Positions 1 to 64,000 of a stretch of 64,000 nt of DNA are shown piece by piece; position 1 is the first letter of the stretch, and each line of letters begins with the position of its first letter. The stretch covers positions 1-64,000 of the forward strand of contig JANXWB010000041.1 in the NCBI GenBank assembly GCA_025351345.1, in the 5' to 3' direction. This DNA comes from Synechococcales cyanobacterium GL140_1_metabat_312. GTDB lineage: Bacteria > Cyanobacteriota > Cyanobacteriia > Leptolyngbyales > Leptolyngbyaceae. The notes below the pieces were generated by a model, which saw nothing but the letters and a program-made list of their open reading frames with translations, searched no databases and was not told the origin of the DNA. Position numbers and translations under genes: made by a program.

Positions 1-76
1 AGATTGTAACAGAATGGTTTACGATCGTTACTCGATATCATTGGTACATTGAGAGCAGGCGAAATCAGGAGACGGT

Positions 77-1066
77 ATGGCAGTTTATTTTTATTGGGGG
101 GAAGACACGTTTGCCCGCGATCGTGCAGTCCAAATGTTGCAATCGAAAACCTTAGATGAATCTTGGGCAAGTTTTAATTTAGACCGAATTGGCCCAGACT
201 ATGCGAATGGTGTGGTTCATGCCCTAAATCAAGCGATGACTCCGCCATTTGGTATGGGTGGACGGTTTATTTTGTTGAGTAATACAACCATAGGTCAGCG
301 GTGTAGCGAAGATGTGTTTGCGGAACTCGATCGGACTTTGGCCGTGATTCCTGATACAGCAACGCTTGTATTTACCAGTGATAGCAAACCGGATGGACGA
401 ATTAAATCAACTAAACTTCTACAAAAACACGCCAAGATTCAAGAATTCTCACCGATTCCACCCTGGAAGGGAGATCAATTGGCCCAACAAGTTCGTGATG
501 TAGCGGGAATGATTGGAGTGAAGCTCGATCGGGGGGCGGTGGACTATATGGTTGAGGCGGTGGGGAATAATACGCGTCAATTGCATAGTGAATTGGAAAA
601 AGTTAGATTGTATGCGGCGAGTTTGGGGACGATCGGGCCGTTGTCTGTTGCGACTATTGCGCCTTTGGTGACGGCAACTAGTCAAAATACATTGAAACTA
701 TTTGCGGCAATTCGGCAAGGGAAAACGGCAGAAGCTTTGGATATGTTGGCAGATTTAATTCGGCAAAATGAACCGACTCCCGTGATTGCGCGAACTTTGG
801 TGGGGCAGTTTCGACAGTATTTATGGGTGAAGTTGATGATTGAATCCGGTGAGCGAGATGATAGTGCGATCGCGGCAGCGGCTGAGATTAAGAATCCAAA
901 GCAGCTCTACTTTTTGCGCAAAGATATTGCTCCCATGTCTTTGGTTGCATTGCGAAAAACATTGCCATTGTTAATGGAATTAGAATATCAGCTTAAACGA
1001 ACGAGTGATGAGACTTCAGTTTTACAAGTCAAAACCATTGAGCTTTGTGAATTATTTGCTAGGTAA
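77..1066 (+). CDS. holA: DNA polymerase III subunit delta
   Basis: Delta subunit of the clamp-loader complex, which opens the beta sliding clamp and loads it on primed DNA. The 329 residues match the usual length of HolA. The N-terminus (YFYWGEDTFARDRAV) is the typical start of the HolA AAA-like domain, followed by the helical middle and the C-terminal collar region (about 210-329) with the QNEPTPVIARTLVGQFRQ stretch. As in the family, no functional Walker A motif is visible. The ATG has a good ribosome binding site (AGGAG, about 68-72). It stands alone, convergent with the SNF2 gene 30 bases away. Confidence 0.93.
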   Translation: MAVYFYWGEDTFARDRAVQMLQSKTLDESWASFNLDRIGPDYANGVVHALNQAMTPPFGMGGRFILLSNTTIGQRCSEDVFAELDRTLAVIPDTATLVFTSDSKPDGRIKSTKLLQKHAKIQEFSPIPPWKGDQLAQQVRDVAGMIGVKLDRGAVDYMVEAVGNNTRQLHSELEKVRLYAASLGTIGPLSVATIAPLVTATSQNTLKLFAAIRQGKTAEALDMLADLIRQNEPTPVIARTLVGQFRQYLWVKLMIESGERDDSAIAAAAEIKNPKQLYFLRKDIAPMSLVALRKTLPLLMELEYQLKRTSDETSVLQVKTIELCELFAR

Positions 1067-1098
1067 CAGCTTACTAGACAACAAGAGGGACTTAACGA

Positions 1099-4000
1099 TT
1101 ACCGTTCTTGAATCAAACTAATCAAAGCATCGGTTGTAATCTTGCTACTGAGTTCTGTACCTTCTAATAAGCTATCCGCTAGATCTCGTTTTTGTTGATG
1201 CAATTGAACAATCTTTTCCTCTATTGTATTCTTTGCCACAATTCGATAAATCGTCACCGGACGCACTTGTCCCATTCGGTGGGCACGATCGGAGGCTTGA
1301 TCTTCGACCGCTGGATTCCACCAAGGATCCATATGAATCACATAATCTGCCGCCGTCAGATTCAATCCTGTACCGCCCGCTTTCAAGCTGATTAGGAATA
1401 CATCACCAACGCCAGACTGGAAGGCATCAACTCGTTTTTTACGTTCTTTCATGGGCGTACTGCCATCAAGATATTGATAGGAAACATTGTTTTCCTCTAA
1501 ATAGGCCCGAATAAAGGCTAAATGGTCTACAAATTGACTAAATACTAACGCTTTATGATTGTTTTCTAAAAGCTCCGTGAGAACTTCTCCAAACATTTGA
1601 AGCTTGGCACTTGGGAGCGCTATTTCGGGCTTAACTAATTGGGTATTGCAGCAGGCGCGGCGCATTCGCATGATTTCGGCTAGGACTTGCAAATGCTTTT
1701 GTCCCGCCATCGCATCACTATTTTCAAGTTTAGCAATCGCTTCTCGTCTGAGTGCTTCATAGAACACCATTTCCGGTTGGCTGAGTTCTACTTCTAATGT
1801 GATTTCTGTGCGGGAGGGTAGTTCAGTTAGAACTTGATTTTTAGTACGACGTAGAATGAATGGCTGAATTAACTTACGAAGACGATCGCGCACTTGTTTA
1901 TCTTGTCCCCGCTCGATCGCATTCGCATAGGTCTGATTGAAATGATCCAGAGAACCCAATAATCCAGGATTGATAAACCGAAATAGGTTCCATAGTTCAC
2001 CTAAATGATTTTCAATGGGCGTTCCCGTCGTTAGCAATTTGAAATCTGCTTGTAAATTCATCGCGGCCTGCGATCGTTTGGTGGCGAAGTTTTTAATCGA
2101 TTGAGCTTCATCCAGAACAATCATTTGCCAATGCACTTTCGCAAGCATATCCGCGACTTCTTCTTGTTGCAGCAATCCATAACTACACACCACCAAATCA
2201 AAGGGCTTCAATTCATCAAGAACCGTCTGCCGTTTTCCGCCGCCAAATTGAATTGTATTCAGCGTCGGGGCAAACCGTTGGGCTTCACTCATCCAGTTCA
2301 TACAAACAGAGGTGGGAGCGATCGCGAGAATCGGTCCATCGGGCGCACGTTGCAACATGACAGCCAAGGTTTGCAAGGTCTTACCCAATCCCATATCATC
2401 GGCCAAACAGGCCCCTACGCCCCATTTAGAAAGCCGAGACATCCACGTAAAACCTTCCACCTGATAGTCACGCAATTCAGCTTGTAAGGTTGAGGGTAAT
2501 TTTGGCTCGTAGGTTCGCAAGGATTGAATGGTGGCCATTTGGTCTTTCCAAGCTTTGTCCGCTTCCACACTGCCCATGCCCTCGATCCAATCTTCCATGG
2601 CGAGCGCGGCAAGTTTGTTGAATCGAATTCCTTTTCCATGACTTTCAGAATAGGCGCGCATTTCTTCTAGACGACGGCGAAATTCTTGGGTTAAGGCTAA
2701 AAATTGACCTTCACCTAAAGAAATAAACCGTCCGGTTGATTGATCTAACAGTTTTAATAGCGCTTGCATTTCAATGACGCTACCGTCCGGAAGTATCAAT
2801 TCACCATTCAGATTGAACCATTCATTTTGGGTTTTGAGTTTGATATGAAAATTATTTTGATCGACCGTTTGCTTAACCCGCATTTTCTCGCCTTGGGGCC
2901 ATTCTAAAATCACCCGATCGCCCAATGCCTGTAATTCCAGCAGCAGTTCTAACGAAGCTTCTGGGGTATCAATCACCCATTCTCCATCAGACTCTTCCCA
3001 CCCTAAGAGTGCCGGACATTCCTTGATAATCTCCTTTGCTAGCCTCTTTTCGTCTTTAAGTTTACGAGTCGTTTGTAATCGTTTCCCGCCTACCTCTGCA
3101 ATCACGTTTTCACCGCCGCTGCCGGGACGATAGTAGGTACCACCTTGTCCAAACGGTGACGATAATAGGGTCATTCGTAATCCCGAACCGGAGGGAAGAA
3201 GATGAACATGAGGAGTCATTAATGCCACCACTTCTTCCGCATCTGAAATATCCCCGCCAATGTCTGAATGCACCGTGACTAAGCCAGATACTCCCCCGAT
3301 CGCAGCTAATACTTTATCTTTGGCTGATTCTGGAACTTCTAAGCGATTTTTGGTGCCGAGTAATTCACTAATGCGCCGATGTTCGGGAGTGATTTCAATG
3401 ACTTTGATGCGGGTGGGGGTTTCTTTACTGAGAACAACTTCAACACCATCGGGCAATTGGGGTTCAAATTGTAATACTAGTTTTGCGCCCTTTTTCTTAA
3501 TCACTCGCAATTCAGGAGATCCCTTGACCAATTCAACTGCAATTCCAGGCGAACTTTCCCAATATACCGAGGGATGGCCCACTAATGAGATAAAGACCCG
3601 ATCGTCAAAACAATAGTCTACTTTGCCATAGTAGTTATAACGATTTTGGGCATAGCTGGTTGTAATGTGAGCGCATACTTGCAAATCGTGAGGGGTTAAA
3701 TAGGGAAATTCAGCAGGTGCGGCTTGCAAACGTTTTAAGGCGATCGGACGACCTTTATTCCAAACCCCTTTTGCATTCTGGGATTGTTCACGGGGTTGCA
3801 GCGAACTACTGTCTAAACTTGTCAAAGTCCAAATTAATCGTGTAGTTTGATTTTTAGAGCCTGTGGTTACAGCGGATTGGGTGAGATTTGCTAGAGCATT
3901 TAGGCAAAGTTCCCATGCCTCTTGAGCATCAAGAATAGGCGCGATCGGTTGATACTGTGTCCCCTCTCGCAGAATATCGGCGGCCTGAGACCAATCCCGC

Positions 4001-5322
4001 GTTGAATCTAGTTTGGCCAAGAGTTCTGCTGTTTCCATTGTGAACCACAAGTATCCGGCACTTCGAGTCCGCGAAATAAAATCTTGAAGCGGGACCACCA
4101 GACGCGATCGGGCCGCATCGACATCCGCCCAATACATACATAAGGCTGGAATTAGAACATCCCAAGGGGTATCTGGATATTCTAAATCTGCGGCAAACAG
4201 AATCGTTTTTTTAGCTAGTGAACCTTGTTTAAATTGTAAAAATGCTTCTAGAATTCCATAGGTATTTGCAAAAATCCCTTTTTGTTTACGACCCATTCCA
4301 CAGTATTCCAGCGCTTCTTGAAATGACTCGTGGGAACCTTCTTGAAGCAATGCAAGAATGAAAAGTAGTCCCATTTCATCATTAAAAAAAATCTTACGTT
4401 TTCCGAGAATCTTACGGTGTATTGCTAAACAATCTCGATAGTGGATTAATGCCGGAATTAGCCGTCCTTCTAGAAAATCGATCGCGGCTTTTAAAGGATA
4501 GCCATTGTGTTCAGGTGGTACTTTAAAACCAGCCATAGTCTTTATGACTTCTTCAATTTCACCACAGCCCAGCATTAACCGACAATATAACAATCGTTTC
4601 CAATCTAATACCTCAGGCTTTAGACACTCTTGCCGCAATAACTCAATTACGTCTTCCGCTGGGAGCAAATCCTGCATTGAATTTTCTAATACCGCCTTCA
4701 ATACCCGATCGTACCAATCCGGCGACAGCCGCCTCATCCACGCAGCATCACAAGGATTATTTGCAAATCCGGCAATACAAATAGAAGGCGTTAGAACTTG
4801 TCTAACTGAACTATAGGCATAGTATTCATCAAATAACTTATCAAGCGCCAAAACCGGATCTTGACGATATAAAACAATCCGAACTTCTCGTAAAAATCGC
4901 CCTTCACTATTAAAATATCGAGTCCCTCCACTAAATCTTGTTGTGACAGGCAAGTAGTGGTACATCGCTTCCACCATTGAGGCAAAGCGCTTTTCAACAA
5001 CAGCATCCCGTGTGGCAATTTCTCGAATTAAATGGGGGCACTGCACACCCATCATTGTTGTTTCTAATAGCTCTTTGTGAATAAGAGACAGGAGCATTTG
5101 GTCATTGAATGATTTGGATGAAAACGGGCGGCCTGACGCGTCCCGAATGCCTATACGATCGGCACAGGATAGTAATGTCGCACGGGGCAGTGGTTCACAA
5201 ATGACTGAAGCAAGCTGAATTAACTTTTGTGCCCGCTCGTCCAATCCTTGATACAACTCAAGCAGTACTGCGCGATGTTCTGCAATTGATTCAGGAGAAG
5301 ATACCATGGAACAAAAAATCAT
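1099..5322 (-). CDS. Giant SNF2-family helicase-like ATPase
   Basis: Double-stranded-DNA-dependent ATPase/translocase of superfamily 2; 1407 residues. The last third, from about residue 940, is a complete SNF2 motor: Walker A in DDMGLGKTLQTLAVML, DEAQ box in IVLDEAQSIKN, motif III in LLTTGTPIENHLGELW, then the C-terminal RecA-like lobe with LVFSQFVDHL and motifs V-VI (GGTGLNLTAADYV, DRAHRMGQ). The first 900 residues are a long helical and beta-rich region that I cannot assign to a domain. A second possible ATG lies five codons in (5307). The partner and target are unknown. No methyltransferase, nuclease or phospholipase gene of a known SNF2-containing defence system lies next to it, so a repair or chromatin-remodelling role is as likely as defence. 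Confidence 0.9.
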   Translation of the reverse strand: MIFCSMVSSPESIAEHRAVLLELYQGLDERAQKLIQLASVICEPLPRATLLSCADRIGIRDASGRPFSSKSFNDQMLLSLIHKELLETTMMGVQCPHLIREIATRDAVVEKRFASMVEAMYHYLPVTTRFSGGTRYFNSEGRFLREVRIVLYRQDPVLALDKLFDEYYAYSSVRQVLTPSICIAGFANNPCDAAWMRRLSPDWYDRVLKAVLENSMQDLLPAEDVIELLRQECLKPEVLDWKRLLYCRLMLGCGEIEEVIKTMAGFKVPPEHNGYPLKAAIDFLEGRLIPALIHYRDCLAIHRKILGKRKIFFNDEMGLLFILALLQEGSHESFQEALEYCGMGRKQKGIFANTYGILEAFLQFKQGSLAKKTILFAADLEYPDTPWDVLIPALCMYWADVDAARSRLVVPLQDFISRTRSAGYLWFTMETAELLAKLDSTRDWSQAADILREGTQYQPIAPILDAQEAWELCLNALANLTQSAVTTGSKNQTTRLIWTLTSLDSSSLQPREQSQNAKGVWNKGRPIALKRLQAAPAEFPYLTPHDLQVCAHITTSYAQNRYNYYGKVDYCFDDRVFISLVGHPSVYWESSPGIAVELVKGSPELRVIKKKGAKLVLQFEPQLPDGVEVVLSKETPTRIKVIEITPEHRRISELLGTKNRLEVPESAKDKVLAAIGGVSGLVTVHSDIGGDISDAEEVVALMTPHVHLLPSGSGLRMTLLSSPFGQGGTYYRPGSGGENVIAEVGGKRLQTTRKLKDEKRLAKEIIKECPALLGWEESDGEWVIDTPEASLELLLELQALGDRVILEWPQGEKMRVKQTVDQNNFHIKLKTQNEWFNLNGELILPDGSVIEMQALLKLLDQSTGRFISLGEGQFLALTQEFRRRLEEMRAYSESHGKGIRFNKLAALAMEDWIEGMGSVEADKAWKDQMATIQSLRTYEPKLPSTLQAELRDYQVEGFTWMSRLSKWGVGACLADDMGLGKTLQTLAVMLQRAPDGPILAIAPTSVCMNWMSEAQRFAPTLNTIQFGGGKRQTVLDELKPFDLVVCSYGLLQQEEVADMLAKVHWQMIVLDEAQSIKNFATKRSQAAMNLQADFKLLTTGTPIENHLGELWNLFRFINPGLLGSLDHFNQTYANAIERGQDKQVRDRLRKLIQPFILRRTKNQVLTELPSRTEITLEVELSQPEMVFYEALRREAIAKLENSDAMAGQKHLQVLAEIMRMRRACCNTQLVKPEIALPSAKLQMFGEVLTELLENNHKALVFSQFVDHLAFIRAYLEENNVSYQYLDGSTPMKERKKRVDAFQSGVGDVFLISLKAGGTGLNLTAADYVIHMDPWWNPAVEDQASDRAHRMGQVRPVTIYRIVAKNTIEEKIVQLHQQKRDLADSLLEGTELSSKITTDALISLIQER

Positions 5323-5394
5323 GTGAAAACAGTTCTAGGATCATAGCCTATCTTCTCCAAACGTGAATCCTTCAAGCCCTTGATCTTCTAAGCC

Positions 5395-6177
5395 CTACCA
5401 AGGCAATCGCGTCCCATCCCAGGAGAAAAATTCGCCGCTATCTTCTAGAGTCAAGTCGGCCATCACCTTAGAAAGTTGCTCCACACAGCGATCGACCGAA
5501 AACAATTTCTCCGGAGAAACATTACGCTGAAACGGCTGAGAAAGTCTGGTGTCGGTGGTTCCAGGATGGAGTACAACAACAATCGTACCTTTACAAGTGC
5601 GGCGATATTCTAGGGCGATACTTTTCATAAACATATTCAAAGCCGCTTTAGACGCGCGATAGCCATACCAGCCGCCTAATTGATTGTCACCAATGCTACC
5701 GACTTTCGCTGATAATGTGGCAAAAATAACTCGATCGGTCTGCTTTAGCAATGGCACCAAATGTTTGGCCAACAAAATAGAAGCAATACTATTAACTTGA
5801 AAATAGGTCATGAGATTAGTCGCATCAATTTGGCGTAGGCTTTTTTCGGGTTGCAGGTCACCTTGATGCAACAGGCCAACACAATTAATGACCTGAGTCA
5901 ACGATCGGCCCGACTCCTTCAATTCTTGACCAATAACAAGTAGACAGGCTTCGATTTGAGACTCTTCAGTAACATCTAATGCCAACAGCCGAAGACGAGG
6001 TTCATGCTCTGCCAAACTAAATAATTCCACTGCTGAGTCCCGATCGCGATAGGTACCATAGATCCAACTCACTGAATTATCTGCCAAAAGACGCTTGACA
6101 AATCCCAGCCCAATACCTCGATTCGCACCCAACACGAGCGTCGCAGCCGGGACCATTGATTTGATTACAGATTCCAT
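5395..6177 (-). CDS. Short-chain dehydrogenase/reductase
   Basis: NAD(P)-dependent oxidoreductase of the SDR superfamily, with a Rossmann fold. Visible are the nucleotide-binding glycine motif GANRGIG near the N-terminus, the NVG-like stretch VINCVGLLH, the catalytic Tyr-Lys pair in YGYRASKAALNMFM and the following HPGTTDTRL loop. It most resembles the C-factor/sniffer-like SDRs, whose substrates are usually unknown. The reading frame extends three codons upstream to a TTG at 6186, but the ATG at 6177 is the more natural start. It follows the SNF2 gene in the same direction, with 72 bases between. Confidence 0.85.
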   Translation of the reverse strand: MESVIKSMVPAATLVLGANRGIGLGFVKRLLADNSVSWIYGTYRDRDSAVELFSLAEHEPRLRLLALDVTEESQIEACLLVIGQELKESGRSLTQVINCVGLLHQGDLQPEKSLRQIDATNLMTYFQVNSIASILLAKHLVPLLKQTDRVIFATLSAKVGSIGDNQLGGWYGYRASKAALNMFMKSIALEYRRTCKGTIVVVLHPGTTDTRLSQPFQRNVSPEKLFSVDRCVEQLSKVMADLTLEDSGEFFSWDGTRLPW

Positions 6178-6591
6178 ACTTGGCAATTAATTTGTTGAAG
6201 GATAAATATAAGAATTTACACTTTCACAAATACCATGAAATATACGGGTTTCAGACCTATTTCGATCGAAAATATCACCCTAAAAATAGCTACACTACCC
6301 ACCAGTTGTAAAGAATTATGTATACCTTAAAACATTAATCTTCGGTGAACGTTAGTCGTGTCAAAATTAAACATTATAAAATTAGCATAGCCTTTAAGAT
6401 ACATGATCCCGTAGAAGTCCATTACCTTTGGATTTTCCGACCCTCTACTAAATTGGACCCTTATATGAGTCCACTTATCTTCCATAAATCATTATTCATA
6501 GATGACTCCCTCTAATTTGAGATCGTCGTACATAAGTGATCTGTAGCCTTCTTTGCTAGGGGCTATATATGGTTGGGATTTGAGGACTGAT
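6178..6591. other. Intergenic region between divergent genes
   Basis: About 410 bases between the divergent SDR and NYN genes. It is AT-rich and must carry both promoters. No convincing -35/-10 pair, riboswitch or RNA gene was recognised, and no open frame here looks coding. Confidence 0.5.
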
Positions 6592-7134
6592 ATGTCGGAA
6601 CGGACTCGTAAAAATGGCATCTCCGACGATCGAATGAATTGTGCTGTGGTGTTGATTGATGGTGGAAGCCTGTTTCGTGCAGCAACCCAATTAAATTTGG
6701 AGATCGATTATGAAAAGTTGTTGCCTTGTTTGCTAAAAGGTCGGGATCTAGTTCGTGCTCTTTTCTACACAGGATTCAGCTCTGGAAATCTAAAGCAGGC
6801 TTCATTTCTTAAGTGGATGCGAAATAATGGCTATCGGGTCTTGCAAAAAGAGTTAGTCATTAATTCTGATGGAAGTCGTCGCGCTAATTTAGGAGTTGAG
6901 ATTGCTATTGACATGATGCAATTTGCAAGGGCTAATGACAAAATTGGAGTCATTATTTTAGTAAGTCATAACAATGACCTAGCTTATGTTGCTCAAAAAA
7001 TATCAAGCCAGGGATTGCAATTAGAAATTGTTAGTTTGAAGTCTTTAGTGCATGAGTCATTACTTAGCTATGCCGATCGGTTTGTTGATCTAGAGAGTAT
7101 TAAAAGTGACATTCGCAAATCTTCTAATATTTGA
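6592..7134 (+). CDS. LabA-like NYN protein with degenerate active site
   Basis: A 180-residue NYN/PIN-like protein (LabA/DUF88 family), paralogous to the gene at 7348-7983. Shared blocks are IDGGSLFRAATQL / IDGSNLFYAAFQL, the LEIDYEKLL block, FLKWMRNNGYRV and the SSQGLQLEIVSLKSL block. Acidic positions expected in the metal site have changed: NLDVEIAVDM is NLGVEIAIDM here, and the SGDGDL motif is SHNNDL. The first Asp (IDG) is kept. The ATG at 6592 has GAGGA five bases before it; the frame runs upstream to a TTG at 6553 without a ribosome binding site. It probably folds like LabA but may not cleave RNA. A regulatory or partner role is an inference. Confidence 0.82.
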   Translation: MSERTRKNGISDDRMNCAVVLIDGGSLFRAATQLNLEIDYEKLLPCLLKGRDLVRALFYTGFSSGNLKQASFLKWMRNNGYRVLQKELVINSDGSRRANLGVEIAIDMMQFARANDKIGVIILVSHNNDLAYVAQKISSQGLQLEIVSLKSLVHESLLSYADRFVDLESIKSDIRKSSNI

Positions 7135-7212
7135 TGAGAGTCTAGGGGAAATGAGAATTGAGACTAGCTTCTGATTGAAAATTTGGATACTTCAAATCTT
7201 GCCGTTAAGCTG

Positions 7213-7282
7213 AGGGCACAGAAGGGAATATTCCTACAGATCCGGGTTCCAGATGCTGTAGAGGGATCGCTCACTGTGCCCT
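7213..7282. repeat. Long imperfect hairpin between convergent NYN genes
   Basis: Nested inverted repeats: AGGGCACAG (7213-7221) with CTGTGCCCT (7274-7282); CTACAG (7234-7239) with CTGTAG (7256-7261); and at the tip ATCCGG-GTT-CCAGAT with one mismatch. It lies in the 213-base gap between two convergent genes. A bidirectional terminator would fit the position, but no T-run follows either side, so a structured RNA or a REP-like element is also possible. Confidence 0.5.
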
Positions 7283-7347
7283 AAACCAACGCAATAATTT
7301 CATGCATTTCTCTAGATTATTAAATGCCTATTCCTAAGACTATTATC

Positions 7348-7983
7348 TTAGACTCCTAAGGTCTTAGAAATACTTCGTTGGATTTTGTATAAATCAGTAT
7401 ATCTATCAGCCACATTAATCAATTGATCGCTGGTCATACTGCGTAAACTAACCACTTCAACTTGGACCCCTTGAGAAGAGATAGAATCCAAAGCATAGAA
7501 CAAGTCTCCATCACCGCTTAACAATGTTATGGATTGACAATACTCGGCCATAGTGATCATATCAACCGCAATTTCGACATCTAAGTTAGCCTTTTTTGTT
7601 CCATCCGAAGTCTTAACTAACTCTTTTGTCACAACCCGATAACCATTGTGGCGCATCCACATTAGAAATCCTTTTTGTTTAGCGTTATCGGGATCAACCC
7701 CTGTATAGAAATAGGCTCTCAATAATCGCCGATCGCCGACGAGTTGTTTTAATAGTTTTTCATAATCGACCTCTATACCCAGTTGAAATGCCGCGTAAAA
7801 TAGGTTCGATCCATCAATAAATACTGAAATTCGATCGGTTTTAGTGGTCTTTGAATGGCTTGGGTAATCAATCGTATCGGCTTCTGGCAACGTGTGGTAA
7901 GTCACGCCTCGCAATGGATTGGGTATGGTGGTCGCCGATCGACCAGATAGATCTTGCGATTCCAAACTTAACTTCTTCTGCAT
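7348..7983 (-). CDS. LabA-like NYN domain protein
   Basis: A 211-residue NYN-domain protein of the LabA/DUF88 family. In Synechococcus elongatus, LabA acts in negative feedback of the KaiC-dependent circadian output; many relatives are unstudied predicted RNases. The PIN-like acidic residues all appear present: FIDGSN, NLDVEIAVDM and LLSGDGDL. The N-terminal 45 residues are polar and probably disordered; the domain begins near residue 48 (RISVFIDGSNLFYAAF). It is convergent with its degenerate paralogue at 6592-7134. The circadian role is from family knowledge, not from this sequence. Confidence 0.85.
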   Translation of the reverse strand: MQKKLSLESQDLSGRSATTIPNPLRGVTYHTLPEADTIDYPSHSKTTKTDRISVFIDGSNLFYAAFQLGIEVDYEKLLKQLVGDRRLLRAYFYTGVDPDNAKQKGFLMWMRHNGYRVVTKELVKTSDGTKKANLDVEIAVDMITMAEYCQSITLLSGDGDLFYALDSISSQGVQVEVVSLRSMTSDQLINVADRYTDLYKIQRSISKTLGV

Positions 7984-8243
7984 TTAGAATTCACTCAGAT
8001 TCAGGCGAAGGACGACAAAAATAAGGTGCTTAAAGGAGTAGATGCAAAGGCGTGAATATCACGGAAAATCTTGGGATACGCAGATAGGGATTACCCGTAA
8101 GGCATCACAAAGGATCTATGATTTATAGGATTCTTTTAATACTAAAGAAATTCTTAACCAGTTGTCAACCCCCGCTATCAAGACCGCTTAAGCATTCTGT
8201 AGATCATGGTATTCGTTAATAACCCCTTCCACTTTTCAATATT

Positions 8244-8900
8244 TCATAGAAGTGATTCTAAAGTCGCCGCAACAACTTGATAGTTATTATCTTGACGAAG
8301 CTGTAATATTGCTGTTTTTGCACGATCGTCATTAAACGATCGCAATGCCAACGCCACATTACGTCGGACCGTCCAATCTTCATCAGTGACATGATTCACC
8401 AATTCCGCCAGAGCCTGTTCCGCATAGGGAGTATCCAGCAACATCGGCAACTGTTCGATGGCAGTCGATCGGACTGCTCCTTCTGTGGAATTGCTCGCAA
8501 TCAATGCAACTTCTAGAAACTCTGCTGGACAATTGAGATCCGGCAGGGCCAACACCACAGTCATTTGGGAAAGCCAATGTTGATCCTGATGAAAATGGTG
8601 AACCAAATGTGGCACTGCCACCGACCCAAACTTTGCCAATGCTCCGGCAGCTTCAGCTCGAATATTAGGATCAGCGTCTTCATCCATCACTTGTAAAAGT
8701 TTGGCAAATCCTTCATCAGAGCGCTTGTACCCCAACCCCATCATCACAAACGATCGGATAATCATTTCCGAGTCATCGGCTTGATTGAGCAAAATAGGAG
8801 CGGCAACCTCAGCATCAATGCCTCGAAGTGCAGTCAGCCCCCGCATCCGGACTTGAGGATCGCTGTCGCTGAGGCTGGCTTTAATTTCGTTAAGATTCAT
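8244..8900 (-). CDS. HEAT-repeat protein
   Basis: 218 residues made almost wholly of HEAT/PBS-lyase-type helical repeats. Recognisable units include SDPQVRMRGLTALRGI, DADPNIRAEAAGALAKFG and DEDWTVRRNVALALRSF. In cyanobacteria such proteins include phycobilin lyase subunits (CpcE type), NblB-like proteins and general scaffolds, but no lyase-specific feature or phycobilisome gene is visible here, so the client is unknown. There is no signal peptide and it is probably cytosolic. It lies 89 bases downstream of the ABC exporter gene on the same strand. Confidence 0.82.
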   Translation of the reverse strand: MNLNEIKASLSDSDPQVRMRGLTALRGIDAEVAAPILLNQADDSEMIIRSFVMMGLGYKRSDEGFAKLLQVMDEDADPNIRAEAAGALAKFGSVAVPHLVHHFHQDQHWLSQMTVVLALPDLNCPAEFLEVALIASNSTEGAVRSTAIEQLPMLLDTPYAEQALAELVNHVTDEDWTVRRNVALALRSFNDDRAKTAILQLRQDNNYQVVAATLESLL

Positions 8901-8989
8901 AGGAGTTCTCGAAATAATTGTGTAGGGTTGACGTTACAGCCATTAAGATTTGTAACAGTTGTGTATCACATCCTACATCAGATTTTTAC

Positions 8990-10807
8990 TCAAGCCCACC
9001 CTTCATCAGTTCGGACTCCCGACTGCACTCTCCACAGCGCTGAATATAAACCCGACTGCCCAATCAACTCGTCATGGGTGCCAGCTTCTTGAATTTTGCC
9101 ATTTTCCATCACGTAGATACAGTGAGCATGGCGAATGGTAGATAACCGATGGGCAATAGCAATAGTCGTGCGGTCTTGGGTAATCCGTAGAAGCGATCGT
9201 TGAATGGCGGCTTCGGTTTCATTGTCTACGGCGGACGTTGCTTCATCTAAAATCAAAATTGCAGGATCTTTCAAAATAGCACGAGCGATCGCTAGCCGTT
9301 GACGTTGGCCGCCGGAAAGTTTTTGGCCTCGTTCGCCCACAATCGTGTCGTAGCCCTCTGGCAGATCTTTAATAAACTCATGGGCTTCCGCTGCGATCGC
9401 CACCTCAACTACCAATTCACGGGATGCTTGAAAGGAGCCATAGGCAATATTTTCAGCAATGCTTCCATGAAACAAAAAGACATCTTGACTCACCCAGCCA
9501 ATATTTTGTCTAAGGCTGCGTAATTCCAAATCTCGCAGATCGATGCCATCTATTGAAATTGTGCCCTGTTGCACTTCATAAAACCGCAGTAACAATTTCA
9601 CTAAGGTGCTTTTCCCCGATCCCGTGGACCCAACAATACCAATGGTCTGCCCTGCGGGTACTTTTAAGGACAATTGTTCCAACGCGTTCGATCGGCCTGC
9701 ATAAGCAAAGGTTACATCCTGAAATTCCACATCTCCCCGAATATTTTTTAATCGGGTGTGGCCTGTGGGAATTGTGATGGGGGTATCCAGTAGATTCATG
9801 ACACGGTTAATCGAGGCCATGGCGCGTTGGTATTGGTCCATGGTTTGCCCCAGGCGTGTGAAGGGCCAAAGCAATCGCTGAATGATGAATATCATAGAGC
9901 TGTAAATGCCCACATCCAATCGTCCTGCTGCCGCGTCCAAACCCCCTAAAAACAACGTCGCGGTGAATCCAAATAGAATCACAAATCGAATTAAGGGCAC
10001 AAAGGCCGCACTTAATTCGATCGCCCCACCGTTACTGCGTTTATAAGCATTGCTATCACTCCGCACCCGATCGGCTTCATAGTCTTCTGCCGTAAAACTT
10101 TTAATCGTCGCAATGCCCGACAGATTATTTGATAACCGAGCGCTAACTAAACCCGCCTGTTCTCTAACATCGGCATAGCGCGGAGCCAGTCGTTTCTGAA
10201 ACAGAGCAGATCCCCACAAAATAAAAGGAATCGGCAATATGGCCCAACAGGCAACCCCTGGTGCTAATGCAAGAAATGTCGCACCGACAAACAGCACCGT
10301 AGTTGCAAATTGCAATAGCTCATTGGCACCCGTATCCAGAAAGCGCTCCAATTGGTTCACATCATCATTCAAAATTGAAAGCAATGTGCCTGTGCTGCGG
10401 TCTTCAAAAAAACTGAGTTCTAATTCCTGCAAATGGCCATAGGCATCCAGTCTTAAATCGTGCTGTAAAGTCTGCGCGAGATTACGCCACAACCGATCGT
10501 ATAAATATTCAAACAGCGATTCCATGCCCCAAATCACTAGCGTCAACAGCGACAACACCATAAACTGCTGCGTCACATCGATCACGCCCCATTGCGCGAT
10601 TAATGATTTTTCGGGTTTTACCGCAATTGTCACCGCCATGCCAATCAAATAGGGCGGTGCGAGATCAAAGATTTTGTTCAGAACCGAGCAGATACTAGCG
10701 GCCCAAATGCGCGATCGGTAACGGCGGCCATACTTAAGCAATCGCCGTAGAGGGGCTAGGGGCTTGGTAGGCAATGCAGATGATGGAACGGGAAGGGCGA
10801 TCGTCAT
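8990..10807 (-). CDS. ABC exporter, fused membrane and ATPase domains
   Basis: Half-transporter of the type IV (MsbA/multidrug) exporter group, 605 residues, acting as a dimer in the cytoplasmic membrane. Residues about 25-330 form the six-helix ABC membrane domain. The ATPase domain (about 360-600) has Walker A GSTGSGKST, signature LSGGQRQRLAIARAI, Walker B ILILDEATSAVD and the H-loop IAHRLSTIRHA. The substrate cannot be read from the sequence; lipids and drugs are usual for the group. The HU gene lies upstream on the same strand, separated by a terminator. Confidence 0.9.
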   Translation of the reverse strand: MTIALPVPSSALPTKPLAPLRRLLKYGRRYRSRIWAASICSVLNKIFDLAPPYLIGMAVTIAVKPEKSLIAQWGVIDVTQQFMVLSLLTLVIWGMESLFEYLYDRLWRNLAQTLQHDLRLDAYGHLQELELSFFEDRSTGTLLSILNDDVNQLERFLDTGANELLQFATTVLFVGATFLALAPGVACWAILPIPFILWGSALFQKRLAPRYADVREQAGLVSARLSNNLSGIATIKSFTAEDYEADRVRSDSNAYKRSNGGAIELSAAFVPLIRFVILFGFTATLFLGGLDAAAGRLDVGIYSSMIFIIQRLLWPFTRLGQTMDQYQRAMASINRVMNLLDTPITIPTGHTRLKNIRGDVEFQDVTFAYAGRSNALEQLSLKVPAGQTIGIVGSTGSGKSTLVKLLLRFYEVQQGTISIDGIDLRDLELRSLRQNIGWVSQDVFLFHGSIAENIAYGSFQASRELVVEVAIAAEAHEFIKDLPEGYDTIVGERGQKLSGGQRQRLAIARAILKDPAILILDEATSAVDNETEAAIQRSLLRITQDRTTIAIAHRLSTIRHAHCIYVMENGKIQEAGTHDELIGQSGLYSALWRVQSGVRTDEGWA

Positions 10808-10822
10808 GGAACTCTGTGAGCC

Positions 10823-10873
10823 AAAAAAGAGCGAGTAACGCTCTAGCCTAAACTAGATTTGTGACTCGCTCTT
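10823..10873 (-). terminator. Rho-independent terminator of the HU gene
   Basis: Perfect 10-bp inverted repeat AAGAGCGAGT (10827-10836) with ACTCGCTCTT (10864-10873). On the minus strand the second arm runs into TTTTTT. It lies after the HU gene and before the ABC exporter start, so it separates the two transcripts. Confidence 0.8.
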
Positions 10874-10965
10874 CAACTTAACTATTTAAATTTGATTAAG
10901 CGTGCATTAAAAACGAACGGGTATTAAAACACCAATCCTTTGTTGGCCACCTATCAAACTCTCAA

Positions 10966-11277
10966 TTATTTTTTCTTATCTGCTGGAGCTTTTTGCGCGG
11001 CGGCTTCCGCAACCTTGTCCTTGAAGGCTTTACCCGCCGAGAACGCAGGCACAGTCGTTGCAGGAATTTTGATTGCCATACCCGTTTGTGGGTTGCGACC
11101 TTCACGCGCTTGACGATCGCGGGGTTCAAAGGTCCCGAAACCGACGAGAGTTACTTTTTGACCATCAGCAACGGCATCCATAATCGAGTCAATCATGGAG
11201 GTCAGGACGATATCCGCTTCCTTTTTCGTGACAGACGCTTTTTCTGCGATCGCGTCAATCAATTCACCTTTATTCAT
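10966..11277 (-). CDS. HU-family DNA-binding protein
   Basis: Histone-like nucleoid protein, 103 residues from the ATG at 11277; the frame extends two codons further to a TTG. It has the full HU fold: MNKGELIDAIAEKASVTKKE at the N-terminus, the VTLVGFGTFEPRDRQAREGR block and the DNA-intercalating arm GRNPQTGMAIKIPATTVPAF, ending FSAGKAFKDKV. The C-terminal tail (AAAQKAPADKKK) is an Ala/Lys/Pro extension beyond the usual 90 residues. It binds DNA as a dimer without much sequence specificity. A terminator follows it. Confidence 0.95.
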   Translation of the reverse strand: MNKGELIDAIAEKASVTKKEADIVLTSMIDSIMDAVADGQKVTLVGFGTFEPRDRQAREGRNPQTGMAIKIPATTVPAFSAGKAFKDKVAEAAAQKAPADKKK

Positions 11278-11617
11278 TGTCAAATACCGTCCAGTAATCT
11301 TTTTGAGATGGCGAGGTGATTATAATCGCTTATTTTCAAAGCGATCTAAAAACAGTCAAATTTTAAGCGGATTCACCGTGACAGCGCTAGATTTCACGAT
11401 TCTTGATGGTGGGAACGTTTTTGTTCTCAGATTTGATTCTAAGGTAATTCAAATTCCTGAAATCCTTACCTAGAAATGGTTTGAGCGATCGAGTTCTATT
11501 AAAAATGACTGAAACCCACACCAGAATCGAATGTCCGTAGTTTACAAATGTTATTCATGGGGCAGGCAAAACCAGGTCTTACACTGGGATACCCGCCCAT
11601 TTAAGCCATTCCCCATC
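11278..11617. other. Intergenic region between divergent genes
   Basis: 340 bases between the divergent HU gene and the LD-carboxypeptidase gene. The carboxypeptidase frame is open upstream to 11531, but the signal peptide begins at 11618. I see no clear promoter hexamers, RNA gene or repeat. Confidence 0.4.
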
Positions 11618-12682
11618 ATGAAGCGTCGCACATTATTTGCTGGCATGAGCGCTACTGCTCTGAGTGTTACTGCTGCTTTCGATCGCAATCCCGCCCAAGG
11701 TCAAGCTCCGGCCCCAATGTCCTCCATCTCCATTAAGCCGCCGATGTTGAAACCGGGCGATCGGGTTGGAATGGTGGCTCCGGCTAGCAATGTATATGAA
11801 CCAGAAGACGTGCGGATTGCAAAGGAAACGATGGAGCAGTACGGCTTTGAAGTGATTTTAGGTAAGCACCTTCAGGATCAATATGGCTATTTAGCAGGGC
11901 AGGATCGCGATCGGGCGGCGGATATTAATGAGATGTTTGGCCGATCGGACATTCGCGGTATTGTCACGTTCTCGGGTGGCTATGGCTGTTGTCGGTTGCT
12001 GCCCTATTTGGACTACGACTTGATTCGCCGCAATCCTAAAGTGCTGGTTGGTCACAGCGACATCACCAGCTTGCTAATTGCCATTCATCAAAAAACCGGA
12101 CTCATCACCTTCCATGGTCCATCAGGACTCACTCGTGTTGGTGATTATGCAATGGCTCAGTTTCGGCGGACCATCATGAACCGATCGATTCCCGGCAGCA
12201 TTGCCCAACCCGAAAAGAATGACTCGGTTGAACGCGATCATCGGCTGATTACGATTTATCCCGGTGTTACGACGGGCAAATTAATTGGCGGCAACTTGAC
12301 CCTAGTGACGAATCTTTTAGGCACGCCTTACGAACCCGACACCAAGGGCAAAATTCTGTTTTTGGAGGAAGTCGGCGAGGAACCCTATCGTATCGATCGG
12401 ATGTTGACCCAGCTTCTTTTGGCGGGGAAGTTACAGGATGCAGCGGGGATTGTGTTTGGACATTTTACGGATTGTTATCCGAAGGAACATTTGCCTACTT
12501 TTACCCAAACCCTGAGCCTGGAGACAGTTCTGCGCGATCGGACCCAAGGATTGACCACCCCGATTCTGTACAATTTGATGTTTGGTCATTTACGGGAAAA
12601 TGCCGTAATTCCAGTGGGTACGATCGCAACCCTGGATGCTGGGCGTAAAACCTTGGTGCTGAACGAGTCGGCAGTGATTTAA
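11618..12682 (+). CDS. LD-carboxypeptidase, peptidase S66 family
   Basis: Serine peptidase of the S66 (LdcA) family, which removes the terminal D-Ala from murein tetrapeptides during peptidoglycan recycling. 354 residues from the ATG at 11618, which starts a signal sequence with twin basic residues (MKRRTLFAGMSATALSVTA); the export route could be Tat or Sec. Family motifs are clear: LKPGDRVGMVAPAS, the nucleophile Ser in VGHSDITSLL, the Glu in LFLEEVGEEPYRIDRML and the His in GIVFGHFTDC. LdcA of E. coli is cytosolic, so the signal peptide points to a periplasmic enzyme. It is separate from its neighbours. Confidence 0.9.
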   Translation: MKRRTLFAGMSATALSVTAAFDRNPAQGQAPAPMSSISIKPPMLKPGDRVGMVAPASNVYEPEDVRIAKETMEQYGFEVILGKHLQDQYGYLAGQDRDRAADINEMFGRSDIRGIVTFSGGYGCCRLLPYLDYDLIRRNPKVLVGHSDITSLLIAIHQKTGLITFHGPSGLTRVGDYAMAQFRRTIMNRSIPGSIAQPEKNDSVERDHRLITIYPGVTTGKLIGGNLTLVTNLLGTPYEPDTKGKILFLEEVGEEPYRIDRMLTQLLLAGKLQDAAGIVFGHFTDCYPKEHLPTFTQTLSLETVLRDRTQGLTTPILYNLMFGHLRENAVIPVGTIATLDAGRKTLVLNESAVI

Positions 12683-12758
12683 ACCAAATTTAAAAGACAT
12701 TTGAAACATCTGATAGCAACCTTTGAATTTTGAAACAGTCTCTAAAGCTAAACTAGGT

Positions 12759-13409
12759 TTAGAGCATTCGTCGAGCAGTCACCGCATAGAACGGATCGCC
12801 GCCCCCCATCCCCAACATCTTGAGAATCGGAGAAATTGTCCCAGCCTGCTTCTCCAGCACTTCCGGGGGACTAAATTGTCTCGTCGATTCAAAATAAGAT
12901 TTGACCAAATTCACCCGATCGCGTTCACTGCCATCTCGCCAAGCTGCGATCGCTTTTTGATAAAACATCCGGTTTGAAAAACTTATAATGCAAATGCCAT
13001 CGGTCTTCAATACCCGATAGATTTCGGCAAAAATAGCTTCTGGGTACTGCAAATACTGCACTGAAACAGTACAAATCACCGCATCAAAACTTTGATCTGG
13101 AAGGGGTAGCTTTAAATTCTCATTCAAATTCTGAATGAAATAATGATTGAGTCGAGGATTTTTGGCTAGCTCTGCCTCATTCATTCCGTGGCCTTCGACA
13201 TGTTCAAACTCAATGTCATCGGGCAAATGCGACACCCAACTACTCATCATGTCAAAAACCCGCATTCCCGGTTTGAGCCGATCGCGGTATAAGTCCGTTA
13301 ACTGAGCAATGAATCCCGCATCTACATGAGTCACTAATCGCGCATCTTCATAGAAAGCACGATCGTTCGTTTCGTCCATCTTTTTGCGATCGGGAGGAGT
13401 CAAGATCAT
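12759..13409 (-). CDS. SAM-dependent methyltransferase, class I
   Basis: 216-residue class I methyltransferase of the Methyltransf_11 type. Visible are a motif-I-like segment (LKPGMRVFDMMSSWVSHLP), a motif IV region (FDAVICTVSVQYLQYPEA) and the post-motif VLKTDGICIISFSNRMF. The glycine-rich loop is unusual (DMMSSWVSHLP instead of DxGxGxG), a variant met in related cyanobacterial proteins. The substrate is unknown. An alternative ATG is at 13379. It is convergent with the LD-carboxypeptidase gene. Confidence 0.8.
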   Translation of the reverse strand: MILTPPDRKKMDETNDRAFYEDARLVTHVDAGFIAQLTDLYRDRLKPGMRVFDMMSSWVSHLPDDIEFEHVEGHGMNEAELAKNPRLNHYFIQNLNENLKLPLPDQSFDAVICTVSVQYLQYPEAIFAEIYRVLKTDGICIISFSNRMFYQKAIAAWRDGSERDRVNLVKSYFESTRQFSPPEVLEKQAGTISPILKMLGMGGGDPFYAVTARRML

Positions 13410-13467
13410 TTAGCAGGTGCCCACAACATCTGCTACTTATCCTAACCCGTTTTTTTAAACCGCAAGC

Positions 13468-13992
13468 TTAGAACCGCAAGCCAACGCCGCCCTGTATTGT
13501 CGCTGCTGTGCGATGGGTGTCTTTGTAAGCATCAAACGAGATCACAGCATTGCCAAAAATCACCATATTGCTGTTGGGCAACGCGTAGTCAATTCCTGGT
13601 TGAATAGCAAACCCAGTCTTATCACCGACAGGAGTCACACCGCTCAATGGAATGGCCGCTCCAAGCCCCACATAGGCATCGGTTTGCCAATTAATTGGAA
13701 TATCGTAGGAAACAGTAGGCACCAACGCAACTCCACTTCCAACAAATACTTGTCCGCGCAATGATATGGGTGCTTCTAAAAATTTATAACGACCTGCCAC
13801 CACGCCCGAAATCTTCCGGCCTTCACCCCCTCCTTCGGTCAACCCAACGGCTCCACCCACTCCGATATAGCTTCCGTAAGCCGCTTGGGCCTGAACAGGA
13901 GTCGCTGTTAGATTGCCGACCACGATGGAGACCACTGCAAGGGTGCTGATTAATTCTAAAGCTGTCTGGAGATGGTGCAGGGTGCGTTTCAT
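13468..13992 (-). CDS. Secreted outer-membrane-like beta protein
   Basis: 174 residues. A signal peptide of about 35 residues ends at VQAQA (likely cleavage AQA/AYG). The mature part is Gly-rich with alternating hydrophobic strands (YGSYIGVGGAVGLTEGGG, AYVGLGAAIPLSG) and ends in Phe (QGGVGLRF), as outer-membrane barrels do. It is short for a full porin but long enough for an eight-stranded barrel. AAGGAG precedes the ATG. The family was not recognised. Confidence 0.7.
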   Translation of the reverse strand: MKRTLHHLQTALELISTLAVVSIVVGNLTATPVQAQAAYGSYIGVGGAVGLTEGGGEGRKISGVVAGRYKFLEAPISLRGQVFVGSGVALVPTVSYDIPINWQTDAYVGLGAAIPLSGVTPVGDKTGFAIQPGIDYALPNSNMVIFGNAVISFDAYKDTHRTAATIQGGVGLRF

Positions 13993-14105
13993 GGATAGCT
14001 CCTTAGAATGATTGGGCGTTAGCCTATTGTAATAATACCCAAGAAACTGAAAATGAATAGTATTTGCTAGTGTTCGGGGGTTCTATTGTTCATTTCAAAC
14101 GCTGG

Positions 14106-15083
14106 CTAGGGGATTGGCTTAGTTTCTATCGATGGGGTTGGTGGCGTAGGTGATCCTGTGGGGTCTGCCGTTGGGGAAATTGGTGTGGCGAGGAGGGGTG
14201 ATGAACCGTTAAGGACATCTTTCGCCGTCAACATTCCGCCTTCTGCGCCGATCGACCACAAGACCGCCGCTGCTTCTGCTCGCGTGACCGATCGCTGCGG
14301 TTGTAATAAGGTCGTATAGCCAAGAGATCTACGTAGATTGGACCGATCGCCATTTTTCAAATCTAAGGCAACTAGTCGCAGCGTTTCTGGATGAATGACT
14401 TTGCTTAAATCTTGGAAGGGTAAGGCTTTCCGTAAGCTGTCGATCGGTAGAGCATCGACTTGTAACGAACGACTATCGAGCGGCATCTTCCAGCGCAGTA
14501 ACTCTTCACGAGTCAAGGCTTCTGAAGGTTTAAACCGATCGTTCTTACCCTCATTTTTTGTATCTCTAGATAATGTACTGGGCAAAATTCCTGCATCCGC
14601 TAAACTCTGTAAAGTTGCAAAATCTGGGTCAGAGCTTGGAATATCTTGAAAGGTGGGAGTGCTGCTGGGGCGATCGATCCGAATTTGTTTAGTTGGGCGA
14701 GATTTGTAAAAGCGATTGTTAGTCAGCAGCAACCACTTAGCAAATTCTCGACGCGAAATTGGAGCATTTAAATTATTAGCATCGGCCATCTGAGCATCTG
14801 GTGAGATCAGATTCAGCGCCAACATATCATCTACATAAGGTCGCAATTGAGCTGGGGTTTTGTCCAAATCTTGCCAACCGATCGGAGTTGCTGTCGGAGT
14901 TGCTGTCGGGATTGGTTCTGGTGTGGATGAAGTAGTGGACGAGGGAGCAGGGCTTGAAACAGCGCCCGGACTAGGGTTCAATCGAGCATCCGGTTTTAGC
15001 GCATTTTCAGCATCTTGGTTTCCCGCGCAACCGCCCAGCACTAGAATCAATGACACTAAAAAAACCGATCGTCCCGCCATCAT
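14106..15083 (-). CDS. SLH-domain lipoprotein
   Basis: Lipoprotein with S-layer-homology-like segments. The ATG at 15083 starts a signal peptide (MAGRSVFLVSLILVLGGC) with a lipobox LGGC; an in-frame ATG eight codons upstream (15107) is possible, but AAGGG sits well before the inner start. After a Pro/Ser/Thr linker, two SLH-like units appear: one with YVDDMLALNLI and ISRREFAKWLLL, another with FQDIPSSDPDFATLQSLADA and LTREELLRWKM; a third, partial, has PFQDLSKV and VTRAEAAAVLW. SLH proteins bind peptidoglycan-linked polymers. It is probably anchored in the envelope. Confidence 0.8.
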   Translation of the reverse strand: MMAGRSVFLVSLILVLGGCAGNQDAENALKPDARLNPSPGAVSSPAPSSTTSSTPEPIPTATPTATPIGWQDLDKTPAQLRPYVDDMLALNLISPDAQMADANNLNAPISRREFAKWLLLTNNRFYKSRPTKQIRIDRPSSTPTFQDIPSSDPDFATLQSLADAGILPSTLSRDTKNEGKNDRFKPSEALTREELLRWKMPLDSRSLQVDALPIDSLRKALPFQDLSKVIHPETLRLVALDLKNGDRSNLRRSLGYTTLLQPQRSVTRAEAAAVLWSIGAEGGMLTAKDVLNGSSPLLATPISPTADPTGSPTPPTPSIETKPIP

Positions 15084-15121
15084 AGACCACCCTTGCAATA
15101 CGTTCATCTAAGCCATTTATC

Positions 15122-15508
15122 TCAGACATTCACATTATAATTCAAAGCATGTTCGTCACCCGGCAACCCACGAAATCCCCAATTATACTTCGGCGTTTCA
15201 TAAATAGTTATTTCCAAATCATTTGGCTTAATCCCTAGTGCCTCGAAGCGATCGAACATCAACCGAATAAACTGCTTTTTTGCCTCCATGCTGCGCCCTT
15301 CAAACATGCTCAATTCGACAATAGTGTAACGAGGCGATCGATCGGGCGCATAAATAAAATCTTCAGGCAGCATCGGAAAAAAGCGCTGGAAACGTTTCTC
15401 GGCTGGATATTGAAAGGCATCCATCATGCAAGAATGAATCACATCTGAAAGCTTGGCCTTGATCGGATTGAGTTGAGACTGAAGACCGTAAATTTTAACT
15501 TGAGGCAT
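15122..15508 (-). CDS. Tautomerase-superfamily protein
   Basis: 128 residues from the ATG at 15508. This start places Pro directly after Met (MPQVKIYGLQSQL), as required for the catalytic Pro1 of the tautomerase/4-oxalocrotonate tautomerase superfamily; the frame is open 11 codons further upstream but that start would bury the proline. Other fitting blocks are RYTIVELSMFEGRSMEAKKQ and the C-terminal NDLEITIYETPKYNWGFRG. The substrate is unknown. Confidence 0.75.
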   Translation of the reverse strand: MPQVKIYGLQSQLNPIKAKLSDVIHSCMMDAFQYPAEKRFQRFFPMLPEDFIYAPDRSPRYTIVELSMFEGRSMEAKKQFIRLMFDRFEALGIKPNDLEITIYETPKYNWGFRGLPGDEHALNYNVNV

Positions 15509-15641
15509 GGAATCCGCCTTGAAAACAACACCCACAATCATACCTCTCGCGCTAATCTAGACTAAGGGCAAGCGCTAAATGACGTTTGTTTCCGGCTATG
15601 AGAACTCAACCAAGAACCCAACCGATCGGAGATTTTCTTTT

Positions 15642-16298
15642 ATGAACGTTGCACCCACCACTGATGCGACTGCGCTTTTTCGGGCCGCTTACGACAACCG
15701 TTACACTTGGGATGATAGCTTTCCGGGCTACAGTGCTGATGTGACCTATCGTTGCAATGGGACCGAGTTCCACGGGAAAGCCCTCGTCTCGCCCGATCCT
15801 CGCATGGGTTACAAAGGCGAAGTCACTGAAATCGCGGATGAAGAGGTCTTGAAAGCTGTGATGGGCCAACTCTGGGAAACCGCCATTCACCGAGTCCGTC
15901 GGCCTTTCGAGAAGACCCATGCAGGCAACGTCTTTTCTTTTGGCGATACCGATTCCACGGGTGCGATCGAGGTCTTGATGGAGGGTAAGCGGGACCATTA
16001 TCGTGTTCGTAATAATGAAATCGTCTTGGTCTATCGCAACATTCACGGCCAGTTCGTTAAGATCAACACCTTTGCAAGTCATGAATCACCCGAAGGTTAC
16101 TTGTCTCATAAGTACGACTCGGTGTACAGCGATCCTGAAACTGGTGAACAGAAGGGCGAGAAGCAAGACTTTGAAGACATTTATAGCTCCATTGGCGGTT
16201 ATCGGGTGTTGACTCGTCGGACTATTTCGACTTTGGATGAAAATAAACAGCCTGTCACGATGGATTTTGAATTCACCAATGTGCAACTGTTGAAATAA
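15642..16298 (+). CDS. DUF3386-type conserved cyanobacterial protein
   Basis: 218 residues from the ATG at 15642, which has GGAG ten bases before it; the frame begins earlier at 15579 without a ribosome binding site. It is beta-rich and soluble with no signal peptide (ATALFRAAYDNRYTWDDSFP at the N-terminus, TMDFEFTNVQLLK at the end). I recognise it as the cyanobacterial DUF3386 type from overall pattern only. The function is unknown. Confidence 0.7.
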   Translation: MNVAPTTDATALFRAAYDNRYTWDDSFPGYSADVTYRCNGTEFHGKALVSPDPRMGYKGEVTEIADEEVLKAVMGQLWETAIHRVRRPFEKTHAGNVFSFGDTDSTGAIEVLMEGKRDHYRVRNNEIVLVYRNIHGQFVKINTFASHESPEGYLSHKYDSVYSDPETGEQKGEKQDFEDIYSSIGGYRVLTRRTISTLDENKQPVTMDFEFTNVQLLK

Positions 16299-16371
16299 AT
16301 TGAAGTAAATTGTTGAAATAAGTTCAAATAACCCGCTACGATCGAAACTACTACAAATTGACTAAACTATT

Positions 16372-16608
16372 ATGTCTCTTGCACTGACTACGGATAATGT
16401 CGAAACTGTCCTCGACGAACTCCGTCCCTATCTAATTTCGGACGGCGGCAACGTTGAACTCGTTGAAATCGACGGCCCTGTTGTAAAACTACGTCTTAAT
16501 GGTGCTTGTGGTTCTTGCCCAAGTTCAACTATGACGCTTCGTATGGGCATTGAACGGAGACTCCGCGAGAAAATCCCCGAAATCAACGAAATTGAACAAG
16601 TGTTCTAA
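16372..16608 (+). CDS. NifU-like iron-sulfur scaffold (Nfu type)
   Basis: 78-residue stand-alone NifU C-terminal domain (NfuA/CnfU type), which carries and hands over [Fe-S] clusters. The N-terminal [20 protein letters not shown] and the cluster-binding Cys pair in [17 protein letters not shown] are canonical, and the length is normal for the cyanobacterial protein. A hairpin terminator follows at 16671. Confidence 0.95.
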
Positions 16609-16670
16609 ATAGGCATTAGTATTTTGATCGAGACTTTGATCGAAATACTGGGTTAGAAATTTCTCAAATC

Positions 16671-16706
16671 AAGATCCATGGAATTCCGTGGATCTTATTT
16701 TTTGGA
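16671..16706 (+). terminator. Terminator after the NifU-like gene
   Basis: Stem AAGATCCA / TGGATCTT with a further self-complementary GGAATTCC inside, followed by a T-rich stretch. A second inverted repeat just before it (AGTATTTTGATC 16618-16629 with GATCGAAATACT 16638-16649) is nearly perfect but lacks a T-run. Confidence 0.75.
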
Positions 16707-16729
16707 CACATAATCGATAATCGCCTAGG

Positions 16730-17350
16730 ATGAGTCCATCTTTTGAGTCCTCTACCATGACGCTCACCGCTGACACCCGCTACACTTCGCTACTCGCCCC
16801 CATCCTTGCCACCGAACTCGAATACGGTGAACTAGCCTACGGTCCAAATTTTCTTTTAGATTTCAAACTTTTCAGTGCCACAGAACCCATACAATCCGTC
16901 TCCGCTGCCTATCAGTTCGTTAAATCAGTTTATACGGAAACCCCTCTATCTGAGGCTCATTTAGAACCCTTACTCAGTACGATCGATCGAGATGCAACCT
17001 CGGATTCTTGGAGTGCCAAAGACAACATTAGCAATCTCACGGCTGAAACATTTGGCCCATGGCTAGTGGGATGCTGTTTGGCTGAAGAATACTTTGCTCA
17101 AGATCTTGAGGCTCAAGATCTTGAGACTAAAGATCCTGAAACTGAAGATTCTAAAACTAATCCTTATAAGACGCATCGATCGGCCCTAGACCGACTTATC
17201 CAAACCGTTCAACCTTTATTATTCAGTGACACCAAGTCCGCAACCCTTTATACTCTCACTGACTCTAATAATGAAAATACGCCTTACAGTGTCTATCTGA
17301 CGATCGGTCCAACTCACACCCTTTTAGTTGTTAGCCATTGGATTTTATAG
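16730..17350 (+). CDS. Uncharacterised protein with acidic repeat, possibly NuiA-like
   Basis: 206 residues (197 if it starts at the ATG at 16757). No family was recognised with confidence. Four 15-base repeats at 17099-17158 encode an acidic spacer (QDLEA, QDLET, KDPET, EDSKT). Around it are an N-terminal segment and a C-terminal part with RLIQTVQPLL and SATLYTLTDS followed by beta strands. The order 'helix, then V/LY-L, then strands' faintly recalls the NuiA nuclease-A inhibitor, and a NucA-type nuclease is encoded at 28420-29244, but the resemblance is weak. It overlaps the upstream extension of the next frame. Confidence 0.55.
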   Translation: MSPSFESSTMTLTADTRYTSLLAPILATELEYGELAYGPNFLLDFKLFSATEPIQSVSAAYQFVKSVYTETPLSEAHLEPLLSTIDRDATSDSWSAKDNISNLTAETFGPWLVGCCLAEEYFAQDLEAQDLETKDPETEDSKTNPYKTHRSALDRLIQTVQPLLFSDTKSATLYTLTDSNNENTPYSVYLTIGPTHTLLVVSHWIL

Positions 17351-17442
17351 ATAGATCCCTTAGTGAGTTAATATACGGTTTTTCCATAAAACTACTCTGC
17401 GCTACACCTCTGCACTACACAAGTACATTAAACAAACTTGCT

Positions 17443-18120
17443 ATGAACGATCGTAAATCTGTGGCCTCTAGTTCAGCCCGACTAATTGAGGAAGTCCGTC
17501 GAGGCTGGTATTGGGTCGTCTTCGTAATCTCGGTGCTGGGTCGGGTTGGGGGTATCAAGGAATGGATTCAGACCCTAAAACGGCTAGTCAACCTCCTGTC
17601 GTCACGGGCAAAAGGGACAGTTAAGGTGCTGGATGGCCGATCGTTTTATGAGGCTTCAGAATTTCCCTTTGCTGGCCTATTAGAATCAAATTGGGAAATC
17701 ATTCTAAAAGAAGTGAGTGACTTGCAAGGCGAGTACTTCATTCCTTGGAGTGAGAAATATTTATACAAAGAGGGCTGGAGTACGTTTGGACTGTATGCCT
17801 ATGGAGTCAAAATCTCCAAAAACTGCGATCTTTGCCCCGAAACAACTCGACTACTAGAACAAATTCCAAACCTGACCACCGCCGGGTTCTCAGCCTTAGC
17901 CCCTGGAACTTCCATTGCGCCACATACTGGGTATCCGGACGGGGTATTGCGGTGTCATTTGGGGTTAGTGATTCCGTCGGATTGTGCACTACGAGTGGGC
18001 CAGGATGTGCAGGCTTGGGAGAATGGTAAATGTTTGATTTTTGATGATACGGCGGAGCATGAGGCTTGGAATCGCAGCGATCGGACTCGGGTGGTGCTGC
18101 TGTTAGATTTTGCGCCCTAA
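17443..18120 (+). CDS. Aspartyl/asparaginyl beta-hydroxylase-like dioxygenase
   Basis: 225 residues from the ATG at 17443. The C-terminal half is an Asp/Asn beta-hydroxylase domain, a 2-oxoglutarate- and Fe(II)-dependent double-stranded beta-helix: IAPHTGYPDGVLRCHLGL holds the first metal His and the substrate-side Arg, and IFDDTAEHEAWNRSDRTRVV holds the second His and the oxoglutarate-binding Arg. The N-terminal part has a hydrophobic segment (YWVVFVISVLGRVGGI) that may be a membrane anchor. The frame is open 35 codons further upstream, into the preceding gene. The substrate is unknown. Confidence 0.82.
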   Translation: MNDRKSVASSSARLIEEVRRGWYWVVFVISVLGRVGGIKEWIQTLKRLVNLLSSRAKGTVKVLDGRSFYEASEFPFAGLLESNWEIILKEVSDLQGEYFIPWSEKYLYKEGWSTFGLYAYGVKISKNCDLCPETTRLLEQIPNLTTAGFSALAPGTSIAPHTGYPDGVLRCHLGLVIPSDCALRVGQDVQAWENGKCLIFDDTAEHEAWNRSDRTRVVLLLDFAP

Positions 18121-18208
18121 TCTAATGGGATTAATTCAAGCCGTAGTTAGAATTGGGGATGAGTTTCAGTGTAAATTGTCTCAAGACCCCATGAATTAAG
18201 ATTTTCCT

Positions 18209-18667
18209 ATGAGTCAAACTATGAGTAAAACTATGAGTAAAACAATTGAACCGACGATTCATCTCGATAGCACCACCACCGCCACCGATGAACGCGTCAA
18301 ATATGGTGAACGGGAAATTGCGAATGCCCAACTGATCACCTTCCCAAATCCACGCCCCGGACGCATTTACACAATTTCGGTAAAGATGCCGGAGTTTACC
18401 TGCAAATGTCCCTTTTCCGGCTATCCAGACTTTGCAACTATGCATGTTAGCTATGTGCCAAGCGATCGGATTATTGAACTAAAGGCCATCAAGCTCTATA
18501 TCAATAACTATCGCGATCAATACATTTCCCATGAAGAAGTGACAAACAAAATCCTTGATGATTTAGTTGAGGCTTGTGATCCATTGGAAATGACAATCAA
18601 AGGTGATTTTCAACCGCGAGGAAATGTTCATATGGTGGTTGAGGTGAAACACGTTAAAGCTAGCTAG
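18209..18667 (+). CDS. queF: NADPH-dependent preQ0 reductase
   Basis: Type I QueF reduces 7-cyano-7-deazaguanine to preQ1 for queuosine in tRNA. The catalytic Cys is in EFTCKCPFSGYPDF, followed by the family block IELKAIKLYINNYRDQYISH and a Glu/His-containing core. The 5' end is a 12-base repeat in three copies (18209-18244) that makes MSQTMSKTMSKT, so three in-frame ATGs are available and the true start is uncertain. No preQ1 riboswitch was seen in the 88 bases upstream. Confidence 0.95.
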   Translation: MSQTMSKTMSKTIEPTIHLDSTTTATDERVKYGEREIANAQLITFPNPRPGRIYTISVKMPEFTCKCPFSGYPDFATMHVSYVPSDRIIELKAIKLYINNYRDQYISHEEVTNKILDDLVEACDPLEMTIKGDFQPRGNVHMVVEVKHVKAS

Positions 18668-18671
18668 CCAA

Positions 18672-19856
18672 TTATTCATCTCGCATTTTTGGAAACTCCG
18701 CCGGAGTAATGTTAACGGTGATCACAGTTTTTCCGCGCATTAACTCCAAGGGAATTGCTCGATCGATCGTAGATGACTCTACAGCCGCCAAGACCTCGGC
18801 GAGAGTTTCCACTGATTTACCGTTGAACTTACGGAAGATATCCCCCGCTTGAACCCCCGCCCTGGAGGCTGGAGAATCTTGAGCAATGCCTAAAATAATT
18901 ACGCCGCGCTCTTGAGTGATTTCTAATTTTTGATCCGATTCGCGCTTAATCCGATCGCGCAATTCTGTGGTCAAGTTGCCCATTTGAACGCCTAGAAATG
19001 GATGACTTGCTTTACCTTGACTGAACAATTCCTTTGAAATTCGTTGTGCTGTATCGATCGGAATAGCAAATCCTAACCCCTGAGCATTAGCCCGAATTGC
19101 TGTATTCATCCCAATTACTTCACCGCGATCGTTCAAAAGTGGGCCACCAGAATTACCCGGATTAATCGCCGCATCCGTTTGAATAAATCGCACCCGTTTA
19201 TCGGGAATGCCCACCTCAATACTACTTCGTCCCAGCGCACTAATAATTCCCGCTGTCACCGTATGGTCTAGCCCCAAGGGATTACCAATCGCTATTGCCC
19301 ATTGGCCCGCCACAAGTTTCGTCGAGTCCCCGATCGCAATGGTGGGTAGTCCCTGGGCCTCAACTTTAATCGCCGCCACATCCGTTACCGGGTCCATGCC
19401 CACAACTTTGCCCGTCAAACTTCGGCCATCCTGCAACAACACCTGTACCGTATCCGCTCCAGCCACCACATGGGCATTGGTTAGAATCTCGCCGTTAGTA
19501 CTAACAATGAAGCCAGACCCAGTCCCCCGCTCTGCCGGACCATTCTCGTCGGGTTGGCTATCGGGTCCTTGCTGTCCAAAAAAACGTTTTAACAATGAAT
19601 TCCCGTCACCTTTTCCATTTCCTCCTTTTGACACCTCAATGCGCACTACTGCCGGACCCACACGTTCAAAAACGGCTGCGATAAAGTTGGGCGGCGGGGT
19701 GGTGGGCGAGTTGGAAATCTGGGTGGCCGCTCGAACGATCGCAGGCAACGAGCTAGAACCCGATTTTCTAACGTAATGAGTGGCAATCAATCCGGCACCG
19801 CTGCCAATCGCGAGAAGTGATGTGCCGAGGGCCAATTGTCTAAGCGTCAATCCCAT
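18672..19856 (-). CDS. HtrA/Deg-type serine protease
   Basis: 394-residue Deg-family protease for protein quality control in the periplasm or thylakoid lumen (HhoA/HhoB/HtrA group in cyanobacteria). It has an N-terminal membrane signal (LRQLALGTSLLAIGSGAGLI), then the trypsin-like domain with His in LTNAHVVAGA, Asp in DPVTDVAAIKVE and Ser in AAINPGNSGGPLLNDRG, and one PDZ domain at the C-terminus (GVIILGIAQDSPASRAGVQA). The triad is complete. The gene is convergent with queF, four bases apart. Confidence 0.93.
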   Translation of the reverse strand: MGLTLRQLALGTSLLAIGSGAGLIATHYVRKSGSSSLPAIVRAATQISNSPTTPPPNFIAAVFERVGPAVVRIEVSKGGNGKGDGNSLLKRFFGQQGPDSQPDENGPAERGTGSGFIVSTNGEILTNAHVVAGADTVQVLLQDGRSLTGKVVGMDPVTDVAAIKVEAQGLPTIAIGDSTKLVAGQWAIAIGNPLGLDHTVTAGIISALGRSSIEVGIPDKRVRFIQTDAAINPGNSGGPLLNDRGEVIGMNTAIRANAQGLGFAIPIDTAQRISKELFSQGKASHPFLGVQMGNLTTELRDRIKRESDQKLEITQERGVIILGIAQDSPASRAGVQAGDIFRKFNGKSVETLAEVLAAVESSTIDRAIPLELMRGKTVITVNITPAEFPKMRDE

Positions 19857-20037
19857 GACTTATCCGAACTCTATAAATTCTCTCGATCGCTAGCTTACTG
19901 CACAGATCTACGGTTGGGGAACTTTATTTAGGCTCCGATCGCTTTTCAATTCCTAGCGTTCGCGATCGTCGTTCATCTTGCCGAACTCAACCGCCCGGTA
20001 AGTTACATTAAAGTTATTTATTCCTTAAATTACTGAA

Positions 20038-23000
20038 TTAAGGGAATAGATATAAATTAGTATTTTCTAGAAGTTCTTCGACTAAATCTTGACTGAGAGG
20101 CTTTGAGAATAAATATCCTTGACCAAATTTGTATCCTATTTGTTGTAACCACTCTAGTTGTTGCAATGTTTCAATCCCTTCCGCGATCGCATCAAGTTCT
20201 AATTGCTGACTGAGGGTTACGATCGTTTCGACAATACGATGATTCTTTTTGCTTTCCTGCATTTGACTGACAAAAGACCGATCGACTTTCAAATTATTCA
20301 TCGGTAAACGATGGAGATAATTTAATGATGAATAGCCCGTGCCAAAATCGTCAATACTAATTTGAATTCCCTTTTCTTTCAATTGAGTAAGCATCACAAT
20401 CGTCGATTCAATATCTTCAATCAGCATACTTTCCGTAATTTCTAACGTTAGACAGGTTGCTTGTAAATGAGTTTGAGCGAGAATGTGATCGATTTCTTCA
20501 ACGAGATCGCAGCGTCTGAGATCTTGTGACGAGAGATTTACGCTCACCTTCAAAGCCGGAAGATCGGGAAAAGTAGTTTGCCACGTTACGAGTTGCTGAC
20601 AGGCTGTCCGTAATGCCCAATAGCTGATGCTGGTAATCACTCCGAGTTCCTCAGCTATGGTAATGAACTCGCTTGGATATCGCAAACCATAGTTCGGGTG
20701 TTGCCAACGTATCAGGGCTTCAAACCCAACTAGATAGCCCGTATCTAGAGCCACAATCGGCTGATAGTGCAGCACAAATTCTTGGCAGTCAATCGCTCGA
20801 CGCAAATCATTCTCTAGATGCATCCGTTTTAGGGCTTGCCTGTGCATCTCGGCATCAAAAATTGCATACCTTGCTTTGCCATTAGTTTTTGCCCGATACA
20901 TGGCAATATCAGCATCTCGTAGTAGGTCAGAGGCTCGATCGTAATCTTTTGTGGCTAAAACCATACCAATGCTAACGTTGGTATATACGTCTCTTTCCTC
21001 AATCGTTATGGGGGTCTGCAACTCGGTAAAGATTCTTTCTGTAGCGTGAATGACTTCTTGAATATCCTTAACTTCTTCGAGCAAAATCACAAACTCATCC
21101 CCTCCTAGACGCGCCACTAGGTCGATTTCTCGGAATGTGACTTGTAGCTTCTGGGCGATCGCAACTAGCAATTTATCTCCTGCTAGATGCCCTAGGCTAT
21201 CGTTGATTACTTTGAAGCGATCGAGATCGAGAAATAAAACCGCAAAGTGATAACTTTCAAGACGTTTAGCTCGATGAATCGCCAAGTCCAATCGTTCCAT
21301 TAAAAGCTCCCGATTGGGCAACCCAGTTAAGGTGTCATGGCGCGCATCGTACTTTAACTGGGTTTGGATTTGGACCCGGTCGGTGACATCACGGGAAGTA
21401 GTTTGAAGTTGAATCAATTGACCCGTGGCATCCATAATTGGCTTGGTTAGGGTTTCAAACCAAATGTAATTACCAGATTTCTGGCGCATCCGATAGGTAA
21501 TAGGTGTCGGGTTCCCAGAAGTTGCTCTTTCATGCGCTTCTTGACGAATACGATCGCGATCGTCAGGATGAAAAAAAGTATAGGGATCTTGTCCAATCAT
21601 TTCGTCATAACGATAGCCTAATAACGTTTCACAAGAGAAACTGACATAGAGATATCGAGCATCGGGATGATGGAGGCATACGAGATCGTTAATATTTTCA
21701 GCTAATAATCGATAACGTTCTTCACTATCTTTCAACGCTATTTCAGTGTGTTTGCGATCGCTCAAGTCAATATCTACAGAATATATTTCCTGCTCACCGT
21801 CAGAATTTTGCAACATGATATGACTGGAGTAAACAGCCACTCTAGAACCATCTTTACGCATTAACTCTAATTCATCTGGGGGAATAGGCTGCTCATTTAT
21901 AAGCCAGTTTTGAATTGCCGCAATTACGCCTTGTCGCATCTCTGATGGAATAATTAGATCTTCAAGTTGGCGGCCCATCGCTTCTGTTTTGGTATATCCA
22001 TACAGCTCCGCACTAGCATCGTTCCAGTAAATTACTTGGCGGTGTTGGTTGTAGCCTTGGACTGAGATTTTGGGAGTTGCCTCAAACAAATTACGAAATC
22101 TTTGTTCACTTTTGGCTAATACTAGTTCAGCTTGTTTGCGATCGGTAATATCGGTATGGGTACCCACTATTTTGATCGGAGTCCCTGCTTCATCACGAAT
22201 TAGCTGAGCGTTACTATAAATCCATCGATAGCTACCGTCTCGATGTCGTAAGCGAAAATCTTCGCTATAGGAAGCTTCGTTGTTCTTAAATGCTCGAAAA
22301 GCAATAATCGCCCTTTCTCGATCATCTGGATGAAGACGCTCGGTCCAATCATCGGGAGAGGCTTCTATTGCATCGGGCGCATATCCAAGTTGGGTTTTAT
22401 AGGCTGGAGAAACGATGGAAGTTTCAGTCCGCAAATCGGAGATATAGAAACCAATCTGAGATGCCTCCACTACTAGATCGAGTTGGGTTTGTTGTTCTTT
22501 AGATCTCTCCTCTGCAAATTTGCGATCGCTAACATCAATGATTAGCCCATCCCAAATCAAATCTCCATTGGGTTGCTGCGTTGGGCGTGAAATCCCTTGC
22601 AGCCACTTTATTTGCCCCGATGGTGTGATGATGCGATATTGGCACTGCCATGTCTCCAAGGTTTGGGAGGATTCTGCAACGGATTTCTGTAAGAGTTCTA
22701 AGTCATCAGGATAGGTCATATTGAAGACAACGCTAGTATCTTGCAATGCCTCATCAGGTGCAAAGCCGTACAAGTCAAGAAATCCCGAACTGATGTAAGT
22801 ATATTGATCAGATCCATCAGGACAAAGGCGATAGCCAAAAATGACACCAGGCACATTGTCAGCGAGGGTTTGAAATCGGTTTTCACTCTTCTGAAATGCA
22901 GCTTCTGCTTGTTTTCGATCGGTAATATCCAAGATTAGGGTATCCCAAATAACATCCCCATTGGCTTGTCGTTCTGGACTACCTGCGGCGGCTTCTAACC

Positions 23001-23562
23001 ACTTTTTTCGACCTGATGGAGTAGTAATTTTCCATACCAAAGAGGAAGGTTTCAGGGTTTGTGCGGATTCCAAGAGTGATGAATACAGTGCAGGTAAATC
23101 TTCATGATCGATCATCTGCCATAAAACTGTGGGGTCTGCCAGAACCGCTTCCACCTCTACTTCCCAAAGCGCATAGCATCCTGAACTCATGTACAAAATG
23201 GCATCAGAATTATCGGGTCGGAGTAAGTAACGAAAAATTGCGCCTGGTAAATTCGCAGCTATATTTCGGAGGCGGGTTTCCCTCTCCTTTAAGGCTTCCT
23301 CTATTTTCCGGTTATCAATCTCTTGACCTTTGCGATCGCTGATATCTGTCAGAATTCCATTCCAAATGACTTGAATATCGCTTATGGCTTGTTCTGGCGA
23401 AATTTCTCCTAAGTCTCGAACTCCTTGACTCATGAAAACTATGCTTGCTTCCTTTTCTGCGCTGAGTCGAAATTGGCAAACAGCACCGGGTATAGCATCG
23501 GTTAGATTGCTTAACTTATAGTTCGCTTTTCTGTAATGATGACTCAACTTGATACCGTTCAA
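20038..23562 (-). CDS. Multi-PAS GGDEF-EAL protein, 5' end broken
   Basis: Cyclic-di-GMP enzyme/sensor, 1174 residues as read from a TTG at 23562. Order: a shortened PAS (about 18-78), five further PAS units each ending in a DRK-type linker (for example DITDRKQAE), a GGDEF domain with intact RLGGDEFVILLEE, and a C-terminal EAL domain with GFEALIRWQHP and DDFGTGYSSLNYL. Both catalytic motifs are intact. The first PAS lacks about 58 residues between DIQ and VIWNG. The natural N-terminus appears to lie in another frame at 23516-23707, so a one-base shift separates it from the rest. The residual product may still be made from an internal start. Confidence 0.88.
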   Translation of the reverse strand: MNGIKLSHHYRKANYKLSNLTDAIPGAVCQFRLSAEKEASIVFMSQGVRDLGEISPEQAISDIQVIWNGILTDISDRKGQEIDNRKIEEALKERETRLRNIAANLPGAIFRYLLRPDNSDAILYMSSGCYALWEVEVEAVLADPTVLWQMIDHEDLPALYSSLLESAQTLKPSSLVWKITTPSGRKKWLEAAAGSPERQANGDVIWDTLILDITDRKQAEAAFQKSENRFQTLADNVPGVIFGYRLCPDGSDQYTYISSGFLDLYGFAPDEALQDTSVVFNMTYPDDLELLQKSVAESSQTLETWQCQYRIITPSGQIKWLQGISRPTQQPNGDLIWDGLIIDVSDRKFAEERSKEQQTQLDLVVEASQIGFYISDLRTETSIVSPAYKTQLGYAPDAIEASPDDWTERLHPDDRERAIIAFRAFKNNEASYSEDFRLRHRDGSYRWIYSNAQLIRDEAGTPIKIVGTHTDITDRKQAELVLAKSEQRFRNLFEATPKISVQGYNQHRQVIYWNDASAELYGYTKTEAMGRQLEDLIIPSEMRQGVIAAIQNWLINEQPIPPDELELMRKDGSRVAVYSSHIMLQNSDGEQEIYSVDIDLSDRKHTEIALKDSEERYRLLAENINDLVCLHHPDARYLYVSFSCETLLGYRYDEMIGQDPYTFFHPDDRDRIRQEAHERATSGNPTPITYRMRQKSGNYIWFETLTKPIMDATGQLIQLQTTSRDVTDRVQIQTQLKYDARHDTLTGLPNRELLMERLDLAIHRAKRLESYHFAVLFLDLDRFKVINDSLGHLAGDKLLVAIAQKLQVTFREIDLVARLGGDEFVILLEEVKDIQEVIHATERIFTELQTPITIEERDVYTNVSIGMVLATKDYDRASDLLRDADIAMYRAKTNGKARYAIFDAEMHRQALKRMHLENDLRRAIDCQEFVLHYQPIVALDTGYLVGFEALIRWQHPNYGLRYPSEFITIAEELGVITSISYWALRTACQQLVTWQTTFPDLPALKVSVNLSSQDLRRCDLVEEIDHILAQTHLQATCLTLEITESMLIEDIESTIVMLTQLKEKGIQISIDDFGTGYSSLNYLHRLPMNNLKVDRSFVSQMQESKKNHRIVETIVTLSQQLELDAIAEGIETLQQLEWLQQIGYKFGQGYLFSKPLSQDLVEELLENTNLYLFP

Positions 23563-23707
23563 CGTCCTTGCGTTTACGATCGGTTCCTAATAAGGCTATT
23601 TTTTCTATTAGTGAGTTAACAAGACACTTGATACTAGGTGGTGTGTTTTCCCAATCTTCTGAAGAAACGTGCTCAGGCAATAAAGAAAATTGTTGTTTCA
23701 TAATCAC
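23516..23707 (-). pseudogene. Displaced N-terminus of the PAS-GGDEF-EAL gene
   Basis: 63-codon frame starting at ATG 23707 and stopping at 23516. It ends VESSLQKSEL, the linker that normally precedes a PAS domain, and the main frame resumes at once with YKLSNLTDAIPGAV. The two frames overlap near 23520-23560 and differ by one base, so a single-base indel has split one gene. A sequencing error is the main alternative. Confidence 0.65.
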
Positions 23708-24074
23708 GACAATGACTAAATCTGGTGATTGGCTTCTAATTAATAGTATGATTAACCTAAGTTAACACCAATTAAAAATCGCTCCAAATGTCAAGTCTAT
23801 ACTTATGCTGCTGAAGCGCTCACCAAACGCAAATCAGGGTAGCTTAAGAAAAAATTAATACCCGTTCTATTCATCGTGATGAAAGCTCTTTTGCTAGTAG
23901 CGGCGATCGCTAGCTTAACGGGTGCAACTGCGAGTTGTGTTTCTCAAAATAATAATATAGATGCCTTTCAAGCTTACGTACAGATCCAAAAACTAGCGAT
24001 CGCTGTAGATGTGTCGATCGCTTGGAGGAGGAGTTCTTTGACGGTGATGGTGATGGCTCCGTAAAAAGTTGTTT
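23708..24074. other. Intergenic region with a possible small ORF
   Basis: 367 bases between the PAS-GGDEF-EAL gene and the 3' end of the NACHT gene. The only candidate gene is a plus-strand frame from ATG 23879 to 24064 (61 codons). Its start (MKALLLVAAIASLTGATASC) resembles a signal peptide, but the rest includes two CGATCG sites and no recognisable domain. I rate it as uncertain. Confidence 0.3.
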
Positions 24075-27000
24075 CTATTTTACGTCTTCGCTCACGCCTT
24101 CGAGAAAAGCAACAAATCCTTTGCCCCAGACGTTTTCTTGGGTGAAGTGTTCGCCGACTTTGACAGCTGCTTTTTTACCGCCGTTGTAGAGTCGTTTAAT
24201 CTTCAGAAAGTTTTGCCATTGGGGCGATCGCGATGCTTCGAGTTCTTTGAATTCGGCGTCAATGATGGCGATCGCTTGTTGAGGATCTTGGACGAAAGTG
24301 TATTTTTTCTCTAAGGCTTGGATGATTTGGACGATCGCGAGAAGGGCGGTGTCTTGGGATTCTTGTTGGATGTTTTGGATGATTTTGGGATTGCTATTTG
24401 CGGCGGCGTAGTTGACTCCAATTGTAGCGCCTTGTTGATTGAAGATGGGGTGTTGTTCTAACACGAGATTTAGCTCCTTTAAGTTGCAAGTTATTGTAGG
24501 GGGAAGGGACGATCGATCGCCTCCACCGCCTTCAAGAAAGGTGCGATCGGCTTTCTTGGGTTTTGCTTGTTGGATTTCGTAGTTGTAGAATTTGCACTTG
24601 GATTGGATTTTATGGATTGCGAAAAAAGCTTCTTTACTGAGAATTGTTGAGAATGAGAATACCTCGAATGATTGTCTCAGAAGCGGCAACACATTGCACA
24701 ATCCTATCCTACCTAAAGCAATGATTACCGTAAATTCTAAGTTCGATATGTTCTTTTCAACCTGAGCTATTGCTGAATGCGAGAATTCGTATTCTGATTC
24801 AGGATCACTGAGGTAAAGTTTACTTTTCGAATTTATTAAATCAATTCTCGACTTTAATAATTTTTCTAAAATAAAATTTGCATCACAACAACCTATCTTG
24901 CCTAGAGCTTCAATGGAATAGCATTTTAAATTATGGTCTTTAGACTCGGTTAAAATTTTTATTAAAGGGTCAACTGCCTCTTCAGATTTAATCTTGCCCA
25001 GTGCTTCTATCACTATACAAAAATCACTATTTGAACTAAGGATATTTATGAGAGGTCGAGCTGCATCCTTACATCCAATATCTCCTAGAGCTTTTATTGC
25101 TTCACCATGCAAATCACTATTATCAGATTTTGCTAAGAATCCTAGTAATTCTGGAACGGCATCAAAGTCGCCAAATAGTCCTAAAATTTGAATAGCCTTA
25201 AATCTTACAAGTTCTTCTTTGTCATTAATTAGTTGAATTAGATCTGGAATAGCCTCTCGAAATCTATGTTTTCCTATTCCATTTAATGCTTTAAATCGTA
25301 CTTCTGGATTTTTACTTAAATCTTTACTAACTCTAATTAAAGTAGATATACATGTCTTTCGATCAACTGCGATAAATTTTTTAATTGAATCGCGATAGAC
25401 GACTGAAGTACATTCATTTTCAAGTATTGAAATTAATTCACTTATAGGTATGTCTACATCGTTTTCATTCAAAGATACAGTCTTATCCAGGTTTTGCAAC
25501 TGCTTTGAGCTGGTTTCATTTTCTGGAAAAAATTGAATTCTCAGCCAGTATGGAATCTGATCCTCTTCTGATTTTTGGCGCAGTAAATTACCAGTCTCTT
25601 TCGGAAAGATCGATCGCACCTCTCCCGCCAACCGCGCGCCCAACATTAAATCCACATCCAAAGCCTGTTCAACTATAGGAAATGCAATCTCTTCCTCACA
25701 AAGACCTAACAATAAAGCGATCGGCTCAGTCCATTTCTGATAATTCAAATAATCTTGTTGAAATATTGAATATTCACGATTAGGTGAGATTGAAAGCCAT
25801 TCTAAAAGCCGCTGACGATCGCTCATTAGATATTCTGCTGCATAGTACTCTTGAAGAGATTGGTGACAGAAACTGATCTCTTGATTTCCTGCTTTACCCT
25901 GCTGTTTAAGCAAATGGTTCAACATTCGCTTTAATATCGCTTCTGAACCAAGAATATTTTGGGCATCTCCTTCAAGAATTTTCAGGGAGAAATGAGTTGG
26001 GTCATCAACTTTCTTCGATCGCATCATCTCAAACGCTAATTTCCCCAGCAGCGATCGAGCATCCGATAGATCAATCCCATCCTTTGCTCGCTCTACATAC
26101 AAAGCCGTAAAAGAACGGTATGCTTCACCACGAGTTTCAGGGACATCCTTGTTCGCTCGAAAAATACTGTAAAGCATCCACACCATCAACGGTGTTTGAC
26201 CAAAATCCTTTACCCGATCGCCTAGTGCTTGCAATTGTGTACGATCGGCATTTGGCAATCGTAATTCTGGCAATCGTAATTCAAAGAACGCTTTCACTTG
26301 CTCTGTGGATAGTGGTTGAAGCTCAAGTTTTCGCTCAATGCTCCAGCTATCACCCTCTTGACGACCCGTTGCAATCAATGGAATATTTCCCCAGAATTTT
26401 GTGAATTCTCGTTGTGCTTCAGGTTTCTCATTCAACCCGTCCACAAGCAAAAGCAACCGCCGCTGTTTCAGGAGCTTGTTCAAATCCCCTTCATCCAAAC
26501 GCTCATCATGACTTGCCAGATTTTTAAGAATGAGTCCTCGAAACCCTTCTCTAGCCGTGTAATCTCTCAACTCTACTAATACTGGAATTGGAGCCTGTAC
26601 ATTTTCGATCGCTCTAACCGCTGCCAACCTACAGATCTTTTCCAGTAGCGTCGATTTCCCAGCGCCCGGAGGCCCGACTATTAGGATTTTCTCGTGTGCA
26701 TAATCCTTAATTGCGTCCAGAACTAACTGGGGTGGGGTATTTTTCGGCTGTTCATTAGATTCCTTAGGCTTTTCCTTTGTCGTACTACTCAATGGGAACT
26801 CAAACCATGTCAGATCATTAATTGCGTCTAACCACCACTTCTGTGGCTCATTTATCAGCTTTTCCAAATAATCCCTAAATCCAAACGAGATATTATCGGC
26901 AATTGCTTGATTGGCATTTTCAACTTCCAAAGCAGCCCGATTTTCTGCATCACGCTTCCAATTAAGCAATAGTTCAACCGAGTATTTTGGCTCATTACTA

Positions 27001-27269
27001 TCAATTAGCTTTCCACAATTCTGACATAGCCAAATTCCATTCGTAATAGCTTTCCGCTCTTCCATCGAGAGGTTTGGATTGTATCTCTTCGCACCTAATC
27101 CAGATGCTGCCGCTGTAATATGTGCTGCAACTCCAATATTGACCGATTTTGTAGCCTCTTCATGTGGACCAATAGTCAATTTGTTACAGTCAGGATTAGA
27201 GCATCGCCAACCGACACGTTTCGCAAGTGTTTCCTTCGTCGCTGGGCTAAAGTTATCTCTTGTACTCAT
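24075..27269 (-). CDS. HNH-NACHT-HEAT protein, NLR-like, predicted antiphage
   Basis: A 1064-residue STAND NTPase from the ATG at 27269 (the frame is open five codons further). Residues 1-110: HNH-like zinc domain with Cys23/Cys28 (CSNPDC), His50 (VAAHI), Asn77 (TNGIWLCQNC) and Cys82/Cys85. Residues about 193-400: NACHT domain with Walker A GPPGAGKST (199-207) and Walker B LLLLVDGLNE (to 281). Then a winged-helix/helical part, HEAT repeats (about 640-830, with units like KNPEVRFKALNGIG and NSDLHGEAIKALGDIG), and a C-terminal module containing PQWQNFLKIKRL and GKGFVAFLEG. Bacterial NACHT proteins are established antiphage proteins, in which repeats sense and an N-terminal effector kills. The nuclease role here is inferred. 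Confidence 0.85.
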   Translation of the reverse strand: MSTRDNFSPATKETLAKRVGWRCSNPDCNKLTIGPHEEATKSVNIGVAAHITAAASGLGAKRYNPNLSMEERKAITNGIWLCQNCGKLIDSNEPKYSVELLLNWKRDAENRAALEVENANQAIADNISFGFRDYLEKLINEPQKWWLDAINDLTWFEFPLSSTTKEKPKESNEQPKNTPPQLVLDAIKDYAHEKILIVGPPGAGKSTLLEKICRLAAVRAIENVQAPIPVLVELRDYTAREGFRGLILKNLASHDERLDEGDLNKLLKQRRLLLLVDGLNEKPEAQREFTKFWGNIPLIATGRQEGDSWSIERKLELQPLSTEQVKAFFELRLPELRLPNADRTQLQALGDRVKDFGQTPLMVWMLYSIFRANKDVPETRGEAYRSFTALYVERAKDGIDLSDARSLLGKLAFEMMRSKKVDDPTHFSLKILEGDAQNILGSEAILKRMLNHLLKQQGKAGNQEISFCHQSLQEYYAAEYLMSDRQRLLEWLSISPNREYSIFQQDYLNYQKWTEPIALLLGLCEEEIAFPIVEQALDVDLMLGARLAGEVRSIFPKETGNLLRQKSEEDQIPYWLRIQFFPENETSSKQLQNLDKTVSLNENDVDIPISELISILENECTSVVYRDSIKKFIAVDRKTCISTLIRVSKDLSKNPEVRFKALNGIGKHRFREAIPDLIQLINDKEELVRFKAIQILGLFGDFDAVPELLGFLAKSDNSDLHGEAIKALGDIGCKDAARPLINILSSNSDFCIVIEALGKIKSEEAVDPLIKILTESKDHNLKCYSIEALGKIGCCDANFILEKLLKSRIDLINSKSKLYLSDPESEYEFSHSAIAQVEKNISNLEFTVIIALGRIGLCNVLPLLRQSFEVFSFSTILSKEAFFAIHKIQSKCKFYNYEIQQAKPKKADRTFLEGGGGDRSSLPPTITCNLKELNLVLEQHPIFNQQGATIGVNYAAANSNPKIIQNIQQESQDTALLAIVQIIQALEKKYTFVQDPQQAIAIIDAEFKELEASRSPQWQNFLKIKRLYNGGKKAAVKVGEHFTQENVWGKGFVAFLEGVSEDVK

Positions 27270-27506
27270 AATAGCGACGCACAAACTCCAGATAAGACGA
27301 AAAATCAGGCATGAGACGATCGAAGAAGCAATTCTCCTTAGGATAGCGAATATTCAGGGTTTCGCGTTGACCTTAGTCGATCGCTCTTGTCCTTAGATTG
27401 TTTCGACGATCGGACCCCATATTTAAAAAACTTAGATCTCTCCTGAATAGAACTTTCAATCCATTAGTCTTTAAAATTTGGAATTTCCGATCGCGCAACC
27501 AAATCA

Positions 27507-28280
27507 TTAACAAATTGCGCTTTGTCCCAAATCCAGCGGAACATCCTGCCAACGACCATTGCCTACCGCACGAATGGCCTCCTTCAGCACAACATCACCC
27601 GTATAGATCGCACGGCCCACGATCGCACCCGTCACCCCAAGGCTTTCCAAACTCAACAGGCTCAACAAATCGGTCACAGAACTCACGCCGCCGGATGCAA
27701 TTACAGGAATCGTTATTTTTTGAGCCAATTCCCGCAGTGCATCTAGGTTTGGGCCTTGCATCGTGCCATCGCGGTGAATGTCGGTATAAATAATTGCAGC
27801 AGCCCCTAATTTACTCATCCGTTCCGCCAATTCAACAGCATCGACTTCTGAGGTTTCGAGCCAGCCTTTAGTCGCAACCTTGCCATTTCGGGCATCAATT
27901 CCCACAATGATTTGTCCTGGAAATTCATTGCACAATTCCCCCACAAGCGCTGGATTTTCGACCGCTATGGTCCCTAAAATTGCACTTCGCACTCCCAATC
28001 CCAAAAGCTGTGACACACGGCTGCGATCGCGCAATCCACCGCCCACTTGTACCGGAATAGTCAACGCTTCAACAATTTTAGCAATTACTGGAAGATTGAC
28101 GGGTTCACCATCTTTTGCACCATCAAGATCCACCAGATGAAGCCGGGTCGCGCCTTGGTCTTGCCATTGTTTAGCCATAGCGATCGGATCCTTGCCAAAA
28201 ACTTCGGATTGCTCGTAATCGCCCTGATACAACCGAACACAGTTTCCACCTAATAAATCAATTGCCGGAATGACGTCCAT
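27507..28280 (-). CDS. hisA: Phosphoribosylformimino-AICAR ribotide isomerase
   Basis: TIM-barrel isomerase of histidine biosynthesis (ProFAR to PRFAR). From the ATG at 28280 it gives 257 residues, the normal length; the frame starts four codons earlier. The N-terminal [20 protein letters not shown] carries the catalytic Asp, [15 protein letters not shown] the second, and [13 protein letters not shown] and VIASGGVSS are the phosphate-binding loops. It stands alone, and other his genes are not in the window. Confidence 0.95.
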
Positions 28281-28419
28281 ACTGCCCACCAAAAGCTAAA
28301 AGAACTTACGTATAGGGTACAGGCGATCGGCCTCAAGATGTAGCCCTCAAGATGTAGCCTGTACGATCGAGTCTTCAAGACAGAGGTGCAAAGTATTTTT
28401 AAGATCTTATTTTCAAGAT

Positions 28420-29244
28420 CTATTGTTTAATTTCTAATTTGTCTTGAAGTTCTTTAGAAACAGTACTTAAAAAGTCATAGCCTGTTTTTTGCTCCAGATC
28501 TCTAACAGTCGTTTGATACTGCTGCCATTTATTTTGTTTAATACCTTCATCATTAGGCAAATCAACCGCAATAATCCTCGTCTTCTCCGTCACACTAGCC
28601 GCCCCTTTATTCCCAGGTTCCGCAAATACAATCACCTTCCAAGTATGAGCCGGGATCGCAATTTTACCTTTTGGAAGAACCCCTTTTTGACCATAGCCAC
28701 CTGAAACAATATAAGCCTCTTGTCCTAGTTTGACTTGATCACGAGTGTAGTCTTCCAACTTTGCCCATGGACCTTGATTATTATCTCGGGCTTGAGGAAT
28801 AATATTAGTCAGAATGAATGTTGCCGTATTGTCCTCAACATTGGCACTCCGATCGGCAGCGGGACACATATGACCCCGATCGTAACCGCTACCCGAATAG
28901 TCAGTCGATTTAACCCGCATCCACCCTTTTGGTAATGTTTCGTCTTGAGTAAAATCATTACGACGAGGAACCGTACCAATATCCTTAGCTGTCAATTTCC
29001 AACTCACCCAATTTGGAATATGTTTAGTGTTGTTGTAGGACGAAATATATTGGGTCTTGATTAACAAATAATTATTCTCATCGCGATTGGCATTACTAGG
29101 ATTCCCCAATGCAAGATGACCTTCAGTGTTACGCAGGGCAGACGGATGATCGCCTCGGTTCCACCACCAAAATCCACCTGTCAACAAACAAATTGAAATA
29201 AGAGCGATCGAAAAAAACGACCATCGAGATTTCAACAATTTCAT
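28420..29244 (-). CDS. nucA: NucA-type nonspecific endonuclease
   Basis: Sugar-nonspecific DNA/RNA endonuclease of the beta-beta-alpha-metal (NUC1) family, secreted as in Anabaena NucA. 274 residues with an N-terminal membrane signal (SFFSIALISICLLTGGFWWW). The catalytic block is YDRGHMCPAADRS, with the general-base His, followed by the Mg-ligand Asn region TNIIPQARDNNQGPW. The length and order agree with the family. Outside the cell it degrades nucleic acids. Anabaena protects itself with NuiA, and a weak candidate for such an inhibitor is at 16730. Confidence 0.92.
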   Translation of the reverse strand: MKLLKSRWSFFSIALISICLLTGGFWWWNRGDHPSALRNTEGHLALGNPSNANRDENNYLLIKTQYISSYNNTKHIPNWVSWKLTAKDIGTVPRRNDFTQDETLPKGWMRVKSTDYSGSGYDRGHMCPAADRSANVEDNTATFILTNIIPQARDNNQGPWAKLEDYTRDQVKLGQEAYIVSGGYGQKGVLPKGKIAIPAHTWKVIVFAEPGNKGAASVTEKTRIIAVDLPNDEGIKQNKWQQYQTTVRDLEQKTGYDFLSTVSKELQDKLEIKQ

Positions 29245-29355
29245 AGGAATGGCCTCTGGAGAACAATTTCAGGCGGACTTAGCAACATCATCATTTGCCT
29301 TTAGTCTAGTCTATGCGTCCAGATATTAATGGTTCCTATCCAAATATTTATCATT

Positions 29356-29400
29356 AAAACAAAACCGAGACCATAAGACTGAACTTACGATCTCGGTTTA
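29356..29400 (-). terminator. Terminator of desA
   Basis: Inverted repeat AAACCGAGA (29362-29370) with TCTCGGTTT (29391-29399). On the minus strand the stem is followed by TTTTGTTTT. It lies just downstream of the desaturase gene. Confidence 0.75.
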
Positions 29401-29431
29401 ACAATTAAGTCGTTAGATAAGTAATTAAAAC

Positions 29432-30475
29432 CTAATCCTTGGCTTCCTCAAACTGATTAAAGGTCTGATAGAACCTGTCTTCATGAAACAGATGACATTC
29501 CTGAGTAATCTGTTTCACAAGTTTCAAATCAAAATTCCGAATCACCATATCGTCGCCCCAGATGGACTTCAAATGGTTATGTACAGCCCGCAGGTTATAG
29601 GACGGAATTGCAACGGAAACATGGTGAGGGATATGGACATTGATGTGATGGCATAGGAACTCAACGCCAGCCGGATATTCACAATGCACCGTCCCAAACA
29701 ATTGCGCTTTCGCCGCATCCCAAACATTCGGTTCTTGGAATTCGATTTCAGGCAAGGTGTGGTGAACAATGGTGAAGGTGCTCATCCAGAAATGGTAGCC
29801 CAACCAAGGCATAATCCAAAACTTAACCAATCCCCAAGGACCAAGATAATAAGTCAGCAAGGGCAAGAAGATCAATCCCGCCGCAATCACAAACCAATTT
29901 GAGAAGTTCGCTTTTGCCCGATCGCGAGAATGGTAGTTACTGAGATCAAAGTGAATCAATGCCCAGTGGAATACAGATCCAATCCACCAGAAATTTCCAC
30001 GGACCAGCTTGTAGCCAACTTTACGTACAATGTCTGATGACTCGTAAAGCTCGGGACGCAAGGGTTGCCAAGCATTGTCCACATCCATTTTATTGGTATG
30101 ATTGTGGTGCTTGTCATGGAGAAAGCGCCAGCTATGGAAGGGGTAAAGCAAGGGTAAAAAGGCCAAATGCCCGACGACATCATTCACCCATTTACGCTTA
30201 GCAAACGATCGATGGCCGCAATCATGACCAATCACAAAAAAGCCTGTTAATGCAGTTCCCGTTAACAACCAAGCAAACGGCAATAGAAACCAAGGTGAGT
30301 AGGCTAAACCAACATAGCTAAGCGTCACAGAGACTAATGTAATTGCAACTTGAGTCCAAGCCTTAACTGCATTTTTCTGAAAATATTCACGGGGAATTGA
30401 TTTAACAATGTCCCGTAGCTGTAGAGCGGTACCCGTATTTAAGGGTAATTTTCCAGTGTTAATCGTCGCGGTCAT
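29432..30475 (-). CDS. desA: Acyl-lipid delta-12 (omega-6) desaturase
   Basis: Membrane di-iron desaturase that adds the delta-12 double bond to lipid-bound oleoyl chains and raises membrane fluidity in the cold. 347 residues with four expected membrane segments. The three histidine boxes of cyanobacterial DesA are HDCGH, HDKHHNHTN and HIPHH, and the DVDNAWQPLRPE block is typical. No redox partner is encoded next to it. The cold-response role is family knowledge; no cold-box was identified. Confidence 0.93.
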   Translation of the reverse strand: MTATINTGKLPLNTGTALQLRDIVKSIPREYFQKNAVKAWTQVAITLVSVTLSYVGLAYSPWFLLPFAWLLTGTALTGFFVIGHDCGHRSFAKRKWVNDVVGHLAFLPLLYPFHSWRFLHDKHHNHTNKMDVDNAWQPLRPELYESSDIVRKVGYKLVRGNFWWIGSVFHWALIHFDLSNYHSRDRAKANFSNWFVIAAGLIFLPLLTYYLGPWGLVKFWIMPWLGYHFWMSTFTIVHHTLPEIEFQEPNVWDAAKAQLFGTVHCEYPAGVEFLCHHINVHIPHHVSVAIPSYNLRAVHNHLKSIWGDDMVIRNFDLKLVKQITQECHLFHEDRFYQTFNQFEEAKD

Positions 30476-30670
30476 TCACTACTCCGAAGATTGGATCGCG
30501 TTAGAGTTCTTAAATCAAATACCCAAAAATACGTTATTGAGATACCCAATGTCGGAGATGAATCATTGCAACTCAACGCCTAATATCCAACGTTTCATGA
30601 GAACTTGTTACAAAACCTCATCATTTATAGCATGATTCGTCACGATGCTTATTCCAACTTCTAGGGATGA

Positions 30671-30702
30671 ATTTCCTCTCGGTTCAATTTCCTCTCGGTT
30701 CA
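30671..30702. repeat. 16-bp tandem duplication at a gene's 3' end
   Basis: ATTTCCTCTCGGTTCA occurs twice in a row (30671-30686 and 30687-30702). It covers the last codons and the stop codon of the next gene on the minus strand, so the duplicated copy sits just outside the frame. Confidence 0.8.
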
Positions 30703-31064
30703 TAGTAGCGACAATTGGCACAAGGTCCGACGGGTTCAATGCCACAGCGCAAGAGTTCCGATCGGGCATTAAACGCACAACTTGCATCTCCAATCACCCA
30801 ACGCCCGTCAATTAGAGTTTGCTCCGTAGGCCGATCGCGTTCTTGAACATACAGTGCGATGGTTTGGAGACGATATTTTCCGGCTTGGAGCTGATACCGA
30901 TGTCGTCGCTCTAAAACTGCATAGGTTGCCCCCGCCACATCTAGATAAGCTCCTGGGTGAGGCATCCAGTCCAAATAAATCTTTCCCAAAGACATAGAAG
31001 ACGCTTGGACGATGACCTCGGTGGGGAGATCTAGAGTAGGCGACTGGGGCGAGGTTACGTCCAT
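30684..31064 (-). CDS. Conserved cyanobacterial Cys-containing small protein
   Basis: 126 residues, no signal peptide. The C-terminus has Cys residues in a zinc- or cluster-like arrangement (ASCAFNARS, LLRCGIEPVGPCANCRYY). It resembles the DUF6464-type proteins of cyanobacteria, but I identify that only from the Cys pattern. The function is unknown. It lies 42 bases downstream of the DUF4335-type gene on the same strand and may be co-transcribed with it. Confidence 0.65.
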   Translation of the reverse strand: MDVTSPQSPTLDLPTEVIVQASSMSLGKIYLDWMPHPGAYLDVAGATYAVLERRHRYQLQAGKYRLQTIALYVQERDRPTEQTLIDGRWVIGDASCAFNARSELLRCGIEPVGPCANCRYYEPRGN

Positions 31065-31105
31065 GGCGGTTAAAAACTTATTAACAACAACTGGGTTTTA
31101 AGAGT

Positions 31106-32569
31106 CTACGGCTTGTTATAACCAAACCAAGGATTGATTTCTAGTTTTCCACTCGGCCGGAATACAACCTTAAACGATGCAGTGCCATCAGCGGTAGGAT
31201 TGTCCGATTTACCTTGGCTCAGTTTGGGCAGTGGAATTTCATTTACGTAGTCGCGGGCTGCGCTATTTTCTGGGATGTAGCTGACGATCGTGCCCTCACG
31301 ACTAACCTGAACTCGATACCGCAAGTCTTCATTGAAAGCGGGGTTGGTCTGCCATTCTTTGTCGAGTTGCTGGTAGAGTTTGGGTTGCAATGCGTCTAGG
31401 GCTGCGCTATCAGTTATTTCCTGTTTTGAGTCTGGGGTTGGGGCTGGGCTGATTGGGGGCGTTTGGGCTGGGCTGGCCAATGCGATCGGAGTGCTGGGCG
31501 CACTAGCCGTTGGTATTTCTGCACCCCACGGCACCACATCAACCCGTCCAGACGTCTGGAATATGACACGATAGTCGGCCAAGGGTTCTGGTTTTTTGTC
31601 GAGAGTCGCATTCAGCAACAAATCGGGGAGTGGGGTTTGACCTTTTTCCTTTTCGGCTAGATCGCTATCAGGTTTATATCCAACCACTTGGCCGTCTTGG
31701 CCCACACTAACGCGATATACCAAGGGTTCTGGGAACTTCGCTTCCTGTTTCAGTTTGTCCATGACGTTGGTCTTTAGCTGTTGCCTCAGGCGATCGATCT
31801 CTGCTGGATCAGTAATAGCAGGCGGAGTTGTCAGGTCTGTTTCGATTTTTTTACTATCAGCATCAGGGCTAGCAGTTGGATTTGCAGTGGGACTGATAGT
31901 TGGGCTAGGGGGCTGGCTGGCGGCAGGACTGGGGGGTGTGCTGGGCAATCCCGAATTGACTCCGGCGCGCAGAGTTTCCGGTTGTTTCACCGTTGGGATA
32001 GGGAGGCTGAACAGCGCCAAGGCGGCGATCACGAACCCTGACAGACCAATGGCAGCGGGTACAGCTTGTTTCCCCATGATGGCCCGAGGGACAAATTTCT
32101 TCGCGACGCTTGATAAATTAAGCGAGAACGCAGGCAGGGTTTGGGTATCTGCGACAAATTGATCAATCGCTTCAACTAGATCAAAAAATTGTACGGTGCT
32201 GAGGTTGAATTTTTCGGGTTTTGCGTTGGGGTTTGACTCGTCTGGACTGGGTTGATAGCTCAATTCGTGTTGGTCAACACCCGATCGTTTCATCTGCACC
32301 AATTGAAATTTTTCGGTTGGAAGATGAATGCCACTCAAAAATTCTTGAGCATAGCGACTAACGGAGTTGACTAAGCTTTCAAAAAACTCTCGTCCGCCCA
32401 CCAATGAACCTCCCACATCTCCGTATCCATTGCCAATGCGACATTCTGCATTCAAAAGCAGCGCCATAATCGGACGTAAATCCATGGCATTGGCTTGGGT
32501 CGGATCATCCATGCCATCAAGGAGTAACGTACAGTTTGGCAAGCTATATTGCCGTTGAATTCTGGTCAT
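31106..32569 (-). CDS. DUF4335-type protein
   Basis: 487-residue cyanobacterial protein. N-terminal conserved domain (about 1-150: RQYSLPNCTLLLDGMDD, then ECRIGNGYGD), one transmembrane helix near residue 180 (AIGLSGFVIAALALFSL), and two repeats of an external domain, each with a Tyr-Arg-Val core (LVYRVSVGQDGQVVGYKP and LRYRVQVSREGTIVSYIP) separated by Pro/Ser/Thr linkers. It is translationally coupled to the DUF3038 gene (ATGA overlap). The pair is typical of cyanobacteria; the function is unknown. Confidence 0.8.
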   Translation of the reverse strand: MTRIQRQYSLPNCTLLLDGMDDPTQANAMDLRPIMALLLNAECRIGNGYGDVGGSLVGGREFFESLVNSVSRYAQEFLSGIHLPTEKFQLVQMKRSGVDQHELSYQPSPDESNPNAKPEKFNLSTVQFFDLVEAIDQFVADTQTLPAFSLNLSSVAKKFVPRAIMGKQAVPAAIGLSGFVIAALALFSLPIPTVKQPETLRAGVNSGLPSTPPSPAASQPPSPTISPTANPTASPDADSKKIETDLTTPPAITDPAEIDRLRQQLKTNVMDKLKQEAKFPEPLVYRVSVGQDGQVVGYKPDSDLAEKEKGQTPLPDLLLNATLDKKPEPLADYRVIFQTSGRVDVVPWGAEIPTASAPSTPIALASPAQTPPISPAPTPDSKQEITDSAALDALQPKLYQQLDKEWQTNPAFNEDLRYRVQVSREGTIVSYIPENSAARDYVNEIPLPKLSQGKSDNPTADGTASFKVVFRPSGKLEINPWFGYNKP

Positions 32570-33177
32570 ACTACTTCTCCATCAAACAAGCTAATCCATA
32601 GACGCTGCATTCCCGAGGTTCCGGTACAAAACAGCAATTGACTGAGTAATTCCAAGGCCAAAGCATTGACGGCACCGGGTTCACCATAGCCCATTTCTGC
32701 CGATCGGCTAGCATTCATGCGTGCTTTGAAATGAGTCCGAAACCGTTCTAAATAGGAGGATAAGTAAAAATCATCTTCTGCGCCTTTCCCTTGCTCAATA
32801 AGCTGCTGTTGGGTTAGGACATATTGTCGAATCACTCCCGTGAGCCGTCGGGCAAGAAAGCCAATTACCACAACGATCGCTTTGCCTTCCACTAAAGTTA
32901 AGGGCTGCTGTTGAGTAACACGGCGCAGGAAATTAGTATTTCGCATTCGCCAAAGTGCCACCCGATCAGGCACCACGGAATCAAGTTCGAGTTCCCGCAC
33001 AACCGCCAAAATTGCTTCAGAGCCTGAGGTATCCAATGCCTCTATCGCCAACAGAAGCAAGTCAAGCCGCATTCGGGCACGACGCGGACAAGTCCCATCG
33101 GGCTGGGCTGGACTGGGTAAACTGTCTAGGATTAGAGGGGCGGGCACCATCGGGTTAGTCAACTGCATTACACTCAC
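32566..33177 (-). CDS. DUF3038-type protein
   Basis: 203-residue, mostly helical soluble protein without signal peptide; first member of a two-gene unit with the DUF4335-type gene (4-base overlap). Blocks used: RMRLDLLLLAIEALD, RVALWRMRNTNFLRR and FRTHFKARMNASRS. The family is cyanobacterial and has no assigned function. A start at MQLTNPM, three codons in, is possible. Confidence 0.75.
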   Translation of the reverse strand: MSVMQLTNPMVPAPLILDSLPSPAQPDGTCPRRARMRLDLLLLAIEALDTSGSEAILAVVRELELDSVVPDRVALWRMRNTNFLRRVTQQQPLTLVEGKAIVVVIGFLARRLTGVIRQYVLTQQQLIEQGKGAEDDFYLSSYLERFRTHFKARMNASRSAEMGYGEPGAVNALALELLSQLLFCTGTSGMQRLWISLFDGEVV

Positions 33178-33532
33178 GGAAACAGCTCAATTCAGTAGCT
33201 TTGTTAACATTGTTGTCATATCGATCTTCGAGTCCTATCGACATTGAAACATGACACCGTTACATAGAAGTACGAGACATAGGAGTACGAGACGTAGGAG
33301 TACGATGGATCTGACGCGACTTACTTCAGGTGCATTCTACCGGAATCGTGTCTAAGCGGACTAACTTTATTCTTTCTGGGGTGCAGAGAAAACTATTTAG
33401 GAATCGAGATTTCCCTTGCAGCTCCGGGAACCCTAGCGTTATCGTTGGATAATAAGTTGGATGTAATTCTGTCGAGCTGAAAAGTATCAAGCTTAAAATT
33501 TCTGAACGTTGTCCTCTCCTGAGTGTCTCTCC
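33178..33532. other. Intergenic region with a 15-bp triplicate
   Basis: 355 bases between divergent genes. At 33266-33310 a 15-base unit (AGRAGTACGAGACRT, where R is A or G) occurs three times in tandem, the last copy diverging. No RNA gene or terminator was seen. The triplicate could be an operator array for either flanking gene, which is speculation. Confidence 0.55.
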
Positions 33533-34492
33533 ATGTCCAAAACACGATATTGGATTGCCCGACTGAAACCTTTAGTTCAACCTCGTATTGCACTGTCGAT
33601 GCTGTCTCTGGGGACGGTAGGAATATTTGCTTGGACGGCATGGCAATATCCAGAATTGATGTCCTTTACGGGGATTAATGGCAAGGATGAACGAACGGCA
33701 GACGATGCGGTGAATGCAGAAAATGATGCGATCGGGGCCGAAATTGATAGTCTGTCGTTATTAAATGAAGCCACCCGCGATTCCCCTACCGCACAGCCAA
33801 CCATACTGCCGACTTCTGCACCAAAAACGGGTGAAGCAAAACCTCAGACATCGGCTTTCAGCACTAACTTTTTGGGACTCACTAATGCCTTCCCCATTCC
33901 CGGCGCTGGTCCAGCCATGAATTTTTTGGATCCGACGAGCAATACCCTTACAAGTTCTTTAATAAATCCCACCAATCCGACGAATCTATCGAATCCAACT
34001 CGATCGAATCTAACGACCACGACGATCGATCAACCCCTCACCACTCAAGCGGCCCAACCATTTTCGCTTCAACCCGATCCTCTACCGCAGCCATCGTCGC
34101 CCACTCTAGGGTCTTGGAACCAATTCCCTCAAACGCTAACTCAAGGCTCAACCGGACTTCCGACTGCTGGGCTACCCATGCCCATAACCCCAAATCAAGG
34201 CTCAACGGGACTTCCCACAAACCCCGTTCAATCGATGCCAAATGCTTACACCACCTTAACAAATCCGTCCGCTTATGGCTTACCGATCGATGCGGGAGTG
34301 GCACCAGCGGTAAATCCAGGGGTAATTGCTCCAATTAACGTACCGATTGCCGCGCCCATTGTTCCTCAAGTTTTACCCGGTGCTGATGCTCCCGTTGCTC
34401 CAATTCAACCGGAACAGAACTACACGGCTCCGCGTCCCGTACCAGGGAAATTTATTGGCGGTGGGAATATAAATACGTTTTCCAACCCGTAG
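33533..34492 (+). CDS. Membrane-anchored Pro/Asn/Thr-rich protein
   Basis: 319 residues from the ATG at 33533. One N-terminal hydrophobic anchor (IALSMLSLGTVGIFAWTAW), then an acidic stretch and a long low-complexity region rich in Pro, Asn, Thr and Ser (for example INPTNPTNLSNPTRSNLT), with a repeated QGSTGLPT, ending in FIGGGNINTFSNP. No domain was recognised. It is likely an extracytoplasmic structural or wall-spanning protein. A similar Pro/Gly-rich tail ending in a GGG motif is common in cyanobacterial proteins of this sort, but the role is unknown. Confidence 0.6.
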   Translation: MSKTRYWIARLKPLVQPRIALSMLSLGTVGIFAWTAWQYPELMSFTGINGKDERTADDAVNAENDAIGAEIDSLSLLNEATRDSPTAQPTILPTSAPKTGEAKPQTSAFSTNFLGLTNAFPIPGAGPAMNFLDPTSNTLTSSLINPTNPTNLSNPTRSNLTTTTIDQPLTTQAAQPFSLQPDPLPQPSSPTLGSWNQFPQTLTQGSTGLPTAGLPMPITPNQGSTGLPTNPVQSMPNAYTTLTNPSAYGLPIDAGVAPAVNPGVIAPINVPIAAPIVPQVLPGADAPVAPIQPEQNYTAPRPVPGKFIGGGNINTFSNP

Positions 34493-34533
34493 TTCTTAAA
34501 CAGCTTTAAATCAACTTTTAGGCTGACAAGACA

Positions 34534-37512
34534 CTATTTTTTACGATCGCCCCGACTCCAAGGCATAATCCCATCGTTAGCAAGACGTTGAGCAACAACA
34601 TAAGCGCCGTAACGATTTAGATGACTAGGGTCAGAAAACAATGCATTTTCTTGATCTAAAGCTTTGGATAAGTCGCGATAGGTGAACTTCAACTCAGTGG
34701 CAGCATCAGCCATCGATCGGGTAAATTCGTTTTCATACTCCGATCGTCTCAGGTCTAGATATTCACGGGTAAGCGGTAGGTTGACAAATACGAGGGAAAT
34801 CTTTCGAGCTTGGGTAAAGCTTGTGATATTTCGCAGTGCGTCCTGCTGTTTTCCTTGCAGACTAAACGAGTCATAGTCACTATCGAAGGTGCCCGGAACT
34901 TTACTGTATTTTTGGTAGTAGGTGGCGGGATTAAATTGATTGGATAGCGACAGGAAGCCGTTGACATCGGTCATGCCTCCGGTGTTGACTAAGCGGACTT
35001 CATCATCAGATTTTGGTTGTGCGATCGGATTGCCGAGAATTTTTTGCCGCGCCAGATTAATCACGGTGTCTCGATCGCGACCGCCTGAGGAGATGCCGTT
35101 GACCCAACTTTGCAACATTTCGTCTATGGCTCGGTAACGATCGCTGAGGGATTTTGGAGCTTCGGGTTGGGCGGTGGCCACTGCTTTGGTTTTAGGAAAA
35201 ATGGGTTGTTCGGGAAGTTTTCGATAGCCAACCGAAGAGGCGATCGCATTGTAGGTGACGTCCGTGCGTCCGCTATTAAAGGCCCGTGCACCATCCGCCC
35301 AGACTATGATTTTTGGCAGTTGGTCGGGAGCAATCAGCCGTCGCAGAACGAGATCGACCACTTGAGCGGTGGCTCCGTTGACTCCAAAGTTAAATACGCG
35401 TAGGCCATCTAAGCCTTGTTGGGTCAGGTCTTCCTGGAGGGCCGAGGGATCGATGCCGCGTAAGGCCCGTGAACTGCCAACCACGAGGACATCGGGTACG
35501 CCGTACGCCGATACATATTGTTGATAGAGAGCCAGTCGTTCGTCGAGTTGAGGGGAGTTCAGCTTGGGATAGGGCGATCGGGCGAGATCTATGGCAGCTT
35601 TGGGCTGGAGGGGCGAGGAGGGCAGGTTTGCGTCTAGACCGGGGTCGATGAGTGGGGTGGTATTGAGGGATTTCGAGGTTTTTTTAGCGGAGATTTTGAA
35701 CGGTACAACGCTAAGCGGAGCCACTTTTGCGCCTTTGCCGATATTTTTTTCGCTGACGAATTCTGATGAATTGAAAGCGCTGAGGTCTGTACCACTACCC
35801 GATCGGTTCAGGGATAGAGAGGGTAATGATCCGAGGTCGGATTGGAGATCAGGCTTCTCGGGTAACTCTTGACGGGCTACATCTCCAGATCCCTGCGATC
35901 GCACCATCAGCCCTATAGACCAGTCGCCCGTAACCATCAAACACACACCCAACAACCCCCACACCACTGCAACTCGACCGTCGAGCTTTTCGTCGGCAGT
36001 AGATGTGAGGCGCTGATTGACTCGGACGGGGCTGAAAAATGGGGTACTCAGCAAGATCCCCTGTACGCCATCGCGAAGCTTTTCAATCTGCTCCCCCCAG
36101 TTCCGATCGGGCTTGCGAGGTACAAATACTATTTCTCCCGGCGGCGATATCAGGTCTTGGACGTAGCTATCGGAGGCGGTGAATTCGGGAACAGACTCGG
36201 GGACAAGGCGTCTTTGGTTGGGAACCTGGCCCAGAACGAGTCCTTGTTGCCAGTTGGATTGGGATTGTCCGGCCCGTCTACCGTAGATGCAAAATCCGGT
36301 AATTCGTTCGATTCCTAGCGGAGTTAAATAGTTTTTAATTTGTGCGACGGTTTTATCTTGGGGTGGAATTTTCAGGGCATCGGTCATAATGTGCAAGACC
36401 GTTTCGCGTTGGCGCACCTGTACCCGAATTCCACCTGTAGCGAGTTGTTGGTCGAGATCTGGATTGAGCTGTTGGGTCAGGAGTTGTCCAATCGCCGTGA
36501 GGCTGCCCCGTTTGATCAGATCTTCTGGGGTGGGGGATAGCTCGATCCGATCGGTGGCAGGCAGGTCAAGCCAGTGGGTCCAGTGGGTAGTTTGACTGGG
36601 TTGGGATTCAGGCGCATCAGAATTCATTACGCCATAAATGCTAGCCCCTCGAATTCCTTGGGGTGCAATCTCATTTAGAAGACTAGAAATCCGTTTTACG
36701 GCGTAGGTCTGCGGGACCGTAATCTGATCGTGACGACAAATGATATGCAGCGTGGTGGTTTCAAGCTTGACGGTGACGGTTTGACAGCAATCGTTTAAGA
36801 GAGGTTTTAACAACCGTTCCATGGCCACCACATCGCCCCATTGAGACCGCGATCGCAATATTTGGTCGGCGGGGGTTAGGTCTACACGTACCATCCAGTC
36901 TGGTTCGCTTTCGCCTTTGACTTGACCAGCGACAATAGCGTATTGGCAGTCTCGAAGGGGCAACGATCGTAGACATTCGGCCAAGGGTTCGGCGATTACG
37001 TTTAGATCAGGGCTATAAACTGATTCGCAAACCACATGAAGACGATGAGCAGCAGTTCCGTCTATTGCTTTGCGCTTTACATGGACGGCCACATTGTATG
37101 GACTAAGTTGGCGGCTGAGCTGGCGGCTGAGTTGTTGGACAGTTGTTTCATTGACAGTCTCATTCCCGTCTTTAGCCATTTCTAGCTCAAAGGTTTCGCC
37201 CCAGCTGGGTTGAGTCGCTTCTGTCACGCGTCCGTATAAAACTAAGCGATGAATGATTGCGCCTTCCGGGGTGAGCTGAGGCAGAAATTCCCCAGTATTT
37301 AGGGCCGATCGCAGTCGAGCCGTGAGACTGGCCCGATCAGGACCCGTAGAACTTTCACACAACACATGAAGAACGTTCCCTCGCTGTTTGACCTGGACTC
37401 GTCCCTCTGTCCATCCCAAAGCTGGACCCAACCAGGCTCCGAGGAGACGTTTAGAGCGTGAGGAATAAGCACTATGGGGGGTAGAGGGGGGACGTTCAGG
37501 GACGTTCAGCAT
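34534..37512 (-). CDS. DUF1574-type large protein with SGNH-like C-terminus
   Basis: 992 residues. The first half contains four copies of a roughly 110-residue alpha-beta unit recurring with VQVKQRGNVLHVLCES-like and VRQRETVLHIMTDA-like strands. A transmembrane helix lies near 530 (VVWGLLGVCLMVTGDWSIGL). The C-terminal part (about 660-990) looks like an SGNH/GDSL-type hydrolase fold: DVLVVGSSRALRGIDP holds the Ser, FNFGVNGATAQ the Gly/Asn block, and FSDPSHLNRYGAYVVAQ the Asp-His pair. It is a cyanobacterial DUF1574-type protein; envelope polysaccharide modification is only an inference. Confidence 0.75.
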   Translation of the reverse strand: MLNVPERPPSTPHSAYSSRSKRLLGAWLGPALGWTEGRVQVKQRGNVLHVLCESSTGPDRASLTARLRSALNTGEFLPQLTPEGAIIHRLVLYGRVTEATQPSWGETFELEMAKDGNETVNETTVQQLSRQLSRQLSPYNVAVHVKRKAIDGTAAHRLHVVCESVYSPDLNVIAEPLAECLRSLPLRDCQYAIVAGQVKGESEPDWMVRVDLTPADQILRSRSQWGDVVAMERLLKPLLNDCCQTVTVKLETTTLHIICRHDQITVPQTYAVKRISSLLNEIAPQGIRGASIYGVMNSDAPESQPSQTTHWTHWLDLPATDRIELSPTPEDLIKRGSLTAIGQLLTQQLNPDLDQQLATGGIRVQVRQRETVLHIMTDALKIPPQDKTVAQIKNYLTPLGIERITGFCIYGRRAGQSQSNWQQGLVLGQVPNQRRLVPESVPEFTASDSYVQDLISPPGEIVFVPRKPDRNWGEQIEKLRDGVQGILLSTPFFSPVRVNQRLTSTADEKLDGRVAVVWGLLGVCLMVTGDWSIGLMVRSQGSGDVARQELPEKPDLQSDLGSLPSLSLNRSGSGTDLSAFNSSEFVSEKNIGKGAKVAPLSVVPFKISAKKTSKSLNTTPLIDPGLDANLPSSPLQPKAAIDLARSPYPKLNSPQLDERLALYQQYVSAYGVPDVLVVGSSRALRGIDPSALQEDLTQQGLDGLRVFNFGVNGATAQVVDLVLRRLIAPDQLPKIIVWADGARAFNSGRTDVTYNAIASSVGYRKLPEQPIFPKTKAVATAQPEAPKSLSDRYRAIDEMLQSWVNGISSGGRDRDTVINLARQKILGNPIAQPKSDDEVRLVNTGGMTDVNGFLSLSNQFNPATYYQKYSKVPGTFDSDYDSFSLQGKQQDALRNITSFTQARKISLVFVNLPLTREYLDLRRSEYENEFTRSMADAATELKFTYRDLSKALDQENALFSDPSHLNRYGAYVVAQRLANDGIMPWSRGDRKK

Positions 37513-37729
37513 GGCGGTAGGGAATTAAGAATTGAGAATTTCAGAAATCTAGCTTAGGGTGCAATTTGCCCGATGATACACCCTGTTTCTGCGATCGATC
37601 CGCTGGAGATCTGGTCAATCACAATTTAATTGGAGTCTTGACGGCGATCGAGTGGTGATTCTGCTCTTCTGGATTTTTGGAAATCATTTAAGCTTTAGGG
37701 GACAGGTATTTTTTAGAGTTTTAGATCCT

Positions 37730-37903
37730 ATGCCTTCTTTAGTAATTGCAGTTACGACGATTCCGGTGCTTGCGTTAATTATGGCAACTCAGAGTGTGTC
37801 TCGGGTGACGTTAGAGGTGGGGCAGTTGAGTGAGGAGATTTTTCGGGGCCATCGATTGCCGATTTTGACCTTTCCGCTGGAACCGAATGCCAATCAGGAA
37901 TAA
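37730..37903 (+). CDS. Small membrane protein
   Basis: 57 residues from the ATG at 37730 (the frame is open to 37652). One hydrophobic helix (SLVIAVTTIPVLALIM) and a charged tail (LEVGQLSEEIFRGHRLPIL). The gene lies about 50 bases upstream of ppc and reads in the same direction, so the two may share a transcript. No family was recognised. Confidence 0.5.
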   Translation: MPSLVIAVTTIPVLALIMATQSVSRVTLEVGQLSEEIFRGHRLPILTFPLEPNANQE

Positions 37904-37954
37904 TCCTCATCTGCAAGGGAGAGTAGATAAAGCTACCATAGGCAATTACAATGG

Positions 37955-40900
37955 ATGAAGATTTTTATAGATAGCTATCTTCCTTCTATGAGTGTGTCTC
38001 GTCCTTCGTCTGATGAACGTGCGACCCCGATCGCAGCCCTAGAGAATTCTTTTTTAGAGTCATCAGAAGACGCTACGACCTCTGCGCTCTTCCTGAGACA
38101 TCGCGTGAAGATGGTGGAAGATTTGTGGGAATCAGTCTTACGTCAAGATTGTGGCCAGGATTTGGTGGATTTGCTAAATCAGCTTCTCCAGCTTTGTTCA
38201 CCTGAAGGGCAGGCGGCAAATTCTGCTGAGTCGAATGCGTTGGCGTTGGTTGAAAAGTTAGAATTGAACGAGGCGATTCGGGCTGCTCGGGCGTTTGCGC
38301 TGTATTTTCAGATTATCAATATTGTTGAACAGCACTATGAACAGCGGGACCAACAGCAACTTTATCGATCGGCTCAAGAAAGCAGATTGACCATTGAAGT
38401 TCAGGAAGGCTATTGGGCAACGACACAATCGTTGGGCGAGACTCCTCATGCGAGCAATAGTCTGGAGTCTGATGGCAATATCAATACGCCCTTAGAGAAC
38501 GCTTCCACAAATCGGCGGGTTACGGGAACGTTCCAGTGGTTGTTTCCGCGATTACGATCGTTGAATGTTCCGGCTCAGCATATTCAAAAATTATTAGACC
38601 AACTAGAGGTGTGGATGGTCTTCACTGCCCACCCGACGGAAATTGTCCGACATACGATTCGAGATAAGCAACGCCGAATTTCAACCATTTTGGGAGAACT
38701 CGATCGCTTAGAGAGCAATCCTGATGTGAGTCCTGATTCTTGGGAAGCCCAATCTTGGCGCGATCGGTTAACGGAAGAGATTCGGTTGTGGTGGCGGACA
38801 GATGAGCTGCACCAGTTCAAGCCGACGGTCCTTGATGAGGTGGATTATACCCTGCATTACTTTGAGGAAGTGTTGTTTGACGCGGTGCCGAATTTATATC
38901 TCCGGCTTCAACAAGCACTTCAAACCTCGTTTCCTGAGATGCGATTGCCTCAGTATGATTTTTGTCGGTTTGGATCTTGGGTGGGCAGCGATCGGGATGG
39001 AAATCCATCAGTAACGCCGCAAGTGACCTGGCAAACGGCTTGTTATCAGCGAAAGCTTGTGCTAGCGAAATATCTTCAGTCCATTAAGCGGCTGACGGAT
39101 CTATTGAGTTTGAGTTTGCATTGGAGCGATGTGCTGCCAGATTTGTTGGAGTCATTGGAAGCCGATCGGATTAAACTCCCGCTGGTGTATGACAAGTTGT
39201 CGATTCGCTATCGCCAAGAACCCTACCGTCTAAAGCTGGCCTACATTGAAAAACGACTGGAAAATACTCGCGATCGGAACCAGATTTTGTTTGATGGCGA
39301 TTGGCAACAGCCGGAGAATACGGAGTGGGATCTGCATGGCTATTACCGATCGGGCGAAGAGTTTCTAGATGAGCTGCGGTTGATTCAGCGAAATCTCCAA
39401 GAAACGGGCCTGAGCTGCCGAGATTTGGAGCATTTGATTCGCCAGGTCGAAATTTTTGGCTTTACGCTAACCCATTTAGACATTCGTCAAGAAAGCACAA
39501 GACATTCCGACACAGTGGCGGAAATTGTGGGGTATTTGCAAATCTTACCGCAGTCCTACAACGACATGAGCGAGGCCGATCGGGTCACATTCTTATGCCA
39601 AGAAATTCAAACTCGTCGTCCTTTAATTCCCCGTGAACTGCCCTTTTCTGACAAGACCAGGGAAGCGATCGAAACCTTCCGGATGGTGCGAGCAATTCAG
39701 CGTGAATTCGGCAATCGGATTTGTAAGTCTTATGTAATTAGCATGAGCCACGAATTGAGCGATTTATTAGAAGTCATGTTGTTTTGTAAGGAAGCGGGTC
39801 TCTACGATCCGACCAATAAGACAACGACCCTTCAAGTCGTGCCGCTATTTGAAACCGTGGAAGATTTGCAGAAAGCCACCGCCGTGATGACGGAATTGTT
39901 TGAATTACCGTTTTATCGCGAAATGCTTTCAGGCGGGCCAAATGCAACAGAAGCCGAAATGCAATCGATTCCGGTCCAGGAAGTGATGTTGGGCTATTCC
40001 GACAGCAACAAAGACTCAGGCTTCCTCAGCAGTAACTGGGAAATTCACAAAGCACAGCAAGCTCTTCAGCGGGTTGCCTATAACTATGGCGTTGAGTTGC
40101 GAATTTTCCATGGTCGTGGTGGATCCGTTGGGCGCGGCGGCGGTCCGGCCTATGAAGCAATTTTGGCGCAACCGGGCGAGAGTATGCGCGGGCGAATAAA
40201 AATAACCGAGCAAGGCGAAGTGCTAGCGTCCAAATATTCGCTGCCGGAGCTGGCGCTTTATAACCTTGAAACCGCAACAACCGCCGTAATTCAGGGCAGT
40301 TTGTTGGGGACAAAGTTTGATGATATTCAGGATTGGCATACGTTAATGGAAGAATTAGCGGCCCGATCGCGCACCCATTATCGTCAACTCGTTTACGAAG
40401 AACCCGATTTTATCGACTTTTTCCATCAGGTCACCCCGATCGAAGAAATCAGTCAACTTCAAATCAGTTCTCGTCCAGCACGGCGCGGCGGTAAAAGGGA
40501 TTTGGAAAGTTTGCGGGCGATTCCTTGGGTCTTTAGTTGGACGCAGAGTCGTTTTCTGCTGCCTGCTTGGTACGGCGTAGGGACAGCCCTGCAAGAGTTT
40601 CTGGACGAGCGACCTGAAAACTTGCGCTTGATGCGATATTTCTATGCGAAATGGCCGTTCTTTAAAATGGTGATTTCCAAAGTTGAAATGACGCTAGCAA
40701 AAGTTGATTTACAAATCGCAGAACATTACGTTCAACAGCTTTCTCCAGAGGTCGATCGGGAACGCTTCGATCGGTTATTTAAGACCATTACCACTGAATA
40801 TCACACGACCCGCCAAATTGTATTGACCATCACGGGCCATCAAAAACTGCTGGACGGCGACAAAGAACTACAACGATCGGTGCGGTTGCGAAATGGAACC

Positions 40901-41068
40901 ATTGTTCCGCTGGGCTTCCTTCAGGTGTCGTTATTGAAACGCCTACGACAACACAAAAGTAGTACCGCCAGCGGTATGGTGCGATCGCGCTATAGCAAAG
41001 GCGAACTGTTGCGAGGCGCGCTGTTGACTATTAATGGAATTGCAGCGGGAATGCGCAATACGGGTTAA
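37955..41068 (+). CDS. ppc: Phosphoenolpyruvate carboxylase
   Basis: Anaplerotic enzyme adding bicarbonate to PEP to give oxaloacetate. 1037 residues (1026 if translation starts at the second ATG, 37988). Signature 1 is [13 protein letters not shown] with the catalytic His; the second is [32 protein letters not shown] is the Gly-rich mobile loop. It ends in [10 protein letters not shown], the conserved PEPC C-terminus, here followed by TG rather than the frequent final NTG. The last codons reappear in decayed form at 45311. The gene appears intact and ends just before the accessory island. Confidence 0.97.
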
Positions 41069-41097
41069 TCATTTGACCTTTAACTCGTGGAATTTTT

Positions 41098-41232
41098 ATG
41101 CTGATTTGAATTGGCGAAGTGTTGTTCGACCTGATTTCAAACTAACCAAGCGTGGGAATAGGAAAAGTTACGATTTGAATTTCCTATTCCCGGTGGTGAG
41201 CCTGCAAATGTAACTTGTGGGATACAGCGATC
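41098..41232 (+). pseudogene. Decayed 5' end of a PfkB kinase gene
   Basis: Read from the ATG at 41098, the sequence gives ML I-stop-IGEVLFDLISN-stop, and after a region with a frame change PIPGGEPANVTCGIQR. The intact kinase at 45445 starts MVICIGEILFDLISDQ and has PYPGGAPANVACGVRR at the matching place. The Cys codon TGC has become TGA. The copy breaks off near 41232. It is a remnant of the kinase gene that should directly follow ppc. Confidence 0.85.
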
Positions 41233-41355
41233 GCTCCTTGAGACGAGTTTGGGGTAGTTGCTGTTTTAGGCTTTCAGTAAATTAAGGGCGATCTTCTGAC
41301 GACATATACAAAAATTAAGCTAAAGTAATGTTTATATTTAACCGTAATCGGCAAA

Positions 41356-43583
41356 ATGTTTCAGGACTTTGATTTTCAGCAATTATATTCACCTGACTTC
41401 AAGGAAGATAGTGTCAGGGAAGTTTTGATTTTGCCCATTATTCATAGACTTGGTTATAAAAATGCACAGGTTGTCCGCAGCAAGTCGCTTCAGCATCCTT
41501 TTTTGAAAATTGGTTCTAAAAAGCGCCCCGTTAATTTAGTTCCTGATTATCTCTTCAAAATCGAAGATAGTTATGCTTGGGTTTTGGACGCAAAAAGTCC
41601 CACTGAAACGATTACATCTGGCGATAACCTTGAACAGATTTTTAGTTATGCGATTCATCCAGAAGTGAGAACTAAGTTTTTTAGCCTCTGCAATGGAAAA
41701 GAATTTATTTTATTTAGACAAGATGAAAAACAGCCAATTTTATATTTTCAGCTTCAGGATATAGAGAACTATTGGGATGAAATAGTTGCTTATCTATCTC
41801 CTAATTCATTTCAGAGCGGTAAGAATTTTACTTATACTTCTGTCAAAAAAGCTCGCGCTAAGTCAGAAGTTTTTGATTATGTAACTCGTCCTTTGTTGGA
41901 AGAGCTACCAGTGTATAAGCAATCAGCAAAACGCCATTGTGGAGTACATGGTTACTTTACAAAACAGGTCTGGAATGTAGTGCAGGAATATATTCGCAAC
42001 TTCTCACAAGTTGGAGATATAGTTTTAGATCCCTTTGGTGGTAGTGGTGTTACAGCAATTGAAGCATTGATGACTGATAGGAAATCAATTCACATCGATC
42101 TTAATCCTATGTCGGTGTTTATGGTCAATTCTTTAATTGCACCCGTAGATTTTGATAATTTACATCAAGCATTTACAGAAATTAAAGCAGAATATCTGGC
42201 GAATGAACCTAAGTCTGATATCGAAGTTTCTAAAGCCTTAAAAAATATCCCTATCCCAAAAATTTACCACTGCCAAAAGGGTCAGATGTAGAAAGTATTG
42301 AACAACTTTTTACACCCAAACAACTAGCACAATTAAGTTATTTAAAGTATTTAATTCTAAAACAGAAAGATGAAAATATCAGAAATCCTATAATGTTGAT
42401 GTTATCAGGATTGATCACGAAAACTAACCTAACTTATCACAATAATCCTAATAGACCAGCAGCAGGACAAGGTGATACGAGCGTATTTAGGTACTATCGT
42501 TATCGTATTGCTCCATCGCCTGTAGATATCGATGTCATGACGTATTTTGAATTACGCTTTAAAAAGGTTATTGCAGCGAAAAAAGAAATAGAAGTTAAAA
42601 TAAATGACCGTACAATTAGCAATTCTCAAGTAGTTCAAGGTACAGCTACCGATTTAGGTTTTATCAAAAATGAAAGTGTAGATTATATTTACACTGATCC
42701 GCCTTATGGAAAGAAAATCCCTTATTTAGATTTATCTGTAATGTGGAATGGTTGGCTAGATTTACCTGTAACCGAAGAAGATTATGCACAAGAAGCGATT
42801 GAAGGTGGAGAGCATCAAAAGTCAAAAGACGACTATAACAATTTGATCGCGCAAAGCATTCAAGAAATGTATCGCGTTCTCAAGTTTGATCGATGGATGT
42901 CTTTTGTATTTGCTCACAAAGATCCCGAATTTTGGCATCTAATTATTGAGACTGCGGAAAAATGTGGTTTTGAATATGCAGGTGCGGTCAAACAAGGCAA
43001 TGGACAAACTAGCTTCAAAAAACGGCAAAATCCTTTTACGGTTTTATCAGGACAGCTAATCATTAATTTTAGGAAAGTTCGCAAACCTAAATATATTATG
43101 AAAGCGGCTCTAGGTATGAATACAGGAGAGATTATTATTCAAACCTGTGAAGGTATTATCGCTAAAAATAATGGTGCAACTCTAGAGCAAATCAATGATG
43201 AATTAATTATCAAAGGCTTAGAATTAGGCTTTTTAGATCTTTTGAAAAAAGAATAATCTGATCTCACGCCATTTTTGCTAGATACATTTGACTATGACGA
43301 TAAGACAGACCTATTTAGTATTCGCAAAGACCAAAAATTCAAAACTCACGTTGATCTAAATCTCAGAGTCAAATACTATCTATATTCTTATTTGCGCAGA
43401 CAAGATCTAGAAAAGAAAATATCTAGCTTCGATCAAATTGTGCTGCATATTCTCCCCTTGCTCAAGAATGGCATCACTCCTGAGGCACAAACTATTCTTA
43501 ATGTCTTAGAAGATATTGCCGAGCCTGTAGATACAGAACATTGGCGATTGAAACAAGAAGGACAATTGAAGCTATTTATTTAA
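41356..43583 (+). pseudogene. Broken restriction-modification gene (nuclease plus methyltransferase)
   Basis: One gene in three pieces. 41356-42291: nuclease-like N-terminal domain with PD-(D/E)xK candidates (LVPDYLF, WVLDAKSP), then methyltransferase motif I LDPFGGSGVTAIEAL. Near 42255-42263 a one-base loss in an A-run shifts the frame; the other frame resumes at once with PKNLPLPKGSDVESIEQLFT. 42393-43256 contains motif IV, TDPPYGKKIPY. A TAA at 43254-43256 interrupts the frame, which continues without shift (SDLTPFLLDTFDYDDK) to 43583. The architecture fits a single-chain type IIG-like enzyme. Two independent lesions imply decay, though the frameshift alone could be an error. Confidence 0.8.
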
Positions 43584-43698
43584 TTTATAAGTTTTTGGAT
43601 AATCGATATCAACTTACAACATCTTACCCAAATTTAAAAATGATGGATTATTTTTGGTGTGCCGGAATTAGGGGCGCTCAGTTAAGCGATCGCGCAAA

Positions 43699-43726
43699 TT
43701 TACACTTGCAAGCATCTTGCTATAAT
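43699..43726 (+). promoter_or_regulatory. Promoter and likely operator of the vapBC pair
   Basis: TTTACA (43699-43704) and TATAAT (43721-43726) are spaced by 16 bases. Between them is the inverted repeat GCAAG-CAT-CTTGC (43708-43720). Type II antitoxins repress their own promoter by binding such palindromes. The start codon of the antitoxin is 32 bases downstream of the -10 box. Confidence 0.6.
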
Positions 43727-43758
43727 ACAATCACAAACTTAGCTCCCCAAAGACTTCT

Positions 43759-43971
43759 ATGCTATCTCAACAGCTTGAAGATAAATCTCAACCTCTAGAA
43801 ACTAGAGTTGATGCATTAGAAATAGAACTCGCGCAAATGCGACAGATGCTATCTGTATTTGTTCAGAAAAAAACACCTTGGTGGTTAAAAGTCGCAGGTA
43901 GCTTTGAAAACGATCCTACCTTTGATGAAGCAAATCGCATCGGTCAAGAATGGCGCAAATCTGCTGAATAG
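43759..43971 (+). CDS. Antitoxin of a type II toxin-antitoxin pair
   Basis: 70 residues. The N-terminal half is a short coiled-coil (LETRVDALEIELAQMRQML) and the C-terminal half has the cyanobacterial antitoxin pattern WWLKVAGSFENDPTFDEA with AxRIGQEWRKS, which wraps the toxin. The toxin gene starts six bases after its stop. The promoter and operator are at 43699-43726. It is part of the accessory island. Confidence 0.82.
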   Translation: MLSQQLEDKSQPLETRVDALEIELAQMRQMLSVFVQKKTPWWLKVAGSFENDPTFDEANRIGQEWRKSAE

Positions 43972-43977
43972 AGCATC

Positions 43978-44397
43978 ATGTATATTTTTGACACCGATCA
44001 TCTCAGCCTCATTCAGCGCAATGGACAAGAAGGAAAGCGAATCTTAGCCAAACTTGCAGAGATAGAAGATCCTGAAGTTGCCGTTACCGTCATTACCTAC
44101 GAAGAACAGATTAGAGGAAGACTCGCTTTTTTAGCTAAGGCAAAAACATTAGACGAACAAATCTTTGCCTATCAAGGATTACAGCAACTAGCAATCAATT
44201 ACCAAGCGATCACCATTATCCCTTTTACCCGCGCATCTGCCCTAGAACATCAGCGCTTACGCAAAGCCTATCCCCGTCTAGGAAATATGGATCTCAAAAT
44301 TGCCGCGATCGCCTTAACAAACAATGCAACTTTAGTCACCCGCAACAAATCAGATTTTGGACAAATTGTAGAATTGTCTATAGGTGACTGGTCATAA
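43978..44397 (+). CDS. vapC: VapC-type PIN-domain toxin ribonuclease
   Basis: 139 residues, complete PIN domain. The acidic residues of the metal site are visible: Asp in YIFDTDHLSLI, Glu in VTVITYEEQIRG, Asp in RLGNMDLKIAA and Asp in NKSDFGQI. VapC toxins cleave RNA (tRNA or rRNA) when the labile antitoxin is lost. It is adjacent to its antitoxin and apparently intact, unlike the second vapC at 44603. Confidence 0.9.
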   Translation: MYIFDTDHLSLIQRNGQEGKRILAKLAEIEDPEVAVTVITYEEQIRGRLAFLAKAKTLDEQIFAYQGLQQLAINYQAITIIPFTRASALEHQRLRKAYPRLGNMDLKIAAIALTNNATLVTRNKSDFGQIVELSIGDWS

Positions 44398-44417
44398 TTT
44401 ATCCGTCCTTATGGCTA

Positions 44418-44602
44418 ATGCCTGACAACATCGACTACCTCCAAGGCATTATCGAACGCCTGACCTTTCACTCCGAAGAGACAGGCTATACCGTGGCGCG
44501 GCTAAAAGTACCCAAAGCTAAAGACCTAATCACCGTAGTCGGTAGCTTTGCCAATATCCAAGCAGATCAGACTCTTGCCCTAGAAGGCACATGGCGATCA
44601 AA
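44418..44602 (+). pseudogene. 5' fragment of a recD2 helicase gene
   Basis: Starts like the N-terminus of RecD2 (DNA helicase of superfamily 1): YLQGIIERLTFHSEETGYTV and KDLITVVGSF, up to LALEGTW. The similarity stops near 44600, exactly where the stop codon of the reverse-strand vapC lies; the last codons of the open frame (to 44645) are antisense to vapC. The rest of the helicase, several hundred residues, is missing. The start has no evident function of its own. Confidence 0.8.
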
Positions 44603-45001
44603 CTACCAAACAATCCCAACCAAATTCTCAGCACAAATATTCTGATCACAACTCAGAAGAGTCACCTGATTTCCTTGCTCCTCTATCACTAAAGCAGTTG
44701 ATACAATCTGGCGATCGTGCATCTCGTTGATAGAAGTGAGGTTAACACTTTTCTCAATCACCTCAGCATCGAGTGGATAGATAGAGAGTCATTTATCTTG
44801 CTTAACTACCTTTAACAAAGCATCAACAGAAGGAATCGAAGTCTTGCCACGACTCACAATCCATACCGCCTCCGCTAAAGCGATCGCAGGTAAAATCAAT
44901 TCACTACTTGAATCCGAAAGAATTTCTTTAGCAGTTACCCCTAAACGAGAATTACCTTCCAAAAACCAGATTACAGCATGGGTATCAAGAATATATTTCA
45001 T
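44603..45001 (-). pseudogene. vapC: vapC-like PIN toxin with an in-frame stop
   Basis: Starts at ATG 45001 with MKYILDTHAVIWFLEG, the PIN N-terminus including the first Asp. After 70 residues (VVKQDK) a TGA at 44789-44791 stops the frame; with the TGA read through it continues without shift as LSIYPLDAEV, INEMHDRQIV and NQVTLLSCDQNI and ends LVGIVW with TAG at 44603-44605. The full length would be 132 residues, normal for VapC. One C to T change in a CGA codon would explain it. The toxin is therefore probably inactive, unless TGA is read through. Confidence 0.85.
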
Positions 45002-45012
45002 ATTGTCTAGAA

Positions 45013-45246
45013 TCAAGTCCAACCAAGAGCATCGTCAATATCACCATTAAACTCAGCATCTCTGAAATCAGCTTCAGTCGATTGTTGAGAACCTGAAAAC
45101 ATCCCAAACGCCATAAACTGACTAGCAAGACTAACTGACTGAGGCTTAAAGAAAGTCACAAAAACTTGGCTCTCCGTAATATCTTGAGGGATTTCCGCTA
45201 ACTCGACTTTACCGTTCCGATATAGTCCTTGGATTGTCTGTAACAT
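45013..45246 (-). CDS. Antitoxin partner of the stopped vapC
   Basis: 77 residues. MLQTIQGLYRNGKVELAEIP is the typical start of small cyanobacterial antitoxins of this kind (short beta domain plus acidic tail EADFRDAEFNGDIDDALGW). It precedes vapC by about a dozen bases in the same direction and appears intact. With a dead toxin, it may persist as an orphan repressor or antidote. Confidence 0.75.
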   Translation of the reverse strand: MLQTIQGLYRNGKVELAEIPQDITESQVFVTFFKPQSVSLASQFMAFGMFSGSQQSTEADFRDAEFNGDIDDALGWT

Positions 45247-45302
45247 AATCGTCTGCGCTGGTTAATTTAAGCGATCGCCAATCAATTGTAACACCACAAC
45301 AT

Positions 45303-45320
45303 TTTAGCTAATATGCTAAA
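45303..45320. promoter_or_regulatory. Palindrome at the island's right boundary
   Basis: TTTAGC (45303-45308) and GCTAAA (45315-45320) form a 6-bp inverted repeat with a 6-base TAATAT centre, about 57 bases upstream of the antitoxin gene on the minus strand. It may be an operator of that pair, or just part of the junction. It overlaps the start of the diverged ppc copy. Confidence 0.35.
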
Positions 45321-45385
45321 GGTGAACTATTACAGGGCGCGCGACCATTAACGGGATTGCAGCGGGAATGCGTAATAGAAGTTGA
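45311..45385 (+). pseudogene. Decayed 3' end of ppc
   Basis: Matches the last codons of ppc (40990-41068): for example AAAGGtGAACtatTacagGGCGCG here against AAAGGCGAACTG; further on ATTGCAGCGGGAATGCGC with small changes. A short deletion breaks the frame, so no PEPC tail is encoded. The following stretch (GTTAATaATTTGACCT) continues to match the ppc downstream sequence up to the kinase start. It is the second half of a split duplication. Confidence 0.8.
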
Positions 45386-45444
45386 TGTCCCAACTGCTGA
45401 TGCTCTAACCGTTAATAATTTGACCTCCAACCCTTGGGATTCCT

Positions 45445-46416
45445 ATGGTGATTTGCATTGGTGAAATCCTGTTTGATTTGATTTCTGATCAACCGGGTGC
45501 AACATTAGAGGACGTTACCGTTTGGATCCCCTATCCCGGCGGTGCGCCTGCCAATGTAGCTTGTGGGGTGAGGCGACTAGGACTTAAGAGCGCATTTATT
45601 GGCGGTATTGGTGATGATGCGTTGGGATCGGAACTGGTTGCGACCTTGGAAGCCGAGGGTGTCGATCGCACTGGAATTCAGCGAATTAACGGCTACCCAA
45701 CCCGATCGGTTCTAGTCACACGGGATCAATTAGGCGATCGGACGTTTGCCGCATTTGCCGAGAACCGATCCTCGGATTGCTTTGCTGACACTCGATTGGA
45801 GGCAGAAAAATTGCCTCTAGAATTATTACGATCGGCCTCTTACCTAGTCACGGGAACGCTCGGTCTTGCGTCTTCGGACACGGCCAAAGCGATTCATCAG
45901 GCGATCGATGTGGTTAAAGAATCTGGCGGAGTAATTGTCACAGATCTCAATTGGCGATCGGTTTTTTGGCCAGACTTTAGCACCGCTCAAATTCCAATTC
46001 AGGATATTCTCGCCAAAACTGACATCCTCAAACTTACAGATGATGAGGCTGAATTATTTTTCAGTACCCTTGATCCAGTCGTGATTCACGATCGACTTCC
46101 CCATCTGAATGCCATTTTGTTAACTCGGGGCGATGCAGGTTGTGCTTATTGGATAGCGGGACACAGCGGCGAATGTCCGGCATTTCAGGTCTCGGTCGAA
46201 GATACGACGGGTGCGGGGGATGCGTTTCTAGCCGGATTTTTGTCTCAGCACAATAAGCTGTCTCTGATGGATAAAAATTTGATTCAGTTAGCCATTGGAT
46301 ATGCGAGTGCGGCGGGCGCGTTAACGACATTGAAACAGGGTGCGATCGCGGCCCTTCCAACATCAGCGGAAATTGAGGCATTTTTGAGCCTAACTCCAAT
46401 CTCTCCTCTTCTTTAA
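45445..46416 (+). CDS. PfkB-family sugar kinase (fructokinase-like)
   Basis: 323 residues, ribokinase/PfkB family. N-terminal MVICIGEILFDLISDQ and PGGAPANVACGVRRLG, glycine-rich IGGIGDDALGSELVATLEAE, and C-terminal catalytic-base motif DTTGAGDAFLAGF. The closest description is fructokinase, but the sugar is not certain. The 5' end is duplicated in decayed form at 41098 and the ppc 3' end lies just upstream in decayed form, so this is the original ppc neighbour displaced by the island. Confidence 0.9.
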   Translation: MVICIGEILFDLISDQPGATLEDVTVWIPYPGGAPANVACGVRRLGLKSAFIGGIGDDALGSELVATLEAEGVDRTGIQRINGYPTRSVLVTRDQLGDRTFAAFAENRSSDCFADTRLEAEKLPLELLRSASYLVTGTLGLASSDTAKAIHQAIDVVKESGGVIVTDLNWRSVFWPDFSTAQIPIQDILAKTDILKLTDDEAELFFSTLDPVVIHDRLPHLNAILLTRGDAGCAYWIAGHSGECPAFQVSVEDTTGAGDAFLAGFLSQHNKLSLMDKNLIQLAIGYASAAGALTTLKQGAIAALPTSAEIEAFLSLTPISPLL

Positions 46417-46432
46417 TCCCCTTTAATCCCCT

Positions 46433-47113
46433 ATGTCTACGGAAATCGAACGTAAATTTCTCACGATCAATAACGATTGGAAAACCCTAGCAACTCCAGT
46501 GCCCTATCGCCAAGGTTATATCAACAGCGATCGGGGCCATCAAGTTTTAATTCACACGAATACAGATCCCGGACGGACCAGTGGCTTCCTCGAAATCCGA
46601 TCGCCGAATCTGCCCTCCCCAATCGAATGTCTTATTCCCATCCAAGACGCAAAGTCCCTGCATGACCAACTCTGTTTTGACCTCAGAGCAACCACAAATT
46701 CAGGATTCACCCGTCGCACTGGAGCCTTGAGTACTAAAGCTGGCCATACCTTGCGATCGCGGATTGCAGGCGATCAGGGAATTTTTACGATCAAAACTAA
46801 AACAGTAGGAATAAGCCGATCGGAATTTGAGTTTGAGATTCCGATCGTAGCTGCCGAGCAACTGCTGAATACGGTATGCGAACATCCGCAAATTGATAAA
46901 ACGCGGCGCAAAATTGCCCATGAAGGATTTATTTGGGAGGTTGATGAATTTGCTGGCGAAAATCTTGGCCTAGTCATTGCCGAAATCGAACTCAGCCACG
47001 AGGCTCAACGTTTCATCAAACCCGACTGGATTGGCCGTGAAGTCACAGGCGATCGGCGCTATTACAACTCAGCTCTCGCTCAAACCCCCTTCACCAGATG
47101 GCCAAAGCCTTGA
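46433..47113 (+). CDS. CYTH-domain phosphohydrolase with large insertion
   Basis: CYTH superfamily (adenylate-cyclase-2/thiamine triphosphatase-like tunnel fold; bacterial members hydrolyse inorganic triphosphate). It starts with the ExExK signature TEIERKFL and continues PVPYRQGYINSD. Residues about 33-104 have no place in the family pattern; the fold resumes at HTLRSRIAGDQGIFTIKTK and ends with WEVDEFAGENLGLVIAEIEL and RRYYNSALAQTPFTRW. The usual length is about 155 residues; this has 226. It lies 16 bases after the kinase gene. Confidence 0.82.
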   Translation: MSTEIERKFLTINNDWKTLATPVPYRQGYINSDRGHQVLIHTNTDPGRTSGFLEIRSPNLPSPIECLIPIQDAKSLHDQLCFDLRATTNSGFTRRTGALSTKAGHTLRSRIAGDQGIFTIKTKTVGISRSEFEFEIPIVAAEQLLNTVCEHPQIDKTRRKIAHEGFIWEVDEFAGENLGLVIAEIELSHEAQRFIKPDWIGREVTGDRRYYNSALAQTPFTRWPKP

Positions 47114-47219
47114 AATTTTACTTAAAATTATAAAACCGTCTCCAAAAAACTCTTACCATTCCTAAAATATTCAGTAAAATCTCGAAGACTTCATCCTTCA
47201 CCCAACTGACGTTTGTCTA

Positions 47220-47855
47220 GTGCGATCGTTTATGCGAAACTCCAACTCCACTGAACTCTCAGGCCCCATCTCTGCCGTCCCGGTTTCTCTATACCGAGAG
47301 ATTTGCGGCGAATTGCGAGAGAAATCTGGCCAAGTTGAAACCTTACAACTCCATAACCAGCGGATTCTGCAAGAAAATCAGCACCTTCGCCAAGAACTTC
47401 AGCGCCTCGTCCAAATGGTGATGCACACCCATCATCAAGTCACCCAAATCTCTGAATTTAAAATTGAGCCAACCGCCAACGGCACCGAAACATTTCATCC
47501 CGGACCTGGCCTGAAGGGTTCCACAATTCTAGCCGTTCCACCCTCAGCACAGTCCTCAACACAGTCCTCAGCACAGCCACCAACCGTATTCCGTCAAACT
47601 CCAATGCCCGCCCGAACCGCGATCGCCGTCTCGACCATGGTTCCATTTTCAACTGCCACCAATAACCCACAAGATTGGATTACTGGAACCCAAGCGCCAC
47701 TCGCCCAGAGGTTGTTTAATCAAACTAGCGCCATCACCCAAAACCTGCGCGGCTGGAGACTAGCAATTATAATTAGTCTGATTGTTTTGAGTGCTTTTGG
47801 AGCGGGTTTCTTGATTGTACGTCCTCTAATGAGTCACTCACCCTCAAAACCATAA
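47220..47855 (+). CDS. Coiled-coil protein with C-terminal membrane anchor
   Basis: 211 residues (GTG at 47220; ATG at 47232 is an alternative). Residues about 20-80 form a coiled coil (REKSGQVETLQLHNQR, LRQELQRLVQMVMH). Then a Ser/Gln/Pro-rich linker, and one transmembrane helix near the end (LAIIISLIVLSAFGAGFLIV). No domain was recognised. The topology suggests a tail-anchored protein of unknown function. Confidence 0.6.
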   Translation: MRSFMRNSNSTELSGPISAVPVSLYREICGELREKSGQVETLQLHNQRILQENQHLRQELQRLVQMVMHTHHQVTQISEFKIEPTANGTETFHPGPGLKGSTILAVPPSAQSSTQSSAQPPTVFRQTPMPARTAIAVSTMVPFSTATNNPQDWITGTQAPLAQRLFNQTSAITQNLRGWRLAIIISLIVLSAFGAGFLIVRPLMSHSPSKP

Positions 47856-47943
47856 GCCCCTAATTTCAACTAACAACTCCTAAGTAATGACGATCGTTTA
47901 AGGGTTTTCTTCAAGACTTACGAATATTAGTCTGAATAAATAA

Positions 47944-47957
47944 GTAAACACTGATAC
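47944..47957 (+). promoter_or_regulatory. NtcA-type binding site upstream of glnB
   Basis: GTAAACACTGATAC matches GTA-N8-TAC exactly, the binding consensus of the cyanobacterial nitrogen regulator NtcA. It lies 180 bases before the glnB start codon, and glnB is a known NtcA target in other cyanobacteria. A TATAGAT sequence at 47989 could be the -10 box, but the spacing (31 bases) is longer than the usual about 22. Confidence 0.6.
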
Positions 47958-48109
47958 AGTATCAATGTTCCGCTGGATGCTAACACTCTATAGATATTAA
48001 TTTCTAACGATCGCTTTTTGAAGGTTGGTTTTAGCGCTTTATAGTATTATTTCTTAAAGCAACAAGGTTTGGCCTAAAACTAGTGCATTATTAGGGATGA
48101 ATAAATTAA

Positions 48110-48475
<366 letters not shown>

Positions 48476-48503
48476 ATGGTTTTTATTTAAATCCAATTTT
48501 CAT

Positions 48504-48548
48504 AAAAGAGGCGACGATCATTAACTGCGATCGTCGCCTCTTTTGTTT
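48504..48548 (+). terminator. Strong terminator of glnB
   Basis: Perfect 16-bp inverted repeat beginning AAAAGAGGCGACGATC and ending GATCGTCGCCTCTTTT, with a short loop, followed by TTTTG. It is placed directly after glnB and could also work for the minus strand. Confidence 0.9.
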
Positions 48549-48590
48549 AAAGGATATTTGAAAAATCTTTTCATTGGTATCAAAAAAACG

Positions 48591-48723
48591 ATCTCCCTAA
48601 ATCCCCCTTCTTAAGGAAAACTAAGAGTTAAATTCTAGTTCCCCTTTTTAAGAGGGCTAGGGGATCGGATCTCAATCTTGACCACCTACGGCTTTTCAAA
48701 CACCCTCTTAGTTAGGGTTGGTA
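48591..48723. repeat. Dispersed intergenic C/G-run repeat, copy 1
   Basis: A low-complexity palindromic block with CCCCCTTCTTAAGG, TTCTAGTTCCCC and TTTAAGAGGGCTAGGGGATC, ending CACCCTCTTAGTTAGGGTTG just beside the next gene's stop. This resembles the short dispersed intergenic repeats of cyanobacterial genomes. A second copy is at 53625-53770. Confidence 0.6.
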
Positions 48724-48724
48724 G

Positions 48725-49612
48725 TTACAACTCCGCCACTGCCCGCTCAATTAAGCGTCGTGCCAAGGTCTGCGTTCCAGTATGGGTATAGTATTTCACC
48801 GATATATCCAAGAACGCACCGACATAATCCAGTTTATCCTCAGAAATTTTCACAAACTTCTGAAGATTGTCTAGCGTGTTTTGTTGAGTTAGGCCCTTTT
48901 CATCCACAAAACCCGTCATCCAACCGCGTACAGAATCAAAGCTTTGGCCAATAAATCCTAGTTTGTCACTGCTGTTATTGCCAGGAATGAGGGTACTGAC
49001 ACTTTTGAATGTGTCATTTTTTTCTAACTCATTTGGGGTCATATTGTTCAATGTCCCTAACCCCTTATCGATAAATCCTGGTCCCAAAGGAATTAGGCCA
49101 TCAAAACAAATCAATGCAACCATCCGCATCAACGATTCTCCGCCATAGTCGCCCAACGCCGCCAGAAAGTCTCCAACGCTGTCACCAGGAAGTCCATTGA
49201 TTTGGCAATAGGCAACCAACTCAACTACTAACTTGACGCAGAGATCAATACTTTGAACCTTTTCAGGTTTTGGGGTCAAATTGCCCAGAAAGCCAAGAAA
49301 AGAGACGTCTTGACCAATTTTGTTGGCCATTGCCGCCATGCCCAATGCACCCGCTGCGTTGTCTACCGTCTGGTAGAGCCACATGGCCCGTTGGTAACCT
49401 TCCCCTTCATCGTTGTAAAGGTACACTGCCCGTTCCCCGATCGCCTGAATCATCGCCTCGTCACTTTCACCCGTCACGGAGCGAATAGTGTTGGTGAATC
49501 CCGTGAGGTTCTGCCATTGGCCCGGAATCACGAAATCTAGCGCATTTAACGCCATAATCGTCGTTCCACCAGTGGGCAGTTGATCAACCAATTCAAAAAT
49601 AGACTTACTCAT
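48725..49612 (-). CDS. Conserved protein of unknown function
   Basis: 295 residues, no signal peptide. Mostly helical with hydrophobic patches (LGMAAMANKIGQDVSFLGFL, LIPLGPGFIDKGLGTL), possibly membrane-associated. The C-terminus (KLDYVGAFLDISVKYY) is conserved-looking, but I cannot name a family. It is followed by a dispersed repeat and lies 70 bases downstream of the lipoprotein gene on the same strand. Confidence 0.6.
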   Translation of the reverse strand: MSKSIFELVDQLPTGGTTIMALNALDFVIPGQWQNLTGFTNTIRSVTGESDEAMIQAIGERAVYLYNDEGEGYQRAMWLYQTVDNAAGALGMAAMANKIGQDVSFLGFLGNLTPKPEKVQSIDLCVKLVVELVAYCQINGLPGDSVGDFLAALGDYGGESLMRMVALICFDGLIPLGPGFIDKGLGTLNNMTPNELEKNDTFKSVSTLIPGNNSSDKLGFIGQSFDSVRGWMTGFVDEKGLTQQNTLDNLQKFVKISEDKLDYVGAFLDISVKYYTHTGTQTLARRLIERAVAEL

Positions 49613-49682
49613 CGTTCAAAATTCCTAAAATGTAAAAACTGAGATTGCAAAGACTTTGAATAGTTCTAAGACTGAAGGCTCG

Positions 49683-50213
49683 TTATTTCAGTTTTGAGAG
49701 TCCATTCAGGTCAAATTTTTGAATCCATTTCGCCCGAGCCTCTTTGTCAAAACTCGGCGCTTTAGAAATGACCTTCACCTGATAGCGATCGCTAACTAAC
49801 ACGCTGGTTTGAGTTGTGCCCAGATCTACGGATGGATAGCCTGCGATAGTAGCCTTTGCATTAGCGAACTTGGCCGCCGCCGCAGGAAGACTTCTGGTGT
49901 CAGTTACGGCTAGCATAGCCAATTCTTTACCATCTTTTTTTAGCTTAGCTTCCGCAAATCCTTTTTTCTCTTGAGTGTAGACCCGCTCATAGCCATCTTG
50001 CCCCTTAGGGAAAAATTTATTAAATTCACCGCCTTTGGTTGCGTCCTTTGCAACAGCAGGCGTAGCATTACGAGCGGTGCTATCTTTTTGGACTTGATCA
50101 AATTGCGATGGTGCTTGGGTCTGACAGCCGGAGACCGCTAAGGTCAGACACAATACAAGAGCCATAACACCCTTGCGCCAATCAATTCGCCAATCAAGTT
50201 TCGTCTTATTCAT
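49683..50213 (-). CDS. Lipoprotein of unknown function
   Basis: About 176 residues. Basic N-terminus, hydrophobic stretch MALVLCLTLAVSGC with a lipobox (VSGC), then a polar mature part containing NKFFPKGQDGYERVYTQEKK, rich in Lys and Ala. No domain was identified. The frame has an extra Met at 50216. It is probably an outer- or inner-membrane lipoprotein facing the periplasm. Confidence 0.65.
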   Translation of the reverse strand: MNKTKLDWRIDWRKGVMALVLCLTLAVSGCQTQAPSQFDQVQKDSTARNATPAVAKDATKGGEFNKFFPKGQDGYERVYTQEKKGFAEAKLKKDGKELAMLAVTDTRSLPAAAAKFANAKATIAGYPSVDLGTTQTSVLVSDRYQVKVISKAPSFDKEARAKWIQKFDLNGLSKLK

Positions 50214-50512
50214 CATAGTTAATCTCCATTTGGGTATTCATTAATAATTCTGACATGAGCTTCATTGAAGAGTATTTGAGAGCAAGTGCGATAGAGGTAC
50301 AAACTACAGCTTTATTCAGGATTTCCGTACTGTTACAGAACTGTAACGATTTCTGAAGTCATCATTCATTGATTTTAATGAAATTACAGGAAAATCACAT
50401 AAATATTTTAATGGATAAAATTAATGAATTCACTACTCTGATGGACTGTGATCAACGATCGGACGTAAAATTAGCATCTACGAATTTTTTAACCTATCAC
50501 TTCAACCCAGCC

Positions 50513-50767
50513 ATGAACTCTTCTCCTGACAACCCAGCCGATCGTGACGTAGATCCTGAGACCGATCGTTCCACTCCGATCGAAAGCTCTGTGCCAAAAG
50601 ACTCTGTGCCAACACCTAAATCCAGCGATCCCGAAAAAGCGCCAACATTTGTTAAGCTCGCCATGCGTAATATGGTCCGCAAGGGCGGAAAATCATTATT
50701 TCACTTTGGACTGACGATCGTCGGTCTCTTGGGAGTACTTGTGGGGCTTGCCTACATCACTCGTTAA
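50513..50767 (+). CDS. DUF3285-type small membrane protein
   Basis: 84 residues from the ATG at 50513 (the frame is open to 50369 without supporting evidence). An acidic, Pro/Ser-rich N-terminus followed by the characteristic block TFVKLAMRNMVRKGGKSLFH and a C-terminal membrane helix (FGLTIVGLLGVLVGLAYIT). In cyanobacteria this gene sits just before ybeY, as here. The function is unknown. Confidence 0.8.
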   Translation: MNSSPDNPADRDVDPETDRSTPIESSVPKDSVPTPKSSDPEKAPTFVKLAMRNMVRKGGKSLFHFGLTIVGLLGVLVGLAYITR

Positions 50768-50825
50768 TTCACCCTCGCCATCATCATCTTCAGGCTAGAC
50801 TTTATCACCCATCAGGATTACTGGA

Positions 50826-51323
50826 ATGCAAGTAGATGTTAGCGTCCAAGGAAAATTTGCCGACAACTACCCGCAACCTTGGCAGGATTGGATCACAGCG
50901 TGGATTAAAGAGCTGGATCCAGCCAATGCTGAAGGAGAGCCATTGCATCCGAATGATTTGTATGAAATGACTGTGAGGCTAACGGACGATGAAGAAGTCC
51001 AGACCCTCAACCGTGAGTATCGTGATAAAGATCAGCCGACAGATGTGTTGTCCTTTGCAGCGCTAGAAGTAGACTGTCAGTATGACTTACCTGTTGAAGA
51101 GCCTCTGTATTTGGGCGACATCGTCATTTCTGTCGAAACCGCAGCAAGACAAGCGGATAATCAGGGACATTCTATTGAAACCGAGCTGACGTGGTTGGCA
51201 TCCCATGGACTTCTGCATTTACTCGGCTGGGATCATCCGGATGAACCAAGTTTATTGGAAATGTTAAATCAACAGCGCGATTTGCTTCAGGCGATCGGAG
51301 TGGCGATTCAGGTGGAATACTGA
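50826..51323 (+). CDS. ybeY: Endoribonuclease YbeY, rRNA maturation factor
   Basis: Zinc-dependent endonuclease for 16S rRNA 3' maturation and ribosome quality control. The zinc-binding motif HGLLHLLGWDH is intact, and the DQPTDVLSFA block and GDIVISVETA are typical. 165 residues, normal length. It lies in the run DUF3285-ybeY-dgkA-trpG. Confidence 0.95.
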   Translation: MQVDVSVQGKFADNYPQPWQDWITAWIKELDPANAEGEPLHPNDLYEMTVRLTDDEEVQTLNREYRDKDQPTDVLSFAALEVDCQYDLPVEEPLYLGDIVISVETAARQADNQGHSIETELTWLASHGLLHLLGWDHPDEPSLLEMLNQQRDLLQAIGVAIQVEY

Positions 51324-51406
51324 TTTCTATCGTCGGTTTCTATCTTTAGTTCCCATCTTTGGTGAAGGGTTCAACTGCCTTTAACGTTTATTCTGTGTGA
51401 ATTCCC

Positions 51407-51883
51407 ATGTCGCAAGATTTATCCACTCAATCCAAACGTCCTGATTTGAAAACTGATGCCAAAACGCAATTTAAACGCGATTCGGCTTGGCAAGTGGCTC
51501 CGACGTTATGGAGTAGTTTTCGGTATGCAGGCATGGGATTAACCTACGCCTTCCAGACTCAACGAAATTTCCGTATTCATACAATGCTTGGACTCACGTC
51601 GATTGCGTTGGGAATGCTGTTGCATTTAACGATGGTTGAGCTAGCAGTGATTGGATTGACTTGTGGTGCGGTGCTGTCGATGGAGCTGTTGAATACGGCG
51701 CTTGAGGCGGTGGTGGATCTGACGGTGAAGCAGACTTATCACGATTTGGCTAAGATTGCTAAGGATTGTGCGGCAGCGGCGGTGTTGGTGTCAGCGATCG
51801 CGGCGGTGTTGGTCGGCAGTATGCTGATTTTGCCTAAGCTGTGGCTCGTTGTTGTGGCGTTCATGTCTCGAAAATTTATTTAG
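51407..51883 (+). CDS. dgkA: Diacylglycerol kinase, prokaryotic type
   Basis: Small membrane kinase (or undecaprenol kinase) of the DgkA family; 158 residues with three helices. The signature is VLSMELLNTALEAVVDLTVK, with catalytic Glu and Asn. The N-terminal 40 residues are a soluble polar extension, common in cyanobacterial DgkA. It is 83 bases after ybeY. Confidence 0.93.
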   Translation: MSQDLSTQSKRPDLKTDAKTQFKRDSAWQVAPTLWSSFRYAGMGLTYAFQTQRNFRIHTMLGLTSIALGMLLHLTMVELAVIGLTCGAVLSMELLNTALEAVVDLTVKQTYHDLAKIAKDCAAAAVLVSAIAAVLVGSMLILPKLWLVVVAFMSRKFI

Positions 51884-51898
51884 CAGATAGTTTTTAAT

Positions 51899-51932
51899 AG
51901 CGAGTTCCTAACAGCGAGTTCCTAACAGCGAG
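51899..51932. repeat. 14-bp tandem repeat
   Basis: AGCGAGTTCCTAAC occurs twice in tandem (51899-51912, 51913-51926) with the start of a third copy. It lies between dgkA and trpG. Confidence 0.8.
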
Positions 51933-52004
51933 CAGTTTAGAAATCTCAGCTTAAAGACTGCGTAGTATGATTTCACCACTGGTTTTGATGGGAAAAGCGA
52001 TTCT

Positions 52005-52604
52005 ATGATCTTGGTTATTGATAACTACGATAGTTTCACCTATAACTTGGTGCAATATTTGGGGGAGTTGGGCAGCGAATTTCCGATCGCTCAAGATATT
52101 CAAGTCGTTCGTAATGATGAGATTACGCTAGACCAAATTGGTGAGTTGGCCCCCGATGCGATCGTAATTTCTCCAGGTCCAGGAACGCCTGATGATGCAG
52201 GGATTTCGCTGAGCGTGATTGAGAAATTTGGCCCAACGATTCCCCTCTTGGGAGTTTGTCTTGGCCATCAAAGTATTGGCCAGGTCTATGGCGGACAGGT
52301 AATTTGCGCCCCCGAACTAATGCATGGCAAGGTATCAGCGGTGTCACATAACAATGTTGGGGTTTTTGCTGAACTAGAAAACCCGACCATAGCAACGCGC
52401 TATCACAGTTTGATTGTCGATCGATCGAGCTGTCCGGAGGTATTGGAAATTACAGCTTGGGTCGATGACTTGATTATGGGGCTGCGACATCGAGACTATC
52501 CCAACCTTCAGGGCGTTCAGTTTCACCCAGAAAGTGTGCTCACGAAATCTGGAAAACAATTGCTGCGGAACTTTTTGCGGGATGCGATGGGTCATAGCGG
52601 GTAA
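52005..52604 (+). CDS. trpG: Anthranilate/aminodeoxychorismate synthase glutaminase subunit
   Basis: Class I glutamine amidotransferase (TrpG/PabA) that supplies ammonia to the chorismate-using partner. 199 residues. Motifs: [34 protein letters not shown], nucleophile Cys in [17 protein letters not shown] and the His-Glu pair in [11 protein letters not shown]. Whether it serves tryptophan or folate synthesis, or both, cannot be decided because the large subunit is not in the window. Confidence 0.93.
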
Positions 52605-52741
52605 GCCATGGCGGATGAGCCTAGATTCTAAGTGCGGTGTCAAAGTTGTGACTCACGATATTATGATTCGCGATATAAAGTGCGGTACTCTGTCAGATGG
52701 CCAATCTGCTGCCTTTTCTCGCAATCTGCGATTCATAAAAC

Positions 52742-52785
52742 GGCCTGTAAATCGAACTGGCTTGTAAAACGAACTGGCCTGTAAG
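52742..52785. repeat. 17-bp tandem repeat
   Basis: GGCYTGTAAAWCGAACT occurs twice in tandem with two base differences (52742-52758, 52759-52775) and a partial third copy. It lies in the short gap before the metallo-hydrolase gene. Confidence 0.75.
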
Positions 52786-52827
52786 TCTAATTTTCTAATT
52801 TAATGTGTGTGATGAGGAGACTAGTTT

Positions 52828-53595
52828 ATGAAACGTAGACAGCTATTAGGATATGTGGGAATGAGTGCGGCAGCGGGGCTATGCACCAGTTTGACAGCAG
52901 AACGATCGGTGGGGCAAACAGCGCTTCAGTCGGGTGGGGTTTCTGTGCGATCGTTAGGGCATATGAGCTTTTTACTAACCGGGAGCGGCCAACGTATTTT
53001 GGTAAACCCGTTCAAGCCGATGGGTTGTACGGCAGGCTATCCGGCTCCTAAGGTTTCGACAGACTTAGTGCTCATTAGCAGTCAGCTTCTAGATGAAGGG
53101 GCAGTGGATGTGGTTCCAGGAAATCCTCAGTTGCTCTACGAAGCGGGTGCCTACAATGTGAAAGGGATTAAGTTTCAGGGAATTGCAATTGACCACGATC
53201 GTAATGGTGGAAGACGCTTTGGGGCAAATGTGGCATGGCGCTGGACTCAGGGCGGGGTGACAATGCTCCATTTAGGCGGTGCAGCAACAGCGATTACCCT
53301 AGAGCAAAAGATTTTGATGGGTAGCCCCGATGTCGTGTTTATTCCTGTTGGCGGCGGACCCAAGGCTTATGGCGCAGAGGAAGCGAAGGCTGCGATTAAG
53401 GTGTTGAATCCAAAACTAGTGATTCCAATGCAGTATAAAACGAGTGCCTCGCAGGGCGAGTGCGAACTCAATAATTTGGATGCATTCATTAGTGTGATGA
53501 GCGGTGTATCCGTCCGCAAGTCTGGCAGTACGGTTGATATTTCTAAGTCGAGTTTGCCAAAGGATGGCCTAGTGATTCAAGTATTGAACGCTTAG
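52828..53595 (+). CDS. Exported metallo-beta-lactamase-fold protein, degenerate
   Basis: 255 residues. The signal sequence MKRRQLLGYVGMSAAAGLC begins with three basic residues; the route (Tat or Sec) is uncertain. The rest has the UlaG/MBL-like order: VRSLGHMSFLLTGSGQRILV, strand LVLISSQLLDEG, FQGIAIDHDR, and VTMLHLGGAATAI. The HxHxDH metal motif of the family is absent: the expected site reads ISSQLLDEG. The last part (VVFIPVGGGPKAYGAEE) resembles the usual end. It may be a binding or structural protein. GAGGAG precedes the start by 9 bases. Confidence 0.8.
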   Translation: MKRRQLLGYVGMSAAAGLCTSLTAERSVGQTALQSGGVSVRSLGHMSFLLTGSGQRILVNPFKPMGCTAGYPAPKVSTDLVLISSQLLDEGAVDVVPGNPQLLYEAGAYNVKGIKFQGIAIDHDRNGGRRFGANVAWRWTQGGVTMLHLGGAATAITLEQKILMGSPDVVFIPVGGGPKAYGAEEAKAAIKVLNPKLVIPMQYKTSASQGECELNNLDAFISVMSGVSVRKSGSTVDISKSSLPKDGLVIQVLNA

Positions 53596-53624
53596 AAATT
53601 GTTGAAATATCCTTTCATTTACAC

Positions 53625-53770
53625 CGAAAGCCCCAATCCCCCATATCCTCTTAAAAAGGCGAACGTTGAATTAAATTCAGGTTTGTCTTATTTTTTGGTC
53701 CTTCCTTAGTAAGGAAATCGGTCCTATCATCTCTAATTTTTTAAACTCCCTCTTAGCTAGGGTGAGACAA
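53625..53770. repeat. Dispersed intergenic C/G-run repeat, copy 2
   Basis: Resembles copy 1 at 48591: CCCCAATCCCCCATATCCTC, a T-rich centre, CTTAGTAAGGAAATCGG and the end AACTCCCTCTTAGCTAGGGTG. It abuts the stop codon of the PadR gene in the same way copy 1 abuts its neighbour. Confidence 0.55.
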
Positions 53771-53772
53771 GC

Positions 53773-54300
53773 TTAAGCTTCTGAGTTGTTGAATACTGCT
53801 TCTTTTGCTAACTGCTCACCTAACCACTGAATTTCTGAAGTCAAAATATCTAAAGATCTATCCCAAGCAGAAGACGCATACGGATTATTTAAGGGAATGA
53901 TTTCAATCTCAAAAGCGGATTGCCGCTCATGACAAGCGCTTAAGCGATGTTCTAGTAACATGACTCGTTGGCAGGGTTCTAAATGGCTGAAAAAGAAAAA
54001 CTTGATCGTAAAACGCGATCGACTGTTGACCCAGCTTTCTTGAGGATTTTCTAACATCACTTCATGCCAATGTTTTCGCCCTTGTTTTGTTAGACAGTAG
54101 GTTTTACGAGTGTGGGCATCGGTTGAGTCAGCACTTAATGTAGCAATGTACCCTCGATCCTCAAGACGCTTCAACAATGGATAAATTGCGCCATAGTTAA
54201 TGCTAATGCAGCAACCCATAAATAACTCTAGCTGCTGCTTTAATCGGTAGCCATGTAAAGGTTCTCTTAGAAGAAGACCTAAAGTTGCAAGTTCCAGCAT
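53773..54300 (-). CDS. PadR-family transcriptional regulator
   Basis: 175 residues. N-terminal winged-helix PadR domain (LATLGLLLREPLHGYRLKQQ, NYGAIYPLLKRLEDRGYIA, RKTYCLTKQGRKHW) with a C-terminal helical part for dimerisation. PadR proteins often repress drug-efflux genes. It is divergent from the RND adaptor-pump pair with 170 bases between, where a perfect palindrome lies. Confidence 0.9.
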   Translation of the reverse strand: MLELATLGLLLREPLHGYRLKQQLELFMGCCISINYGAIYPLLKRLEDRGYIATLSADSTDAHTRKTYCLTKQGRKHWHEVMLENPQESWVNSRSRFTIKFFFFSHLEPCQRVMLLEHRLSACHERQSAFEIEIIPLNNPYASSAWDRSLDILTSEIQWLGEQLAKEAVFNNSEA

Positions 54301-54345
54301 CTAACTCAAATATATACCAGAATGTATCCCAGGCTAGCATAAATG

Positions 54346-54362
54346 TATATCAGCCTGATATA
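54346..54362. promoter_or_regulatory. Likely PadR operator, 17-bp palindrome
   Basis: TATATCAG-C-CTGATATA is a perfect inverted repeat with an 8-bp arm and one central base, in the gap between divergent padR and the efflux genes. Half-site-like CCAG and GTAT elements occur just before it (54318-54330). Ligand-responsive PadR repressors bind palindromes of this kind. Confidence 0.6.
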
Positions 54363-54469
54363 GTACCGCTATGTAAATCGTCTAATTTACATAATTCTTA
54401 GAAAACGCTTGGCTTTTTAAGATATTTAGTTGAATAGTCGGTCAAACACTAACCTAGGTAATCTTAGAA

Positions 54470-55738
54470 ATGTCTGAAATCGGTGCATTGATTACAAAAA
54501 AGTTTACAAGAAAGTCCCTAAGTCCAGTCTTTGTATTATTACTGCTAGTTACTGCCTGTAGTTCTAGTGCGCCCCCTGTTGCCAAAAAACCGCCAGGAGT
54601 GGCTGTAAAGTTACAAACTGTAGAACAGACGACACTTCTAGACACTACTGAACAGTTGGGTAATCTGCAAGCCGAAAACCGCGTAGACTTACGACCCGCC
54701 ACTGAAGGTAGAGTTGACGAAATATTTGTCTCATCCGGCAGTGCTGTCTCAGCAGGGACACCAATTTTACAACTACGTCCAGAAAAAAGTCAGGCAGCAG
54801 TAGGTGGGGCTGTTGCTAATGTCAATGCGGCGATCGCTTCTCGTGATAATGCCGTAGCGCAAATTAGAGCAGTCGAAGCGCAAAAAGTTAGTGATGCGGC
54901 GAACGTTAATTTGCAAGAGGAGCAATTTAAACGAATCGCTAGTCTTGTGGCACAAGGAGCATTACCTAAGCAGCAGCTAGACCAGGTAAGGCGCGATCGT
55001 GATGCGGCCCGTGCAGCATTCAATGCAACTGACGAAAAAATCAGCGCGGCCCGCGCTACAGTAGAGCAACAAAATGCCCAATTAGAGCAAGCTCAGTCTA
55101 CCGTAGCCAGTAGTCAAGAGGATTTAAGAGAGACAAGAGTTGTTGCTCCCATTGCTGGAATCGTTGGAAATGTGGCTGTGAAAGTAGGGGACTATGTTAA
55201 AACATCAGACGTTTTAACTAATATTATTCAAAATCAAAACCTAGAATTAAGCATTAGCATTTCTGCCGATAAAGCTAATCAATTACGTTTAGGGCTTCCT
55301 GTTCAACTGCTTAACCAAAATAATGAAACAGTTATTAGTACAGGTCAAATTAGCTTTATTTCACCCCAAGTAAATCAAGACCAACAAGTTTTGGCAAAAG
55401 CTAGTTTTCCTAATAGTGAAGGTAAGCTGAGAGACGGACAACGGGTAAGGGCAAGAGTGGTTTGGAAGAAAAATCAAGGCGTCTCTATTCCTGTAATTGC
55501 CGTGTCTCGCATTGCAGGCGAAAATTTTGTTTTTGTTGCTCAATCTCAAGCAGATTCAAAAGCAGATCCAGCACTCTTTGCCAAACAAAAACTTGTGAAA
55601 TTAGGCGAGATTAAAGGCAATAGTTATCAAGTTATTTCAGGCTTAAAACCGGGAGAAAAAATTGTGGTTTCAGGGCTACTCAATCTTAACGATGGTGTTC
55701 CTATTATCCCACAAGCACAGCCAACAAGTAGTCCTTAG
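54470..55738 (+). CDS. RND efflux membrane-fusion (adaptor) protein
   Basis: Periplasmic adaptor (HlyD/AcrA type), 422 residues. N-terminal lipoprotein-like signal (SPVFVLLLLVTACSSS, with a TAC lipobox), then lipoyl-like and helical-hairpin domains (GRVDEIFVSSGSAVSAGTP, long coiled coil with ATVEQQNAQLEQAQ) and the second lipoyl half VVAPIAGIVGNVAVKVGDYV. It links the inner-membrane pump to an outer-membrane channel, which is not encoded here. It begins the operon with the pump gene, 24 bases apart. Confidence 0.9.
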   Translation: MSEIGALITKKFTRKSLSPVFVLLLLVTACSSSAPPVAKKPPGVAVKLQTVEQTTLLDTTEQLGNLQAENRVDLRPATEGRVDEIFVSSGSAVSAGTPILQLRPEKSQAAVGGAVANVNAAIASRDNAVAQIRAVEAQKVSDAANVNLQEEQFKRIASLVAQGALPKQQLDQVRRDRDAARAAFNATDEKISAARATVEQQNAQLEQAQSTVASSQEDLRETRVVAPIAGIVGNVAVKVGDYVKTSDVLTNIIQNQNLELSISISADKANQLRLGLPVQLLNQNNETVISTGQISFISPQVNQDQQVLAKASFPNSEGKLRDGQRVRARVVWKKNQGVSIPVIAVSRIAGENFVFVAQSQADSKADPALFAKQKLVKLGEIKGNSYQVISGLKPGEKIVVSGLLNLNDGVPIIPQAQPTSSP

Positions 55739-55762
55739 TATAACCCTAGCCCCTAACAGATT

Positions 55763-58700
55763 ATGTTTGCTGACTTTTTTATTAAGCGACCAGTTTTTGC
55801 GACAGTTTTAGCAATAATTATTTTGCTGGTGGGAGCGATCGCCATTCCTACCTTGCCAATTGCCCAATATCCCGATATTAGCCCCACTCAGATTAGCGTC
55901 ACGGCTAACTACTCCGGCGCAAGTGCTGAAGTTGTTGAAAATGCGGTTACCACTATTTTGGAGCGGCAAATCAATGGTGTTGAGGGCATGAAATACATGA
56001 ACTCCAGTAGTAGTAACGATGGTACAAGCTCGATTACTGTTACTTTTGACTCGTCGCGCAACAAAGATCTTGCCGCCGTTGATGTGCAAAACCGTGTAAC
56101 TGTCGCTGTTCCGCAGCTACCGCAAATAGTGCAGCAAACCGGGGTGAGGGTTAATAAGCAATCTACAAGTATCTTATTGGCGATCGGTTTGTTTACTGAT
56201 AACAAAGAATATAGCAACTTATTTTTAAGTAACTATGCCGACTTGTATATAACTGACGCACTGAAACGATTGAATGGTGTTGGCGATGTGCGAATTTTTG
56301 GTGAACGCAGATATTCGATGCGTTTATGGATTGACCCTAACCGTCTTGCCAATCGTGGTTTAACCTCCAATGATGTTGTCAATGCTTTAAAGGAGCAAAA
56401 CTTGCAAGTGGGTGCGGGCCGAATTGGGCAACAGCCAGCACCCGATGGTCAAATGTATCAAATTGACTTGCGAGCAGTTAGCCGATTAACTGAGACTTCG
56501 GAATTTGAAAATATTGTTTTAAAAACAGGTGCCGATGGCAGTCTTATTAAGTTAAAAGATGTGGGGCGTGCAGAACTTGGGGCAGAGAACTATAGTTCGT
56601 TTTTACGTTTTCGGGGCAATGATGCAGTAGGTTTGGGGATTTATCAACTTCCGGGTAGTAATGCTTTGCAAGTTGCCAACGAAGTTAAAGCAGAATTAGA
56701 ACGACTGAAGTCTACATTTCCTCCAGGTTTGAAATATCAGGTCGCCCTAGATACCACCTTGTACGTACAACAATCGCTTCAGGAAGTTGTTAAAACGCTA
56801 ATAGAAGCAATTTTTCTGGTTGTATTAGTAATTTTTGTCTTCTTACAAGACTGGCGTACAACTTTAATTCCCACAATTACGATTCCAATTTCTTTAATTG
56901 GCACATTTGCCTTCATTAAGGCGTTTGGATTTTCTATTAATAGTCTGTCGCTGTTTGGGTTAACGTTGGCAACGGGCTTAGTGGTAGATGATGCGATTAT
57001 TGTGGTGGAGAATATCACTCGTTTAATCCAAGAAAAAGGGATGAGTCCTCGTGAGGCCGCCTCGGAAGGGATGAAGGAGTTATTCGGAGCAGTAATTGCA
57101 ACTTCGCTGGTATTAATGGCCGTGTTTGTGCCCGTGGCATTCTTTCCAGGAACGACGGGACAATTATATAAACAATTTGCTTTAACAATCGCCTTCTCGG
57201 TTGCTATTTCTACTTTTAATGCTCTTACTTTGACGCCCGCTTTATGTGCTTTATTGCTACGTCAGGATCAGCGAGCAACGGGTTGGTTAGGCTGGATTTT
57301 TGATCGAATTAATGATGTAATTAACGGGGGAAGGAGACGGTATAAGCGATCGCTTAATTTCTTGAGTCATTTTAAATCTTTTGTAGTCGGCATATTCATT
57401 GTATTTCTAGGACTAACAGTCTGGTTGTATGTAAGCGTTCCCCAAGCCTTTTTGCCGGAAGAAGACCAAGGTTATTTCATTACCATTGTTCAAGGGCCAG
57501 AAGGGGTTTCACTTAACTACACTAGTGATGTGATGAATCGGGTAGAGAAAGAAATTCTTAAAAATCCTGATGTCGTGGGGACATTTGTGGTTGGTGGATT
57601 TGGTTTTAGTGGAAATACTGCTAATAGTGGTTTGATTTTTACGACTCTTAAACCTTGGGAAGAACGAATTCGACCCGACCAATCCGCATCAGCTGTTATT
57701 AATAGTTTACGGGTCAGTTTATCAGGAATTACTGAAGCCCGAATCTTACCGATTAGTCCGCCAGCCATTCAAGGTTTAGGGAGTTTCGGCGGCTTTCAAT
57801 TTGAACTGCAAGACCGTAAAGGAAATGAAAGTTTAAATCCTTTGGTTCAGACTTTAGGACAGATAGTAAAGCAAGCCAACCAAACACCTGGATTACAAGC
57901 AGTTTTTAGTACTTTTGCTGCCAATACACCTCAGTTATTAGTTGAAGTAGACCGCAATCAAGCCAAGGCATTGCAAGTTTCTATTGATGATATTTTCAAT
58001 ACTTTGCAGACGCTATTGGGTTCGCAATATGTCAATGATTTCAATCTACAACAACGGACGTATCGGGTGTATGTTCAAGCAGATAAACAGTTTCGTTCTA
58101 ATCCTAAAGATATTGGTCAATTATTCGTTCGTTCCAAACAAGATAAGTTGATTCCTCTCAGTGGTTTGGTGAAAATTACGTCAACAACTGGAGCACAAAC
58201 TATTAATCACTACAACCTATTTCGCTCAATTGAAATAACTGGTTCAGCAGCTCCTGGCTCAAGTTCCGGACAGGCAATTAAAGCGATGGAAGGAGTTGCA
58301 AAAGCTACTTTACCAGCAGGTTTGGGGTATGAATGGTCAGGGACTTCAGCGGAAGAATTAGCGTCTGGTGGTCAAGCACCGATCATCTTTGGCTTAGGTC
58401 TGGTTTTTGTATTCTTAGTATTGGCGGCTCAGTACGAGAATTATCTTGACCCATTCATCATTTTGCTATCCGTACCGCTGGCAATTTTTGGTGCACTTGG
58501 TGCTCAATCTTTGCGGGGCTTAACTAATGATGTCTATTGTCAAATTGGGTTGGTGATGCTGATTGGTTTAGCAAGTAAAAATGCCATTTTGATTGTGGAG
58601 TTTGCTAATCAACTTCGAGAGCGGGGGATGACGATTACTAAGGCGGCAGTGGAGGCATCGCAAGAGCGTTTACGACCAATTTTGATGACGACATTTGCTT

Positions 58701-58942
58701 TTGTGTTGGGGATTAGTCCATTGATTAATCCTGAGGGTGCAGGGGCGGCAAGTCGGCGGAGTTTAGGTACAGCGTTGGCTGGTGGAACGATCGTTTCTAC
58801 TTTTTTGAGTTTATTTCTTGTGCCTATTTTGTATATCGTAATTAATACGCTTTACGATCGCCTTAAGCCCGGCGGCAGGAATAAAAATACCCCTAATGTG
58901 AATCACAAAACTGAGGTAGAAACTCCAACAGAAACCCATTAG
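55763..58942 (+). CDS. RND multidrug efflux transporter, AcrB type
   Basis: 1059-residue proton-driven pump of the HAE-1 group. Twelve membrane helices and two large periplasmic loops; MFADFFIKRPVFATVLAIII at the N-terminus. The proton-relay Asp pair is in TGLVVDDAIIVVENITR (TM4), and TM10-11 carry LIGLASKNAILIVEFA. Several porter-domain segments are intact. No TolC-like gene is nearby. It is probably repressed by the divergent PadR gene. Confidence 0.95.
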   Translation: MFADFFIKRPVFATVLAIIILLVGAIAIPTLPIAQYPDISPTQISVTANYSGASAEVVENAVTTILERQINGVEGMKYMNSSSSNDGTSSITVTFDSSRNKDLAAVDVQNRVTVAVPQLPQIVQQTGVRVNKQSTSILLAIGLFTDNKEYSNLFLSNYADLYITDALKRLNGVGDVRIFGERRYSMRLWIDPNRLANRGLTSNDVVNALKEQNLQVGAGRIGQQPAPDGQMYQIDLRAVSRLTETSEFENIVLKTGADGSLIKLKDVGRAELGAENYSSFLRFRGNDAVGLGIYQLPGSNALQVANEVKAELERLKSTFPPGLKYQVALDTTLYVQQSLQEVVKTLIEAIFLVVLVIFVFLQDWRTTLIPTITIPISLIGTFAFIKAFGFSINSLSLFGLTLATGLVVDDAIIVVENITRLIQEKGMSPREAASEGMKELFGAVIATSLVLMAVFVPVAFFPGTTGQLYKQFALTIAFSVAISTFNALTLTPALCALLLRQDQRATGWLGWIFDRINDVINGGRRRYKRSLNFLSHFKSFVVGIFIVFLGLTVWLYVSVPQAFLPEEDQGYFITIVQGPEGVSLNYTSDVMNRVEKEILKNPDVVGTFVVGGFGFSGNTANSGLIFTTLKPWEERIRPDQSASAVINSLRVSLSGITEARILPISPPAIQGLGSFGGFQFELQDRKGNESLNPLVQTLGQIVKQANQTPGLQAVFSTFAANTPQLLVEVDRNQAKALQVSIDDIFNTLQTLLGSQYVNDFNLQQRTYRVYVQADKQFRSNPKDIGQLFVRSKQDKLIPLSGLVKITSTTGAQTINHYNLFRSIEITGSAAPGSSSGQAIKAMEGVAKATLPAGLGYEWSGTSAEELASGGQAPIIFGLGLVFVFLVLAAQYENYLDPFIILLSVPLAIFGALGAQSLRGLTNDVYCQIGLVMLIGLASKNAILIVEFANQLRERGMTITKAAVEASQERLRPILMTTFAFVLGISPLINPEGAGAASRRSLGTALAGGTIVSTFLSLFLVPILYIVINTLYDRLKPGGRNKNTPNVNHKTEVETPTETH

Positions 58943-59261
58943 ATTTGCAGTTCTAGGAAAAAAGCGATCCTGTAGCAGCGCTGAAGGTCAACATCAGGAC
59001 GGATTTATCAGATTGAACAGAGATCAACTGATGGACAACTTTGCAAATTGAGAAGCAACCACTAGTTGTTGACCCTGATTGTTTATTGACGCCCTAACGT
59101 CTCTCCACACTGCTTTCCTTAGAGGCCGAACCATACTCCCTCAACTCCCGATCGCTTCACTGCCTTCGGGAGTTTTTTAGGGGCTGTCGGCACAACGTCA
59201 ACCTGTTCAAACCTAAATATAGTACAATAGAACTATAAAATTATATTCTTCAGGCTAGCCC
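58943..59261. other. Intergenic region after the RND pump
   Basis: 319 bases with the pump terminator at 59143-59178. A TATAAAATTATATTC stretch at about 59236-59250 may be the -10 region of the next gene. No RNA or open frame was recognised. Confidence 0.45.
59143..59178 (+). terminator. Terminator downstream of the RND pump gene
   Basis: Stem AACTCCCGA (59143-59151) with TCGGGAGTT (59166-59174), loop of 14 bases, then TTTTTT. It lies about 200 bases after the pump stop codon. Confidence 0.8.
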
Positions 59262-59843
59262 ATGTCGATCGAACAGACCCCCCAATTAATTCAACTCATC
59301 CTGAATGCGGTCCTGATGTTGGGAGCTTGTGGAATGATGCTCTGTGCGGCATTGATGCATCAGATGATGTTGGAACATAGATTCAGATCAGGCAACTTAG
59401 CTCAACGATGGTCTCCAACCGATCGTAGGTCATCGGCGCGGCATAAGCAGTTCAGGCAACAACGACAAACTCGTCGGTCGGTATTTTGGTTGAGCGGGGC
59501 GGTCTGGGTCGTAGGAATGAGTTGCGGGGCATTAGTCTTACGATCGATGTGGCCAGTTAACGAGCTAATTGGGCTGTCGCTAGTGCTGTTTGCGGGAGCT
59601 TGTGGGCTATTTTTGGTGGGAACAGGATGGTTGATTGTCAGCGTCATGGCGACGGGTAAAGATAGGACGGAAAATTCTGAACTTGTAAGATCGGGCATTC
59701 GATCGCACCCCCCATCGCACATCCCATTAAGTAAGCGATCGGGCGCTGGATTAAGTCCGAACGTTTCAAGTCTGAACGTTGTGGATTTTCAGGTTAGGGG
59801 CGGCGGACGATTGGGAACGGTAAGCGATCGGAAACGGCCATGA
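59262..59843 (+). CDS. Membrane protein of unknown function
   Basis: 193 residues with three hydrophobic segments: about 10-32, 75-95 (VFWLSGAVWVVGMSCGALVL) and 100-125 (ELIGLSLVLFAGACGLFLVG). Between the first and second is a basic loop (RRSSARHKQFRQQRQTRRS), probably cytoplasmic. The C-terminal tail is Ser/Pro/Arg-rich. No family was recognised. Confidence 0.55.
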   Translation: MSIEQTPQLIQLILNAVLMLGACGMMLCAALMHQMMLEHRFRSGNLAQRWSPTDRRSSARHKQFRQQRQTRRSVFWLSGAVWVVGMSCGALVLRSMWPVNELIGLSLVLFAGACGLFLVGTGWLIVSVMATGKDRTENSELVRSGIRSHPPSHIPLSKRSGAGLSPNVSSLNVVDFQVRGGGRLGTVSDRKRP

Positions 59844-59928
59844 GTGATTATTTTTTAGCTGAAATTGACTTTCCCCTTGCTTGGAACTCGCTTTATTGAA
59901 ACAATGACGACAGCGTTTTTTTACAGCG

Positions 59929-61059
59929 GTGTCTCGAATAGTGAAGACTATCCCTCCCTTCGACCTGTCCCGACAATTTGAGCAAATCGGGACCGAAATC
60001 AATCAAGCGGCGCTCCAAGTGTTGGCCTCTGGACGCTATATTGGAGGGCGTTTTGTTGAAGATTTTGAACAGCAATTAGCAGCCTATGTGGGAACCTCCG
60101 AATGCGTCGCCTGTAATTCCGGGACCGACGCGCTGTACATGGCATTGCGGGCGATCGACATTACCCAAGATGATGAAGTCATCACTACGCCTTTTACCTT
60201 CATCGCCACCGCCGAAACCGTGAGTAGCGCTGGGGGAACGCCCATTTTTGTAGATATTGATCCTGCTACTTATAATCTAGATCTATCCCAAATCGAAGCA
60301 GTCATTACCCCAAAGACTAAGGCGATTATTCCTGTGCATCTTTTTGGCCATCCCGTAGATATGACGGCACTAATGGCGATCGCAACGCGGCATAATTTGA
60401 TCGTGATTGAAGACTGCGCCCAATCTAGTGGTAGTCAATGGAATAACCAGCAAGTGGGAAGCATCGGCCACATTGGCTGCTTTAGTTTCTATCCAACTAA
60501 AAATCTGGGGGCGTGCGGAGACGGCGGAGCTATCACCACCAATGACCCTACGATCGCAAAACGGCTGCGGGTCTTGCGAGATCACGGGCGCACCGATGTT
60601 TATTACCATGAAGAATTTGGCCTGAACAGTCGTCTTGATGGCATCCAAGCCGCTATTCTCAGCGTCAAACTACCGTATCTGAACCAGTGGATTGAACAAC
60701 GTCGGGCCATTGCCAACAGGTACCAAGAGCTTTTGGGTGCCGTGAAGGGAATTATTTTGCCACAGTCGGTAAAAGGCTGTACTTGGAATCAATATACAAT
60801 TCGAGTTGAGAGTCAGATTGAAGGCGAGAGTGTCCGCGATCGATTACGAGAAGATCTAAAATCTAAAGGCGTTCTCTGCAATGTCTACTATCCGTTGCCC
60901 CTGCATCTCCAGCCAATTTATCGATCGGGCTACAGCCCCGGACAATTTCCCCATTCAGAAAAAGCCGCGATCGAAGTCCTATCGTTGCCGATGTTCCCGG
61001 AACTTACCCTAGACCAACAACAAGAGGTAGCCGCCGCTGTCAAAGCGTGTTTAGCGTAA
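59929..61059 (+). CDS. DegT/DnrJ/EryC1/StrS-family aminotransferase
   Basis: PLP-dependent sugar aminotransferase, 376 residues from a GTG at 59929 (a second GTG at 59941 is possible). It acts on keto-nucleotide sugars in polysaccharide or glycan synthesis. Motifs: NSGTDALYMALRAI, FIATAETVSSAGGTPIFVDI, IEDCAQSSGSQW with the PLP-contact Asp, and the Schiff-base Lys in SFYPTKNLGACGDGG. The substrate sugar is not identifiable from the sequence alone. No partner sugar gene was seen adjacent. Confidence 0.93.
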   Translation: MSRIVKTIPPFDLSRQFEQIGTEINQAALQVLASGRYIGGRFVEDFEQQLAAYVGTSECVACNSGTDALYMALRAIDITQDDEVITTPFTFIATAETVSSAGGTPIFVDIDPATYNLDLSQIEAVITPKTKAIIPVHLFGHPVDMTALMAIATRHNLIVIEDCAQSSGSQWNNQQVGSIGHIGCFSFYPTKNLGACGDGGAITTNDPTIAKRLRVLRDHGRTDVYYHEEFGLNSRLDGIQAAILSVKLPYLNQWIEQRRAIANRYQELLGAVKGIILPQSVKGCTWNQYTIRVESQIEGESVRDRLREDLKSKGVLCNVYYPLPLHLQPIYRSGYSPGQFPHSEKAAIEVLSLPMFPELTLDQQQEVAAAVKACLA

Positions 61060-61110
61060 TCAACATGCTTCGTTGTAAATGATCTACTATTTCTTTTCAG
61101 GAGTTTTTCC

Positions 61111-61857
61111 TTGAATCGTCCCATTATCGGAAAATCTAAAAAGCTATCGGCCTCTTCCTTTGACGATTTACCGGAAGCGGTTCGGGAAACAGGGGCCACT
61201 CGTCCCAAGTCTAAGCGTCCAGCTCGGTGGGTCGTTGTCGCTGCGATCGTGAGTCTGGTAAGCCTCATTCTAGGCATTCGTGCCCTTCAAAACTCATCAA
61301 CACCGATCGTAACCGCCACCCCAAACACCACCGCCACCCCCAATTTCGATCGTGTATTAGGACACTATGCCTATGCAGAAGCCCCCCAAGGAGAATTAGA
61401 GTCCATCAGCGCAGATGGTGGAATTAGGTTACGTACGGCAGCAGCACGGGCCTACAACGACATGGTGGCAGCAGCAGCAACAGATGGTGTGAGCATTGGA
61501 CCATTGTCGGGATTTCGATCGATTAAGGAGCAGGAAAGCGTGTTTTTTGATGTGAAACAGGAACGATTGCAATCCGTCACCGATCGGGCGAATGTCAGCG
61601 CACCACCAGGCCACAGTGAACACCATACGGGCTACGCGATTGATGTAGGCGATGGCAATGTTCCGGCGACGAATCTAAGTCCAGATTTTGAAAATACAGC
61701 CGCATTCAAATGGTTAGAAACCAATGCGACTAGATACAACTTTGAACTGTCATTTCCTAAAAACAATGTTCAAGGTGTCACTTATGAGCCTTGGCATTGG
61801 CGGTTTGTGGGCGATCGGACAAGTTTAGAAACATTCTTTAAGGCACGGGGAAAATAG
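61111..61857 (+). CDS. D-Ala-D-Ala carboxypeptidase, VanY type
   Basis: Peptidase of family M15B, acting on peptidoglycan stems. 248 residues starting at a TTG with AGGAG eight bases upstream. One membrane anchor near residue 35-52 (WVVVAAIVSLVSLILGI), then the catalytic domain: SGFRSIKEQESVF, zinc ligands in PPGHSEHHTGYAIDVGD, and YEPWHWRFVG. The active-site set (His, Asp, Glu, His) appears complete. Only five bases separate it from the next gene. Confidence 0.92.
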   Translation: MNRPIIGKSKKLSASSFDDLPEAVRETGATRPKSKRPARWVVVAAIVSLVSLILGIRALQNSSTPIVTATPNTTATPNFDRVLGHYAYAEAPQGELESISADGGIRLRTAAARAYNDMVAAAATDGVSIGPLSGFRSIKEQESVFFDVKQERLQSVTDRANVSAPPGHSEHHTGYAIDVGDGNVPATNLSPDFENTAAFKWLETNATRYNFELSFPKNNVQGVTYEPWHWRFVGDRTSLETFFKARGK

Positions 61858-61862
61858 ATCAA

Positions 61863-62537
61863 ATGAATGAGTTGACATTGAATTTATGTGCGATCGGCAT
61901 TTTTACAATGACGCTATCGGTCTTACTCGGTCCATTATTGAACATTCCCAGTGCGTTTCCTGCGATCGCCGTCTCGACCATTCTAATCTTTGCCACCGTG
62001 GATGTTTTGAGTCTGGAGGGCAAAGGCGGCAACCTCTTTCTAGATTGGGTCGCAGGCTTTTCTCCGTTACATCGTGAGCGTGTAATTCGTCATGAAGCAG
62101 GTCATTTTTTGGTAGCCCAACTATTAGGAATCTCCGTTACAGACTATTCCGTTAGCGCTTGGGAAGCAATTCGTAAAGGATTTTCAGGGCTGGGCGGAGT
62201 TCAGTTTGATACGTCTGTTTTAGATGATGAATTGAGAGCAGGACGGATTTCAAGTCAATGGCTCGATCGGTTCTGTACAGTATGGATGGCGGGTATTGCA
62301 GCAGAACAATTGATGTATCCAATGGCGGAAGGCGGAGGCGACGATCGATCGAAATTTCGATTAATTTTGAGTCAAATTCCAGGGATTGATTCAGTCAAAA
62401 AAGAACGATCGGCATTGCTTCAAGCCAAAACATTAATTGAAGAAAACCAAGACGCATTCGATCGGTTAGTGGTGGCCATGACCAGACGATCGGCGGTAGA
62501 AGATTGTATTGAAGTCATTAGCACAACCGCTGAATAG
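61863..62537 (+). CDS. Membrane metallopeptidase-like protein with HEAGH
   Basis: 224 residues. N-terminal membrane helices (TLSVLLGPLL, AIAVSTILIFATVDVL), then a zinc-type HExxH in RVIRHEAGHFLVAQLLGISV, as in M41 (FtsH) peptidase domains, and a later Glu-containing helix (FCTVWMAGIAAEQLM). There is no AAA domain. Related proteins occur in cyanobacteria and plastids, with unknown substrates. It is likely co-transcribed with the VanY-type gene. Confidence 0.75.
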   Translation: MNELTLNLCAIGIFTMTLSVLLGPLLNIPSAFPAIAVSTILIFATVDVLSLEGKGGNLFLDWVAGFSPLHRERVIRHEAGHFLVAQLLGISVTDYSVSAWEAIRKGFSGLGGVQFDTSVLDDELRAGRISSQWLDRFCTVWMAGIAAEQLMYPMAEGGGDDRSKFRLILSQIPGIDSVKKERSALLQAKTLIEENQDAFDRLVVAMTRRSAVEDCIEVISTTAE

Positions 62538-62554
62538 AATGAAGAATAAGCTAG

Positions 62555-62589
62555 GAAAGAGCGACCCATTTCAGTCCGATCGCTCTTTC
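62555..62589. terminator. Bidirectional terminator
   Basis: GAAAGAGCGA (62555-62564) with TCGCTCTTTC (62580-62589), between two convergent genes. On either strand the arm ends in a T-rich stretch (CTTTCTC or CTTTCCTAG), a weak T-run, so activity is probable but not certain. Confidence 0.65.
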
Positions 62590-62603
62590 TCACTATTGCC
62601 TGA

Positions 62604-63209
62604 CTATTGCGCTTGAAGCTGCCATTTCACATAGGGCAATGATTCAGCTTTAGCACGGGTTGCCTTAGCTTGAGCTACCAATTGACCCGTTGCATCCCAA
62701 TGTCCCGTTACAAACATTTGACGAGGCCCTTCATTCATCACAATTGGCGCAACCAAATCTTCACAACTCACTGTCATTTCTACCAAATTCAAACAAATAT
62801 CCAACTTCGGATTTGCAGTGATTAAAGCTTGAATTTGAGTCGAGATTTCGTGGGTCACAATCACACAAGGAATACCCAAAGCAATACAATTACCAAAGAA
62901 GATTTCGGCAAAACTTTCACCAATGATTGCCTTAATCCCCCACTTTGAAATCGCCTGAGGTGCATGTTCACGAGATGACCCACAGCCGAAATTATTGTTT
63001 GCCACCAGGACGCTAGACCCTTGATATTGAGGTAAATCAAAGGAATGTTGACCCGCCAGTGCTGCCCGATCGTCCGCAAAGGCATACTGACCCAACCCAT
63101 CAAACGTGACACATTTCAAAAAGCGCGCCGGAATAATCCGATCGGTATCAATGTCATTCCCCACCACCGGAACCCCACGACCCACGATCGACTTTACTTC
63201 ATTCAACAT
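62604..63209 (-). CDS. leuD: 3-isopropylmalate dehydratase small subunit
   Basis: Swivel domain of isopropylmalate isomerase, leucine biosynthesis. 201 residues. Typical blocks are GNDIDTDRIIPARFLK, NNFGCGSSREHAPQAI and SFAEIFFGNCIALGIPCV. The cofactor-binding large subunit (leuC) is not in the window. The gene is divergent from the exonuclease gene. Confidence 0.95.
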   Translation of the reverse strand: MLNEVKSIVGRGVPVVGNDIDTDRIIPARFLKCVTFDGLGQYAFADDRAALAGQHSFDLPQYQGSSVLVANNNFGCGSSREHAPQAISKWGIKAIIGESFAEIFFGNCIALGIPCVIVTHEISTQIQALITANPKLDICLNLVEMTVSCEDLVAPIVMNEGPRQMFVTGHWDATGQLVAQAKATRAKAESLPYVKWQLQAQ

Positions 63210-63338
63210 ACCGCGCTCCTAAAGTTCAAAGCTTAATTCATCTAGACATTCATCTAGACAAATATTATAGGAGAATTAAGAGAGCGATCGCCAAAAAACT
63301 CCAATGCTACAAGACCTAAATTGCAATGTTTAATTAGA

Positions 63339-63899
63339 ATGCCTACTTTTGATGCTTATCTCGTTGTCGATCTCGAAGCCACCTGCGGCGATAGCATTGC
63401 CCATCACCATCGAGAAATTATCGAAATTGGAGCCGTCCTGGTCAATCGCCAGCTTCAAATCGAAGGCGAATTCCAAACCTTTGTAAAACCGATTGTTAAT
63501 CCCCAACTCACCGACTTTTGCACTCAACTCACCAGCATTTCCCAAACTACCGTAGACCAAGCGCCTGATTTCCCCGTAGCCATATCCCAATTTTCCCAAT
63601 GGATGACGGCCTATCCAAATCGTGTGTTTTGCGCGTGGGGCGATTTTGATCGTAGACAGATTCAACGCGATTGCAGACGACATCATCTCAAAAATCCGCT
63701 TAACATCACCTGTTTCAATCTCAAAACCATGTTTGCCCGATCGCAACAACTGCCGGGAACCTACGCGCTAAAACAAGCGATGGAACTATCAAAACTGAGC
63801 TTTACTGGAACCCAACATCGGGGCATTGACGACGCTCGAAATTTGGCAAAACTGCTGCCCTTTGCCCTAGGATTGCAACGAATCGATCGCAACACGTAA
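63339..63899 (+). CDS. DnaQ-like 3'-5' exonuclease
   Basis: 186 residues from the ATG at 63339. DEDDh-type fold: Exo I VVDLEATCGDS with the Asp-x-Glu pair, a Glu block (EIIEIGAVLVN), an Exo II-like region (CAWGDFDRRQIQRDC) and Exo III HRGIDDARNLAKLL. It resembles the Eri-1/RNase T-like 3'-5' exonucleases. The substrate, DNA or RNA, is unknown. Confidence 0.85.
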   Translation: MPTFDAYLVVDLEATCGDSIAHHHREIIEIGAVLVNRQLQIEGEFQTFVKPIVNPQLTDFCTQLTSISQTTVDQAPDFPVAISQFSQWMTAYPNRVFCAWGDFDRRQIQRDCRRHHLKNPLNITCFNLKTMFARSQQLPGTYALKQAMELSKLSFTGTQHRGIDDARNLAKLLPFALGLQRIDRNT

Positions 63900-63998
63900 A
63901 TTACCATCATGATTGGCCAACAATACTGCGCAATCACCAGCAGACTTCCCACTCCAATGCATCGCCAAAGCAAGTTTCACCGATTGGCTACTTTGGGT
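63867..63998 (-). CDS. C-terminus of a convergent gene, cut by the window end
   Basis: On the minus strand an open frame enters from the window edge and stops with TAG at 63867-63869, overlapping the exonuclease 3' end by about 30 bases. The visible residues (VKLALAMHWSGKSAGD, CAVLLANHDGNLRVAIDSLQ) look like protein. No family can be named from 43 residues. Confidence 0.35.
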   Translation of the reverse strand, partial: TQSSQSVKLALAMHWSGKSAGDCAVLLANHDGNLRVAIDSLQS

Positions 63999-64000
63999 CA

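Follow-up and report, generated by a model that had tools for sequence, protein, structure and literature searches.

The locus described here raises the question of why a cyanobacterial genome keeps a LabA-like gene whose product has lost most of the residues predicted to cut RNA. LabA is an NYN protein, and two genes of this kind lie tail to tail in the window, by which we mean the whole stretch of 64,000 nucleotides that was analysed, taken from a draft genome of 3.85 million bases in 100 contigs. They are called the plus gene and the minus gene after their strands, and the features of the locus are the following:

6592-7134, plus strand: plus gene, encoding an NYN-domain protein (PF01936) of 180 aa, with ATG at 6592 and stop at 7134
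7135-7347: intergenic stretch of 213 bases between the convergent genes, counted from after the stop of the plus gene
about 7190-7300, no strand assigned: palindromic hairpin, found by folding, which is a dispersed repeat
7348-7983, minus strand: minus gene, encoding an NYN-domain protein (PF01936) of 211 aa, with ATG at 7983 and stop at 7348

The convergent pair of LabA-like paralogues announced by the original prediction was found with these open reading frames, and both products exceeded the Pfam NYN cut-off of 24.2 bits, the plus protein with 77.6 bits over profile positions 3-145 and the minus protein with 106.5 bits over positions 1-144, of 145. A TTG at 6553 is likewise open as an alternative start of the plus gene. 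The two proteins share 52% identity over 158 residues (blastp), and their alignment is indeed domain-long, with a single gap of three residues and a score of 389 against at most 51 in 500 shuffles. No NCBIfam family matched either protein up to an E of 1. The solved structure closest to the minus protein is VPA0982 (2qip; phmmer E 3e-12), which was also the best Foldseek match of the plus protein model (E 6.9e-07, TM 0.58/0.63). This model is moderate (pLDDT 66.6) and that of the minus protein is poor (pLDDT 54.5); each single chain was modelled from three sequences, and no geometry was taken from either. Diverged copies of the intergenic hairpin occur at four places in this genome, including this one, at two in G002, at one in G001 and at none in G003, and no Rfam family matched between 5500 and 9000 up to an E of 1.

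The conserved active residues of VPA0982 are D14, D92 and D115, and their counterparts in the NYN nuclease of B. fragilis are D13, D118 and D143; the D13A substitution, at the counterpart of D14, abolishes cleavage by that enzyme, and the available text of the source describes the three Asp as absolutely conserved across the three NYN proteins that it compares (PMC11346440). The VPA0982 residues were mapped by counting by hand on the alignment, the chain numbering being that of the paper plus a constant offset of three, and with this offset all three fell on Asp residues of the minus protein, in IDG, in NLD and at the first Asp of SGDGD. The corresponding motifs are IDGSN, ANLDVEIAVDM and SGDGDL in the minus protein and IDGGS, ANLGVEIAIDM and SHNNDL in the plus protein, so that NLG for NLD, SHNND for SGDGD and the retained IDG were all read in the motif columns as had been claimed. 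The three Asp expected of an active NYN ribonuclease are all present in the minus protein (D57, D135 and D158), which is probably an active NYN nuclease, whereas one of three is left in the plus protein, where the counterparts of D14, D92 and D115 are D23, G101 and N127.

The further claim, that predicted metal-binding Asp residues had been removed from the plus protein, is right for two of the three active Asp, but of the two Asp in SGDGD, SHNND lacks just the first. The Glu of VEIA and the Asp of AIDM are also retained, which leaves D23, E103, D107 and D129 as the remaining acids, and the Asn of IDGSN is additionally lost, being replaced by S26. Judged from these residues, the plus protein is predicted to be catalytically inactive.

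Comparison of the plus gene between genomes of the genus gave dN/dS values (NG86) of 0.187 for the window and G002, 0.154 for the window and G003 and 0.145 for G002 and G003, the last two at a dS of 1.3 to 1.5, which is near saturation. The value for the minus gene was 0.214 (window and G001), and those for a neighbouring gene, an SDR-like dehydrogenase by eye, were 0.08 to 0.10. The values that could be computed with YN00 were 0.216, 0.310 and about 0.15, with 0.216 for the plus gene against 0.15 for the SDR-like gene. The constraint on the plus gene is about the same as that on the minus gene and about half that on the SDR-like gene. Loss of the predicted catalytic acids with constraint retained is well supported for the plus gene, and because its predicted cutting site is mostly lost, yet selection keeps it, its product probably acts through binding instead of cleavage.

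A pseudogene is ruled out by the dN/dS of 0.15-0.19, though G001 shows that loss of the gene is possible. There the match to the plus gene breaks off about 37 to 44 codons in, near a contig end, and the 139 bases beyond the break (L040 1-139) match 31 places in G001, with diverged forms in G000, the window genome, and in G002. This sequence is probably the end of a mobile element, one end of the insertion being visible. The plus gene is dispensable in G001, because it is cut there.

The distribution of plus-type genes was determined with a profile built from six plus-type proteins, which was searched against 388 cyanobacterial genomes drawn from the class. Intact members were found in 8 of the 388, all in the family of the window and in four genera; six of the eight had built the profile, and the count depends on a score gap (eight matches of at least 265 bits, the next dropping to 240) and excludes the broken gene of G001. 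None of the eight intact members has an internal stop. Six of the eight proteins form a supported clade (99/99) in a tree made with the acid columns omitted, and the place of the G010 copy in the tree has weak support. The plus clade is old and small, and its acid replacements are common to relatives in other genera. The view that the plus gene is a dispensable duplicate heading to loss accounts for the cut gene of G001 and for this narrow distribution; it is hard to reconcile with a dN/dS that is not above that of the minus gene, with open frames in all eight intact members and with replacements common to four genera, and we regard it as very improbable. Downstream of the plus-type gene and on the same strand, a pentapeptide-repeat-like protein was recognized by eye in L117 (3142-3738) and L118 (4383-5096); a simple motif scan found no such motif in the stretches of G034, G290 and G273.

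Within the plus clade, the second-Asp site (G101) is a glycine or a serine and the Asn of IDGSN is a serine in all eight members, and the third-Asp site is an asparagine preceded by a histidine (H126 and N127) in seven. The remaining member (L014/L117) has a glutamine and an aspartate in these two columns and retains the third Asp. D129 is kept in just four of the eight. In 63 core LabA-like rows, which were picked by motif and include one repeated locus, 112 columns vary hardly at all; all eight plus-clade members keep 41 of these columns, and the protein of the window keeps 68. Conservation of the new letters is unexceptional, since 65 of 155 columns reach 7/8 in this clade.

The acids D23, E103, D107 and D129 could still hold a metal, which counts against a pseudo-nuclease, and with them, perhaps together with H126, the plus protein might still be a nuclease. 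Such residual activity would suit the invariance of the first Asp, present in all 117 readable rows of the family alignment described below (two of its 119 rows have no readable first Asp), and that of the Glu and the Asp of VExAxD, kept in 119 of 119; the retention of H126 and N127 in seven clade members points the same way, though 65 of 155 columns match that level. The plus protein has nevertheless lost two of the three Asp termed absolutely conserved in the three NYN proteins compared (PMC11346440), and D129 is kept in only half of the clade. We consider continued cutting improbable.

The original prediction had proposed that the degenerate copy could be a regulatory partner or decoy of its active neighbour, with co-occurrence of the pair in related genomes as a check. 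Both genes were intact and adjacent in two of the four genomes of the genus, namely the window genome and G003, where the convergent order and the acid states are the same as in the window. The minus gene of G001 (L059) has all acids, and the plus gene of that genome is the cut one described above. In G002, which is 69% complete, the plus gene is present with unrelated open frames downstream; four family matches were obtained there; the three that were read include no minus-type protein, and the fourth is weaker than about 1e-10 against about 1e-43 expected for a minus-type protein. No second NYN gene was found near the plus-type gene in the stretches of 7.8 to 9.5 kb fetched from G010, G013, G034, G290 and G273 (five of five), that of G290 having just 0.9 kb on one side before the contig end. 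The expected co-occurrence therefore did not hold up.

A recent tandem duplication may be the origin of the pair: the plus and minus groups are unjoined in the free tree, yet AU tests do not reject their joining (p 0.096 and 0.141). The same results bear on a specific heterodimer of the two products of the locus. The adjacent, convergent arrangement with the same acid states in two genomes, and a joining of the two groups that is not rejected, are what such a dimer would lead one to expect; the incomplete pair in G001 and G002, the five plus-clade genomes with no NYN neighbour found and the separation of the groups in the free tree speak against it, and we give it very little probability. A special partnership of the plus protein with the neighbouring minus copy is thus weakly supported, and what stands of the partner or decoy idea is acid loss with retained constraint. 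The plus protein may be the partner of another family member, for example a core LabA-like protein, or a decoy on shared RNA.

Six NYN matches were found in the genome of the window: a core LabA-like copy (L001), a LalA-type copy (L002), the minus gene, L004 with a threonine for the third Asp, the plus gene, and L006. The last of these (G000:C33:55733-55963) is weak and has a stop codon inside its frame. Core LabA-like copies with all acids are also present in each of the seven further genomes where the plus-type gene is intact, and thus in eight of eight, and L001 is 91% identical to the core copy of G290 and 90% to that of G273. In the tree, both window genes lie outside the highly conserved core clade shared across cyanobacteria, which contains L001. 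The core clade, and not the window genes, is likely the counterpart of LabA, the closest counterpart here being a third gene, on contig C53; the core clade was taken as LabA, and the labels of L001 and L002 are based on how conserved and how widespread the genes are, and not on comparing them with LabA and LalA themselves. Beside the core gene, a metS-like gene and another open frame were recognized by eye. When a collection of genome contigs was scanned for relatives, two loci were all that it yielded.

LabA and LalA of Synechococcus elongatus have roles in circadian output (PMC5520375, PMC7205874), and labA of this organism has an effect on kaiBC expression through RpaA (PMC7205874). The circadian link drawn earlier for the window genes holds by analogy only, their closest LabA counterpart being the third gene. 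An absence of LabA from Prochlorococcus and from most marine Synechococcus has been reported (PMC5520375). No match at 1e-30 was found in 70 of the 388 genomes, and among those listed 17 of 20 belong to one family whose genomes listed here measure 1.6 to 3.0 million bases; this is consistent with the absence reported in the available text of that source. A connection with a neighbouring RNase III gene, prompted by PMC7660261, was dropped after a motif scan found none in 158 loci, which mostly reach about 1.5 kb from the NYN gene.

The results of our survey of the family showed that a non-acidic residue is present at the second or the third Asp in 29 of 119 proteins, and at both sites in 11, in a sample where degenerate copies may be over-represented, most rows having been collected by using the plus protein as query against 58 related genomes, and nine by the class-wide profile search. 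These 119 rows remained of 144 after removal of three fragments (141 rows) and of loci repeating the same gene, according to a hand-made list. Of the 11 double losses, seven belong to the plus clade; the other four fall in a separate clade that carries an asparagine and a threonine (100/100 in the tree). If the tree holds, double loss would have arisen at least twice, because L014, which lies inside the plus clade, retains the third Asp. The tree comprises 95 rows and excludes L094, a single gene split into two frame fragments, and when a glutamate at the second Asp is scored as lost, 30 of the 95 have lost an acid, with eight changes by parsimony and at least two forced by starred branches; its bootstrap is unsettled, with 37 of 84 inner branches open.

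Intact and degenerate NYN copies also adjoin in a second arrangement, for which no excess over chance is claimed. In four genomes of two genera (G005, G021, G031 and G273), an intact copy and a copy with the second Asp changed to Asn form divergent pairs about 0.8-1 kb apart:

L044, 2092-2811 (minus strand) and 3815-4477 (plus strand): divergent pair of intact and second-Asp-to-Asn NYN genes
L045, 2109-2750 (minus strand) and 3726-4463 (plus strand): divergent pair of intact and second-Asp-to-Asn NYN genes
L046, 1985-2626 (minus strand) and 3396-4028 (plus strand): divergent pair of intact and second-Asp-to-Asn NYN genes
L163, 1486-2106 (minus strand) and 2920-3501 (plus strand): divergent pair of intact and second-Asp-to-Asn NYN genes, one cut by the end of the stretch (G273)

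These pairs favour a composite active site, in which the plus protein would pair with an active NYN paralogue, either its neighbour or a core LabA-like protein, and raise its activity. A precedent exists in the PIN superfamily, where the SMG5 PIN domain, without catalytic residues, completes the site of SMG6 in nonsense-mediated decay (PMC12923823), and the first Asp and the Asp of VExAxD, which are retained in the plus protein, would be in keeping with such a role. The pair of the window is, however, intact in just two of four genomes of the genus, the stretches fetched from the five others showed no NYN neighbour, and the NYN domain of MARF1 is monomeric in solution (PMC6294520). A shared site is, in our judgement, unlikely.

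The reading that we prefer, and to which we give an even chance, is that the plus protein is a LabA-like NYN pseudo-nuclease that selection maintains and that acts by binding and not by cutting. It would no longer cut RNA and would retain its fold and binding surface; it would share its RNA, or its protein partners, with the active paralogues, and by binding them it would protect or sequester them. The minus protein would be a probably active NYN nuclease, and the two need not cooperate. RNA binding is assumed here from the family, and the targets, the partners and the loss of cleavage are what we infer. A wider and rather doubtful extension is that the family has a whole layer of pseudo-nuclease LabA-like proteins, with at least two origins should the tree be right. 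Their NYN pocket would be rebuilt and not merely lost, so as to bind RNA or a nucleotide but not cut it, and the proteins would tune active LabA-type enzymes. In the plus clade, the rebuilt pocket would be mostly His-Asn for the Gly-Asp of SGDGD, and the second Asp would be replaced by Gly or Ser.

NYN nucleases and LabA are already known, as is a dead PIN-fold paralogue with a function in eukaryotes. The literature searched, which was mostly that available without subscription, yielded no account of degenerate LabA-like clades in cyanobacteria, and no report of RNase activity of LabA was found there either, in sources of which a part was available. The mode of action of LabA-type proteins in cyanobacteria is not settled in the literature consulted. 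Here the same genomes encode proteins that have the predicted catalytic acids and others that do not, with similar constraint on one of each, which makes it possible to ask whether LabA-like function needs RNA cleavage.

Comparison with known systems places the plus protein as follows. VPA0982 has the same domain (NYN/DUF88, or LK-nuclease; PMC2848206), and the plus protein is without the counterparts of its D92 and D115. The NYN domain of MARF1 and the CRISPR-associated NYN protein of B. fragilis are demonstrated ribonucleases with three active Asp each (PMC6294520, PMC11346440), against one in the plus protein. LabA and LalA of S. elongatus have the NYN family in common with the window genes, but neither of these is the core LabA-like gene, and the clock role belongs to the S. 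elongatus LabA. The likeness to SMG5 and SMG6 lies in a paralogue with lost catalytic acids beside an active one; those are eukaryotic multi-domain proteins with a demonstrated interaction, whereas any interaction of the plus and minus proteins is hypothetical. The locus offers a bacterial setting for the question that SMG5 and SMG6 pose, namely why nuclease paralogues without catalytic residues persist.
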